From the NCBI GenBank assembly GCA_011374975.1, contig DRNU01000133.1:1-39991 (forward strand): a stretch of 39,991 nucleotides of DNA, given 5' to 3'. This document shows, in pieces, positions 1 to 39,991 of the stretch. Both the position numbers and the translations under genes were made by a program. The first letter of the stretch is position 1. Each line of letters opens with the position of its first letter. The DNA comes from Gammaproteobacteria bacterium. Its GTDB lineage: Bacteria; Pseudomonadota; Gammaproteobacteria; DSM-19610. Under the pieces are notes generated by a model. The model was not told the origin of the DNA. It worked only from the letters and a program-made list of their open reading frames with translations, and searched no databases.

Positions 1-540
1 CGCGACCGGTTCGGTGGGTGCGGTCTTGTCCAGTTCGCCTTCATTATTCAGGTGGTATTGCAGGGCCTCAGGAAAACATTCCAGTGTGCGGGCGTGTTCC
101 GGGTCTTCCTGTTTGGCGTCATCAATCGAGGCGTTTGGCTCACCGTAGACCATCGCTGCGATAATCCGGTCCTGCTTGCCGGTTTGTTTGAAATGCAGGA
201 TTTCCTGGTTGACGTAATAGCTCTGCACGGCACGCGGAGAGCACAGGACAATCAGGAAACGGGTGCGGTCCAGCGCTTGGGTAATCGAAGACGACAGGTT
301 GGCATCGGCCGGCAGAGAGACCTCATCGCGGAACACCGGGTAAATGCGTTCAGGAATCGTTTCTCCACGCAGGTTGGTGGTGCCGATCAGGTCAGCGGGA
401 ATATCGTAGACTTCCAGTTGCTGGTGCAGCCAGGTTGCCCACTGCCGGTCTTCATCAGTGTTGTCCGCGTGGCGGTAGGAGATGAAGGCCAGGTAGTCCG
501 GTATAGCCTGGTGATAGCTCGATGTTGGCTGCGGTTCCAT
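1..540 (-). CDS. TIR-domain protein, N-terminal part (cut by window edge)
   Basis: The first 180 codons read leftwards from the ATG at 538-540, preceded by a GGAG ribosome site; the gene continues beyond base 1. Residues 19-26 read FISYRHAD, the typical first strand of a bacterial TIR domain. FRDE follows at 70-73 and CSPRAVQS at 100-107. Glu113 in YVNQEI sits where TIR NAD-hydrolases carry the catalytic glutamate. An in-frame stop lies about 30 bases upstream of the ATG, which supports this start. Bacterial proteins with this TIR subtype often continue into a repeat or STAND-ATPase region, which cannot be seen here. By family, TIR domains cleave NAD or make cyclic-ADP-ribose-type signals in defence. 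The RyR and SLOG genes nearby fit that role. The domain call is strong; function is inferred. Confidence 0.88.
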   Translation of the reverse strand, partial: MEPQPTSSYHQAIPDYLAFISYRHADNTDEDRQWATWLHQQLEVYDIPADLIGTTNLRGETIPERIYPVFRDEVSLPADANLSSSITQALDRTRFLIVLCSPRAVQSYYVNQEILHFKQTGKQDRIIAAMVYGEPNASIDDAKQEDPEHARTLECFPEALQYHLNNEGELDKTAPTEPVA

Positions 541-827
541 GCGGCTCCAGTGGCGGTATGTCCGCCGGATTTATTTTTGATTATGTGTCCCCTAATATAC
601 CGCGTGGACAAGGAATAATAAATGCCCGTCTGCGGGTCGATGCCATACATGCATGGAAAAATACTGTGAAACTGCCTGTTATATTCACAGGGTTTGACAT
701 GCTGCCGGCATATCGACTGACGGGTCTTCAAGCCGGATTGGTGTGAAACGGGTTCTCATTCTCACGTGTGTCAGGCCGGAATAATGCTGCTATGGGAAAT
801 GCATTCCGGTTATCATGCGTCGATAAA

Positions 828-1211
828 ATGAATATTAAAAACACAGACGAAAAAATTCTGACGCTGACAGCAGCTCGTGCCGATGTGCTGGATCTATGTA
901 AAATGATTGATCTTGCTGCTTACATAGATCCCGTGATTCTGAATGTGGATGAGCAGGTTCGTTCCAGGCTCCTGCAACAGTTTATGATTTTCTCTGGTGA
1001 GCCTAAAGACACTGTTACGTTCAGGCTTGCACTGGATGAGCTGCACGATCTGTCGCAAATCCTTGAGGGGGTAAATGTCGTGGATACCGATGATATCTTT
1101 GACAAAGGCACGCGTAATATCCCTGCTGACCACAGAATGCAGTCTCTGACGGAAAACGTTACCGGTCTGTATGAACAGCTTTATGAACAGTTTCGCGTTT
1201 CATTTCAATAA
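828..1211 (+). CDS. Small hypothetical protein of 127 residues
   Basis: I do not recognise this family. The reading frame is open from a GTG at 768, with possible ATG starts at 792 and 828. I chose 828 (MNIKNTDEK) because the residues before it look non-coding, but none of the three has a clear ribosome site. The protein is soluble-looking, acidic and mostly helical, with no signal peptide or membrane segment. It ends 12 bases before the next gene, whose AGGAG ribosome site starts right at the stop codon, so the two are probably co-transcribed. Its upstream region faces the TIR gene, so a divergent promoter may lie in 541-827. No motif or structural hairpin was seen in that stretch. Confidence 0.55.
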   Translation: MNIKNTDEKILTLTAARADVLDLCKMIDLAAYIDPVILNVDEQVRSRLLQQFMIFSGEPKDTVTFRLALDELHDLSQILEGVNVVDTDDIFDKGTRNIPADHRMQSLTENVTGLYEQLYEQFRVSFQ

Positions 1212-1223
1212 AGGAGCCTGCAG

Positions 1224-2009
1224 ATGAAAAATATGGTTGCGCCTGTTACACATTATAATTACCGGCATGCCCGCGCTGCATCGACGCGCCTTCTTTTCTG
1301 CCTGGTGGCAGCCCTGTTACTTGCATCCTGTCTCGCAGAAACAGACAGGCTGGCTGTATATGAGAACAATGTGCTGGAAGGGGCGCAGGTCGAGGAAATT
1401 GCGGGGTATTACAGCCTGATCGAACTGAATGGGGGGTTTGGCAGCCTGTCCCTGGTTCCGCGAAACGAACCGTGGCTTTATCAGCGGAACCCCGGGGCGC
1501 CGACCTCGCCAAATTCAGCCAGACAGGAGAACAGGCCGCTTTCCGCTGTTGATGTCAGCCTGAAAAGTGTCACCAGGTTTGATGACGGAAATGCGCTGGT
1601 GTTCAGGCTGGATGGCGTTGCCGTGCTTTCCGGTATCCCCGGGTCAGATCTTGTTCTGGCCAGTATTGCGGGAGAGACATTAAGTGTCCGGGATGAACAG
1701 GGCAAGATGACAGCGACGAGTGCACAACTAAACACCAGGAATATATTCTTTGTTTTCCAGCCGTCGGGGAAAGCCATAACGCTCAAGCTTTACCCGGAAA
1801 ATGATAAAGAACTAAAACGTATTTTTGTCGAAACAGAAAACCCGCTGCCGACGGCCAGGCTGCTGGATGTTTTGAATGCCACTGCTGTCAGGGATTTTGC
1901 GACAGAGGATCTCCCGGTACTGGTCCAGTCAAGCCGGAAGCAGAGGGAGGCCATCGAGAAAGAGTTCGAGGCGGTTTCGTTGCGGGAAGCGGCCGCAAAA
2001 TCAAGGTGA
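1224..2009 (+). CDS. Predicted lipoprotein of 261 residues, unknown function
   Basis: An AGGAG site lies just upstream of the ATG. The N-terminus is long and basic (RHARAASTR), followed by a hydrophobic core and a lipobox LLASC with the lipidated Cys near residue 36, so this is a type II signal peptide. The mature part is about 225 residues, polar, with a predicted beta-rich centre and a charged helical C-terminus (SRKQREAIEKEFEA). No known domain was recognised. It follows a small unknown gene by 12 bases. Lipoproteins beside TIR or SLOG genes are not a standard part of those systems, so this pair may simply be passenger genes. Confidence 0.72.
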   Translation: MKNMVAPVTHYNYRHARAASTRLLFCLVAALLLASCLAETDRLAVYENNVLEGAQVEEIAGYYSLIELNGGFGSLSLVPRNEPWLYQRNPGAPTSPNSARQENRPLSAVDVSLKSVTRFDDGNALVFRLDGVAVLSGIPGSDLVLASIAGETLSVRDEQGKMTATSAQLNTRNIFFVFQPSGKAITLKLYPENDKELKRIFVETENPLPTARLLDVLNATAVRDFATEDLPVLVQSSRKQREAIEKEFEAVSLREAAAKSR

Positions 2010-2189
2010 TGCTGTTCCCTGAGCGGTGACTTGACAGGCGATCAATCTCAATTGGGCAAAACAGGAGATATCCAGTTGATGCCCGCCCGGTCATGCGGCA
2101 GAACGACGGGTTATATTCTTGTGGCAATCCGTGCATCCGGGCAGCAACGGCTGGATGCCGATGCCTCAACTTGCCCCAAGTTCATTCCC

Positions 2190-2515
2190 ATGAATGCCAT
2201 TCCCGGCTACAGCGAGATGCTGATAGAGGAGGCCGAGGTATACCCGACCTGAAAAAGATCAACCAGGCCGGCAATCACCTGCTGGCGCTTATCAATGACG
2301 TGCTTGACCTGTCCAAGATCGAATCAGGAAAAATGGAGGTCTACGCCGAGGATTTCGATGTCGATTCCCTGATTGACCAGGTCGCCGGTACTACGCAGCC
2401 CCTGATGGGCAAGAGCAATAACCGGTTCCGGATCGAACGTGGCGAGCGGCTCGGCAGTGCTCGCCAGGATCTTACCAAGCTGCGCCAGTCATTGTTGAAT
2501 ATGCTGTCCAAACGT
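2190..2515 (+). pseudogene. Broken hybrid histidine kinase fragment (HisKA region)
   Basis: The sequence keeps the hallmark stretch around the dimerisation helix of a sensor kinase: NAIPGYSEMLIEEAE in one frame, then after a frameshift near 2240 NHLLALINDVLDLSKIESGK and a DLTKLRQSLLNMLSK segment in another frame. The phospho-accepting SHELRTP motif is lost (the sequence before NAI reads CPKFIP), and the ATPase G boxes, receiver and any sensor part are absent. The similarity stops near 2515, just where the N box and ATP-binding region should continue. It is therefore a fossil truncated at both ends with at least one frameshift. The parent looks like a large PAS/GAF hybrid kinase. No function is expected. 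Confidence 0.85.
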
Positions 2516-2557
2516 GCACTGATTCCAGTGGTGTTTCCCCTGCCGGAGGAACGGCTG

Positions 2558-2794
2558 CTATATGTGCCTTTCCCGGTTCTTTGCCTTTCGTGAGAGACTG
2601 TGCCCACGCTTGCCGCGCGACCGGTCCGAACGTGCCGCCGGGTACCTGTCATCCCGCTCGGTCGGCAGGCCCTGACCTTTAGCGCCTGATCGTACTCGTG
2701 CGTTGATCTTTACGTTACCAGCCTCGGCATCGTGCAGGACAGCCTGATCGGCCCTGCGTTCATTTTGTGTTTTAGGGTGTCTGAAAACACTCAT
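2558..2794 (-). CDS. Possible small basic protein of 78 residues
   Basis: The leftward frame from the ATG at 2792-2794 gives a basic protein starting MSVFRHPKTQNERR and containing GLPTERDD and a lysine/arginine-rich end. This layout (RHPKT near the start, then LPT..DD, then a basic tail) recalls a family of short conserved proteobacterial hypothetical proteins. The recollection is from memory and the match is imperfect. No good ribosome site is visible. It may be a live small gene or another decayed remnant, since it sits directly after the broken histidine kinase. No other gene is visible in 2516-3085. Confidence 0.35.
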   Translation of the reverse strand: MSVFRHPKTQNERRADQAVLHDAEAGNVKINARVRSGAKGQGLPTERDDRYPAARSDRSRGKRGHSLSRKAKNRERHI

Positions 2795-3085
2795 TGTCTT
2801 GCAGCCTGTTAGCGTAAATGGTTCAACGTCGCCGGGCACAGTCCATCGGGCAAGAGTATGCCGACCCGGTTCCACCCGGCATGCACAGGAATTCTGCCAG
2901 CGGGGCAGGGGGGAGGCAAGTGACAGCCTGCCCGGTATTCACAGGGTTTTCCCCTGTCTGGAGCAGCGCTCCGGCGTGTGGATGAAATGCGGTGAATGCT
3001 GCGATTGTTTTCACACGGTTTTTGCACTATGTTGGGGCCTTTATTCACGCGGTAATGCTGCACGTCACCAACCTGATCTGTCCCG

Positions 3086-4855
3086 ATGCCGAAACAAAAA
3101 AAACAAATCCCTGACTGGTGGATTATAGCCGGCATTGCCATGCTCTCGCTGGTACTCGGTATGGTGGGTTTCTACCAGTACTCACAAGGAGAGCACGGCT
3201 CGCCGTTAAGCCTGCTGGACCTGCTGTATCTCTCCCTGCAACTCTTTACGCTCGAGTCCGGGGGCGTTCAGGGGCCATTGCCCGTCACCCTGGAGATGGC
3301 ACGCTGGCTGGCGCCTTTTACCGGCGTTTTTGCCGCTATAAAAGGCGTGTTGTCACTGATTCACAGACAGGGGAAATCGCTGCTCAGGCTGAGAAATATC
3401 CAGGATCATGCCATTGTGTGCGGTGCCAGCCAGGGCGGAGTCCACATCGCACGGGAACTGGTGAAGAACGGTGTGAGTGTAGTCGTGATCGATAATACTC
3501 CGCCGGATGTATCACCCTACAAACCCGACCCCGGCATCATACAGGTCGCAGGCAATGTGCAGGACGCGGCAGTTCTGCAGCGCGCAAAAGTGCAGACCGC
3601 CCGTTATTTGTTCGCGGCCACAGACAGGGATGCCGACAATATCGGGGTTGTCCACGAGGCACACAGGATCGTGGGTGCCCGGGAACGTGAGCAGGACAGC
3701 TGCGTACTGGATTGTTACGCGCACGTGTCGGATCATCGCACCAGGGCGCTGTTTTATACACACCCGCTGTTTTCAGACAGCGGGAAGCGCTTCAATGCAC
3801 AGGTCTTCAGCCTGTTTGACCGCGGTGCAAGGCTGCTGTTTGAATCCTTTGCACCGGACCGTTACCGGCCGATACAAGGCAGGGACGATTCGCCGGTCTC
3901 GATCATGATTTTCGGTTTCAGCCCGCTCGCAAAAAGTCTTGTCCTGCACGTTGCACGCATCGGGCATTACGCGAATGGCCGGAAGGTGGTTATTTCCCTC
4001 ATCGATGAACAGGCTGCGCGGCAGACGGCCGCTTTATCACTGTCCACACCTGCGCTGGAGCAGCTCGTCGATATAAAACCGCAAGATCTCCCGATTGACG
4101 GCCTGTCTGCAGCGTGTTTGCAGGAGATCATCGCCAGCCCGGCGGATGTCATTTATATCTGTGCAGAATCCGATATACAGGCGTTCACGCTTGCACGCCG
4201 GCTGGTATCCCTGCCGGGGTATGAAGACATCCCGATTGTTGCAGCCTTGCTGCAGACAGACGCACTGACTGAACTGCTCTACGCGGACAGGCAGGCGCAA
4301 CCCGATAATGTGGAACTGTTCTCCTTGCTTGGCAACACCGGTGATATGGAGCAGCTTATTGGCGAGCAACAGGATGAGGCCGCGAAAATCATCCATGAAT
4401 TGTACCGCGAGGATCAATTCGGGCAGGGTGAGACTGTCGAGTCCAACGCCTCGCTCGCGCCCTGGGAAAACCTGCCGGAAGGCATCAAGGACTCGAACCG
4501 CGGGCAGGCTGACCACCTGCCGATCAAACTCCGCGCCATCGGGCTGTCACTGGATGATGTGCTGAATGCAGCGCAGGCCCCGGAATTTACCCCTGAACAG
4601 ATACATACACTGGCTGATATGGAGCACCGGCGCTGGGTGGCCGAGAAGCGCCTGGCAGGCTGGCGGCCCACGGCCGGTGAGAAAGACAGCAAACGGAAAC
4701 TGACCCCGCTGCTGGTCGATTTTGACAGTTTGCCGGACGCGGAAAAACGCAAGGATGAACGGGCGGTGGTCCTGCACAGCCTGCGCCTGATTGAAAACCT
4801 GAAGCTCAGGTCAGTTCAACCGCATGCGCCCGGTAGAGAACCTGCCAGTCGGTGA
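3086..4855 (+). CDS. Membrane RCK/TrkA-N protein with C-terminal RyR domain
   Basis: A 589-residue protein. Residues 11-32 form a transmembrane helix, 43-60 a pore-loop-like hydrophobic stretch and about 72-92 a second membrane helix, so the N-terminus resembles a two-helix ion channel. A Rossmann fold follows (AIVCGASQGGVHIAREL near 108), then a second Rossmann-like unit starting IMIFGFSPLAKSL near 273. Residues 512-561 match a prokaryotic RyR repeat: MEHRRWVAEKRLAGW, then a KLTPLLVDFDSL segment followed by a charged helix. Bacterial RyR domains have been described in nucleotide-centred conflict systems beside SLOG, SLATT and TIR genes, which is exactly the setting here. The predicted role is a ligand-gated membrane effector. 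Its last 50 bases overlap the end of the convergent SLOG gene. The domain order is read directly; the channel activity is inferred. Confidence 0.85.
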   Translation: MPKQKKQIPDWWIIAGIAMLSLVLGMVGFYQYSQGEHGSPLSLLDLLYLSLQLFTLESGGVQGPLPVTLEMARWLAPFTGVFAAIKGVLSLIHRQGKSLLRLRNIQDHAIVCGASQGGVHIARELVKNGVSVVVIDNTPPDVSPYKPDPGIIQVAGNVQDAAVLQRAKVQTARYLFAATDRDADNIGVVHEAHRIVGAREREQDSCVLDCYAHVSDHRTRALFYTHPLFSDSGKRFNAQVFSLFDRGARLLFESFAPDRYRPIQGRDDSPVSIMIFGFSPLAKSLVLHVARIGHYANGRKVVISLIDEQAARQTAALSLSTPALEQLVDIKPQDLPIDGLSAACLQEIIASPADVIYICAESDIQAFTLARRLVSLPGYEDIPIVAALLQTDALTELLYADRQAQPDNVELFSLLGNTGDMEQLIGEQQDEAAKIIHELYREDQFGQGETVESNASLAPWENLPEGIKDSNRGQADHLPIKLRAIGLSLDDVLNAAQAPEFTPEQIHTLADMEHRRWVAEKRLAGWRPTAGEKDSKRKLTPLLVDFDSLPDAEKRKDERAVVLHSLRLIENLKLRSVQPHAPGREPASR

Positions 4856-6740
4856 CTTCTTCCAGCATCACCTGCGCCGCCTCTATGGCATGGTCACCGA
4901 CCGCGTCGGCATAGTGCGTGTGGGATTCCGGCGTGATGCTGCGCAGGCGGCTGATCAAATTCTTTAAATACCCGGCTGTCGCTGCCGAACGCTCGGCAAG
5001 CCTTTCAAATTCACCCTGTACCGTAATTCCGTGCACGGCTGCAAGGAATGCCGGCAACGCCGCGACAAAAACGGCCACCGCCCAGGTGTAATAACGGTTC
5101 ACCAGCGCGTCGTCCGGGTGCCACGGGAGGAGGTGCAGCAACACGCCGCCCAGTGTCAGGAAGAAGAGTGAAGCCATGATGCGATTCGAGATCCTGTCCC
5201 ACGCAGAGTAGCGACCGTGCAATGTCCGGTGGTAGTGATGTTGCTGTTCCAGCCAGTCAGAACACATGGCATGTTGCACATGGCCCACGTATGCCCTGTC
5301 CAGGCGGGCAACGCGCTGTTTCGGGTCCGGGCCGGTATCCGGCACCAGGCCCCGGAAGGGGTGTTGGGAGCGTATAAAGGCTTGCAGGTACCAGCCCATC
5401 CAGGTATTTGCCGGGTCATACGCGTGGTGATGCGTTGCAGGTTTCAATAGCTGCGCGTTGCGTCCCAGCAGCGTCAGCCATTCAATATGCCGGAAAAATT
5501 CGGCCATAAACCGGTAGTCCACCGCCTTGCGTTGCCAGTCCCCCGCGCGGCTGGACTGGTAAGTAACCACGATAAGCAACAAGGCAATCAGCTCGATCAC
5601 GGTGAAGACTTTCCCGGCATCACCGAAGTAGGACGAAATGGCAAGCAATACCGCGACCGCACCGAGCAGGTAGTTCAGGATAAAAGAGCCCCGGTAGATA
5701 TCCATATAGTGGCAGGCAAGCGCGTTGACCGGCTCTTGTTGCAGCGCACAGGCCGCCTTCATTCCGGCAATAGCCTGCTCAGCGCGTGCCGCCGATTCGT
5801 GTGTCTTTCGCGTTGTGCCGGATCCGGCTTCCCGGCGCCCGGAGGCCGTGGCGAGTTTCATTATGCCGGCTGTCAGTTTCCATGCCGGTGCATAGAGCCG
5901 GTACAGCGCCCTTGCCCGGTTTCTGCGTGCGCCGCCTTCCTTCAGCAGCGGCTCGTCAAAAAAGCACTGCACACCCCTTACGCAAAGGGTTTTGTCTTCC
6001 TCTTGCGCTACAGCGGGTGACTGAGCCTTCCTGTAGGCAACCGGCAGCAGTACCGTTTCCAGTAACTCCTGGATGAGTGCATCGGTTACCGGAATGCTGT
6101 TTTCCTCAAAGCGGGTGAGCTTGCGAATCAGCGTGGTTACCTGCGGATTTTTTGTATCCAGGTGAATTACGGGAATCTGCCGCTGTACCGCAATCTGTGT
6201 TGTTTCCAGGGAGCCGCCGCTGTTGCCCTGTACGTCCGGGTCATAAAGCGCAATCAGGATATCCGTATGTTCCAGCAGCATGTCGGCCGCGGCCCGGTAG
6301 CCATCCCGGCGCCGGGTCGGCGTATCCGCGTGACAATCCAGTTCGATTACGACCGGGTCCAGCCGTTCATCGGCCACCAGCCGGTCAAACTGCTCCCGGC
6401 CGCTTTGGGTGGCAAACCAGTGTTTATAGGTGTCCAGAGGGAAGGGGATCGGGCAACTCAGCCTGAAGGGGAAGGGCAGGGTGCGCACCACGTCCGCCGC
6501 CAGCTGGTCTGCGCCTTCTGCCAGCGCATTGACCAGGGAATACTGTGCCGGCTCGGCCGCGTAAATAGCCTGTTTCGAAGGCTGGCAATGCGATACCCGG
6601 ATAGTCTCGGTGGCCAGGCAGATTTTTGTCAGCAGCACCTCCAGTGTCTGCCTGACTAGCGCTTCATCAGCGCCGGACAAATCGCGGTTGCCGACAATAC
6701 CGATCCTGAGGCCCAGAACGGGGGGGTTTATGTGGTTCAT
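4806..6740 (-). CDS. SLOG domain fused to SLATT-like membrane effector region
   Basis: A 644-residue protein starting at ATG 6738-6740 (MNHINPPVLG); the longer open frame upstream overlaps the divergent gene. Residues 11-23 carry RIGIVGNRDLSG, 74-78 AEGAD and 164-181 ALYDPDVQGNSGGSLETT, the nucleotide-binding pattern of the SLOG/LOG/DprA Rossmann superfamily. Membrane helices are visible at 353-372, 379-394, 521-539 and 552-570. Each pair is followed by a charged helix containing conserved-looking R/E residues, as in SLATT (SLOG-associating 2TM) effectors. Together this is a sensor plus pore-type effector in one chain, with two 2TM units instead of one. It is convergent with the RyR gene (50-base overlap) and divergent from the CII-like regulator. 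Cell-membrane permeabilisation in response to a nucleotide signal is the inferred role. Confidence 0.86.
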   Translation of the reverse strand: MNHINPPVLGLRIGIVGNRDLSGADEALVRQTLEVLLTKICLATETIRVSHCQPSKQAIYAAEPAQYSLVNALAEGADQLAADVVRTLPFPFRLSCPIPFPLDTYKHWFATQSGREQFDRLVADERLDPVVIELDCHADTPTRRRDGYRAAADMLLEHTDILIALYDPDVQGNSGGSLETTQIAVQRQIPVIHLDTKNPQVTTLIRKLTRFEENSIPVTDALIQELLETVLLPVAYRKAQSPAVAQEEDKTLCVRGVQCFFDEPLLKEGGARRNRARALYRLYAPAWKLTAGIMKLATASGRREAGSGTTRKTHESAARAEQAIAGMKAACALQQEPVNALACHYMDIYRGSFILNYLLGAVAVLLAISSYFGDAGKVFTVIELIALLLIVVTYQSSRAGDWQRKAVDYRFMAEFFRHIEWLTLLGRNAQLLKPATHHHAYDPANTWMGWYLQAFIRSQHPFRGLVPDTGPDPKQRVARLDRAYVGHVQHAMCSDWLEQQHHYHRTLHGRYSAWDRISNRIMASLFFLTLGGVLLHLLPWHPDDALVNRYYTWAVAVFVAALPAFLAAVHGITVQGEFERLAERSAATAGYLKNLISRLRSITPESHTHYADAVGDHAIEAAQVMLEEVTDWQVLYRAHAVELT

Positions 6741-6841
6741 GATCCCAAACGATGTTAGATTGTTCTTGTATGACAGGGTAAGCCATCCGTAACAGGCGGG
6801 CAAACCGGATACCCGCGACAGCAAACAACAGAATAATACCA

Positions 6842-7768
6842 ATGAAGCATCCTGTAGACAGCCTGGAAGACGCCATCGCCGGTACCAGCCATGATTTCCC
6901 GGGAGGAATCAGGACGCTGGCGGAAAAGATGTCTGTCAATCCGGGTACCCTGTATAACAAGTGTAACCCGGGCATGCCATCACACCGCCTGACACTGCAG
7001 GAAGCGGTGGACCTCATGCATCACAGCCAGGATGTGCGCATACTCGAAGTACTGTGCCGGGAGACGCACCACGCCTGTGTTCCACAGGCCCGGTTTCGCC
7101 ATATCGGTGACATGGTGCTGTTCGATGCCTGGACAGCCGCGGACATGGAACACGGCAGAACGGCAGGGAGTATCCGCGAGGCACTCAGTGACGAGCGCAT
7201 CGATGAAAATGAATACCGGGGTATCTGCGCCGAGATGTTCACCGATTTCGCCCGCGAACTCGAACTGCTGGACCGGCTGAACGCATTTTGCAACAACGCG
7301 TCCCGGCAACAGCCGCCTGTCAGCACGGACCTTAAACAGGCCGTCCTTGAAACCGTGCAAAAATATCCCGACGGACTGCCTCGCCTGGCACAGAAACTGG
7401 GCATGCGCGAAGTGGACTTACACAAAAAATCCAGCCCGGATTTCCCGGGGGAATGTCTGAGCATCCAGGATACGCTCAAACTGATGCTTGAAACCGGAAA
7501 CTTCCCGGTACTGCACGCTGCTGCGCATTTCCTCAAGCATGCCTGCATTCCGATCCCCCGCTACGAGGGTGAAAACGATATGGCACTGCTTGACGCCTGG
7601 TCCAGCTGGAGCGACGAACGCGGCGATACGGTCACCGTCATTCACCAGGCGCTGACCGACGGTTCTATAGATCAAAAGGAACTGGCGGAGATCGAAGTGG
7701 AAATGTATCGGGATTTCGAGACCGAGCTGGCGTTGCTGGCGAGGCTGGAGTTGATGGTTCAGCGGTGA
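6842..7768 (+). CDS. Tandem-duplicated phage CII/CP76-like regulator
   Basis: A 308-residue soluble protein made of two related halves. Half one (about 7-150) has HDFPGGIRTLAEKMSVNPGT, then LTLQEAVDLM, then HACVP, then DMVLFDAW. Half two (about 163-308) has KYPDGLPRLAQKLGMREVDL, then LSIQDTLKLM, then HACIP, then DMALLDAW. Each half matches the layout of the phage regulatory CII (CP76) family: an HTH followed by a helical tail. Those proteins are normally a single unit of about 150-180 residues, so a fused duplicate is unusual. It starts 101 bases from the divergent SLOG-SLATT gene, so it may control that gene from the shared intergenic region. The family is recognised by pattern; regulation is inferred. 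Confidence 0.8.
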   Translation: MKHPVDSLEDAIAGTSHDFPGGIRTLAEKMSVNPGTLYNKCNPGMPSHRLTLQEAVDLMHHSQDVRILEVLCRETHHACVPQARFRHIGDMVLFDAWTAADMEHGRTAGSIREALSDERIDENEYRGICAEMFTDFARELELLDRLNAFCNNASRQQPPVSTDLKQAVLETVQKYPDGLPRLAQKLGMREVDLHKKSSPDFPGECLSIQDTLKLMLETGNFPVLHAAAHFLKHACIPIPRYEGENDMALLDAWSSWSDERGDTVTVIHQALTDGSIDQKELAEIEVEMYRDFETELALLARLELMVQR

Positions 7769-7790
7769 ATCAGGATTAGCAGTATCATGC

Positions 7791-7958
7791 TCAGTTAAAG
7801 CCACCGATAAATGTGTTGCCGCGAAGGTCGATTGCGGTTCCCTGGGGGCTGTCATGATCTTGCGCCGCGGAACCGAATTGCCGGACCCAGATCAACTTTC
7901 CAGGCGTGTCGTATTTTGCCAGGAAGATATCCCCGGACCCCGCATTCTCTTGTTTCAT
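7791..7958 (-). pseudogene. SBBP beta-propeller repeat fragment
   Basis: The leftward frame gives 55 residues: GDIFLAKYDTPGKLIWVRQF, then GTAIDLRGNTFIGGF, then a stop. This is almost exactly one repeat of the SBBP (seven-bladed beta-propeller) family, whose repeats read roughly DAFLAKYD.G.L.W.RQFG ... A.D..GN.Y..G. Real SBBP proteins are several hundred residues long and exported, whereas this piece has no signal peptide and no neighbouring repeats. It is best read as the eroded end of a former secreted protein. No gene is visible in the following 7959-8110. Confidence 0.72.
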
Positions 7959-8110
7959 ACGGAGCGGTTTATTGGGTCAGGTTAATTTATAGCGCGTTTG
8001 CTGTATTTTCCGCGAATTCGCCCTGTATTTGACAGAACCAGGCCTGAACAATCCGTACTGCATCGGGCACCTCTGCGACAGGGAGTCAGGATGCTGACCC
8101 ATACTGTGAA

Positions 8111-8572
8111 TTATCTGCGGCTGGTCCATGAGCGTAATTTCGTTCCCTGTTCTGTAGTCAACAGTGCGTTGATCTTTTTGTAAAAGATATGCTCGTTTTC
8201 CCAGCCGACCAGAAAGATGATCTTTTCATCAGCTTTCAGGGCGGGAAGGTCAAGGGTGATGGTGCTGCCCGTACGCTGAATATAATTTTCTGCGAATAAT
8301 TCCATGCCGTCCCGCATTAACCGGTAACCGATAAGTCCCTGGTGTTCCTTTTCGGAATGGGAAAATGCGATTCTCAGGGAAGCCGTAGATGAATAGTCAG
8401 TGTGAATAATCTCAAAACGCATAAACCACGGCGGAGAATGACGCGTTTTGTATTGCGGAAGTATCTTGAGGCGTGTTGTAAAAGGGAGAAGGCCATCAGG
8501 CTCCCTGTAATACGTGGCCGCCTGTAGTGGAAACGCCATGAAATACAGTATAAGGGCAGTGTAAATCTTCAT
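8111..8572 (-). CDS. Small secreted protein of 153 residues, unknown
   Basis: The start is the ATG at 8570-8572, preceded by a TGGAG ribosome site. The first 19 residues (MKIYTALILYFMAFPLQAA) form a clear signal peptide with an AxA-type cleavage site, so the product is periplasmic or secreted. The mature part of about 134 residues alternates aromatic and polar residues and looks like a beta-sandwich (GSTITLDLPALKADEKIIFL). No family was recognised. Its start faces the small exported protein at 8773, leaving about 200 bases that should hold both promoters. Confidence 0.66.
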   Translation of the reverse strand: MKIYTALILYFMAFPLQAATYYREPDGLLPFTTRLKILPQYKTRHSPPWFMRFEIIHTDYSSTASLRIAFSHSEKEHQGLIGYRLMRDGMELFAENYIQRTGSTITLDLPALKADEKIIFLVGWENEHIFYKKINALLTTEQGTKLRSWTSRR

Positions 8573-8772
8573 CGCTTGACTCCATCTGGCTGACTGACTT
8601 TTCTGAAAAAATCCGGGTCCGCGAATACACACGCGGCGCTCCTGTATGCCTACCATGCCGTGTTGCCACCTGTTTTTTCAATGTGAAAACGCATGTGTCT
8701 CTCACGTTGTTATCGCACCTTCCGGTTTCTACACTTTGCGGCGTCAAATCAGGCTGCGTTGTGGAGATGTCT

Positions 8773-9048
8773 ATGACTCTCAGGAGACCGTTATGGAAGC
8801 CATGTGGTGTCGTTCTCGTGCTGACCTTCAGTGCACGGGCGCTGTATGCGGACCCCGGACCTGAAAATGCTGATCAGGAAACATCAGGGCTGACGAGCGC
8901 TGTTGAAGATGCGGCAGAAGCGGCAACTCAGACCGCAATTCCCGAACACGGCAGGAAAACCTTCATGTCGCCACCCTTCTTTCCGCAAAGTCCGGTTCGG
9001 GAATCGGCTGACAGGGAAAACATCAACCGGAAATCAATGGATAACTAA
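8773..9048 (+). CDS. Small exported protein of 91 residues, unknown
   Basis: An open frame begins at 8683, but the GGAG at 8763-8766 and the signal peptide both point to the ATG at 8773 (MTLRRPLWKPCG). The basic start, the hydrophobic VVLVLTF core and the ALYAD cleavage region form a signal peptide. The mature part of about 60 residues is polar and probably disordered, rich in Glu, Ala and Asn. It ends 12 bases before the lipoprotein at 9061 and probably shares its mRNA. No family was recognised; a small secreted companion of the next gene is possible. Confidence 0.55.
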   Translation: MTLRRPLWKPCGVVLVLTFSARALYADPGPENADQETSGLTSAVEDAAEAATQTAIPEHGRKTFMSPPFFPQSPVRESADRENINRKSMDN

Positions 9049-9060
9049 AAGGATACAATT

Positions 9061-10122
9061 ATGAAATACTCACAGATTACAAAACTGGCAACATCCTTCG
9101 TGTTCTCTCTTTCCCTGGCCGCGTGCCTTGATGGTGGTAGTGATGGCAACTCCAGCCCGGCGACTGGAAGTACCGGGGATACAATCGGTGGCGGTGGCAG
9201 CACCGGTTCGGGAGGAAACGCTGGCGCCGCAGCCTTCGCGAATCGCGTTACACGCGTTGATTATGACTATGACAATAACGGCACGGTCGATGCGACTGAT
9301 GCCATATCCTACGATGCCAATGGCCGCGTGAATCTGACAACCTACCTCTACAGCGATGACGGTACGCCCGATATCCTGAACCTGCGGGATTCAGGAACAA
9401 TAGAGGAAAGTAATTCATTCGCCTATGACAGCGATGGAAACGTCACGTCATTTGTTGTGGATCGCCAGTGGGTGCGTATAGAGACCAATTCGAGCTATGA
9501 TGCCGCCGGTCTGCTTACCCGGGTAGACTTTCAGCTGTTCAACAGTGCCGGAGCGCAGACGACGTCGCTGTTCTGGACGTTTTCCTACACAGGTCAGCAG
9601 CTGGATACAGTGAACAGCTTTATCGGACCCGGCAACCTGCTTGCCAATACCCTGGATTTCACCTATGCCGCAAACGGTCTCCTGGAAACATCTGTTTTAG
9701 CCAGCGACAGCCTTAATGCCACAACCACGTTCACCTGGCGGCCGGACGGCCAGCTCGATACGCTCGATACGCAAAGCGACAATGGTGCCAGCAGTACTGC
9801 TGCGCTTGTCTACGATGCCGCCGGCCTGCAGCAAACCCGGATCTGGCGTAATGCTGGACAGGGTTTCGGGTATTCGGAAATACTGGAAAGAAATTACATC
9901 CGCAGTGTTTCATACGATGCGCAAAACCGGCCGTCAACTGTGAGTTACGATCAGGATTCTGATGGCAGCGTTGATGCCACGGTGACATTCACATGGGAAA
10001 CCGCGCCCTGCATACCCGCCACGCTCTGGGCGCCGAACGGCTTCCCGAACTTTGTCAGGGATGCTGCGCGCCCCTTTGTTCCCGGGACGGGGTTCTTTGT
10101 CACGGAGAACTGTGCGCCCTAG
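9061..10122 (+). CDS. Lipoprotein with YD/RHS-like repeats
   Basis: A 353-residue protein with a type II signal peptide (lipobox LAAC, Cys22) followed by a glycine/serine-rich linker (about 24-58) that would hold the rest away from the outer membrane. From about 64 onwards short repeats of the form YDANGRV, YDSDGNV, YDAAGLL, YAANGLL, YDAAGLQ and YDAQNRP recur every 35-45 residues, the pattern of YD (RHS-type) repeats. Asp-rich loops such as DYDNNGTVDATD and DQDSDGSVDAT could bind calcium. There is no RHS core or toxin end; the C-terminus has two Cys (APCIP and ENCAP) that may form a disulfide. Probably a cell-surface repeat protein of unknown role. Confidence 0.7.
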   Translation: MKYSQITKLATSFVFSLSLAACLDGGSDGNSSPATGSTGDTIGGGGSTGSGGNAGAAAFANRVTRVDYDYDNNGTVDATDAISYDANGRVNLTTYLYSDDGTPDILNLRDSGTIEESNSFAYDSDGNVTSFVVDRQWVRIETNSSYDAAGLLTRVDFQLFNSAGAQTTSLFWTFSYTGQQLDTVNSFIGPGNLLANTLDFTYAANGLLETSVLASDSLNATTTFTWRPDGQLDTLDTQSDNGASSTAALVYDAAGLQQTRIWRNAGQGFGYSEILERNYIRSVSYDAQNRPSTVSYDQDSDGSVDATVTFTWETAPCIPATLWAPNGFPNFVRDAARPFVPGTGFFVTENCAP

Positions 10123-10179
10123 GAACAGGTTTGTGGATGTAGTAACGCGACACGGGATTGCTGGCAACGCTGCTTACTG

Positions 10180-10770
10180 TCAGCCGGATGCCTGATCGCC
10201 TGTCGATTGAACGGCACCGATAGCCGCCTTTTTACGGACCATCTGTACCAGCGGGGTGTAACCCCGCTGTGAGACCATGCCGCCCACCTGGCTGAAATGG
10301 TCAGCCGTCCCTTCAATACCAAAGCCGTCGACGAGGCGGTTCAGGAAGGCAAAGGTGGCGACAACACCGATAATGTCCTCGATTGCCTGATCACTCCAGC
10401 CGGCCGAGCGTACAGCCTCGATATCGGTTTCCCTGACGCCACCCGGTTCCAGAGTGAGTTTTCCGGCAAAGACGAGGACAGCTTTCATGCTGTCATCTGC
10501 CGGTTCTGTAGAACTGTTCGCCAGGGCGCTGACCAGAATGTCATCCTCGCCCAGACTGGCAAGGACACAGGCATGGGAGTCGACACAGTAGGTGCAGTGA
10601 TTCAGGCGGGAGCTGTAAAGCGCTGTCATTTCGCGCTGCGCCTGGCTCAGGTCGGATTCACAGGACATAACGGTGTCGAGCAGCTGTGCAAAGGGCAGGT
10701 AACGTACCGGGTCGCGCAACAGAATATCGGCAACGCCTTGAAAGTACTTTGAATATATCAGAAAGCTCAT
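10180..10770 (-). CDS. Carboxymuconolactone decarboxylase/AhpD-like peroxidase family
   Basis: The start is ATG 10768-10770, with a GGAGG ribosome site nearby. The product is 196 residues, the usual size for the peroxidase-related branch. The motif HCTYCVDSH at 58-66 gives the redox Cys pair (CxxC) and the following His of AhpD-type enzymes; the helix after it (VLASLGEDD) and the second half WSDQAIEDIIGVVATFAFLNR match the CMD fold. These proteins reduce peroxides or alkylhydroperoxides with thiol partners, or act as decarboxylases. The substrate cannot be told here. It is divergent from a LysR fragment, whose intact ancestor may once have regulated it. Confidence 0.87.
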   Translation of the reverse strand: MSFLIYSKYFQGVADILLRDPVRYLPFAQLLDTVMSCESDLSQAQREMTALYSSRLNHCTYCVDSHACVLASLGEDDILVSALANSSTEPADDSMKAVLVFAGKLTLEPGGVRETDIEAVRSAGWSDQAIEDIIGVVATFAFLNRLVDGFGIEGTADHFSQVGGMVSQRGYTPLVQMVRKKAAIGAVQSTGDQASG

Positions 10771-10857
10771 CTGGATACCTCCATTTGTGTAATCAGGAAT
10801 CCATGATATTGTTTGTGCAGATGCAATTAAATTAGGCAAAAAGAAAGGCCGACTTGC

Positions 10858-11112
10858 ATGAATGCACAGGATGTCGCATGGGACGATTTCCGCACGGTGC
10901 TGGCGGTGTGCCGCGAAGGCACGCTTTCCGGCGCCGCCCGCGTGCTGGGGGTTAATCACTCGACGGTGTTCCGGCGGATTAATGCGCTTGAAGACAGGCT
11001 GGATGTTCGATTATTCGAGCGGCTTCCCGAAGGCTATGCAAGGAATGAGGGAGGCAGCAGATGCTATGAATACCCGCCGGACCGACGCGTGTTTTACACC
11101 ACAGACACTTGA
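10858..11112 (+). pseudogene. Truncated LysR-type regulator (HTH part only)
   Basis: The first 60 residues are a good LysR winged HTH: DDFRTVLAVCREGTLSGAAR, then NHSTVFRRINALEDRLDV, then LFERLPEGYA. Straight after this the frame runs into 24 unrelated residues and stops, where a real LysR protein continues for about 230 more with the linker helix and effector domain. The break coincides with the start of the DUF2461 gene, which overlaps the fragment's last 47 bases in another frame. This looks like a deletion or insertion that joined the two. A short DNA-binding peptide could still be made, but dimerisation parts are missing. Confidence 0.85.
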
Positions 11113-11764
11113 ATTCCTCCGTGCCCTGGCCGCCAATAACAACCGCGACTGGTTTAACGAAAACAAACCCGTTTACGAGTGCGATGTTCGCCAGCCCGCC
11201 CTGACCTTCATTGAACATATGGCGCCACGACTGGCCGAAATATCGCCCTGTTTTCTGGCTGTTGCCAGGAAGAGCGGTGGATCACTGATGCGCGTGTATC
11301 GTGACACGCGTTTTTCCAGAGACAAGACACCCTATAAAACCAATATTGGCATCCATTTCCGGCACGAGCAGGGCCGTGATGTACATGCTCCCGGCTATTA
11401 TGTGCATATTGATCCCCAGTCGGTGTTTGTCGGGGCGGGGATATGGCGCCCTGATAGCCGCGCGCTGGGAAAAATCCGCGATCACCTGGCAGAAGCCGGC
11501 CCGGCCTGGGTTGCGGCGCGCGATGATTTGCGGTTCCGGAAGTACTTCAGCCTGTCCGGGGAGGTATTGAAACGCGCGCCGCGTGGCTACAGTCCTGATC
11601 ATCCGTTAATCGAGGATCTCAAGCGCAAGGACTTTATCGCCCGCAGCGAACTGAGCCATGATGACATGCTTGATCCGGGCTTTATCGATACGGTATGTCA
11701 ACGCTTCCATGCTGCGGACCGCTATATGCGCTTCCTGTGCAAGGCGATTGACGTCAGGATGTGA
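11066..11764 (+). CDS. DUF2461 (TIGR02453-like) family protein
   Basis: A 232-residue protein. I chose ATG 11066, with GGAGG about 12 bases upstream, because the frame further upstream only shadows the LysR fragment. The family signature is clear: LEFLRALAANNNRDWFNENK near the start, then RVYRDTRFSRDKTPYKTNI in the middle, GYYVHIDP, and a helical C-terminus ending YMRFLCKAID. No biochemical function is firmly established for this family. It is intact and of normal length. Its ribosome site now lies inside the LysR remnant, so it is probably transcribed from the former LysR promoter. Confidence 0.88.
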   Translation: MNTRRTDACFTPQTLEFLRALAANNNRDWFNENKPVYECDVRQPALTFIEHMAPRLAEISPCFLAVARKSGGSLMRVYRDTRFSRDKTPYKTNIGIHFRHEQGRDVHAPGYYVHIDPQSVFVGAGIWRPDSRALGKIRDHLAEAGPAWVAARDDLRFRKYFSLSGEVLKRAPRGYSPDHPLIEDLKRKDFIARSELSHDDMLDPGFIDTVCQRFHAADRYMRFLCKAIDVRM

Positions 11765-12068
11765 GCAAGGCTGTCATATCGCATTCCCGGACCATTATTC
11801 CGTAGCGTAGCGGTAAAGTCAGCGCGCCATCCCTGTTGGTTCAACAGGGCAGCGGTAACGTTTGCAATTGGTCCCCTGGCCGCGTCAGAGCCGGGCAGGC
11901 AAGACTGGTAATATACAGGCTTGCAAAAGAAAAGCTGCTGATCTAGTCTTTAGTAGCTTTCACAATGAAAGTGACAAGAGTTGGCCGACGGGAGGCGACT
12001 GATCTCGTATCTCCGCACGTCCATGTATCAGAAGGGTTTCTTATATCACCAACTGCGAGCGCTTTGAT
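11765..12068. other. Gene-free stretch with one perfect short hairpin
   Basis: No coding frame with family likeness is seen on either strand. The only clear structure is the inverted repeat CCCTGTTG / CAACAGGG at 11831-11849, an 8-bp stem with a 3-base loop. It has no following T-run, so a terminator role for the DUF2461 gene is possible but not shown. The promoter of the MAPEG gene should lie in the A/T-richer right half. Confidence 0.4.
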
Positions 12069-12482
12069 ATGCAAATACATACACTTTCCCCGGAACTTTA
12101 CTGGCTGACGCTGACCGTACTGATGACCGGTCTCATGTGGGTGCCGTACATCCTCAATCGCCTGATGGAGCAGGGTCTGTTGCCCGCCTTGCTCGATCCA
12201 CAAGGTGAAACATCCACCCGCGTGTCCTGGGCCGACCGCATGATGCGGGCGCATCAGAATGCCGTAGAAAATCTGGCAATTTTCGCGCCTCTGGTTCTTG
12301 CTCTTCAGCTCGCAGGTATTACCAGCCCGGTAACGGTTACTGCCTGCCTGGTCTATTTCTTTGCCAGGTTGACGCACTATGTGGTATTTACGCTTGGTGT
12401 CCCGGTGGTCCGTATACTGGCTTTTGCCACAGGTGTGGTCGCACAGGTTACGCTTGCGCTGGCTCTGCTTGGACTGGTTTAG
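12069..12482 (+). CDS. MAPEG-family membrane protein
   Basis: A 137-residue protein with four hydrophobic segments (about 8-30, 58-80, 84-105 and 112-136). The stretch RMMRAHQNAVENLAIFAPLV in the second helix and the LTHYVVFTLGVPVVR segment are typical of bacterial MAPEG proteins, whose eukaryotic members are microsomal glutathione transferases and eicosanoid synthases. The Arg/His/Asn/Glu cluster lines the glutathione site in the family. The length is normal. It probably sits in the inner membrane and acts in detoxification. No obvious ribosome site lies before the ATG, and it stands alone between degraded sequences. Confidence 0.88.
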   Translation: MQIHTLSPELYWLTLTVLMTGLMWVPYILNRLMEQGLLPALLDPQGETSTRVSWADRMMRAHQNAVENLAIFAPLVLALQLAGITSPVTVTACLVYFFARLTHYVVFTLGVPVVRILAFATGVVAQVTLALALLGLV

Positions 12483-12573
12483 GAACTTGTCCGCCATGCA
12501 TGATCAGAACTTTGGCTCCTCGCCATGTAAGGTGCCTGGCGTCACAGCCATTCAGTAAATGGCACACACTTCG

Positions 12574-12723
12574 TCAAACCCGAAGCGAGGCCCGCGCCAT
12601 GACCTGCATCAGGCTGGCAGACTGCTGGATGTCGAGGCGGTCTCTCAGCTCGGGTTTCTGGGTGGCAATGCCGGCCGGGCAATTGTTGCTGTGGCAGATC
12701 CGTGCTGCCACGCAGCCAATCGT
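12574..12723 (-). pseudogene. Glutamate-synthase-like FMN/Fe-S domain fragment
   Basis: Read leftwards, this piece gives [20 protein letters not shown], then [15 protein letters not shown]. In glutamate synthase large subunits and related FMN-binding glutamate-synthase-family proteins, the end of the FMN domain reads about GC..AR.CH.N.CP.GIATQ.P.LR..., with the cysteines binding a 3Fe-4S cluster. Only about 50 residues survive, then a stop codon. The rest of the enzyme is missing. The fragment is back-to-back with a LysR fragment on the other strand at about 12724. Confidence 0.75.
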
Positions 12724-12724
12724 C

Positions 12725-12901
12725 GGCGATGCTGTCCGCGCCGGCGACCTCGACATTATCCTGCCCGCTTACCAGCCGCCGAAGATTAATATCTATGCGG
12801 TGTATGCTTCCCGGAAACGTTTGTCAGCCAAAGTGCGCACGTTTATTGATTTTGCAGTTGCACAGATCGGTGAACAGCCGGCATGGGATCTTGGATTTTG
12901 A
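12725..12901 (+). pseudogene. LysR-type regulator C-terminal fragment
   Basis: The rightward frame keeps the last 57 residues of a LysR effector domain: [20 protein letters not shown], then IYAVYASRKRLSAKVRTFID, ending with a natural stop. That is the usual end of the CrgA/DsdC-like subgroup (LPxYxPPxxxIYAVYxSRRxLSAKVRxFIDF). The HTH and most of the effector domain are missing; upstream the sequence changes abruptly into the oppositely oriented glutamate-synthase fragment. It is from a different LysR subgroup than the HTH fragment at 10858, so the two are not halves of one gene. Confidence 0.82.
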
Positions 12902-12937
12902 GTACAACATTTTTCGAGACGCCTGTTATTTAGGTAA

Positions 12938-12964
12938 CTTTAAGCACACCCTTTGTGCCTAAAG
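12938..12964 (+). terminator. Possible hairpin after LysR fragment
   Basis: CTTTA-A-GCACA pairs with TGTGC-C-TAAAG around a five-base loop, with one internal mismatch. It lies 37 bases after the fragment's stop and before the FimV-like operon. There is no T-run, so this is a weak candidate only. Confidence 0.3.
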
Positions 12965-13106
12965 CTCCGACTCTTTCTGCTTTATTGCTTCTTATGTGTG
13001 ACCCGGCGCACAGGTACGTCGATTACTGATCGGGTATTTATTAATTCCATCAAGAAACCGGAAATCTCAACCGATACGGTTGTTACCATTTTTTATTGTG
13101 CCGGTG

Positions 13107-13841
13107 ATGTTAGAAATGCTTGTTGTCTCGATTTCCGAAGAAGCTGATGACACCGGAGTGACTGACCCGATTGATGAGGCGGATGTCTTCCGTCTCTCCC
13201 TTTTTACCGGCCTGAAACCCGGAACGGGCAGCGGCGCTAACAGGATCACCGACTATCTTGCACATCACATTGCACGTATGCCCGGCGACCTGCGCAGTCA
13301 TGTCCAGCGCATCAACATGCACCTTGCAATACAGGATGCCGGCGGCCTGTACGGTGCCTTGCTGGACCTGTTCATTGTTCTTAACGACGGGGGACTGGCC
13401 CTGCGCAAACGCATACTGGACAGTGCGCGGCCGGTACTGAAGTTGCCGATGTACCAGGCCATGAATGCCGTGCTGGAGCGCGGTATCGATGCCACAGACA
13501 GAATGCCGCTGTCGAGAACCTCCATGCTGAGCAAGGGGCTGCAGGCAAGTAACCGGCTGGTCAGCCGCACGGATAATGCTGCAACCACGACACGCGACCT
13601 GTTGCAGGAAGCCCGCGAACATATTGAATACGGCCAGATCGAACTGGCAAGGGATCTGCTCGAGCAGGGTGTGCTGGAAAACCCCGAACGCGTCGAGCTG
13701 CAACAGGATCTCCTGGAAATCTATGCATCGACCCGTGACCGGGAACGGTTCTCGGTCATGCGCCGGAGGCTGGATGCGAAAAACGTTGCGGCAGGTGAAG
13801 CCTGGTCAGCACTGGAAACGATACTGGAAGAGGACGGGTAA
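13107..13841 (+). CDS. FimV-like TPR protein, first gene of GTPase operon
   Basis: About 244 residues; the start may be ATG 13107 or 13116, as no strong ribosome site decides. It begins with an acidic stretch and DPIDEADVFR, and near 178-215 has LLQEAREHIEYGQIELARDL, followed by ENPERVELQQDLLEIYASTR. This is very like the FimV/HubP C-terminal TPR units (DPLAEADVYLAYGRYxQAxxLL ... NPExxELxxKLLEVY). It lacks FimV's LysM and membrane parts and has no signal peptide, so it should be cytoplasmic. FimV proteins are polar landmarks that bind partners through this domain. It is followed by the receiver-like gene after only 3 bases. A scaffold for the downstream GTPase is inferred. Confidence 0.65.
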   Translation: MLEMLVVSISEEADDTGVTDPIDEADVFRLSLFTGLKPGTGSGANRITDYLAHHIARMPGDLRSHVQRINMHLAIQDAGGLYGALLDLFIVLNDGGLALRKRILDSARPVLKLPMYQAMNAVLERGIDATDRMPLSRTSMLSKGLQASNRLVSRTDNAATTTRDLLQEAREHIEYGQIELARDLLEQGVLENPERVELQQDLLEIYASTRDRERFSVMRRRLDAKNVAAGEAWSALETILEEDG

Positions 13842-13844
13842 AGG

Positions 13845-15026
13845 ATGCCGGACAAAAAGGAAGTTGCGCTGCGGGTAGCGGCCATCGGAATGGACCAGCG
13901 CTCGCTGAGCACACTGCAGATGTTTTTCAAAATCCCCTGCAGGAACAGCTGCCAGTTGGCGGAAGAGGATGCGGCGGAAGTTGCCATGCTGGACATGGAC
14001 GCAATCGATGCGGGGAAACTCTTCGAGGAACACAGGGAGCGATTCCCCGATCGGCCGGTGATTGTTCTGTCCCTGTCCGGGCAGGCAATCAAGGGCACCA
14101 TCAATGTACGCAAGCCCCTGTCGGTTGCCCTGATGCTGGAAGCGATTGCACAGGCACGCAAACAGCTGGCGACAGGCGGGGCCGGGAAACAGACACCGGA
14201 CCCGGTGCCGGACAGCAGCACCGACAGCAATGTGGTACCCCTCAAGCAGCAGGAAAAGGTCCAGGTATCCCGCGTGGGCTCGTCCGCTGCTGCCCACAAG
14301 GCGGCACTGCAACTGGACGAGAAGGAATTCAGGAGCCTTGTCGGTTCGGCTCCGGACATCGATCCTGGCAACGCCGACCAGCGCGTGGGTGTCTGTTTCA
14401 ACCCGGATGACTATATGTTCGGGTATATCTGCAAGGTATTCGCGGAGGCCCGTAAAAGCGGGTCGGTGATCAGGCTGGAAGATTCGTGGTCCACGCTCAC
14501 CGTGTTCCCCGGGCAGGACAGGGTGGCTACCGAACTGAAGGATCCGCAATTACGCACGGTGTACGTCATGTCGAACAAACCGAAGGATATGCGCCAGTCC
14601 ATACTCGGCACCGGCCAGGCGGAGCGGGAATACCAGGTCATGGAAGAAAAGCAGGCTTTGCAGGATATGGATGCCTTTCTGTGGAAGCTTGCGCTCTGGA
14701 CTTCGCGCGGCCGGATACCGGACGGAACCAGTCTGTCGATACCGGTATTCCTGCGCCACTGGCCGAACATGACCCGCCTTCTGCTACCCCCGCACGCACT
14801 GCGTATCACGGCACTGTGGGCGCACCAGCCGCACTCGCTGATACAGACTGCCAGTGCTCTCAGAATTCCACAGCGCTTTGTCTTCGCCTTCTACAGTGCG
14901 GCACTGGCGCTCGACCTGGTGGGTCCGTGCCGGCGGTCGTCCGACATGCTGGTGGAACCATCGACGGCTGCCTCTGAAAACCGCAGTGTACTGGCGCGTA
15001 TTCTGCAACGCCTGAAGATCGCATGA
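13845..15026 (+). CDS. Receiver-like protein of 393 residues in GTPase operon
   Basis: Residues about 8-110 resemble a receiver fold: LRVAAIGMDQRS at strand 1, VAMLDMDAIDA where the phospho-Asp would sit, RPVIVLSLSG at strand 4, and NVRKPLSVALMLEAIAQARK with the Lys-Pro pair before the last helix. The acidic pocket at the start is missing, so it may be a pseudo-receiver. A proline/serine linker (about 120-140) leads to a C-terminal region of about 240 residues that I do not recognise. It contains W/F-rich segments and a helical end. The gene starts 3 bases after the FimV-like gene and is 48 bases from the GTPase. A response-regulator-like adaptor is plausible. Confidence 0.6.
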   Translation: MPDKKEVALRVAAIGMDQRSLSTLQMFFKIPCRNSCQLAEEDAAEVAMLDMDAIDAGKLFEEHRERFPDRPVIVLSLSGQAIKGTINVRKPLSVALMLEAIAQARKQLATGGAGKQTPDPVPDSSTDSNVVPLKQQEKVQVSRVGSSAAAHKAALQLDEKEFRSLVGSAPDIDPGNADQRVGVCFNPDDYMFGYICKVFAEARKSGSVIRLEDSWSTLTVFPGQDRVATELKDPQLRTVYVMSNKPKDMRQSILGTGQAEREYQVMEEKQALQDMDAFLWKLALWTSRGRIPDGTSLSIPVFLRHWPNMTRLLLPPHALRITALWAHQPHSLIQTASALRIPQRFVFAFYSAALALDLVGPCRRSSDMLVEPSTAASENRSVLARILQRLKIA

Positions 15027-15074
15027 AGCGGTCCGGCTAACCATTATTACACCTCGACGAAAAGGGACAGATTC

Positions 15075-15611
15075 GTGGCGAACTACAAGATCATCTTCAC
15101 CGGCCCCGTGGGCGCGGGTAAAACCACGGCCATTGCATCGATCAGCGACGTGCCACCGGTGAGTACCGATGCCACGGCCAGTGACATGACCCGCAAGCGC
15201 AAGAATGCAACCACTGTCGCTATGGACTACGGGGTCCTGAAACTGGATAAGGGCGATGCCCTGCATCTCTACGGAACCCCCGGCCAGGAACGCTTCGACT
15301 TCATGTGGGACATTCTCACGGAGGGCGGTATCGGCCTGGTGTTGCTGCTGGACAACTCGCGCAACAACCCGTTCCAGGACCTGCAGTTCTTCCTGCGCAC
15401 GTTCGAGGATTTCATCGGCAGGACCGGCGTCGCTATCGGCGTTACCCAGATGGATATCAAGGCTCAGCCGACCATCAGGGACTACCGGCAGGAACTCATG
15501 ACAAACGGCCTGAAACCACCGGTGTTTGCCGTGGATGCGAGAACACACAATGACGTGTCCCTGCTGGTGCAGGCGCTGTTATTTTCAATGGACCCGGTAC
15601 TGGTGGACTGA
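15075..15611 (+). CDS. MglA-like small Ras-type GTPase
   Basis: A 178-residue protein with a GTG start; AAAGGGA lies upstream. The P-loop is GPVGAGKTT (10-18), Thr residues for switch I lie at 31-35, and switch II is YGTPGQERF (66-74), with Gln71 in the catalytic position. The base-recognition motif is TQMD (124-127) in place of NKxD. This is the compact GTPase family of MglA and of the Streptomyces conservon CvnD proteins. MglA proteins set cell polarity in gliding bacteria and are switched off by roadblock proteins such as MglB. A roadblock gene lies two genes downstream, so a cognate pair is likely. The next gene begins one base after the stop. Confidence 0.9.
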   Translation: MANYKIIFTGPVGAGKTTAIASISDVPPVSTDATASDMTRKRKNATTVAMDYGVLKLDKGDALHLYGTPGQERFDFMWDILTEGGIGLVLLLDNSRNNPFQDLQFFLRTFEDFIGRTGVAIGVTQMDIKAQPTIRDYRQELMTNGLKPPVFAVDARTHNDVSLLVQALLFSMDPVLVD

Positions 15612-15612
15612 C

Positions 15613-16257
15613 GTGGCAAATTTCCGTCTCATCGAAGACCAGTATATCTCGCCCACGCCGGCCGGCGCCTACTATGCCGTATCTGCGCCGCAGAAAGATG
15701 ATTCACGGAGCCTCATCAGCCACCTGTTGCAGCAGGAAAGCAACCCGCTGCTGACCATGCGGAACCTGGTCACCTGGAGCAACGCGGCTGACGAAGACAG
15801 CGCCAGGGAGCTGCTGTACCACATCCAGAAACTGGGCTGGGTACAGGGCAGCGACAGCCCGGAGACAGCACCCGCCGGCGCACTGGAAGAGACCCTGCCG
15901 CAACTGCTGGGGCCGCTTTCCGGTGATGGCAAGGCCCTGCTGGCGGACAGCCAGGGCTTCTATCTGGCCTCGCGGGGTTTCCCGCACGAAACCGCCGAAG
16001 AACTGTCGGCACTGAGCGCAGACCTGGCGTCCCTGTATACACGCCACCAGGGCGTGCTGGACGGGAACCTCGGTCTGGGCAGCAGTGCCTGGGCGGTGGT
16101 GGATGCGGCGGGAAACAGCCAGATCGGTTTCTGGCCCCTGTACATCGGCGAGCAGCGTTTCGTACTGGCCATGGCAGGTTTGCCACACCTCAACCAGCCG
16201 GAGCTGACGCGACTGATATGGGCACTGAACAAACGCTATGGCACCAGTACTGCGTGA
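15613..16257 (+). CDS. Winged-helix-like plus roadblock-like protein in GTPase operon
   Basis: The start is GTG 15613, one base after the GTPase stop, so translation is probably coupled; 214 residues. Residues about 33-80 (SLISHLLQQESNPLLTMRNL, then LLYHIQKLGWVQG) look like a small winged-helix unit. From about 110 the pattern KALLADSQGFYLASRGFPHE, then ALSADLASLY, then WAVVDAAGNSQIGFWPL, then VLAMAG follows the strand-helix-strand order of roadblock/LC7 domains. It would be a divergent second roadblock partner for the GTPase, or a fused MglB-like subunit. The assignment is by pattern only. Confidence 0.6.
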   Translation: MANFRLIEDQYISPTPAGAYYAVSAPQKDDSRSLISHLLQQESNPLLTMRNLVTWSNAADEDSARELLYHIQKLGWVQGSDSPETAPAGALEETLPQLLGPLSGDGKALLADSQGFYLASRGFPHETAEELSALSADLASLYTRHQGVLDGNLGLGSSAWAVVDAAGNSQIGFWPLYIGEQRFVLAMAGLPHLNQPELTRLIWALNKRYGTSTA

Positions 16258-16319
16258 ACTGACGCGCAGGCCTGACCCATGGATGAATCGATGGAACATT
16301 GTAACAAGGGGACGCAGTA

Positions 16320-16682
16320 ATGAGAGAAGACATGCTCCGCTCGATCCTGAGCGAACTCAACGGAACCTCGGCTGATATCGAGGCCTCGGCAATCATTTCC
16401 ACGGACGGCCTCATCATGGCGGCCCAGCTACCGGCTGAACTCGACGAGGACCGCGTGGGCGCGATGAGTGCCGCCATGCTGTCGCTCGGCGACCGTACCT
16501 CCCAGGAACTCGCCCGCGGCGGACTGGAGCAGGTGCTGGTCAAGGGTGACAACGGCTATGTACTCATGACACATGCCGGGGGCGATGCGGTGGTGACCGT
16601 CATGGCAAAGCCCAATGCAAAGCTCGGCCTTATCTTTCTCGACGTCAAACGCGCGTCGGAAAACATCGCCAAGCTGATCTAG
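16320..16682 (+). CDS. Roadblock/LC7-domain protein (MglB-like)
   Basis: A 120-residue single-domain protein, the normal size. The core pattern is present: LRSILSELNGTSADIEASAI, then ISTDGLIMAAQLP, then RVGAMSAAMLSLGDRTSQEL, then GYVLMTHAGGDAVVTVMA and LGLIFLDVKRASENI. Roadblock proteins dimerise and act on Ras-type GTPases; MglB is the GTPase-activating partner of MglA. The GTPase two genes upstream is the obvious partner. AGGGGA lies before the ATG. The gene is 62 bases after its predecessor in the same direction. Confidence 0.92.
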   Translation: MREDMLRSILSELNGTSADIEASAIISTDGLIMAAQLPAELDEDRVGAMSAAMLSLGDRTSQELARGGLEQVLVKGDNGYVLMTHAGGDAVVTVMAKPNAKLGLIFLDVKRASENIAKLI

Positions 16683-16757
16683 ACACTATCCGCGTCGCAT
16701 CCGGTGCGACCGGTATCCCGGGCACATGCCCGGATGCTGCAGGGGAGGTATTTCCGA

Positions 16758-17252
16758 ATGGCAAGCACACAACGACTGGCGGACATGGAACCCGGGGACA
16801 TCGTCGGGGAGTACCAGGAAACGACGACCGAATACCATGATGGTACGAGCCGCAGGATTCTTTACACCGAGGTCGAGAGCCCGTTTCCCGATGGCCGTCT
16901 CATTGTTTCACGCACCGACCCGGAGGGTATTATCACCCACACCAACCGGTCCTTCGTCGAGATGTCGGGCTTCACCGAGGAAGAACTCATCGGTGTGCCG
17001 CACTATATCCTGCGCCACCCCGATATGCCGCCGGCAGCCTTCAAGGACCTGTGGGATACCATACGGGCGGGCAAAAAATGGCATGGCTATGTGAAAAACC
17101 TGCGCAAGGACGGCGGCTTCTACTGGGTATACGCCACCGTTATCCCGAACGTGCGCAATAACGAAGTTGCGGGTTTTACCTCAGTCCGCAGAAAACCCTC
17201 CCGCAGGAAAGTGGAGGAATGCGCCGCACTCTATCCAACCCTGTTCCAATGA
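16758..17252 (+). CDS. Aer-type PAS domain protein
   Basis: A 164-residue protein; GGGGAGG lies upstream of ATG 16758, which decides the start over the upstream ATG. Residues 46-145 match the PAS domain of the aerotaxis receptor Aer: SRTDPEGIITHTNRSF, then MSGFTEEELIG, then RHPDMP (86-91), then W108, then KNLRKDGGFYWVYA (113-126). The Trp and the Lys-Asn pair lie where Aer binds FAD. Unlike Aer there is no HAMP or methyl-accepting part, so the unit is a free sensor, with an N-terminal extension of about 45 residues. A redox or oxygen input to the GTPase module is inferred. It precedes the PhnD-like gene by 13 bases. Confidence 0.88.
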   Translation: MASTQRLADMEPGDIVGEYQETTTEYHDGTSRRILYTEVESPFPDGRLIVSRTDPEGIITHTNRSFVEMSGFTEEELIGVPHYILRHPDMPPAAFKDLWDTIRAGKKWHGYVKNLRKDGGFYWVYATVIPNVRNNEVAGFTSVRRKPSRRKVEECAALYPTLFQ

Positions 17253-17265
17253 GCCGGAGACAACA

Positions 17266-18012
17266 ATGCCCTTGAATCTGACAGTAAGCCCGGACTTCAC
17301 GCCGGACCATATTTCGGGCTGGTATATCTTCAACACCTGGCTGCAGAAGGCGCTGGACGAGCAAATACACCTCGAGCTGTACGACGACTTTGCCGCCCAG
17401 CGCAAGGCGGTGATGGACGACAGCATCGATCTGATTTATGCCAATCCCTACGATGCCGCCCTGCTGGTCCGGGAAAAGAACTTCCGGCCGCTGGTCAAGC
17501 CGACGAACAAGGTCGACGAGGCCATCGTTGCCGTGCAGCAGGACCACGCCGCACAATGCGTGGAGGACCTTCAGCCCGGCATCCGTATCGCGTCCACCGA
17601 CGACCCCGATGTACACCTGATGGGCATGATTATGCTGGAGCCGGCCGACCTGGATAAGGAGAACACCGAACGCCAGGTCTGCGACACCTATGTGCTGGTT
17701 GCCAAAGAACTGATTCGTGGCGGCTGCGAGGTGGGTTTCTTCCTGGACGAGGCTTACCAGGACCTGTCCAACATGGTGCGCAGTCAGTTGCGCCCGCTGG
17801 TCAGCAGCCGCATACACATCATCCATCATGCGCTTATGGTGGGCCCCCGGCTGGCGGAACGCCACGATGAAATCCAGCAGCTGCTGATCGCCATGCAGGC
17901 GGACGACAAGGACAGGGGGGTGCTGGAAAGCCTTGGACTGGATGGCTGGGAAGCGGTCGAAAACGAGGACATGGAGTTCATGATTGATCTCATGGACACG
18001 CTGGAGGGGTGA
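17266..18012 (+). CDS. PhnD-like periplasmic-binding-fold protein without signal peptide
   Basis: A 248-residue protein starting MPLNLTVSPDFTPDHISGWY, with AGCCGGAGA before the ATG. The layout fits the phosphate/phosphonate (PhnD-type) binding fold: GWYIFNTWLQKAL helix, then DDFAAQRKAVMDDSIDLIYA, then NPYDAALLVREK, then IASTDDPDVHLMGM and a helical end. PhnD proteins are normally exported to the periplasm; here there is no signal peptide and the reading frame upstream is in another gene, so the protein should stay in the cytoplasm. As the last gene of the operon it may sense a small anionic ligand, or have become a protein-binding module. The family call rests on pattern. Confidence 0.72.
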   Translation: MPLNLTVSPDFTPDHISGWYIFNTWLQKALDEQIHLELYDDFAAQRKAVMDDSIDLIYANPYDAALLVREKNFRPLVKPTNKVDEAIVAVQQDHAAQCVEDLQPGIRIASTDDPDVHLMGMIMLEPADLDKENTERQVCDTYVLVAKELIRGGCEVGFFLDEAYQDLSNMVRSQLRPLVSSRIHIIHHALMVGPRLAERHDEIQQLLIAMQADDKDRGVLESLGLDGWEAVENEDMEFMIDLMDTLEG

Positions 18013-18041
18013 CGGGCGGCGCCCTTATTCGTTACCCGTCA
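18010..18041. terminator. Weak hairpin between convergent genes
   Basis: TGACGGG at 18010-18016 pairs with CCCGTCA at 18035-18041 around an 18-base loop that includes GGCGCC. It begins at the stop codon of the PhnD-like gene and ends 12 bases before the end of the convergent lipoprotein gene, the expected place for a shared terminator. No T-run is seen. Confidence 0.35.
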
Positions 18042-18052
18042 TTCCGGCATGC

Positions 18053-18607
18053 CTAAAGCTCGCCCAGAATACGGTTCCGGTGCTGCTTGTATTCATCCGC
18101 TGAAATAGCGCCATCCTGGTACAGCTTTTCCAGTTTTTTCAGGCGTTGTTCCATAGTTTCGGGCAGTGCGGTTTTTGCCGGTGCAGCCGGGGGCGCTGCC
18201 TGAGCCTGTTCCGTACAGGCCAGGGTAACGCTGATGTCATCTGCGGGGGCGGTTTCGGTGACGGGAACCGTGTAGTCATCACAGCCGCTTTTTTCAATGC
18301 TCAGCTCACCCTGTAACCTGTAAACGACACCGTAATCCTCGGCCGTCACCCACCTGCGTGAAAAACTTTTTTCGATATCAATTTGCAGGGGTGTTGCGCC
18401 CAGTTTGTTGCCATTTGCCCGGACCGTGGCCCCCGCGGGGTTTGAGGTGACAGTAATGACACGGCCTTTTTTGCCGGAGTCAGCCTGACCTGGATTCTGT
18501 GAGAACGTCCCGCAAGCCTGTAGCAGGAAGAGCGGAATGGCCAGTAGCATGATTGTGCCTGACCTGGAGAATGTGGTGCTGTTATCCTGTTTCAATGCCG
18601 GGTCCAC
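18053..18607 (-). CDS. Lipoprotein with PEGA-like and SHOCT domains
   Basis: A 184-residue protein; the start is taken at GTG 18607, although ATG 18550 is possible but would leave a signal peptide with no positive charge. The lipobox LLQAC gives the lipidated Cys near residue 32. Residues 49-80 (RVITVTSNPAGATVRANGNK, then LGATPLQIDI) are a PEGA-type beta unit found in surface proteins. After an Ala/Pro linker the last 35 residues (RLKKLEKLYQDGAISADEYK) are a SHOCT motif, a short C-terminal helical pair of unknown role. Probably a periplasmic membrane-anchored protein of unknown function. It is convergent with the GTPase operon. Confidence 0.78.
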   Translation of the reverse strand: MDPALKQDNSTTFSRSGTIMLLAIPLFLLQACGTFSQNPGQADSGKKGRVITVTSNPAGATVRANGNKLGATPLQIDIEKSFSRRWVTAEDYGVVYRLQGELSIEKSGCDDYTVPVTETAPADDISVTLACTEQAQAAPPAAPAKTALPETMEQRLKKLEKLYQDGAISADEYKQHRNRILGEL

Positions 18608-18724
18608 CGTAAATTATTTTGATTGATAGTACATGATTTTCCCTGGAATTCGTACCTGTTCCCGGCGCAGTGGGCAGGACCTTTCCAATCAGTCCACGGA
18701 TGTGGGCAGCGTTTGGCAGGACGC

Positions 18725-21700
18725 TCAGCCCGCCGCCTCAAGGGCGATTGATTTTGCACGCCTGAAATCGCTTTTACCGGTCCCCAGCTTTGGAATGGCA
18801 TCTACCCTGACCAGCCTGGCAGGACGCATCAGCGGAGGCATGTTTGCGTCGGCAATCAACGCTGTCAGCGAAGATTCGTCGATTTCCCCGGAAAACAGTA
18901 AAACGACTTTTTCACCCTTTTTCCCGTCCGGTATGGCGGTGGCCAGAACCTCGACCTCTTCGGGAATCACATGGGCCAGGCTTTCTTCAATGGCCCCTAG
19001 ACTGATCATTTCTCCGCCGATTTTGGCAAACCGGGAATAGCGGTCCACAATGGTCAGGAAGCCGTCTTCATCCAGGTGGCCTTTATCCCCGGATTTGTAC
19101 CACCGGTGACCGTCAATTTCGACGATGGACTCCCGGGTTTTTTCCGGATCGTTCAGGTACCCCAGCATGACCTGGGTGCCGCCGATAAGAATTAACCCGT
19201 CTTCATTAGACGGTAGTGGCTGCATCGTGTCGGGGTCCACGATCTTGAAGCTGCTGCCTGGCAGTGGCAGGCCCACAGTACCCGGCTTGCTGCCGGTCTG
19301 GACATGCCAGCTGTCCGTGTCCAGGCGGTCCGGAATGTTCACGCCGGCAACCGGTGTTGTCTCTGTGGTGCCATACCCTTCATAGACGGGTTTCCTGAAT
19401 TTTTCCTCGAACCCGGCGCGGACTTCCGGGTTCAGGCGCTCGGCGCCGGAGACCACGATGCGCAATGACTCCAGCATTAATGGATGAACACGGTTGTTAC
19501 GTACATATAAGCGAAGGAAAGTCGATGTTCCGCACAACACCGTTACCTTGAACCGGCTGATCGCCTTTGCAATATTCAGCACATCGGTCGGGTCGGGGTG
19601 GAACACGGCCGGTATGCCCTCGACCAGGGGTAACAGGCCGGTGACGGTGAGGCCGAAGGCGTGGAACTGCGGCAGACTGCCCATGACAGCATCGTTTTCC
19701 TGGATATCGAGCACATCAGACACCTGCTTGATGTTGCCCATGATGTTCCTGTGGCTCAGCACCACGCCTTTGGGGGACCCTTCGCTGCCGCTTGAGAAAA
19801 GAATGGCCGCGGGATCGTTGATGGAAACTCTTTTCCCGAACAGGGTGTACAAGACCTGGGCGGGCAGTACTTTCACCAGTGTGTACAGGAACAGTTTTTT
19901 CATACCGGTGACTTCGTCCTTCAGATCCTCGAGATAACAGACCCGGGTTTTCTCAAGCAGGGTATCCAGGACAATACCCTTCTGCCCCAGTTTTTTAATA
20001 AACCGCCTGGAGGTGTAAATAGTGCGTATCCCGGCCTGGTCGACTGCCGCTGACAGGGCATCGATACTGGCAGTGTAGTTCAGGTTGATGACGGTTTTTC
20101 CCAGCAGAAGAATGCTCATGTTGGTGAGCATGCCCGCGCTGCTGGTCGGCAGAAGAAGACCGATATTGCTTTCCGGGCTGCGTTTTTTAATCAGGCCGGC
20201 AAAGGCTATCGATGCCGTCAGTGCCTTATACCCGGTTAAAGGGGTGTCGCCCAGGGCATCAGTCATGCACAGACTGCTGCCCTGTTTTTTCACGGTCTGT
20301 ATCCAGGACAGGGGCAGGGGTTCCAGTGTCTCGGTGTAACCCTGCCAGGCATCTATGGAAAGATCGAATACGTGCTTCTTGACTTCATCGGCTTTGGCCT
20401 GGATGGATATTGGCGGGCCAAAAGCGACGATAATATCGCGCCGCAGACCGCGGCGGCTGACAAGTTTCATGCGCTCGCTGGAACGTGAAAAACGGCTGCC
20501 CCATAATCCCCTCAGGTAGAAGGGGACAATGACCGCGTCAGCCCCTTCCGCCGCTTTTTCAAAACCCCGTTTGAATTCGCCCAGCTGGCCGTTGCGGCTG
20601 ATCGCCCCTTCGGGGAACAGGCATACCACTTCACCCGCGTTGAGCAGCGCATTGATCTGCTTCAGCGCCTCTTTGCTGTGGCCCCTGGCAATGGGTACCA
20701 CGCCGAAGAAATTCAGGAACCACTTGAGGTACCAGCGCTGGTAATAACTCCTGTGCATGACGAAACGTACCGGGCGGGGTGACGCAATCTGCACCATTGC
20801 CCAGTCCAGCCAGCTGACATGGTTGCCGAGCAGCAGCACACCACCCTGGCCGGGAAGGTTTTCAAAACCCTGGACCTTGATGCGGTAGCGCCCGGCAAAC
20901 AGCCGGCCGACCAGGAAGCGGATCATGGATTGCGGAAGGTGATAGATCGTGTAGATGGCACCGGCCAGTGCAATCACGGTGATAATATTGAACAGTCCCA
21001 GGCTGTCTATCCCGGCCCGGGCCACGGCGATAGTCAGGCCAAGGAAGGTCAGCATAACGACGTTCTGCACCCAGTTATTACCTGCCAGAACGGTGCCCAG
21101 CTGCTCTTCCCTGGCCTGGAACTGGATAATGGAGTTCAGGGGTACGACAAACATACCGCCAAAGAAGCCCAGCGCGAGGATATCCAGCGCCATTTGCGGG
21201 GCTGAAGTCAGCCCGGAAATGGCGAACAGGCTGGCAACAATGCCCACGGCGCCGACGGCTACCAGGCCTGTCTCGATGTGGTGCCTGGAGAACTTGCCGG
21301 CCACCAGGGAACCCAGCACGATGCCGATACCGGCACAGGCCAGGATGCCCTGGATCACCACCGTGTTGGTTTCACCCAGAACATCCTTGGCGAAAGCGGG
21401 GAACGAGGCGAGTACGACCTGTGAGATGCCCCAGAATACCGAAAGGCCGACGATCGAGAGCCAGATGTTCTGGTCACTCCAGACGGTTTTCAGGTTGGTT
21501 TTAAGGAGCTGGCCCTTGAAGTACGGCTTCCACGCAAACGACGCTTCAGTCGCAGGCTTGTGGGTGAGGGGCAGGCGGAAAGTCAGTATCAACTCGATGA
21601 CCGAACAAATAACCAGCACCCAGCCCAGGGGTGCAATCATCGGCAGCAGCTCGGCTTCACTGGCATATACCTGTCCTTTCAGACCCTGCTCGAACAGCAC

Positions 21701-22177
21701 GGAAAAGAAAAAGACACCGGACAGGATAGCCACCATGGTTGTGGCCTGTACGACGGCATTCATAGGAGCCAGACGTTCCTGGCCGACCAGTTCCCTGATA
21801 AAGCCGTACTTCGCCGGCGAATAAAACGCGCTTTGCACGGCCAGCAGAAAGGTCATAACAAAGGCAATCTCAAACCAGCCCTTGTAATAGGACAGCGTGA
21901 TCAACAGTGTCAGTACCACCGCCGCCGCGGCACTGAGTTTCATGACGAGCGGTTTCCGGTAGCGGTCTGAAATAAAGCCCGACGGGCTGAACAGTAATAC
22001 GAAGGGCAGCAGAATCAGGCCGTTGACGATGGCAGTCAGAATAATCTGGGTTTCGCCGTCGTAAATTTTGAACACGGTGTTCTGGATCACGATCTTGTGC
22101 CCGAGGTCTACAAAGGCATTCAGAAAGGCGATCAGCACAAAGGGGAAAAAGCCGGCGATACGATACAGTTTGTCCAT
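18725..22177 (-). CDS. aas: LplT-PlsC-acyl-ACP synthetase fusion (Aas type)
   Basis: A 1150-residue protein with three parts. Residues 1-410 are an MFS transporter of the LplT type, with about 12 hydrophobic segments. Residues about 430-640 are a PlsC acyltransferase with GNHVSWLD (HX4D motif, near 450) and FPEGAISR (near 520). From about 650 there is an AMP-binding ligase with LFSSGSEGSPKGVVLSHRN (near 794) and later YGTTETTP and YKSGDKGHLDEDG. In E. coli LplT and Aas are separate: LplT flips lyso-phospholipids inwards and Aas reacylates them. Here one chain would do import, acyl activation and acyl transfer. AGGAA precedes the ATG. It is divergent from an HTH regulator 136 bases away. The call is strong. 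Confidence 0.95.
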   Translation of the reverse strand: MDKLYRIAGFFPFVLIAFLNAFVDLGHKIVIQNTVFKIYDGETQIILTAIVNGLILLPFVLLFSPSGFISDRYRKPLVMKLSAAAAVVLTLLITLSYYKGWFEIAFVMTFLLAVQSAFYSPAKYGFIRELVGQERLAPMNAVVQATTMVAILSGVFFFSVLFEQGLKGQVYASEAELLPMIAPLGWVLVICSVIELILTFRLPLTHKPATEASFAWKPYFKGQLLKTNLKTVWSDQNIWLSIVGLSVFWGISQVVLASFPAFAKDVLGETNTVVIQGILACAGIGIVLGSLVAGKFSRHHIETGLVAVGAVGIVASLFAISGLTSAPQMALDILALGFFGGMFVVPLNSIIQFQAREEQLGTVLAGNNWVQNVVMLTFLGLTIAVARAGIDSLGLFNIITVIALAGAIYTIYHLPQSMIRFLVGRLFAGRYRIKVQGFENLPGQGGVLLLGNHVSWLDWAMVQIASPRPVRFVMHRSYYQRWYLKWFLNFFGVVPIARGHSKEALKQINALLNAGEVVCLFPEGAISRNGQLGEFKRGFEKAAEGADAVIVPFYLRGLWGSRFSRSSERMKLVSRRGLRRDIIVAFGPPISIQAKADEVKKHVFDLSIDAWQGYTETLEPLPLSWIQTVKKQGSSLCMTDALGDTPLTGYKALTASIAFAGLIKKRSPESNIGLLLPTSSAGMLTNMSILLLGKTVINLNYTASIDALSAAVDQAGIRTIYTSRRFIKKLGQKGIVLDTLLEKTRVCYLEDLKDEVTGMKKLFLYTLVKVLPAQVLYTLFGKRVSINDPAAILFSSGSEGSPKGVVLSHRNIMGNIKQVSDVLDIQENDAVMGSLPQFHAFGLTVTGLLPLVEGIPAVFHPDPTDVLNIAKAISRFKVTVLCGTSTFLRLYVRNNRVHPLMLESLRIVVSGAERLNPEVRAGFEEKFRKPVYEGYGTTETTPVAGVNIPDRLDTDSWHVQTGSKPGTVGLPLPGSSFKIVDPDTMQPLPSNEDGLILIGGTQVMLGYLNDPEKTRESIVEIDGHRWYKSGDKGHLDEDGFLTIVDRYSRFAKIGGEMISLGAIEESLAHVIPEEVEVLATAIPDGKKGEKVVLLFSGEIDESSLTALIADANMPPLMRPARLVRVDAIPKLGTGKSDFRRAKSIALEAAG

Positions 22178-22313
22178 TTCTCGGTTCCTGGTGCGTTTCG
22201 GAATGACTGTCAGGCTAAACAGAAGTGCTTTATATTGCTACCAAAACAAGGAATGTATTAGTATTGTTGTCTTAAAGTATCAAATGGCGATCCTTTCTGC
22301 GAGATTATTGCTC

Positions 22314-23051
22314 ATGGCCCAGCGAACACAACTTGTCGATACCCTCAAGGCATCCCTGAAAGCACACGGTAAAACCTATGCCGATGTGGCCGCGGCCCTG
22401 CAACTTTCCGAGACCAGCATCAAGCGCCTGTTCTCGGAGTGTAATTTCTCACTGCAGAGGCTCGACGATATCTGCAAGCTGATCAATATGGAAATCTCGG
22501 ATCTGGTGCGGCTGATGAATGAGAGCAGCACGGTCCATTTAAGCCAGTTGAGCGAAGAACAGGAGGGGGAAATTGCCAGTGATATCGCTTTGTTGCTGGT
22601 GACTGTTTGTGTGCTCAATCGCTGGACACTGCAGGAGATCGTCGATTACTTCCACCTCTCCGAGACGCGTTGCATCCGTTACCTGGCAAAACTGGATCGC
22701 CTGAAGCTGATAGAACTGCTCCCGAAAAACCGGGTCAAGCTTCTGATCGCCCCCAATTTCAAGTGGCGCGAGAACGGTCCTATCCAGCAGTTTTTCCTGG
22801 AAAAGCTGGAAGCGGACTTTTTCAACTCGAGGTTCAACAAGGAAGATGAAAGGCTCATCGTTATCAACGGCATGCTGGCAGACAGTTCCAACGCCGTGTT
22901 TCAGCGCAAGATGGAACACCTGGCAAAAGAGTTCGATGCCCTCAACAGCGACGATGCGGGCCTGCCGCTGGAAGCGCGGAACGGGGTCACGGTAGTACTG
23001 GCCATGCGCCGCTGGGCCTACGGGCTGTTCGACGATATTCGCAAGAAGTAG
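22314..23051 (+). CDS. HTH transcriptional regulator, divergent from aas
   Basis: A 245-residue protein from ATG 22314 (MAQRTQLVDTLKASLKAHGK); ATG 22284 is an alternative, and neither has a strong ribosome site. Residues 18-50 form a Cro/CI-type HTH: TYADVAAALQLSETSIKRLF, then LQRLDDICKL. The centre has a second winged-helix-like segment (WTLQEIVDYFHLSETRCIRY, then LAKLDRLKLIELLPKNRVKL) and the C-terminus is helical. This is a known gammaproteobacterial HTH family, but its effector is not clear to me. It shares an intergenic region of 136 bases with aas and may control it. No membrane segment is seen. Confidence 0.82.
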   Translation: MAQRTQLVDTLKASLKAHGKTYADVAAALQLSETSIKRLFSECNFSLQRLDDICKLINMEISDLVRLMNESSTVHLSQLSEEQEGEIASDIALLLVTVCVLNRWTLQEIVDYFHLSETRCIRYLAKLDRLKLIELLPKNRVKLLIAPNFKWRENGPIQQFFLEKLEADFFNSRFNKEDERLIVINGMLADSSNAVFQRKMEHLAKEFDALNSDDAGLPLEARNGVTVVLAMRRWAYGLFDDIRKK

Positions 23052-23068
23052 GCGGGGAAGTACCCCGC
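23052..23068 (+). terminator. GC hairpin right after the HTH gene
   Basis: GCGGGG pairs with CCCCGC around AAGTA, starting at the stop codon. The stem is six perfect GC pairs but is not followed by a T-run, so it is a candidate terminator only. Confidence 0.35.
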
Positions 23069-23192
23069 GGTAATACCCCGGGTCCCGTAATGCATCACTT
23101 TTTCAGTAAGGCTTGTATTTGCCGGTATCCCGGTAATACTTGCTCCCGGGTTACAGTGAATTGTCAGAAACCGGACAGGAGGATTTCCCCTT

Positions 23193-24068
23193 ATGAAAAC
23201 ATCGCGGATGGTTATGTTGTTTCTGTTGCCGCTGGTAACGCTGTTGTTCCTGTCGGGCTGTGCAACCCGGTCAACGCATCACAGCAGCAGTGTTGTCAAT
23301 TACCTCTACCCGGAAAAAAGCAAACATGTCGAGACTTCGCAGATCCCGACACTCTCCCTGCCCCTCAGGGTCGGCGTAGCCTTTGTACCGGAAACCTCGG
23401 GCAGAAATTACGCGTTTACCGAAAAGGAAAAGGCCCGCCTGCTGAAAGAGGTCAGCGATAATTTCAGGAAGTACGAGTTTGTAAAATCGATTGAGATTCT
23501 GCCTTCGGCGTACCTGGTGCCAAAAGGCAGTTTTGCCAACCTTGACCAGATCCGCACCATGTACGGCATCGACGTGATTGCCCTGGTTTCCTACGACCAG
23601 ACCCAGTTTACCGATGAAGGGCTGGCATCCATTACCTATTGGACATTAATCGGAGCCTATATCGTTCCGGGTGAAAAAAATGACACCCACACCATGATCG
23701 ATGCGGCTGTGTATGACATTCAAAGCCGGAAAATGCTGTTCCGCGCGCCGGGCAGCAGCCACATCAAGGGCAGGGCTACACCGGTCAACCTGTCGGAAGA
23801 GTTGCGCCAGGACAGCCTGGAAGGATTCAACGCGGCCAGTAAGAACCTGGTGAAAAATCTCGATGAACAACTGAAATTGTTCCGGGAAAAAGTGAAAGAG
23901 GCCCCGCAGGATTACAAAATCGTGCACAGGTCCGGCTACGGGGGCGGTGGCAGCCTGGATATTATATCGCTGGTAACCCTGCTGGTAACGGGTGCAGGTC
24001 TTGTACGCCGTCGGCAGGTGTCGGTGAAGTTCCCGGCCGCTCCTGGTCGCACCGGGAGTAAGGCGTGA
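23193..24068 (+). CDS. Rhombotail-type lipoprotein with GlyGly-CTERM-like tail
   Basis: A 291-residue protein with GGAGG upstream. The lipobox LFLSGC gives lipidated Cys23. The mature part (about 50-230) is a single unknown domain with LRVGVAFVPETSG and MYGIDVIALVSYDQTQ. Near the end SGYGGGGSLDIISLVTLL is followed by a hydrophobic stretch and an RRRQ cluster, the layout of GlyGly-CTERM signals cut by rhombosortase, a rhomboid-family protease. This matches the family I know as rhombotail lipoprotein. About 16 residues follow the basic cluster, more than usual. No rhombosortase gene is seen in this window. The stop overlaps the next start by four bases. Confidence 0.85.
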   Translation: MKTSRMVMLFLLPLVTLLFLSGCATRSTHHSSSVVNYLYPEKSKHVETSQIPTLSLPLRVGVAFVPETSGRNYAFTEKEKARLLKEVSDNFRKYEFVKSIEILPSAYLVPKGSFANLDQIRTMYGIDVIALVSYDQTQFTDEGLASITYWTLIGAYIVPGEKNDTHTMIDAAVYDIQSRKMLFRAPGSSHIKGRATPVNLSEELRQDSLEGFNAASKNLVKNLDEQLKLFREKVKEAPQDYKIVHRSGYGGGGSLDIISLVTLLVTGAGLVRRRQVSVKFPAAPGRTGSKA

Positions 24069-24823
24069 AACACCTGCTTCTCGCAGTAGGCCTGATTGCC
24101 TGTTCTTTTAACGCCGTAGCTGGCGAGTGTGTCGTGTTGTTGCACGGGCTGGCCAGAACATCGGACTCCATGAGTGACCTGGAGCAGGCTTTGACAGAGA
24201 AAAACTATGTGGTTGCCAACATAGATTACCCGTCCAGGGAGAAAAAGATCGAAGCACTTTCGGAGACAGCCGTCCAGGCAGGTATCGATAAATGCAGGGA
24301 GCAATCTGCAACGCCGATAAATATTGTTACCCATTCATTGGGCGGAATCCTGGTCAGGCAGTACTTGAAGGTGCATGAGTTGCCCGAACTGAAAAGAGTT
24401 GTAATGCTTGGTCCGCCAAATGGAGGCAGTGAGGTTGTTGACAGGCTGCGTGACGTTTCCTTTTTTAACCTGATCAACGGCCCGGCAGGATCGCAGCTCG
24501 GAACAGGGCCGGAAGACATTCCCGCAATGCTGGGCCCGGTAGATTTTGAGCTTGGGGTGATTGCAGGCACGGAAAGTATTAATCCCGTCCTGTCCACCAT
24601 GTTGCCTGATCCGGATGACGGAAAGGTATCCGTTGAGAATGCAAAAATTGAGGGTATGTGCGGGTTTATTACGTTGCCTGTAACGCATACTTTCATGATG
24701 ACTGATGATGAAGTGATCAGACAGGCACTGTATTTCCTCGATAAAGGCATGTTCAGCGCCGATGAAGCCATTACAGGGCCATGCAAAAGAAGTGCCTTTG
24801 AGAGACCTGGTTTCTCGGGGTAG
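24065..24823 (+). CDS. Secreted lipase/esterase of the alpha/beta-hydrolase fold
   Basis: A 252-residue protein beginning at GTG 24065, overlapping the previous stop (GTGA). A signal peptide runs to about residue 20 (AVAGEC). The oxyanion-hole strand VVLLHGLAR is at about 23-31, the nucleophile elbow reads THSLGG, and PVTHTFMM near 200 supplies the probable catalytic His; an acidic residue between them is likely from LPDPDDG. The family includes triacylglycerol lipases and PGAP1-like esterases. Coupling to the GlyGly-tailed lipoprotein suggests both act at the cell envelope. The substrate cannot be told. Confidence 0.87.
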   Translation: MKHLLLAVGLIACSFNAVAGECVVLLHGLARTSDSMSDLEQALTEKNYVVANIDYPSREKKIEALSETAVQAGIDKCREQSATPINIVTHSLGGILVRQYLKVHELPELKRVVMLGPPNGGSEVVDRLRDVSFFNLINGPAGSQLGTGPEDIPAMLGPVDFELGVIAGTESINPVLSTMLPDPDDGKVSVENAKIEGMCGFITLPVTHTFMMTDDEVIRQALYFLDKGMFSADEAITGPCKRSAFERPGFSG

Positions 24824-24835
24824 GACCGACAAGCA

Positions 24836-25918
24836 ATGGATGAACTGACGACAAAAACCGAAGCCCAGGCGCGGGTGGACCGGGTAAGGTGCTTTCAGCA
24901 GGAGTTGGCGCAATTGCAGGAAGAGGGCGTCCTGGCACTTGCCGACGACCAGCGCCAGGCGGTATCGACCTATCATGACGCATTAATATCACGCTATGCC
25001 CGGGGCTTTGATATTGACCACAGCCGCAAGCAGAAACAGTTATCGCTGGGCATGCGCATAGCCTCCTTTCTCGGGGCGCTTGCCCTGGCGGCCAGCGTGT
25101 TTTTCCTTTTCTACCAGTACTGGGGTTTGTTCGGCACTACTGCGCAATTGGTGGTGCTCACGGGGGCGCCTGTCGCGCTGTTTGCAGTCACCATGCTGGT
25201 GGCGCAGAGGGACGACAGCGGCTATTTTGTCAAACTGGCTGCCATGGTGACCTTCGCGGCTTTCATCCTCGATGTTGCCATGCTGGGTGATATATTCAAT
25301 ATCACTCCCTCCGATAATGCATTACTGGCATGGACGGCCCTGGCATTCCTGCTGGCCTACACGCTCGATGTGCGCCTGCTGCTGGCGGCCGGCATTCTGT
25401 GCCTGACGGCCTTTCTTTCCGCTCGTGCCGGCACCTGGGGCGGGTTGTACTGGCTGAGTTTCGGTGAGCGGCCTGAAAACTTCCTGCCGGCAGGGATCCT
25501 GTTGTTCACTATCCCCTGGTGGGTCAACCATCAGCGGTTTAGCGGGTTTGCCCCGATTTATCGCGTGTTCAGCCTGTTGGTCCTGTTCCTTCCGATCCTG
25601 ATCCTGTCTAACAATGGCTGGGGGAGCTACCTGGAGATCAACAGGCAGCTGATTGAAGGGCTGTACCAGGTCGCCGGTTTTGTCCTGAGTGCGGGTGTTA
25701 TCGGCCTCGGGATACGGCGGCAATGGCCGGAAGTTGTCAACACGGGTAATACGTTCTTTGTGATATTTCTCTACACCCGGTTTTATGACTGGTGGTGGGA
25801 GATCATGCCCAGGTATCTTTTCTTCCTGCTTATGGGTTTGACGGCGATATTCTTTCTCCTGGTCTTCAAACGCTTGCGCAGTGCACCACCTGCGACAGGC
25901 AGAGAGGTTTCAGCATGA
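24836..25918 (+). CDS. DUF2157-like polytopic membrane protein
   Basis: A 360-residue protein. A soluble N-terminus (about 1-68) with QQELAQLQEEGVLAL and DDQRQAVSTYHDALISRY is followed by about ten hydrophobic helices beginning with RIASFLGALALAASVFFLFY. This is the DUF2157 type of arrangement. Such proteins usually lie directly before a GDYxxLxY or DUF4824-type gene, as here. The gene ends in ATGA shared with the next start, so the two are translationally coupled. The function is unknown; both products should sit in the inner membrane. Confidence 0.75.
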   Translation: MDELTTKTEAQARVDRVRCFQQELAQLQEEGVLALADDQRQAVSTYHDALISRYARGFDIDHSRKQKQLSLGMRIASFLGALALAASVFFLFYQYWGLFGTTAQLVVLTGAPVALFAVTMLVAQRDDSGYFVKLAAMVTFAAFILDVAMLGDIFNITPSDNALLAWTALAFLLAYTLDVRLLLAAGILCLTAFLSARAGTWGGLYWLSFGERPENFLPAGILLFTIPWWVNHQRFSGFAPIYRVFSLLVLFLPILILSNNGWGSYLEINRQLIEGLYQVAGFVLSAGVIGLGIRRQWPEVVNTGNTFFVIFLYTRFYDWWWEIMPRYLFFLLMGLTAIFFLLVFKRLRSAPPATGREVSA

Positions 25919-26778
25919 TTGCCTGGTCCCGGAAACACACCTGGACAGCAGGGTTGCTGATCCTCATCCTGACAAATGTCGTTGCCCTTGGCGGTGTGGC
26001 ATACAACCGCATGGGGGAGCCGGAAGCCGTGCTGATGCTCACCGAGCGTGAATTGACGCGGCCTTATTCCTCGGGTTTCAACCGGGAAAACAGTGGCATC
26101 AGCCTTGTTATCGAATGGCGTACGCTGCAGCGCATGCAGGACGGGAACCCGGGCTATATCGGCCGTTGGGCTGCCGTCGAGTGGCTGGATGAAACCCGGC
26201 TGACTGAACTGGGTTTTGATGCCAACGGGGCAGCTGCAACACGGGAGACCCGGTCCCGCCTGAATCACAGCCTTCCTCGTGAAGTCTGGCTGGTACTGGA
26301 ATATGACGGGCCGGCGTATCAGGCCATGCTTGAGCGGGTAAGGGCTTTCTCATTGGCTGAGCAGGAGCTTGCCGGTCACAACCCGGGAAACGACGAGCTT
26401 AAAAAACGCGCCAAGCGGGCCAAAAAGCTGTGGGATACCGAGCAGCAGGGCGCTTCACGCCTGTTTGTCGTAGATGCAGGGCTGGATCCATCCCTGCTCC
26501 GCAAGCAATACCCGGATATGGCCCGCTACGTAGTGGTGCAAGGGCGGGTTCGGGCTGCTGTGAGCAATGCTGCCGAAAATAAATGGCTTGTGCAGGGTTA
26601 CATACAGGGGTTGTCTGTGGGGTCTGTGAATGTGCCTTTGGGTTTCCGGCATGTATTTGAAGACTCGCCCGGGGGGCATTCCCGTAACAATGAAAATCCG
26701 GCACACTATCTTGTCACGCTGGCGTATGGTCAGCGCCAGGAACCCTGGATCGTTTCGGCAGAGAAGAAAAAACGCTGA
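25915..26778 (+). CDS. DUF4824-like membrane-anchored protein
   Basis: A 287-residue protein starting at the ATGA overlap. One N-terminal membrane helix (about 10-32, TAGLLILILTNVVALGGVAY) is followed by a large periplasmic part. Key stretches are RELTRPYSSGFNRENSGISL, then RWAAVEWLDETRLTELGFD, then REVWLVLEYDGPAYQ, and late RLFVVDAGLDPSLLRKQYPD. These fit the DUF4824 family as I know it. Pairing with a DUF2157-like gene supports the call. The function is unknown; the intact pair suggests a two-part membrane complex. Confidence 0.75.
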   Translation: MIAWSRKHTWTAGLLILILTNVVALGGVAYNRMGEPEAVLMLTERELTRPYSSGFNRENSGISLVIEWRTLQRMQDGNPGYIGRWAAVEWLDETRLTELGFDANGAAATRETRSRLNHSLPREVWLVLEYDGPAYQAMLERVRAFSLAEQELAGHNPGNDELKKRAKRAKKLWDTEQQGASRLFVVDAGLDPSLLRKQYPDMARYVVVQGRVRAAVSNAAENKWLVQGYIQGLSVGSVNVPLGFRHVFEDSPGGHSRNNENPAHYLVTLAYGQRQEPWIVSAEKKKR

Positions 26779-26834
26779 ATTCAAGTGCGCGTGATACCCC
26801 GCTGGCCAGTCCTGTTCCCGGACAAGCGTGGTTC

Positions 26835-27731
26835 TTACCTGTCAAGGAGACTCGCAAAACGCTCATTTATGTAGTCGATAAACAGTCGCACCTTGGCCTG
26901 TTGATAGCGGCGGTCCTGAAAGACGGCATAGATGCCTGCGCTGCCGCAATTATAGTCCGGTAGCAGCTGTACCAGGCGCCCGGCCTTTATATCGTCCGCA
27001 ACCAGGAAATCCGACAAGGCCGCTATACCCGTGCCACTCAACAGAAAGACGCGTACGGCCTCGGCGTTGTTGGTTTTAACCTTTCCCTTGACCTGGATGC
27101 GGTGGTCGGTCCTGTTTTTGGCAAAGGTCCAGTGGTAGGGCGTAGGGAGTAAGGAAAAAATGATCCAGTCGTGGTCGACAAGTTGTTCAGGGTTCTCCGG
27201 TTTTTCCCTGCGTTCCAGGTATGCGGGAGATGCACACAAGAGTCTTGGCGACTCTGCAATTTTTCGCGCCATTAGCGTAGAGTCTTTAAGCCAGCCCACG
27301 CGGATTCCCACATCAATTCCCGCTTCGACCATATCCACGACCTGGTCTTCCAGTACCAGGTCGACATTCAGAGACGGGTGCTGCTGAACGAAGTCGGCCA
27401 GCAGGGGGGCGAGAAACTGTTTCCCCAGAACTATCGGGCAGGCTACCCTGAGGGTGCCGGATATCGTGTCCTGCAGCGTGCTGATGCGCCGGGTGACTTC
27501 CTCCGCCTCGGCAACAATGCGTGCGCAACCCTGATAGTAGGTCTCGCCGACTTCTGTCAGGTTCAGGCTGCGCGTTGTGCGGTTCAGTAATCGTACACCG
27601 ACACTTTTTTCCAGCAGCGTGATATGGCGACTGACCGCGGATTTTGCAATGCCGAGTCGTTGCGCTGCGGCAGAAAAACTTTTTGCCTCAACGACGTGGG
27701 AAAAAATTACCATTCTTCTAAGGTCGTCCAT
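26835..27731 (-). CDS. LysR-type transcriptional regulator, intact
   Basis: The start is ATG 27729-27731, with AAAGGAGA upstream; 298 residues, the normal size. The HTH is MVIFSHVVEAKSFSAAAQRL, then GIAKSAVSRHITLLEK, then LLNRTTRSLNLTEVGETYY. The effector domain has GTLRVACPIVLGKQFLAPLL and AGIDVGIRVGWLKDSTL and ends FIDYINERF, the CrgA/DsdC-like subgroup. It is divergent from a small DUF2892-like membrane protein 165 bases away, and an inverted repeat between them is a likely binding site. The natural effector is not known. Confidence 0.92.
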   Translation of the reverse strand: MDDLRRMVIFSHVVEAKSFSAAAQRLGIAKSAVSRHITLLEKSVGVRLLNRTTRSLNLTEVGETYYQGCARIVAEAEEVTRRISTLQDTISGTLRVACPIVLGKQFLAPLLADFVQQHPSLNVDLVLEDQVVDMVEAGIDVGIRVGWLKDSTLMARKIAESPRLLCASPAYLERREKPENPEQLVDHDWIIFSLLPTPYHWTFAKNRTDHRIQVKGKVKTNNAEAVRVFLLSGTGIAALSDFLVADDIKAGRLVQLLPDYNCGSAGIYAVFQDRRYQQAKVRLFIDYINERFASLLDR

Positions 27732-27759
27732 GATTCTCCTTTCATCCCTCCCCGATGAT

Positions 27760-27778
27760 TGTTCCAAATTCTAGAACA
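27760..27778. promoter_or_regulatory. Inverted repeat, likely LysR operator
   Basis: TGTTC and GAACA are separated by nine bases; the inner right part also forms TTCTAGAA. It lies 29 bases upstream of the LysR start and faces the DUF2892-like gene. LysR proteins bind T-N11-A type palindromes in exactly this place. A related half-site (ATTCTAAAAT) lies about 40 bases further on. Binding is inferred. Confidence 0.5.
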
Positions 27779-27895
27779 CATATATATCAACTATGAGCAT
27801 TGTTGTTGTGCGCCCACGATTCTAAAATGACGCTGGTGGTGGGGTAAATAGTCCGTGCTCTAGGAGACATAACTTTTTAATTAAAGAGGTCCAGA

Positions 27896-28090
27896 ATGGC
27901 CCGAGCAAGTAAAGCGATGCGTTTCTTTTTCTTTAATGCTTCTGCCCTGATCCTGGTTGGTATCTGGCTGACAGGGTTTGAGAAAGTACACTGGTTTGCC
28001 TATGCGGTACCGGTTTTCTTTCTGTTTGCTGCAGCGAGTGGAATATGCCCCGGGATGATCATGGCACAAAAACTCTTTGGCAAGGACTGA
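27896..28090 (+). CDS. Small DUF2892-like membrane protein
   Basis: A 64-residue protein; AGAGGT precedes the ATG. Two hydrophobic helices (about 9-25 and 32-48) are followed by GICPGMIMAQKLFG, close to the TGFCPMEIILKKLG end of DUF2892/YgaP-type proteins, including the conserved Cys-Pro. YgaP-like partners are sometimes fused to rhodanese, but that is absent here. It is the likely target of the divergent LysR regulator. Confidence 0.72.
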   Translation: MARASKAMRFFFFNASALILVGIWLTGFEKVHWFAYAVPVFFLFAAASGICPGMIMAQKLFGKD

Positions 28091-28172
28091 TACTGTGCCA
28101 AATGTTACAGATTGGGGGCGGTAAACTTTTAGTGTCGCCAGGGAAAGATGCCTGGCAATAATTTCAGGGATT

Positions 28173-28190
28173 CCTTGCTCATCAGCAAGG
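28173..28190 (+). terminator. Hairpin after the DUF2892-like gene
   Basis: CCTTGC and GCAAGG flank a six-base loop and are followed by TTATTA. A second stem, GCCAGG with CCTGGC, lies just upstream at 28138-28156. Together they may end the short transcript, about 80 bases after its stop codon. Confidence 0.4.
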
Positions 28191-28331
28191 TTATTAGGGA
28201 TCGAAGTGCTACAGGCGTAATGGAATAATGGAACGAGTCAGGGACGGCTTCTGTCTGCTCTCATGTGTCCGGATATTACTGCCGGGGTATACAGGGCATG
28301 CAGACGATAGCAAGAATCACGGACGAGAAGT

Positions 28332-29816
28332 ATGAGCTGTCTGCCTGAAATCCTGTCGGACATTTGTGATCTGAGGTCAGCGTTGCAGCTGCTTGAATCC
28401 ACGCCTGGACAGCTCCTCACCACGCGTGAGCCGGTGGATGCGAATGCCGAGCTTGCAGGGGTCTACAAACGGGTTGGGGCCGGTACGCCGGTAGCGCCTC
28501 CTACCCGTATCGGCCCGGCAATGATGTTCGAAAACGTGAAGGGCTTCGATGTCCGGGTTCTGACGGGCGTTCTCGCCAGCCGCGAGCGGACAGCGATGCT
28601 GATGAACTCCAGTGTGGAGCGATTGCCGTTTGACCTGCTGGATGCGCTGGAAAACCCTGTAGCGCCTGTAACCATTCCGGCAGCCCGGGCCTCATGCCAG
28701 CAGCATATTCACCGTGTACCCCTGGATATCCGGGAGCTGCTCCCGGCACCGACCAACACACTTAAAGATGCAGGGCCCTACTTTAATATGGGTCTTATAC
28801 GGGCTGAAGACCCGGAAACCGGTGAGGCTGACGTTACTATCCACCGTCTCTGCGTGCAGGGGCCTGACCGGTTAAGCGTGTTCTTTGTTCCAGGCCGCCA
28901 TATTGACCAGTTCCGTATCAAGGCCGAGCGTGCCGGGAAGCCGCTGCCTATCTCGATCAATATGGGGCTCGACCCGGCAATTTATCTCAGTGCCTGCTTT
29001 GAGCCGCCGACAACCCCGCTGGGCTTTGATGAGCTCACCATCGCCGGCGGGATGCGCAACCGCGCTGTTGAACTGGTGGATTGTGTGTCGGTGAAGGCGA
29101 AGGCAATTGCCCATGCGGAAATCGTCATTGAAGGTGAAATTCTGCCGGGTGAGAGAATTCGGGAAGATATCAATACCGATACCGGTTATGCCATGCCGGA
29201 ATTTCCCGGGTATCTCGGGGATGCACAGGCAGAACTGCCGGTAATACGCGTGACCGCGGTAACCCATCGTCATAACCCCATACTGCAAACCATCATCGGT
29301 CCCGGTGAAGAGCACGTTAACCTTGCAGGAATTCCAACGGAAGCCAGCATACTGAGGCTCGTGGAGAACAGCATGCCGGGACGTCTGCTCAATGTCTATG
29401 CGCATTCCGCTGGTGGCGGGAAATATCTTGCGATTATGCAGTTCCGCAAGGCGTCGATACGCGACGAAGGGCGGCAAAGGCAGGCGGCGTTGACAGCGTT
29501 CGCAGCTTTTTCAGAATTGAAGCATGTAATTATTGTTGATGATGATGTGAATATATTCGACAGTAATGATGTGTTGTGGGCAATGACTACACGTTACCAG
29601 GGTGATGCCAGTACCGTATTCATTCCGGGTGTACGTTGCCATCCTCTTGACCCTTCGCAGTCACCGGATTTCAGCCCGAGTATTTCGGCGGAAGGTGTGT
29701 CTTGCAAGACGATTTTCGATTGCACTGTGCCATACAGGTTGCGTGAACGGTTCACAAGGGCAAAGTTTGAGGACGTTGATATAGAAAAATTTGTACCTGC
29801 GGGCTGGTTCGGCTAG
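28332..29816 (+). CDS. UbiD-family prenylated-FMN decarboxylase
   Basis: A 494-residue protein of normal UbiD length. Recognisable parts are PPTRIGPAMMFENVKGFDV at 56-74, ADVTIHRLCVQGPD (166-179, with Arg172 in the family's conserved position), and a Glu cluster HAEIVIEGEI at 261-270. Then follow PEFPGY (289-294) and VIRVTAVTHRHNPILQTII. These enzymes reversibly (de)carboxylate aromatic or alpha,beta-unsaturated acids using prenylated FMN made by a UbiX partner. No UbiX gene is in this window. It resembles the gallate/pyrrole-type branch more than the ubiquinone UbiD, but the substrate cannot be assigned. The ribosome site is weak (GAGAAGT). Confidence 0.88.
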   Translation: MSCLPEILSDICDLRSALQLLESTPGQLLTTREPVDANAELAGVYKRVGAGTPVAPPTRIGPAMMFENVKGFDVRVLTGVLASRERTAMLMNSSVERLPFDLLDALENPVAPVTIPAARASCQQHIHRVPLDIRELLPAPTNTLKDAGPYFNMGLIRAEDPETGEADVTIHRLCVQGPDRLSVFFVPGRHIDQFRIKAERAGKPLPISINMGLDPAIYLSACFEPPTTPLGFDELTIAGGMRNRAVELVDCVSVKAKAIAHAEIVIEGEILPGERIREDINTDTGYAMPEFPGYLGDAQAELPVIRVTAVTHRHNPILQTIIGPGEEHVNLAGIPTEASILRLVENSMPGRLLNVYAHSAGGGKYLAIMQFRKASIRDEGRQRQAALTAFAAFSELKHVIIVDDDVNIFDSNDVLWAMTTRYQGDASTVFIPGVRCHPLDPSQSPDFSPSISAEGVSCKTIFDCTVPYRLRERFTRAKFEDVDIEKFVPAGWFG

Positions 29817-29891
29817 ACCGCACGGAAAGTGTACCGGTTAAAAAAAAATATGTTTGGGAGGGAATTTAGGGTGATTAATTTTGTCGAATTG

Positions 29892-29909
29892 GGTGCCAGC
29901 AACGGCACC
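29892..29909 (+). promoter_or_regulatory. Perfect hairpin in leader of TIM-barrel gene
   Basis: GGTGCC pairs with GGCACC around AGCAAC, 76 bases after the UbiD stop. There is no T-run, so it is either a weak terminator for the UbiD gene or part of the larger folded element that follows. Confidence 0.4.
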
Positions 29910-29920
29910 TGAGTATCTTG

Positions 29921-29999
29921 GGTCAAGGGGCTTCTCCGGCAGTTACTGATTAGCAGCTGTCAGTTCCATAAATAACGAAAGTAAGGGTTCCCCTTGACC
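29921..29999 (+). promoter_or_regulatory. Candidate structured RNA leader, long-range 10-bp stem
   Basis: GGTCAAGGGG at 29921-29930 is perfectly complementary to CCCCTTGACC at 29990-29999. The 59 bases enclosed include further short pairings around CTGATTAGCAGCTGTCAG. The element lies 118 bases before the TIM-barrel start and, together with the hairpin at 29892, fills most of the 300-base gap after the UbiD gene. It does not match a riboswitch class that I can recall. A protein-binding inverted repeat is the other reading. Confidence 0.4.
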
Positions 30000-30116
30000 G
30001 GTGGAGGAGTTGCTGTGCGTGTAATTCAGGGGATTATATTCCAGCCGCGGGGGGCGCGGTGCAGTAAAGGCAGCCCAGGGCATGGATGGTCGTTCCAGAT
30101 AACATGGAGGTAACAA

Positions 30117-31022
30117 ATGAACTTGTGTACATCGACTCTTTCCGGTTTTGATTTTCAGCAGGCGCTTGAAATAGCTGTGGCATCAGGGTGTCAGGGCATA
30201 GAACTTCGGGTGGCTGACAGCTACCACAAGAGCCTTCGGGATTTATCAGAATCCGGGGCCAGTGTGGCAAAAACAATCAGTGATGCGGGACTTGGTCTTG
30301 CTGTTCTCAACTCGTATATACCGATCGAAGATGAGTCCACGGTAGATGCGCTAATTGACGCTGCCAGGGTAATGGGCGTGCCCCAGGTCAGGGTAGTGCT
30401 TCCCCGTGCTGCACGTGCTGCGGTGGCAAGCCAGGCCAATATCAATGAAGGGATTCCTTCCTATCATAGTCACCTTAAACCTAACGAACTGATTAACAGG
30501 TTGAAGGCGTCTCTGCTCAGGCTCGAGGAAAAAGCGAGAAGTGCGGATGTTCAGGTTCTGCTGGAGCTTCACTGGGGTACGGTGATGAGCAGTTTCAGCA
30601 GTGCATTTATGCTGGTTCGGGACCTGGACCCGAAATACGTGGGTATTACTTTTGATCCGGCCAACATGATGGTCGAAGGAAAGGAGGACTGGGAATACGG
30701 GCTGGCGCTGGTCAGCGAATACATTGCAAATGTGCATGTGAAAAATGTGAGCTGGAAGGTTTCCGATGACGGGTGGACGTGGGAATGGGCCCCGATGCAC
30801 CAGGGAATGCTTGACTGGCCGTATCTGATTTTCCTGATACGCCAGTGTGGCTATGAAGGCGGTTGTTCGATCGAGGATTTCCGGGTTCCCTGCGAAAGTA
30901 TGGACAGTGCAATCGCACACATCAGGGATATACGGAGTACCTATGAAGGGATGTGTGAAAGTAACAAATTATTCGACATAGGTAGGTACGGTGTTCCGCC
31001 GGAAATGCTGGCAACAATCTGA
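30117..31022 (+). CDS. Xylose-isomerase-like TIM-barrel protein
   Basis: A 301-residue protein with GGAGG before the ATG. The start, LCTSTLSGFDFQQALEIAVA, followed by GCQGIELRV, is the first barrel strand of the sugar-phosphate isomerase/epimerase (AP-endonuclease 2) family. Likely metal ligands sit in VQVLLELHW (Glu), YVGITFDPANM (Asp), YIANVHVKNV (His) and GCSIEDFR (Glu), all in the usual order. There is no signal peptide, so the enzyme is cytoplasmic. Substrates in this family range from sugars and inositols to aromatic acids such as dehydroshikimate. The UbiD-type decarboxylase just upstream makes an aromatic or enol substrate possible. Confidence 0.86.
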   Translation: MNLCTSTLSGFDFQQALEIAVASGCQGIELRVADSYHKSLRDLSESGASVAKTISDAGLGLAVLNSYIPIEDESTVDALIDAARVMGVPQVRVVLPRAARAAVASQANINEGIPSYHSHLKPNELINRLKASLLRLEEKARSADVQVLLELHWGTVMSSFSSAFMLVRDLDPKYVGITFDPANMMVEGKEDWEYGLALVSEYIANVHVKNVSWKVSDDGWTWEWAPMHQGMLDWPYLIFLIRQCGYEGGCSIEDFRVPCESMDSAIAHIRDIRSTYEGMCESNKLFDIGRYGVPPEMLATI

Positions 31023-31071
31023 TGTAGATCTCTTTGACTTTTAACTAAAAAAATATTTACAGGAGGTGGGT

Positions 31072-33216
31072 ATGAAAAAAACAACAGGACGTACCATGGG
31101 TGGCAGGTTGCTTGCGTCGGCGATTGCCTTCGCACTTGCCACGACTGGTGCTGCGGCCTATGCCGGGAGTGATATTACATTTCGCGATATCGCAAAAGAT
31201 CCTGGCAGCGGTCTCACGTATGCACGCGGCGAGTCGCCGCGTGATGCTTTGTTCGATGCATTGAAGGCGCAACCGGTACTTTTGTTTTCCGAGGCACCAC
31301 TGGTTCCGATGAAGACGCACGGTGCGCCCGGTGCGGTTATCTTCGATTATGACAACGACGGCGACCAGGATATTTATGTCACCAACGGGCCTGGTGTGGC
31401 TAACTCTCTGTACTCCAACCAGTTGGCGGAAAGCGGTGTACTCTCGTTCATCGACGTCGCGGCTGATGCCGGCGTCAGCGCGGTCGACCTGGACGGCACC
31501 GGCGCCTGTTTTGGTGATATCGACAACGACGGGGACGAAGATCTCTACGTGCTGGGAACCAGCATGCCGAATCGCCTTTTTGAAAACAGGGGAGAAGGTG
31601 AGTTTGTCGAGATTACTTCGTCCAGTGCCACAGGTGGAGGCGATTTAAATCCTTCCGGTTGCTCGATGGGCGATGTGAACGGGGACGGTTTGCTTGACAT
31701 TGCCGTGGCAAATACCTGGAGCAGCTGGAACGATCGCATCGAAATATTCAATGCCTTCGGGGACATCGAGCACAATCAGCTGTTCGTCAATAACGGCGGC
31801 AATGTGTTTGTGGATAAAAGTGAAGAATCGGGCATACGTAACCTGTCCGGTTTTCCTGATGAACTTCAGGGCAGCGCAGGTATTACCTGGGCCATTGCCA
31901 TGGTGGACTATGACCAGGACGGTGATACGGACATCATAATGGTTGACGACCAGGGTGAAGTCCTGGATCCGGCACATGGCGGATTCGATCGCGGCATGAT
32001 CCATTTAATGCAGAATGACGGCACCGGGAAATTTACGGACGTCAATGTTCAGGCGAACCTGAACAGGGTCGGCGCATGGATGAGTCTTTCATTCGGAGAC
32101 CTTGATTCCGACGGGAATATGGATATCTTCGTCACCAACCTGGGTGACTATATGTTTACCCTGGTGCCGCGCCCGTTCCCCTACGAGCTGGGCAGTTTCG
32201 CTTCACGCTGGTTCCTTGGACAGGACGATGGAAGCTTTATCGACCCGGGCGTAGGTGCGCTGGCTGCGACCCCCTTTGGCTGGGGCGGTGTGATGGCCGA
32301 CTATGACAATGACGGGGATACAGACATCATCTATCACGGTGGCCTTGATGTCGGGCCTTTCGTAGAGGCTTCCAACCCCGGTGTGGTGTTGCAGAACGAT
32401 GGCCGGGCAGGATTCCGCTATGACCTGAATGCACTGTCGGGATCCACAAACCACTCGCGGCGCAATGTGCAGGGTGTGGCCGGTGGTGACCTGAACAATG
32501 ACGGGTATGTGGACATTGTCTCGGTTTCAAGCTTTGACATGCCGGAACCCATGCCGCTGATTCCTTACGGTGTTGATTACGGCAGCGCAAATGATGCTTC
32601 CGCGTTCTTCTTCCCTTCATTCAGACCTGTCAGCGAAACCGAATTTGTCTGGAACGGGATGGAACCCGTTGATGGCAGTCTTTCCGTGGAAATCAGCAGT
32701 GCCGGCAACGGTAACAACTGGGCGAGTGTCAGCTTGATGGGCACTGTCGGGATGACGACTGGCGGTAAGGCCAATCGTGACGGTATCGGTGCTGTTGTCA
32801 GCTTCACACCGAGGGGAGGCGATACAGTTATGCGGCCGGTACTCGGTGGCGCAAGCTATGCCTCACAGGACAGCCTCACTGTAAATCTTGGCCTTGGGAA
32901 AGTGCGCAGGGGTATGGTCGAAGTACTATGGCCGGGTGGCGTACGCAACCGTTTTTACGGTCTGCACGCATCCGAACAGGTCACGTTGCCGGAAATTCCC
33001 TGCAGTTACGATGCTGAATGGGAAAGCAGGCGCGAGTACAGGCATTGCGTATCGGGGGCACTGAAGGATCTGTCGCGTGCCGGGAAACTGCAGCCGAAAT
33101 TCAGGAAACGCCTGATGAACAGTGCCATGCGCGCTTTCCGTGATGTCCGGAAACGTGATGATGATTCGCATCATCATAGCCGTCGTCATGGCAAGGCCGG
33201 AAAATCCCGCGGTTAA
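31072..33216 (+). CDS. Secreted FG-GAP/VCBS propeller with ASPIC/UnbV domain, copy 1
   Basis: A 714-residue protein. AGGAGG at 31061-31066 decides for ATG 31072 over GTG 31066. A signal peptide ends near GAAAYAG. Seven calcium-type loops of the form DxDxDGxxD occur in order: DYDNDGDQD, DIDNDGDED, DVNGDGLLD, DYDQDGDTD, DLDSDGNMD, DYDNDGDTD and DLNNDGYVD, which fits a seven-bladed integrin-like propeller over about 90-480. The ASPIC/UnbV part follows (GIGAVVSF near 571 to VEVLWPGGVRNRF near 617-629). After it a conserved tail carries two Cys (near 643 and 659) and ends in a His/Arg/Lys-rich stretch. This is the CRTAC1-like family. It lies 49 bases after the TIM-barrel gene. Export and surface adhesion or structure are inferred. 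Confidence 0.9.
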   Translation: MKKTTGRTMGGRLLASAIAFALATTGAAAYAGSDITFRDIAKDPGSGLTYARGESPRDALFDALKAQPVLLFSEAPLVPMKTHGAPGAVIFDYDNDGDQDIYVTNGPGVANSLYSNQLAESGVLSFIDVAADAGVSAVDLDGTGACFGDIDNDGDEDLYVLGTSMPNRLFENRGEGEFVEITSSSATGGGDLNPSGCSMGDVNGDGLLDIAVANTWSSWNDRIEIFNAFGDIEHNQLFVNNGGNVFVDKSEESGIRNLSGFPDELQGSAGITWAIAMVDYDQDGDTDIIMVDDQGEVLDPAHGGFDRGMIHLMQNDGTGKFTDVNVQANLNRVGAWMSLSFGDLDSDGNMDIFVTNLGDYMFTLVPRPFPYELGSFASRWFLGQDDGSFIDPGVGALAATPFGWGGVMADYDNDGDTDIIYHGGLDVGPFVEASNPGVVLQNDGRAGFRYDLNALSGSTNHSRRNVQGVAGGDLNNDGYVDIVSVSSFDMPEPMPLIPYGVDYGSANDASAFFFPSFRPVSETEFVWNGMEPVDGSLSVEISSAGNGNNWASVSLMGTVGMTTGGKANRDGIGAVVSFTPRGGDTVMRPVLGGASYASQDSLTVNLGLGKVRRGMVEVLWPGGVRNRFYGLHASEQVTLPEIPCSYDAEWESRREYRHCVSGALKDLSRAGKLQPKFRKRLMNSAMRAFRDVRKRDDDSHHHSRRHGKAGKSRG

Positions 33217-33256
33217 AGGGGCTTTCTGTTGAGACCTGGATAGAAGACTGGTGTCT

Positions 33257-33286
33257 CCTGTATTCCGTGCCTGCACGGAATACAGG
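33257..33286 (+). terminator. 13-bp perfect hairpin between propeller copies 1 and 2
   Basis: CCTGTATTCCGTG and CACGGAATACAGG flank a CCTG loop. Three further pairs (C-G plus T-G wobbles) can extend it. It lies 40 bases after copy 1 and 50 before copy 2. It is followed by GGGGGCGG and not by T residues, so a role as an mRNA-end stabiliser or processing site is as likely as factor-independent termination. Confidence 0.6.
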
Positions 33287-33335
33287 GGGCGGTCAATGTT
33301 GCTGAAGAGTACAAAATAAGGAAGGAGTTTTCGGG

Positions 33336-35486
33336 ATGAAACCTGTCAGACTAAATCATAATTGTTCTACCCTGTTTAATGCTGTTGCGATAGCGCTTTC
33401 GCTTTCGCTGGTCTCTGTCGGATCAGTTTCGGCAGACTCGGGGGCCGGTATTACTTTCCATGATATTGCTGCCGGAGACGGCGCCGGTATTACATACAGA
33501 CGTGCCGGGTCACCCTCCAGGGATGCCATTTTCGAGGCCATAAGAACCCAGCCCGTGTTCACGTTTTTCGATGTCCCGCGGACACCGGAAAAAGCCCGCG
33601 GTGCCCCGGGTGTAGCCATATTCGACTATGACGGAGATGGCGACCTGGATTTGTATGTCAGCAATGGCCCGGGTGTGGCCAACTCCCTTTATTCCAGCCA
33701 GCTGACCGAGGATGGCGAACTTCACTTCGTTGATGTGGCCGTGCAGGCCGGAGTGGCCGCAACTGACATGGACAGCAACAGTCTCTGTTACGGCGACATC
33801 GATAACGATGGTGACCAGGACCTGTATGTAACCGGGGCCGGTGAACCCAACCGCCTGTTCGAGAACCAGGGGGACGGGACTTTCAGGGACATCACTGCAA
33901 GCAGCTCGGCGGGTGCGGGGAACCAGTATCCTGCCGGCTGCTCCATGGGCGATGTTAACGGGGATGGCTTGCTTGATATCGTTGTTGCGAACAACTCGGC
34001 AACCTGGGATCACCGCCTCTCGGTATTCCAGCCTTTTGGTCATAATGCCCCCAACCAGCTGTTTATCAATGCCGGCGGTAACACGTTTATTGATGCCAGT
34101 GCCACATCGGGTGTACAAACGCTGGTTGGCCTGCCTCCTGGCGAAAGCGGAAGAACCTGGGCCTCCGCCATGGTGGATTATGATCTCGACGGTGACATCG
34201 ATATCCTGTTTGGCGATGACCAGGGCGCTATCCCGGATGCGGCATCCGGCGGGGTGGATCGCGGGATTATCCATTTGCTGCAAAATGACGGAACAGGCCA
34301 GTTTACTGACGTCAGTATAGAGGCCGGCACTAATCACCCGGGGGCATGGATGGGTTTTGCATTTGCCGATTTCAATGCTGACGGGTACATGGATATGTTC
34401 GGTACCAATGGCGGCGACTATACGCTGCAACTGTTCCCGCTGCCCATGGAGCTCGGTGCCGCAGCTTCGCGCTGGTTCCTGGGACAGGCTGACGGCTCGT
34501 TTTCCAGTCCGGGTGTGGGCGATCTGGTCTCCACTGTGTTTGGCTGGGGCGTTATTGCCGAAGATTATGATAACGATGGCGATGCCGACATCATGTACTA
34601 CGGCGGCCTGGATACCGGCCCCTATATCGATAAATCCAATCCCGGTGTCGTGCTGAGAAACGATGGCCTGGCCAACTTTTCCTATGACCTTGAGGCTCTG
34701 GCGGGATCGACCAACCATTCGCGCCGCAACCCGCAGGGCGTGGCGGCCGGTGACCTGAACAACGACGGCTTTATCGATGTCGTGACAGTGTCAAATGTCG
34801 ATATACCCGAGTCATTCCCCCTGTCGATGTACCCGATACCGTTCGGGAGCGTGATGGATGCGACGGCATTTTATTTCCCGTCCTTCACACCTTCCGGTCC
34901 CGGCGAGTTTGTTGACAGTGGATTGAGGGCGGTCGACGGCACTATAACAGTGGAAGTCAATAGTGCGGACAATGGCAATAACTGGGCCAGCGTCGACCTG
35001 ATGGGTACGGTAGGCATTACCTCCGGTGGAAAGGTTAACCGTGATGGTATCGGCGCCGTTCTTTCTTTCCTCCCGCGTGGTGGTGAAAAAGCGATGTACC
35101 CGGTCGTTGGCGGAGCCAGTTATGGCTCGCAGGACAGTCTGACCGTCAACCTCGGTATGGGGCATGCCCGCAAGGGGCTGGTGGAAATACTGTGGCCGGG
35201 AGGTGTGCGGAACCGTTTCTACGGGTTGCATGCCTCGGAGCGGATGACGTTACCGGAGATCCCGTGCAGCTTCGATGCAGACTGGGACAGCAGGCATGAC
35301 TACCGGCGATGCGTAAGAACTGCGCTCGGTGAGTTGTATCATGCCGGCAAGCTCGACCGCAAACTCAGGGCGCGCCTGTTTACCAGCGCCATGCGCGCCT
35401 ACCATGATGCGCGGGAAAATGATGACGGGGTTTCATCCGATGATTCACGGCACCACGGCAGAAAACCCACCCGGCGTCACCGGTAA
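33336..35486 (+). CDS. Secreted FG-GAP/VCBS propeller with ASPIC/UnbV domain, copy 2
   Basis: A 716-residue paralogue of copy 1, with AAGGAAGGAG before the ATG and a signal peptide ending near SVSADS. The seven Asp loops are again present, in variants DYDGDGDLD, DIDNDGDQD, DVNGDGLLD, DYDLDGDID, DFNADGYMD, DYDNDGDAD and DLNNDGFID. It shares with copies 1 and 3 the block SRWFLGQ.DGSF, the block STNHSRRN.QG.A and the ASPIC end VEILWPGGVRNRFYGLHASE. The two tail cysteines are kept, and the end is rich in His and Arg (SRHHGRKPTRRHR). It is missing the PYELGSF spelling of the other copies (reads PMELGAA). Same inferred role as copy 1, with enough divergence to suggest separate partners. Confidence 0.9.
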   Translation: MKPVRLNHNCSTLFNAVAIALSLSLVSVGSVSADSGAGITFHDIAAGDGAGITYRRAGSPSRDAIFEAIRTQPVFTFFDVPRTPEKARGAPGVAIFDYDGDGDLDLYVSNGPGVANSLYSSQLTEDGELHFVDVAVQAGVAATDMDSNSLCYGDIDNDGDQDLYVTGAGEPNRLFENQGDGTFRDITASSSAGAGNQYPAGCSMGDVNGDGLLDIVVANNSATWDHRLSVFQPFGHNAPNQLFINAGGNTFIDASATSGVQTLVGLPPGESGRTWASAMVDYDLDGDIDILFGDDQGAIPDAASGGVDRGIIHLLQNDGTGQFTDVSIEAGTNHPGAWMGFAFADFNADGYMDMFGTNGGDYTLQLFPLPMELGAAASRWFLGQADGSFSSPGVGDLVSTVFGWGVIAEDYDNDGDADIMYYGGLDTGPYIDKSNPGVVLRNDGLANFSYDLEALAGSTNHSRRNPQGVAAGDLNNDGFIDVVTVSNVDIPESFPLSMYPIPFGSVMDATAFYFPSFTPSGPGEFVDSGLRAVDGTITVEVNSADNGNNWASVDLMGTVGITSGGKVNRDGIGAVLSFLPRGGEKAMYPVVGGASYGSQDSLTVNLGMGHARKGLVEILWPGGVRNRFYGLHASERMTLPEIPCSFDADWDSRHDYRRCVRTALGELYHAGKLDRKLRARLFTSAMRAYHDARENDDGVSSDDSRHHGRKPTRRHR

Positions 35487-35517
35487 TCGTTAAATCTTCT
35501 GATTGACAGAACCCTCG

Positions 35518-35558
35518 CACCGGCTCCCGTGTTTTACATGACAGGCGGGATGCCGGTG
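35518..35558 (+). terminator. Imperfect hairpin between propeller copies 2 and 3
   Basis: CACCGGC-T-CCCG pairs with CGGG-AT-GCCGGTG, giving 7 plus 4 pairs with a small internal bulge and a 16-base loop. It occupies the same relative place as the perfect hairpin between copies 1 and 2 but has an unrelated sequence. Confidence 0.45.
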
Positions 35559-35603
35559 GCGACTGCGGTTGTGTCCGGTATATGGACAAAGAAGGAGTAA
35601 AGC

Positions 35604-37793
35604 ATGATGGACAAAGGAAAACGGAAAGTTGTTTCGGTTATGAAGTTGCGTGCAATCCCGGTCGCAATTGCATTATCTCTGACAGGCCTGCAGGCCGATG
35701 CGGGCAGTTCCGGGAATAGTGTCACCTTCCACGACATTGCCGCCAATGATGGTGCGGGCATCAGTTACCGCCGCGTGGAGTCGCCGCGCGATGCCATCTG
35801 GGATGCACTTAAAGCGCAACCCGCGCTTGGATTCGATCAGATGGGCCTGGTGCCTCTGAAATCCCGCGGTGCGCCTGGCGTGGCAATCTTTGACTATGAT
35901 AACGACGGAGATCTCGATCTCTATGTTACCAACGGGCCGGGAGTGGCCAACTCACTTTACGCAAACCAGATTACCGAGAGCGGGGAACTCAATTTCGTAG
36001 ATATGTCGTTCGACGCCGGCGTTGCCGCCATCGAAATGGACGCCAGCGGCGTGTGTTATGGCGATATCGACAATGATGGCGACCAGGACCTGTTCGTGCT
36101 CGGTACCGGTGAAGCGAATCGCCTGTTTGAAAACCTTGGCGACGGGACATTTTCCGATATTACAGCAAGCAGCGGCACAGGGGCCGACAGCCGTTACTCA
36201 TCTTCATGCTCCATGGGCGATATCAACGGTGACAGCCTGCTTGATATCGTTATAGCGAACACTTCGAACACCTGGGATAACCGCCTGGCCATTTTTAACG
36301 CCTTCGGTTTTAACGACCACAACCAGGTGCTCACCAACACGGGCAACAATGTCTTTGTTGACAGCAGCGAAGAGTCCGGTATCCGGAAGCTGGCCGGGTT
36401 TCCCGATACTGCCCCCGGGGATGCTGCCAGCATAACCTGGGCAATCTCACTGGTGGACTACGACCTTGACGGGGACGTCGACATCTTCTGGGTCGATGAC
36501 CAGGGTGGCGGTGTGCTTCCCGCTAACCAGGGCGGTGTGGACAGGGGCTTCATCCATATCATGAATAATGACGGCACGGGCAAGTTCACCGACGTCACCG
36601 TGCAGGCCGGGACCAACAAATTCGGTGACTGGAAAGGACTTTCTTTCGGCGATGTGAACGCAGACGGGTATATGGATCTGTTTGCAACGAATGTGGGCGA
36701 CTATGTGCTGACAGTCTTCCCGCGGCCGCTTCCCTATGAGCTCGGCAGTTATGCCTCTCGGTGGTTCCTGGGGCAGCCGGACGGTTCTTTCAGTGATCCC
36801 GGCCTTGGAGGGCTGGTTGCCTCGGGGTTTGGCTGGGGAACCGTCATGGAAGATTACGACAATGATGGAAGCACCGACATCATCTACTACGGCGGTGGTG
36901 ACGGAGGGCCTCTTATAGAGATATCCAACCCGGGCTTCTACCTGAAAAATGACGGCGCCGCCAATTTCAGTTATGACCTTGAGGCACTGGATGGTTCCAT
37001 CAATCATTCGCGCCGTAACGTGCATGGCCTGGCCAGTGGCGATCTCAACGGGGATGGATTCGTGGATATTGTTTCAGTGTCGAATCTTTCCTTGCCAGAG
37101 CCTTTCCCGATTGTCCCGTACTCCACCCAGTGGGGAAGTGATGCCGATGCGACTGCGTTTTTCTTCCCCTCCTTTTCGCCTGCGGGCCAGGCCGGTTTTG
37201 TATGGAATGGAATGGAGCCGACTGACGGTGATCTGGCGGTTGAAGTCAGCAGTGCGGACAACGGTAACCACTGGGCCAGTGTCAGGCTGATGGGAACAGC
37301 CGGGCTGACATCTCACGGCAAGGTCAATCGTGACGGCATAGGTGCCGTCGTCAGTTTCACCCCTGTAAATGGCGCCACAGTGATGCGGCCGGTACTCGGC
37401 GGGGCCAGTTATGCCTCGCAGGACAGTCTCACTGTCAACCTGGGCCTGGGTGAAGCGCGCAAGGGCGTTGTCGAAGTGCTGTGGCCGGGTGGCGTGCGTA
37501 ACCGCTTTTACGGGCTGCATGCCTCCGAGCAGCTGGTGCTGCCGGAAATCCCTTGCAGTTACGATGCCGACTGGGACAGCAAACGCGATTACCGCCACTG
37601 CGTGGGTCAGGCCCTGAAGGAACTGTATCGTGCCGGGAAACTGGACAAGAGTCTCGGGATTCGCCTGATGAGGAGTGCCATGCTGGCTTTGCATGATGCA
37701 AGGAAACATGGCGAACGCAACGATTCTGATGGAAAAAGACCTCATCATCGTCCGGATGCGCACAGTAAGTCCGGCGCTCACAGGCAATTATGA
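35604..37793 (+). CDS. Secreted FG-GAP/VCBS propeller with ASPIC/UnbV domain, copy 3
   Basis: A 729-residue paralogue with AAGGAG before the ATG; the signal peptide ends near LQADAGS. The seven loops are DYDNDGDLD, DIDNDGDQD, DINGDSLLD, DYDLDGDVD, DVNADGYMD, DYDNDGSTD and DLNGDGFVD. Loop 3 has Ser in place of the usual Gly and loop 6 has Ser for Asp, so calcium binding there may be weakened. It is closer to copy 1 than to copy 2 in the ALKAQP and PYELGSYASRWFLGQ blocks and in the ASPIC end. The tail again has two Cys and a His-rich end (KRPHHRPDAHSKSGAH). The following gap 37794-38045 holds no gene or clear structure that I can see. Confidence 0.9.
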   Translation: MMDKGKRKVVSVMKLRAIPVAIALSLTGLQADAGSSGNSVTFHDIAANDGAGISYRRVESPRDAIWDALKAQPALGFDQMGLVPLKSRGAPGVAIFDYDNDGDLDLYVTNGPGVANSLYANQITESGELNFVDMSFDAGVAAIEMDASGVCYGDIDNDGDQDLFVLGTGEANRLFENLGDGTFSDITASSGTGADSRYSSSCSMGDINGDSLLDIVIANTSNTWDNRLAIFNAFGFNDHNQVLTNTGNNVFVDSSEESGIRKLAGFPDTAPGDAASITWAISLVDYDLDGDVDIFWVDDQGGGVLPANQGGVDRGFIHIMNNDGTGKFTDVTVQAGTNKFGDWKGLSFGDVNADGYMDLFATNVGDYVLTVFPRPLPYELGSYASRWFLGQPDGSFSDPGLGGLVASGFGWGTVMEDYDNDGSTDIIYYGGGDGGPLIEISNPGFYLKNDGAANFSYDLEALDGSINHSRRNVHGLASGDLNGDGFVDIVSVSNLSLPEPFPIVPYSTQWGSDADATAFFFPSFSPAGQAGFVWNGMEPTDGDLAVEVSSADNGNHWASVRLMGTAGLTSHGKVNRDGIGAVVSFTPVNGATVMRPVLGGASYASQDSLTVNLGLGEARKGVVEVLWPGGVRNRFYGLHASEQLVLPEIPCSYDADWDSKRDYRHCVGQALKELYRAGKLDKSLGIRLMRSAMLALHDARKHGERNDSDGKRPHHRPDAHSKSGAHRQL

Positions 37794-38045
37794 GAGGGGG
37801 CCGGTTTAGTCGGATTGCTCGCCGTTCAGCGTGAACACGGGGTGAGTATACCCGGTCGGAAGGGCTTGTTACGTCGCAGTTTTGTCTGACTGACCGGGGA
37901 TTGTTATAGCCGTACCGGCGAGTGGATTTTGTTGACCTGAATGTCTGTACTTCCCGGGGTCAACCGATATCGATGAGCATGCCGGCTATATATGGATAGT
38001 AGCTGTATCTGGTTACTTTTGGTTGCACAGAAAAGGAGATCTAGT

Positions 38046-39428
38046 ATGAAGAAAAAAGCAATAGTTGCCATGCTTTCAATGCTCATGGGCATAGGCGCTG
38101 CAGAAGCGGAGACGTCGTCATTTTTGAGCGGCCAGCTCAGAGTGGAAGATGATCCGAGATTTGGCATCGAGGGTGTTCCGCTTGATACCTCTATCGTCGG
38201 AACAATCGGCAACGGTGTGTTCACAGTGGGATCACCCACCCCCCTGTTTGGTGCCAACTGGACGGCACATTCCGGCAGGGTATTCGGCCCGGGGACCTAC
38301 ACGTTTAATGTGAACAAGAACAACCGCGGTGACCTTTCCGGTCTTCCCTACGAACAGGTGGTTGTAGGCGAAGGTCAGGTCGGTGGCCATGTTCTTATCG
38401 ACTATCTCGATTTCACTGACATCGATGCCATATTTGTATGGGATGTCATTGACAACGGCGACGGTACCACAACACTGCGGTCGGTCGATGCACCGTCTGC
38501 GAGCCCGGATAATCCGGATGGCCTGGACGGCTTTCTTACGCGCGAAGGACCGCTCGCGAATGCCAGTGCCAACTTTGATTTCACGATCATCACGCCTGAC
38601 AGGCCGGTCACCGAAATCGAAACGCCCTTGCAGCCATACAGTACTGAAAGTGTAGTGCTGGATGAAGTCTCCAGTGTTGACGAGGGTGTCGAGTTCGTGC
38701 GCGAGAAACTGGAAAGAGAGGGGTTCGATATAACCATGGTCATTGACCATGCTCGCGGCGCCGCGCAAGCGGGTGTGATCTTCCCTCCAAATGTAATCAT
38801 CATCGCGCGGATGCCAAGAAATATCGAGCGGAAGTTGCTGCGCCGCAGCAAAACGGTGGGCATCGAAATGCCGATGAAGTTCCACGTGTATGAAGACGAG
38901 CAGGGGCAGGTCCGGCTTGGCACAAACAGCATGGGGTACATCTTCGACCGCCACGATGTGAAGACATCTGACAGGGCTGCCCGCATGCTCGACAAGTTCA
39001 ACGAGCAGTTCGGTAAACAGGAAGATCGCGGTCTCATCACTATTCAGAGCAAGCGTTCTTTTGATGATACGGTCGCGGCCCTGCAGGAAGCAATCCTGAG
39101 GGTGCCCGGGATCAGGCTTCCGTTTGTTCTTGATCTCGGGGATGGAAGAAAGGAACACCACGGGCGCAAGTCCGGTCCGGTCGTTATAGCGTTCGGTAAC
39201 CCGGATGGTGCCACCCCGCTTTTGATCCAGGTGGAGCGCCGTATCGGTATTGACCTGCCACTTAAGTTCCTGGTCTGGCACGGCGATGATGGTGAAGTGA
39301 ATATCACGACCAATGACTTCCGCTATATCGTCGACCGTAACAATCTGAAAGGTTGGGACAACTATGTGGAGATTGTTAAACGCGATGTGGCCGGGTTCAT
39401 GAACTTCGGTGCCGGTATTTCCGAGTAA
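38046..39428 (+). CDS. Secreted protein with tandem DUF302 domains
   Basis: A 460-residue protein; AAAAGGAGA decides for ATG 38046 (MKKKAIVAMLSMLMGIGAAE), which has a clean signal peptide cut near AEAE. The first 200 residues are beta-rich and not recognised (GGHVLIDYLDFTDIDAIFVW). Then two DUF302-type units follow. The first is at about 220-325, with EKLEREGFDITMVIDHARGA and IEMPMKFHVYEDEQGQVRLG. The second is at about 335-455, with LITIQSKRSFDDTVAALQEA and IDLPLKFLVWHGDDGEVNIT. DUF302 has an unknown role. The gene has the same direction as the propeller genes and follows copy 3 by about 250 bases, so it may be part of the same secreted set. Confidence 0.82.
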   Translation: MKKKAIVAMLSMLMGIGAAEAETSSFLSGQLRVEDDPRFGIEGVPLDTSIVGTIGNGVFTVGSPTPLFGANWTAHSGRVFGPGTYTFNVNKNNRGDLSGLPYEQVVVGEGQVGGHVLIDYLDFTDIDAIFVWDVIDNGDGTTTLRSVDAPSASPDNPDGLDGFLTREGPLANASANFDFTIITPDRPVTEIETPLQPYSTESVVLDEVSSVDEGVEFVREKLEREGFDITMVIDHARGAAQAGVIFPPNVIIIARMPRNIERKLLRRSKTVGIEMPMKFHVYEDEQGQVRLGTNSMGYIFDRHDVKTSDRAARMLDKFNEQFGKQEDRGLITIQSKRSFDDTVAALQEAILRVPGIRLPFVLDLGDGRKEHHGRKSGPVVIAFGNPDGATPLLIQVERRIGIDLPLKFLVWHGDDGEVNITTNDFRYIVDRNNLKGWDNYVEIVKRDVAGFMNFGAGISE

Positions 39429-39471
39429 TCAGCAGCAGTAACTCAGCCGATTGACCGGGTTTATCACTGCA

Positions 39472-39503
39472 GACAGGGCCAGCAGCAGGTCGCTGGCCCT
39501 GTC
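39472..39503 (+). terminator. 12-bp perfect hairpin after the DUF302 gene
   Basis: GACAGGGCCAGC and GCTGGCCCTGTC flank an eight-base loop, followed by ATTCTTCT. It starts 44 bases after the stop codon and is the most terminator-like structure in the window. Confidence 0.65.
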
Positions 39504-39646
39504 ATTCTTCTGCCCGGATACCTTGCGGATTCCCGCGGCAATAAAAAGCTGCCCTGAAGGACGGCTGGGTCGGCATTTTCGGTTCGGTAGGCATTCTACG
39601 CGGGACGTAGCGTGGATTTATGAAGTATAACAAGGAGGAAGTATCG

Positions 39647-39991
39647 ATGCGCAAATTATATAAACACTGTTTACTGACAAGTGTAGCGGCGAGTATTTCA
39701 TTGGTTATGGGTTCCGCGGTATCACATGATGGCGGTGATAGCTCGGGTATGCCGGTGCTGCTGGAGGCCAACTACATGGTTGCAGACGCCATGAATACAC
39801 CGTTTGCATCGGCGCCCGGACCGGGGCGTGTCGTGGAGATGAATATCTTTACCGGTGAGCGCGGCGTAACGCTGTCCTCGCCGTTTATCGCGGGCAATGA
39901 TGGCAGTGCTGTCTGCGACAGTGGCAACAGCGACGATGATGAAGGGAAATCCCGCAGGCGCGGTCACTACAGGGAGCACAAACGCGCCGGC
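39647..39991 (+). CDS. Secreted protein, N-terminal part (cut by window edge)
   Basis: 115 codons are visible from ATG 39647, with AAGGAGG upstream; the frame is still open at the last base. A signal peptide covers about residues 1-27 (MRKLYKHCLLTSVAASISLV and on, cut near SAVS). The mature part has HDGGDSSGMPVLLEANYMVA and GPGRVVEMNIFTGERGVTL. Around 95-115 it turns into DDDEGKSRRRGHYREHKRAG, an acid-then-basic stretch similar in style to the tails of the propeller proteins upstream. No family was recognised. The direction and export signal suggest it belongs with the secreted set. Confidence 0.72.
   Translation, partial: MRKLYKHCLLTSVAASISLVMGSAVSHDGGDSSGMPVLLEANYMVADAMNTPFASAPGPGRVVEMNIFTGERGVTLSSPFIAGNDGSAVCDSGNSDDDEGKSRRRGHYREHKRAG

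What the first reader, a model, noticed from the sequence alone, without database searches (positions are those of the whole stretch)
13107..18012. Seven-gene GTPase module: FimV-like, receiver-like, MglA-like, two roadblock-like, Aer-PAS and PhnD-like
The genes are tightly packed in one direction (gaps of 3, 48, 1, 62, 75 and 13 bases). MglA and roadblock proteins are a known polarity switch, FimV is a known polar landmark, Aer-PAS senses redox and PhnD-type folds bind small anions. All products lack export signals. This would be a cytoplasmic sensor that sets a small GTPase in response to redox state and a ligand. I do not know a described system with this full set.
Basis: partly seen in the sequence, partly recalled or inferred. 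Interest (0 to 1): 0.85.

Follow-up and report, generated by a model that had tools for sequence, protein, structure and literature searches.

The report
GTPase operon with redox-type sensors
A tightly packed set of seven bacterial genes, found in the same order in many methane- and sulfur-oxidising bacteria, joins a Ras-like molecular switch to small soluble proteins that look like oxygen or redox sensors, and may let cells adjust surface movement to oxygen without the usual chemotaxis machinery.

Summary
The seven genes and their spacing are real. The core (receiver-like protein, Ras-like GTPase, two roadblock proteins) is a known but uncharacterised type: MglA Group 3, reported from Neisseria and Xanthomonas (PMC4316618, passages) and called the mgl operon in Snodgrassella (PMC11112851, passages). 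The full order occurs in 37 of 80 named relatives, 35 of 61 with enough flank. The front TPR gene and the sensor cassette were not described in what I read. The PAS protein is Aer-type with FAD-site residues conserved. The cytoplasmic PhnD-like protein travels with it (45 loci with both, none with PAS alone, of 63). In relatives other stand-alone sensors sit inside or beside the module: protoglobin in 9 loci, ODP 6, CZB 6, hemerythrin 2. Best reading: soluble redox and ligand sensors tune roadblock control of an MglA-type switch acting on cell-pole or pilus machinery. 'FimV-like' for gene 1 is not supported.

The parts
13107..13841 (+). Gene A: cytoplasmic TPR-type helical protein (244 aa); proposed effector or scaffold, in the role of M. 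xanthus SgmX (inference)
   Evidence: Sub-threshold TPR matches; profile match in 68 of 80 loci; 9 of the 68, all from Neisseriales, Burkholderiales or Hydrogenophilus-type records, are long forms with a membrane-like segment near the N-terminus; FimV_Cterm in 1 of 39
13845..15026 (+). Gene B: receiver-like domain, variable linker, C-terminal region read as winged-helix-like, basic C-terminal helix; the 'conserved protein of unknown function' of MglA Group 3
   Evidence: Model pLDDT 86.6; receiver structures dominate the Foldseek list; D52, K90 and P91 in 46 of 46, D50 in 43 of 46, usual acidic pair of strand 1 missing
15075..15611 (+). Gene C: MglA-type small GTPase, GTG start
   Evidence: Pfam; P-loop GPVGAGKTT, G3 GTPGQ, G4 TQMD without lysine, G5 DAR; solved MglA structures among the profile hits, below eukaryotic Rab/Sec4 structures
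15613..16257 (+). Gene D: protein with an N-terminal winged-helix-like region and a roadblock domain, GTG start; distant MglB paralogue
   Evidence: Model pLDDT 93.4; Foldseek top hits MglB of T. thermophilus and M. xanthus, prob 1.00
16320..16682 (+). Gene E: canonical roadblock (MglB) protein
   Evidence: Robl_LC7 1.2e-14; the only Robl_LC7 match at E <= 0.001 in the genome
16758..17252 (+). Gene F: stand-alone Aer-type PAS protein, probable FAD redox sensor
   Evidence: Best solved-structure match is an aerotaxis receptor PAS domain, 8dik, 5e-35 alone and 9e-45 by profile; R86, H87, W99, N63, N114 in 29 of 29 and D89 in 27 of 29
17266..18012 (+). Gene G: cytoplasmic PhnD/PtxB-fold protein without export-like segment
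   Evidence: Phosphonate-bd 9e-41; PtxB 5o2j 1e-7 by profile; no membrane-like segment in any of 55 profile matches in 50 loci

Best explanation
It is an MglA Group 3 G-protein operon with an input cassette. Shown from sequence: a small GTPase (C), a canonical roadblock protein (E), a second roadblock protein with a winged-helix-like N-terminus (D), a receiver-like adaptor (B), a TPR-type protein (A), an Aer-type PAS protein (F) and a cytoplasmic periplasmic-binding-protein-fold protein (G), encoded together and conserved together. Inferred: D and E form the GTPase regulator, as MglB with RomY do in Myxococcus. The FAD state of F and the ligand state of G change the GAP or GEF activity of D/E by direct contact. 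The GTP form of C acts through the TPR protein A and the adaptor B on polar machinery, most likely type IV pili, so that surface movement or pilus activity follows redox or oxygen conditions.
For: Core: neighbourhood, G4/G5 motifs and match with Neisseriaceae. Sensor coupling: F is Aer-type with the flavin-site residues conserved; F does not occur without G (45 both, 0 F only, 2 G only, 16 neither, of 63 loci). Other soluble sensors sit in the module or at its edge: protoglobin in 9 loci, all nine over the Pfam cut-off; CZB 7 genes in 6 loci, all seven over it; ODP in 6, all six over it; hemerythrin in 2. 51 of 61 loci with enough flank have at least one O2, redox or zinc-type sensor. Two Thermus plasmid operons pair a related GTPase and roadblock gene with protoglobin genes. 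A natural globin-roadblock fusion exists in Methylacidiphilum (PMC4476040, passages). Polarity link: 11 of 11 scanned downstream neighbours match FimV_core, and 13 of 80 loci have a bactofilin gene nearby, all 13 over the Pfam cut-off; both sets lie in one clade (90/87). An orphan mglB allele of Snodgrassella alters soft-agar spreading attributed to pili (PMC11112851, passages). MglA-GTP acts through the TPR protein SgmX (PMC7519303, abstract).
Against: No biochemistry. Pilus linkage is not demonstrated: pilM in 58 of 63 GTPase-positive against 54 of 80 GTPase-negative genomes, but 58 of 62 against 50 of 58 once genomes under 2 Mb are removed (p 0.23); 5 positives lack a pilM match. Nine of 61 well-flanked loci carry no recognised sensor, including the three Neisseriaceae, so the core can work without the cassette. 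The FimV/bactofilin linkage is probably one ancestral event. The host's nearest relatives lack the GTPase. B has a winged-helix-like C-terminal region, and PMC4316618 reads that as transcriptional control. The background control for the extra sensors used profiles built from the hits, and the Aer-PAS profile also matched larger PAS proteins away from the module in L085, L088, L100 and L106.
Confidence: 0.5

Rival explanations
1. Transcriptional output: the receiver/winged-helix protein B is a DNA-binding regulator whose activity is gated by the GTPase, so the operon is a redox-responsive gene regulator rather than a polarity switch.
For: PMC4316618 (passages) predicted a receiver plus winged-helix DNA-binding fold for this protein and suggested gene regulation; B matches in 77 of 80 loci; D also starts with a winged-helix-like region in its model.
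Against: The 50 Foldseek rows shown for B are mostly receiver-only alignments, and none shows a full-length DNA-binding regulator fitted well; B ends in a conserved basic hydrophobic helix (44 of 46), which I read as a membrane or protein contact; FimV and bactofilin neighbours point to the cell pole.
Confidence: 0.25
2. c-di-GMP output: the switch controls a diguanylate cyclase or phosphodiesterase, and pili or biofilm change only through c-di-GMP.
For: In four of five Thermus/Deinococcus plasmid operons the genes after the roadblock include PAS-GGDEF (L007, GGDEF 2e-20), EAL (L131), HD-domain (L130) or HD-GYP (L132); the fifth (L129) has a LuxR-type gene. The Acinetobacter plasmid hit has an EAL gene some 3.5 kb away, beyond transposases.
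Against: No c-di-GMP family is among the 25 families shown, of 82 found, for 59 scanned neighbours of the named loci (a capped list); none of the seven window proteins matches a GGDEF or EAL family.
Confidence: 0.12
3. F and G are separate regulators that merely share the transcript, for example a redox and a nutrient sensor acting on other partners.
For: F and G are missing from many loci that keep the core (16 of 63); the F+G label changes at least 6 times on the GTPase tree (where some 'missing' rows are cut contigs).
Against: F and G come and go as a pair next to the roadblock end, and sensors of similar type stand at the same module where they are missing or beside them.
Confidence: 0.13

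Closest known systems
MglA Group 3 systems (Wuichet and Sogaard-Andersen, PMC4316618; abstract, section 12 and passages seen)
   Same: Receiver/winged-helix protein, small GTPase often lacking the G4 lysine and with G5 DAR, one or two coupled MglB proteins, almost only beta/gamma-proteobacteria
   Different: What I read does not mention the TPR gene A, the Aer-PAS and PhnD genes, or other sensor genes beside the core; supplementary tables were not seen
mgl operon of Snodgrassella communis (PMC11112851, passages)
   Same: A-B-C-D-E order in Snodgrassella gandavensis L114; mglB-1 and mglB-2 coupled to mglA; TnSeq and spreading data point to colonisation and pili
   Different: No F or G match in L114; the studied mutation was in an orphan mglB-3 far from the operon
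MglA/MglB/RomR/RomX/RomY/SgmX polarity module of Myxococcus xanthus (PMC9481161 passages, PMC7519303 abstract)
   Same: Ras-like GTPase, roadblock GAP that needs a partner, receiver-domain protein, TPR effector linked to PilB
   Different: Input from the Frz chemosensory system rather than soluble sensors encoded beside the GTPase; MglA Group 1
Conservons (CvnA-D, MglA Group 2, Actinobacteria)
   Same: Sensor plus roadblock plus GTPase in one operon
   Different: The sensor is a histidine kinase-like protein; no receiver, PAS-only or PhnD gene in the four-gene core (PMC4316618 passages; PMC13343842 seen only as start of abstract in a listing)
Aer aerotaxis receptor
   Same: Same PAS subfamily (8dik, 5e-35)
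   Different: Here the PAS domain stands alone, without membrane anchor or chemoreceptor signalling domain
HGbRL globin-roadblock fusion of Methylacidiphilum (PMC4476040, passages)
   Same: A globin sensor joined to a roadblock domain in a methanotroph
   Different: Covalent fusion, not an operon of separate sensors

Membership tests
MglA family Group 3 | Small GTPase with G4 often lacking the lysine and G5 DAR | tested here: met
   Window G4 TQMD, G5 DAR; D154 and R156 invariant and A155 in at least 90% of 20 sequences
MglA family Group 3 | Upstream receiver/winged-helix protein of unknown function and one or two coupled MglB proteins | tested here: met
MglA family Group 3 | Falls in the Group 3 clade of the MglA tree | tested here: inconclusive
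   My tree puts the window with 81 other rows (80 named loci, Neisseriaceae among them, and one Acinetobacter row), apart from four Thermus/Deinococcus rows; no Group 1, 2 or 4 reference was included
MglB / roadblock | Robl_LC7 domain over the curated cut-off, or roadblock fold | tested here: met
   E: 54 bits against cut-off 23. D: below cut-off by sequence, MglB-type fold by model
FimV/HubP (gene A) | FimV_core domain and FimV_Cterm motif | tested here: not met
   Window A: no NCBIfam match at E <= 1; FimV_Cterm in 1 of 39 members at 0.006. A FimV_core gene lies elsewhere in the genome
Response-regulator receiver (gene B) | Receiver fold with acidic residue after strand 3 and Lys after strand 5 | tested here: met
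   Fold; D52 and K90 46 of 46, D50 43 of 46
Response-regulator receiver (gene B) | Acidic pair of strand 1 that binds Mg | tested here: not met
   Positions 15 and 16 are G in 38 and M in 27 of 46; position 17 is D in 26 of 46. Ordinary phosphorylation is therefore doubtful
Aer-type PAS | Closest solved relative is Aer, with conserved FAD-site residues | tested here: met
   Which Aer residues matter for FAD is recalled, not from a call
Aer-type PAS | Binds FAD and senses redox | not testable with these tools
   Needs purified protein
PhnD/PtxB binding proteins | Phosphonate-bd fold | tested here: met
PhnD/PtxB binding proteins | Export signal and ABC transporter partner | tested here: not met
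   No membrane-like segment (hydropathy only); no transporter family among the seven
Type IV pilus regulators | Gene presence tracks pilus genes across genomes | tested here: inconclusive
   58/63 against 54/80, not significant after a size filter

The most novel reading that the evidence does not exclude
A CheA-independent energy-taxis system: soluble input domains otherwise used by chemoreceptors (Aer PAS, protoglobin, ODP, CZB, hemerythrin), plus a cytoplasmic binding-protein-fold sensor, act in trans as exchangeable plug-ins on a Ras-like GTPase and its roadblock regulators, and steer pilus polarity by oxygen and redox.
Probability: 0.35. Interest if true: 0.87.

Novelty: new variant of a known kind. 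Interest (0 to 1): 0.68.

Why it matters
[quoted passage not shown] This operon offers candidate sensors encoded beside the switch, with a likely cofactor (FAD), and natural replacements in relatives that make the sensor slot testable by comparison. If right, it is a second way, besides chemoreceptor arrays, to connect oxygen or redox state to surface behaviour in methanotrophs, filamentous sulfur bacteria and relatives.

Tried and rejected
Gene A as FimV: rejected as a membership claim; kept only as a TPR-type protein. B's C-terminal half as homologue of the Thermus/Deinococcus upstream proteins (two annotated DUF4388, three hypothetical): profile comparison gave probability 1.2-2.9% for B or D regions (E 0.016-0.044), so homology is not shown, although the tails look alike. 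Pilus co-occurrence as proof of output: dropped after the size filter (the counts at 2 Mb and over were taken by hand from the tables). That test used the 63 positives other than G000, and 80 of the 101 negatives sampled from 301: G037, G071 and those after G311 were left out. Bin contamination: the flanking gene 18725-22177 is 79% identical over 788 residues to a same-genus genome, so the contig fits the genus. Recent import by composition: G+C of the module is slightly above its flanks, not decisive. GTPase tree for a donor: the window is unresolved. Large roadblock frames as PAS or PhnD fusions: one 535-aa frame is an AAA ATPase fusion; the 367-aa one looks like a long frame overlapping the neighbouring gene.

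Extra sensors were assigned from lists made. In the tree, 'noFG' includes cut contigs. One G-only locus (L081) owes this to a longer protein upstream of A.
Full report
WHAT IS THERE. The window is contig C133 of a 3.3 Mb draft genome (88.8% complete, 4.45% contamination), judged gamma-proteobacterial from its relatives; I did not determine its taxon. A convergent PEGA/SHOCT gene follows. I call the genes A to G.

DOMAINS. C is a small GTPase (ATP_bind_1 1e-12, Ras 1.5e-5) with P-loop GPVGAGKTT, G3 GTPGQ, G4 TQMD and G5 DAR; among solved structures its profile ranks eukaryotic Rab/Sec4 first and MglA lower in the list. E is a canonical roadblock protein (54 bits, cut-off 23) and the only Robl_LC7 match at E <= 0.001 in its genome. 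D is weak by sequence (10 of 40 members match Robl_LC7 at E <= 0.01), but its model (pLDDT 93.4) shows a winged-helix-like N-terminus and a roadblock fold whose best Foldseek hits are MglB of Thermus and Myxococcus (prob 1.00). B has no Pfam match over a cut-off; its model (pLDDT 86.6) starts with a receiver domain, with D52, K90 and P91 in 46 of 46 sequences and D50 in 43, but without the usual acidic pair. F is an Aer-type PAS protein: the best solved match is an aerotaxis receptor PAS domain, 8dik, at 5e-35 and 9e-45 by profile. Residues matching the Aer flavin site are conserved (R86, H87, W99 in 29 of 29; D89 in 27 of 29); their link to FAD in Aer is recalled. G has the PhnD/PtxB fold and no export-like segment. 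A is a TPR-type protein; FimV_Cterm matches 1 of 39 members. Nine of 68 A matches are long forms with a membrane-like segment near the N-terminus.

CONSERVATION. No full-length GTPase match is found in the 19 other genomes of the order that are held (16 same genus, 3 same family; two short weak matches lie inside much longer frames), yet 64 of 369 genomes sampled from the class, own included, have it at 1e-15. With profiles built from the window genes, 37 of 80 have A-B-C-D-E-F-G in order, and 35 of 61 with enough flank; A-B-C-D-E alone occurs in 20 of 80, and 14 of 61. Carriers of the full set include Methylococcales, Thiothrix, Halothiobacillus and Sphaerotilus; Neisseriaceae and Chromobacteriaceae have A to E. 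F and G are a unit: of 63 loci with E and 2.2 kb beyond it, 45 have both, none has F alone, 2 have G alone and 16 have neither.

THE SENSOR SLOT. Relatives carry further stand-alone sensors inside the module or beside it. Protoglobin occurs in 9 loci (all nine match PF11563, 2e-28 to 3e-20). CZB occurs as 7 genes in 6 loci (all seven match PF13682, 7e-15 to 3e-11), inside the module or within 175 bases. ODP, whose Treponema namesake is a di-iron oxygen sensor for chemotaxis (PMC7666581, passages), occurs in 6 loci, 5-41 bases upstream of A or overlapping its called start (all six match PF19583, 3e-74 to 1e-67). Hemerythrin occurs in 2, about 250 bases upstream of A, and an unknown cysteine-containing protein in 4. 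Profiles of these families found no other copy in the 1.08 Mb held; they were built from the hits, so this is a limited control, and the Aer-PAS profile did match larger PAS proteins elsewhere in four loci. In all, 51 of 61 well-flanked loci carry at least one O2, redox or zinc-type sensor; 9 carry no recognised sensor. Hydrogenophilus L077 has repeated roadblock and PhnD genes (E-G-E-G-G). Of five Thermus/Deinococcus plasmid operons with a related GTPase and roadblock, two (both Thermus) have protoglobin genes, and four go on to PAS-GGDEF, EAL, HD or HD-GYP genes. That Aer PAS, protoglobin, CZB and hemerythrin are also chemoreceptor inputs is partly recalled.

OUTPUT. Eleven downstream neighbours in Thiotrichales and Sphaerotilus/Burkholderiaceae loci match FimV_core (11 of 11) and FimV_Cterm (10 of 11); a twelfth was found by profile (L078). 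Bactofilin lies nearby in 13 of 80 loci, all 13 confirmed by Pfam: 4 on the same strand, adjacent or overlapping the called module, and 9 on the other strand 350-850 bases away; another reverse-strand match, in L058, lies 2.8 kb off and was not scanned. The 13 and the 12 FimV loci belong to one clade of the GTPase tree (90/87), so this is probably one ancestral linkage. The host genome has two pilT-family genes over the cut-off and its own FimV_core gene elsewhere. The pilM test: 58 of 63 GTPase-positive against 54 of 80 negative genomes (p 0.0004), falling to 58 of 62 against 50 of 58 (p 0.23) without genomes under 2 Mb. So pilus control rests on analogy, neighbours and the Snodgrassella work, not on my statistics.

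MECHANISM. Shown: composition, order, folds, sensor exchange between loci. Inferred: F and G (or their replacements) modulate the D/E roadblock pair; the GTP form of C works through A and B at the pole. Analogies: MglB needs RomY for sufficient GAP activity in vivo (PMC9481161, passages); MglA-GTP binds the TPR protein SgmX, which helps place PilB (PMC7519303, abstract); a globin-roadblock fusion exists (PMC4476040, passages). Rivals are transcriptional output through B, c-di-GMP output, and unlinked action of F and G.

WHAT IS KNOWN. PMC4316618 (abstract, section 12 and passages) defines MglA Group 3, calls its neighbourhoods highly conserved, and lists the receiver/winged-helix protein, MglA and one or two MglB. 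PMC11112851 (passages) describes the mgl operon in Snodgrassella. Ten paper searches ran; nine bore on this question (98 was on ODP), and their listings showed no paper on the Aer-PAS/PhnD cassette or the sensor exchange. Six papers were opened. The library lacks most subscription journals, and supplements were not readable. The core is therefore known; the cassette and the exchangeable sensor slot look new. Verdict: new variant of a known kind.

Noticed in passing
13845-15026 (B) and upstream genes of L007, L129-L132: B ends in a basic hydrophobic helix of the type LLxRILxRLR in 44 of 46 aligned members; five of five Thermus/Deinococcus proteins encoded just before a related GTPase end alike, though profile comparison shows no homology. 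The pattern is loose: 18 of 80 GTPase tails also match.
   Followed up: partly
10858-11112 and 12500-12901: The start of a LysR-type regulator (by eye) and the end of one (LysR_substrate 5e-5, below cut-off) lie apart, with a DUF2461-like frame (by eye) and a MAPEG gene between: possibly a disrupted gene.
   Followed up: partly
L050, L057, L059, L060, L061 downstream of G: Related genes directly follow the PhnD-like gene in five methanotroph loci; the one scanned (L050) is a 5'-nucleotidase (PF06189 1e-133), a possible hint to the ligand.
   Followed up: partly
L134:1968-5861: In a genome with no GTPase match at 1e-15, an AAA ATPase is fused to a roadblock domain and followed by an ODP gene.
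   Followed up: partly
L005 (Neisseria gonorrhoeae): The A-E neighbourhood is present, but the GTPase match lies in two reading frames and A and B in pieces, so this copy looks broken.
   Followed up: no
L072:10145-10576, L083:9252-9725, L087:9177-9737, L101:2853-3341: A protein of about 140-190 aa with conserved cysteines (two scanned, no Pfam match over a cut-off) stands before the roadblock gene in Halothiobacillus-type loci; a further sensor candidate.
   Followed up: partly
L077:5544-8914: Hydrogenophilus has an E-G-E-G-G array of roadblock and PhnD-like genes, suggesting that these two proteins work together.
   Followed up: no
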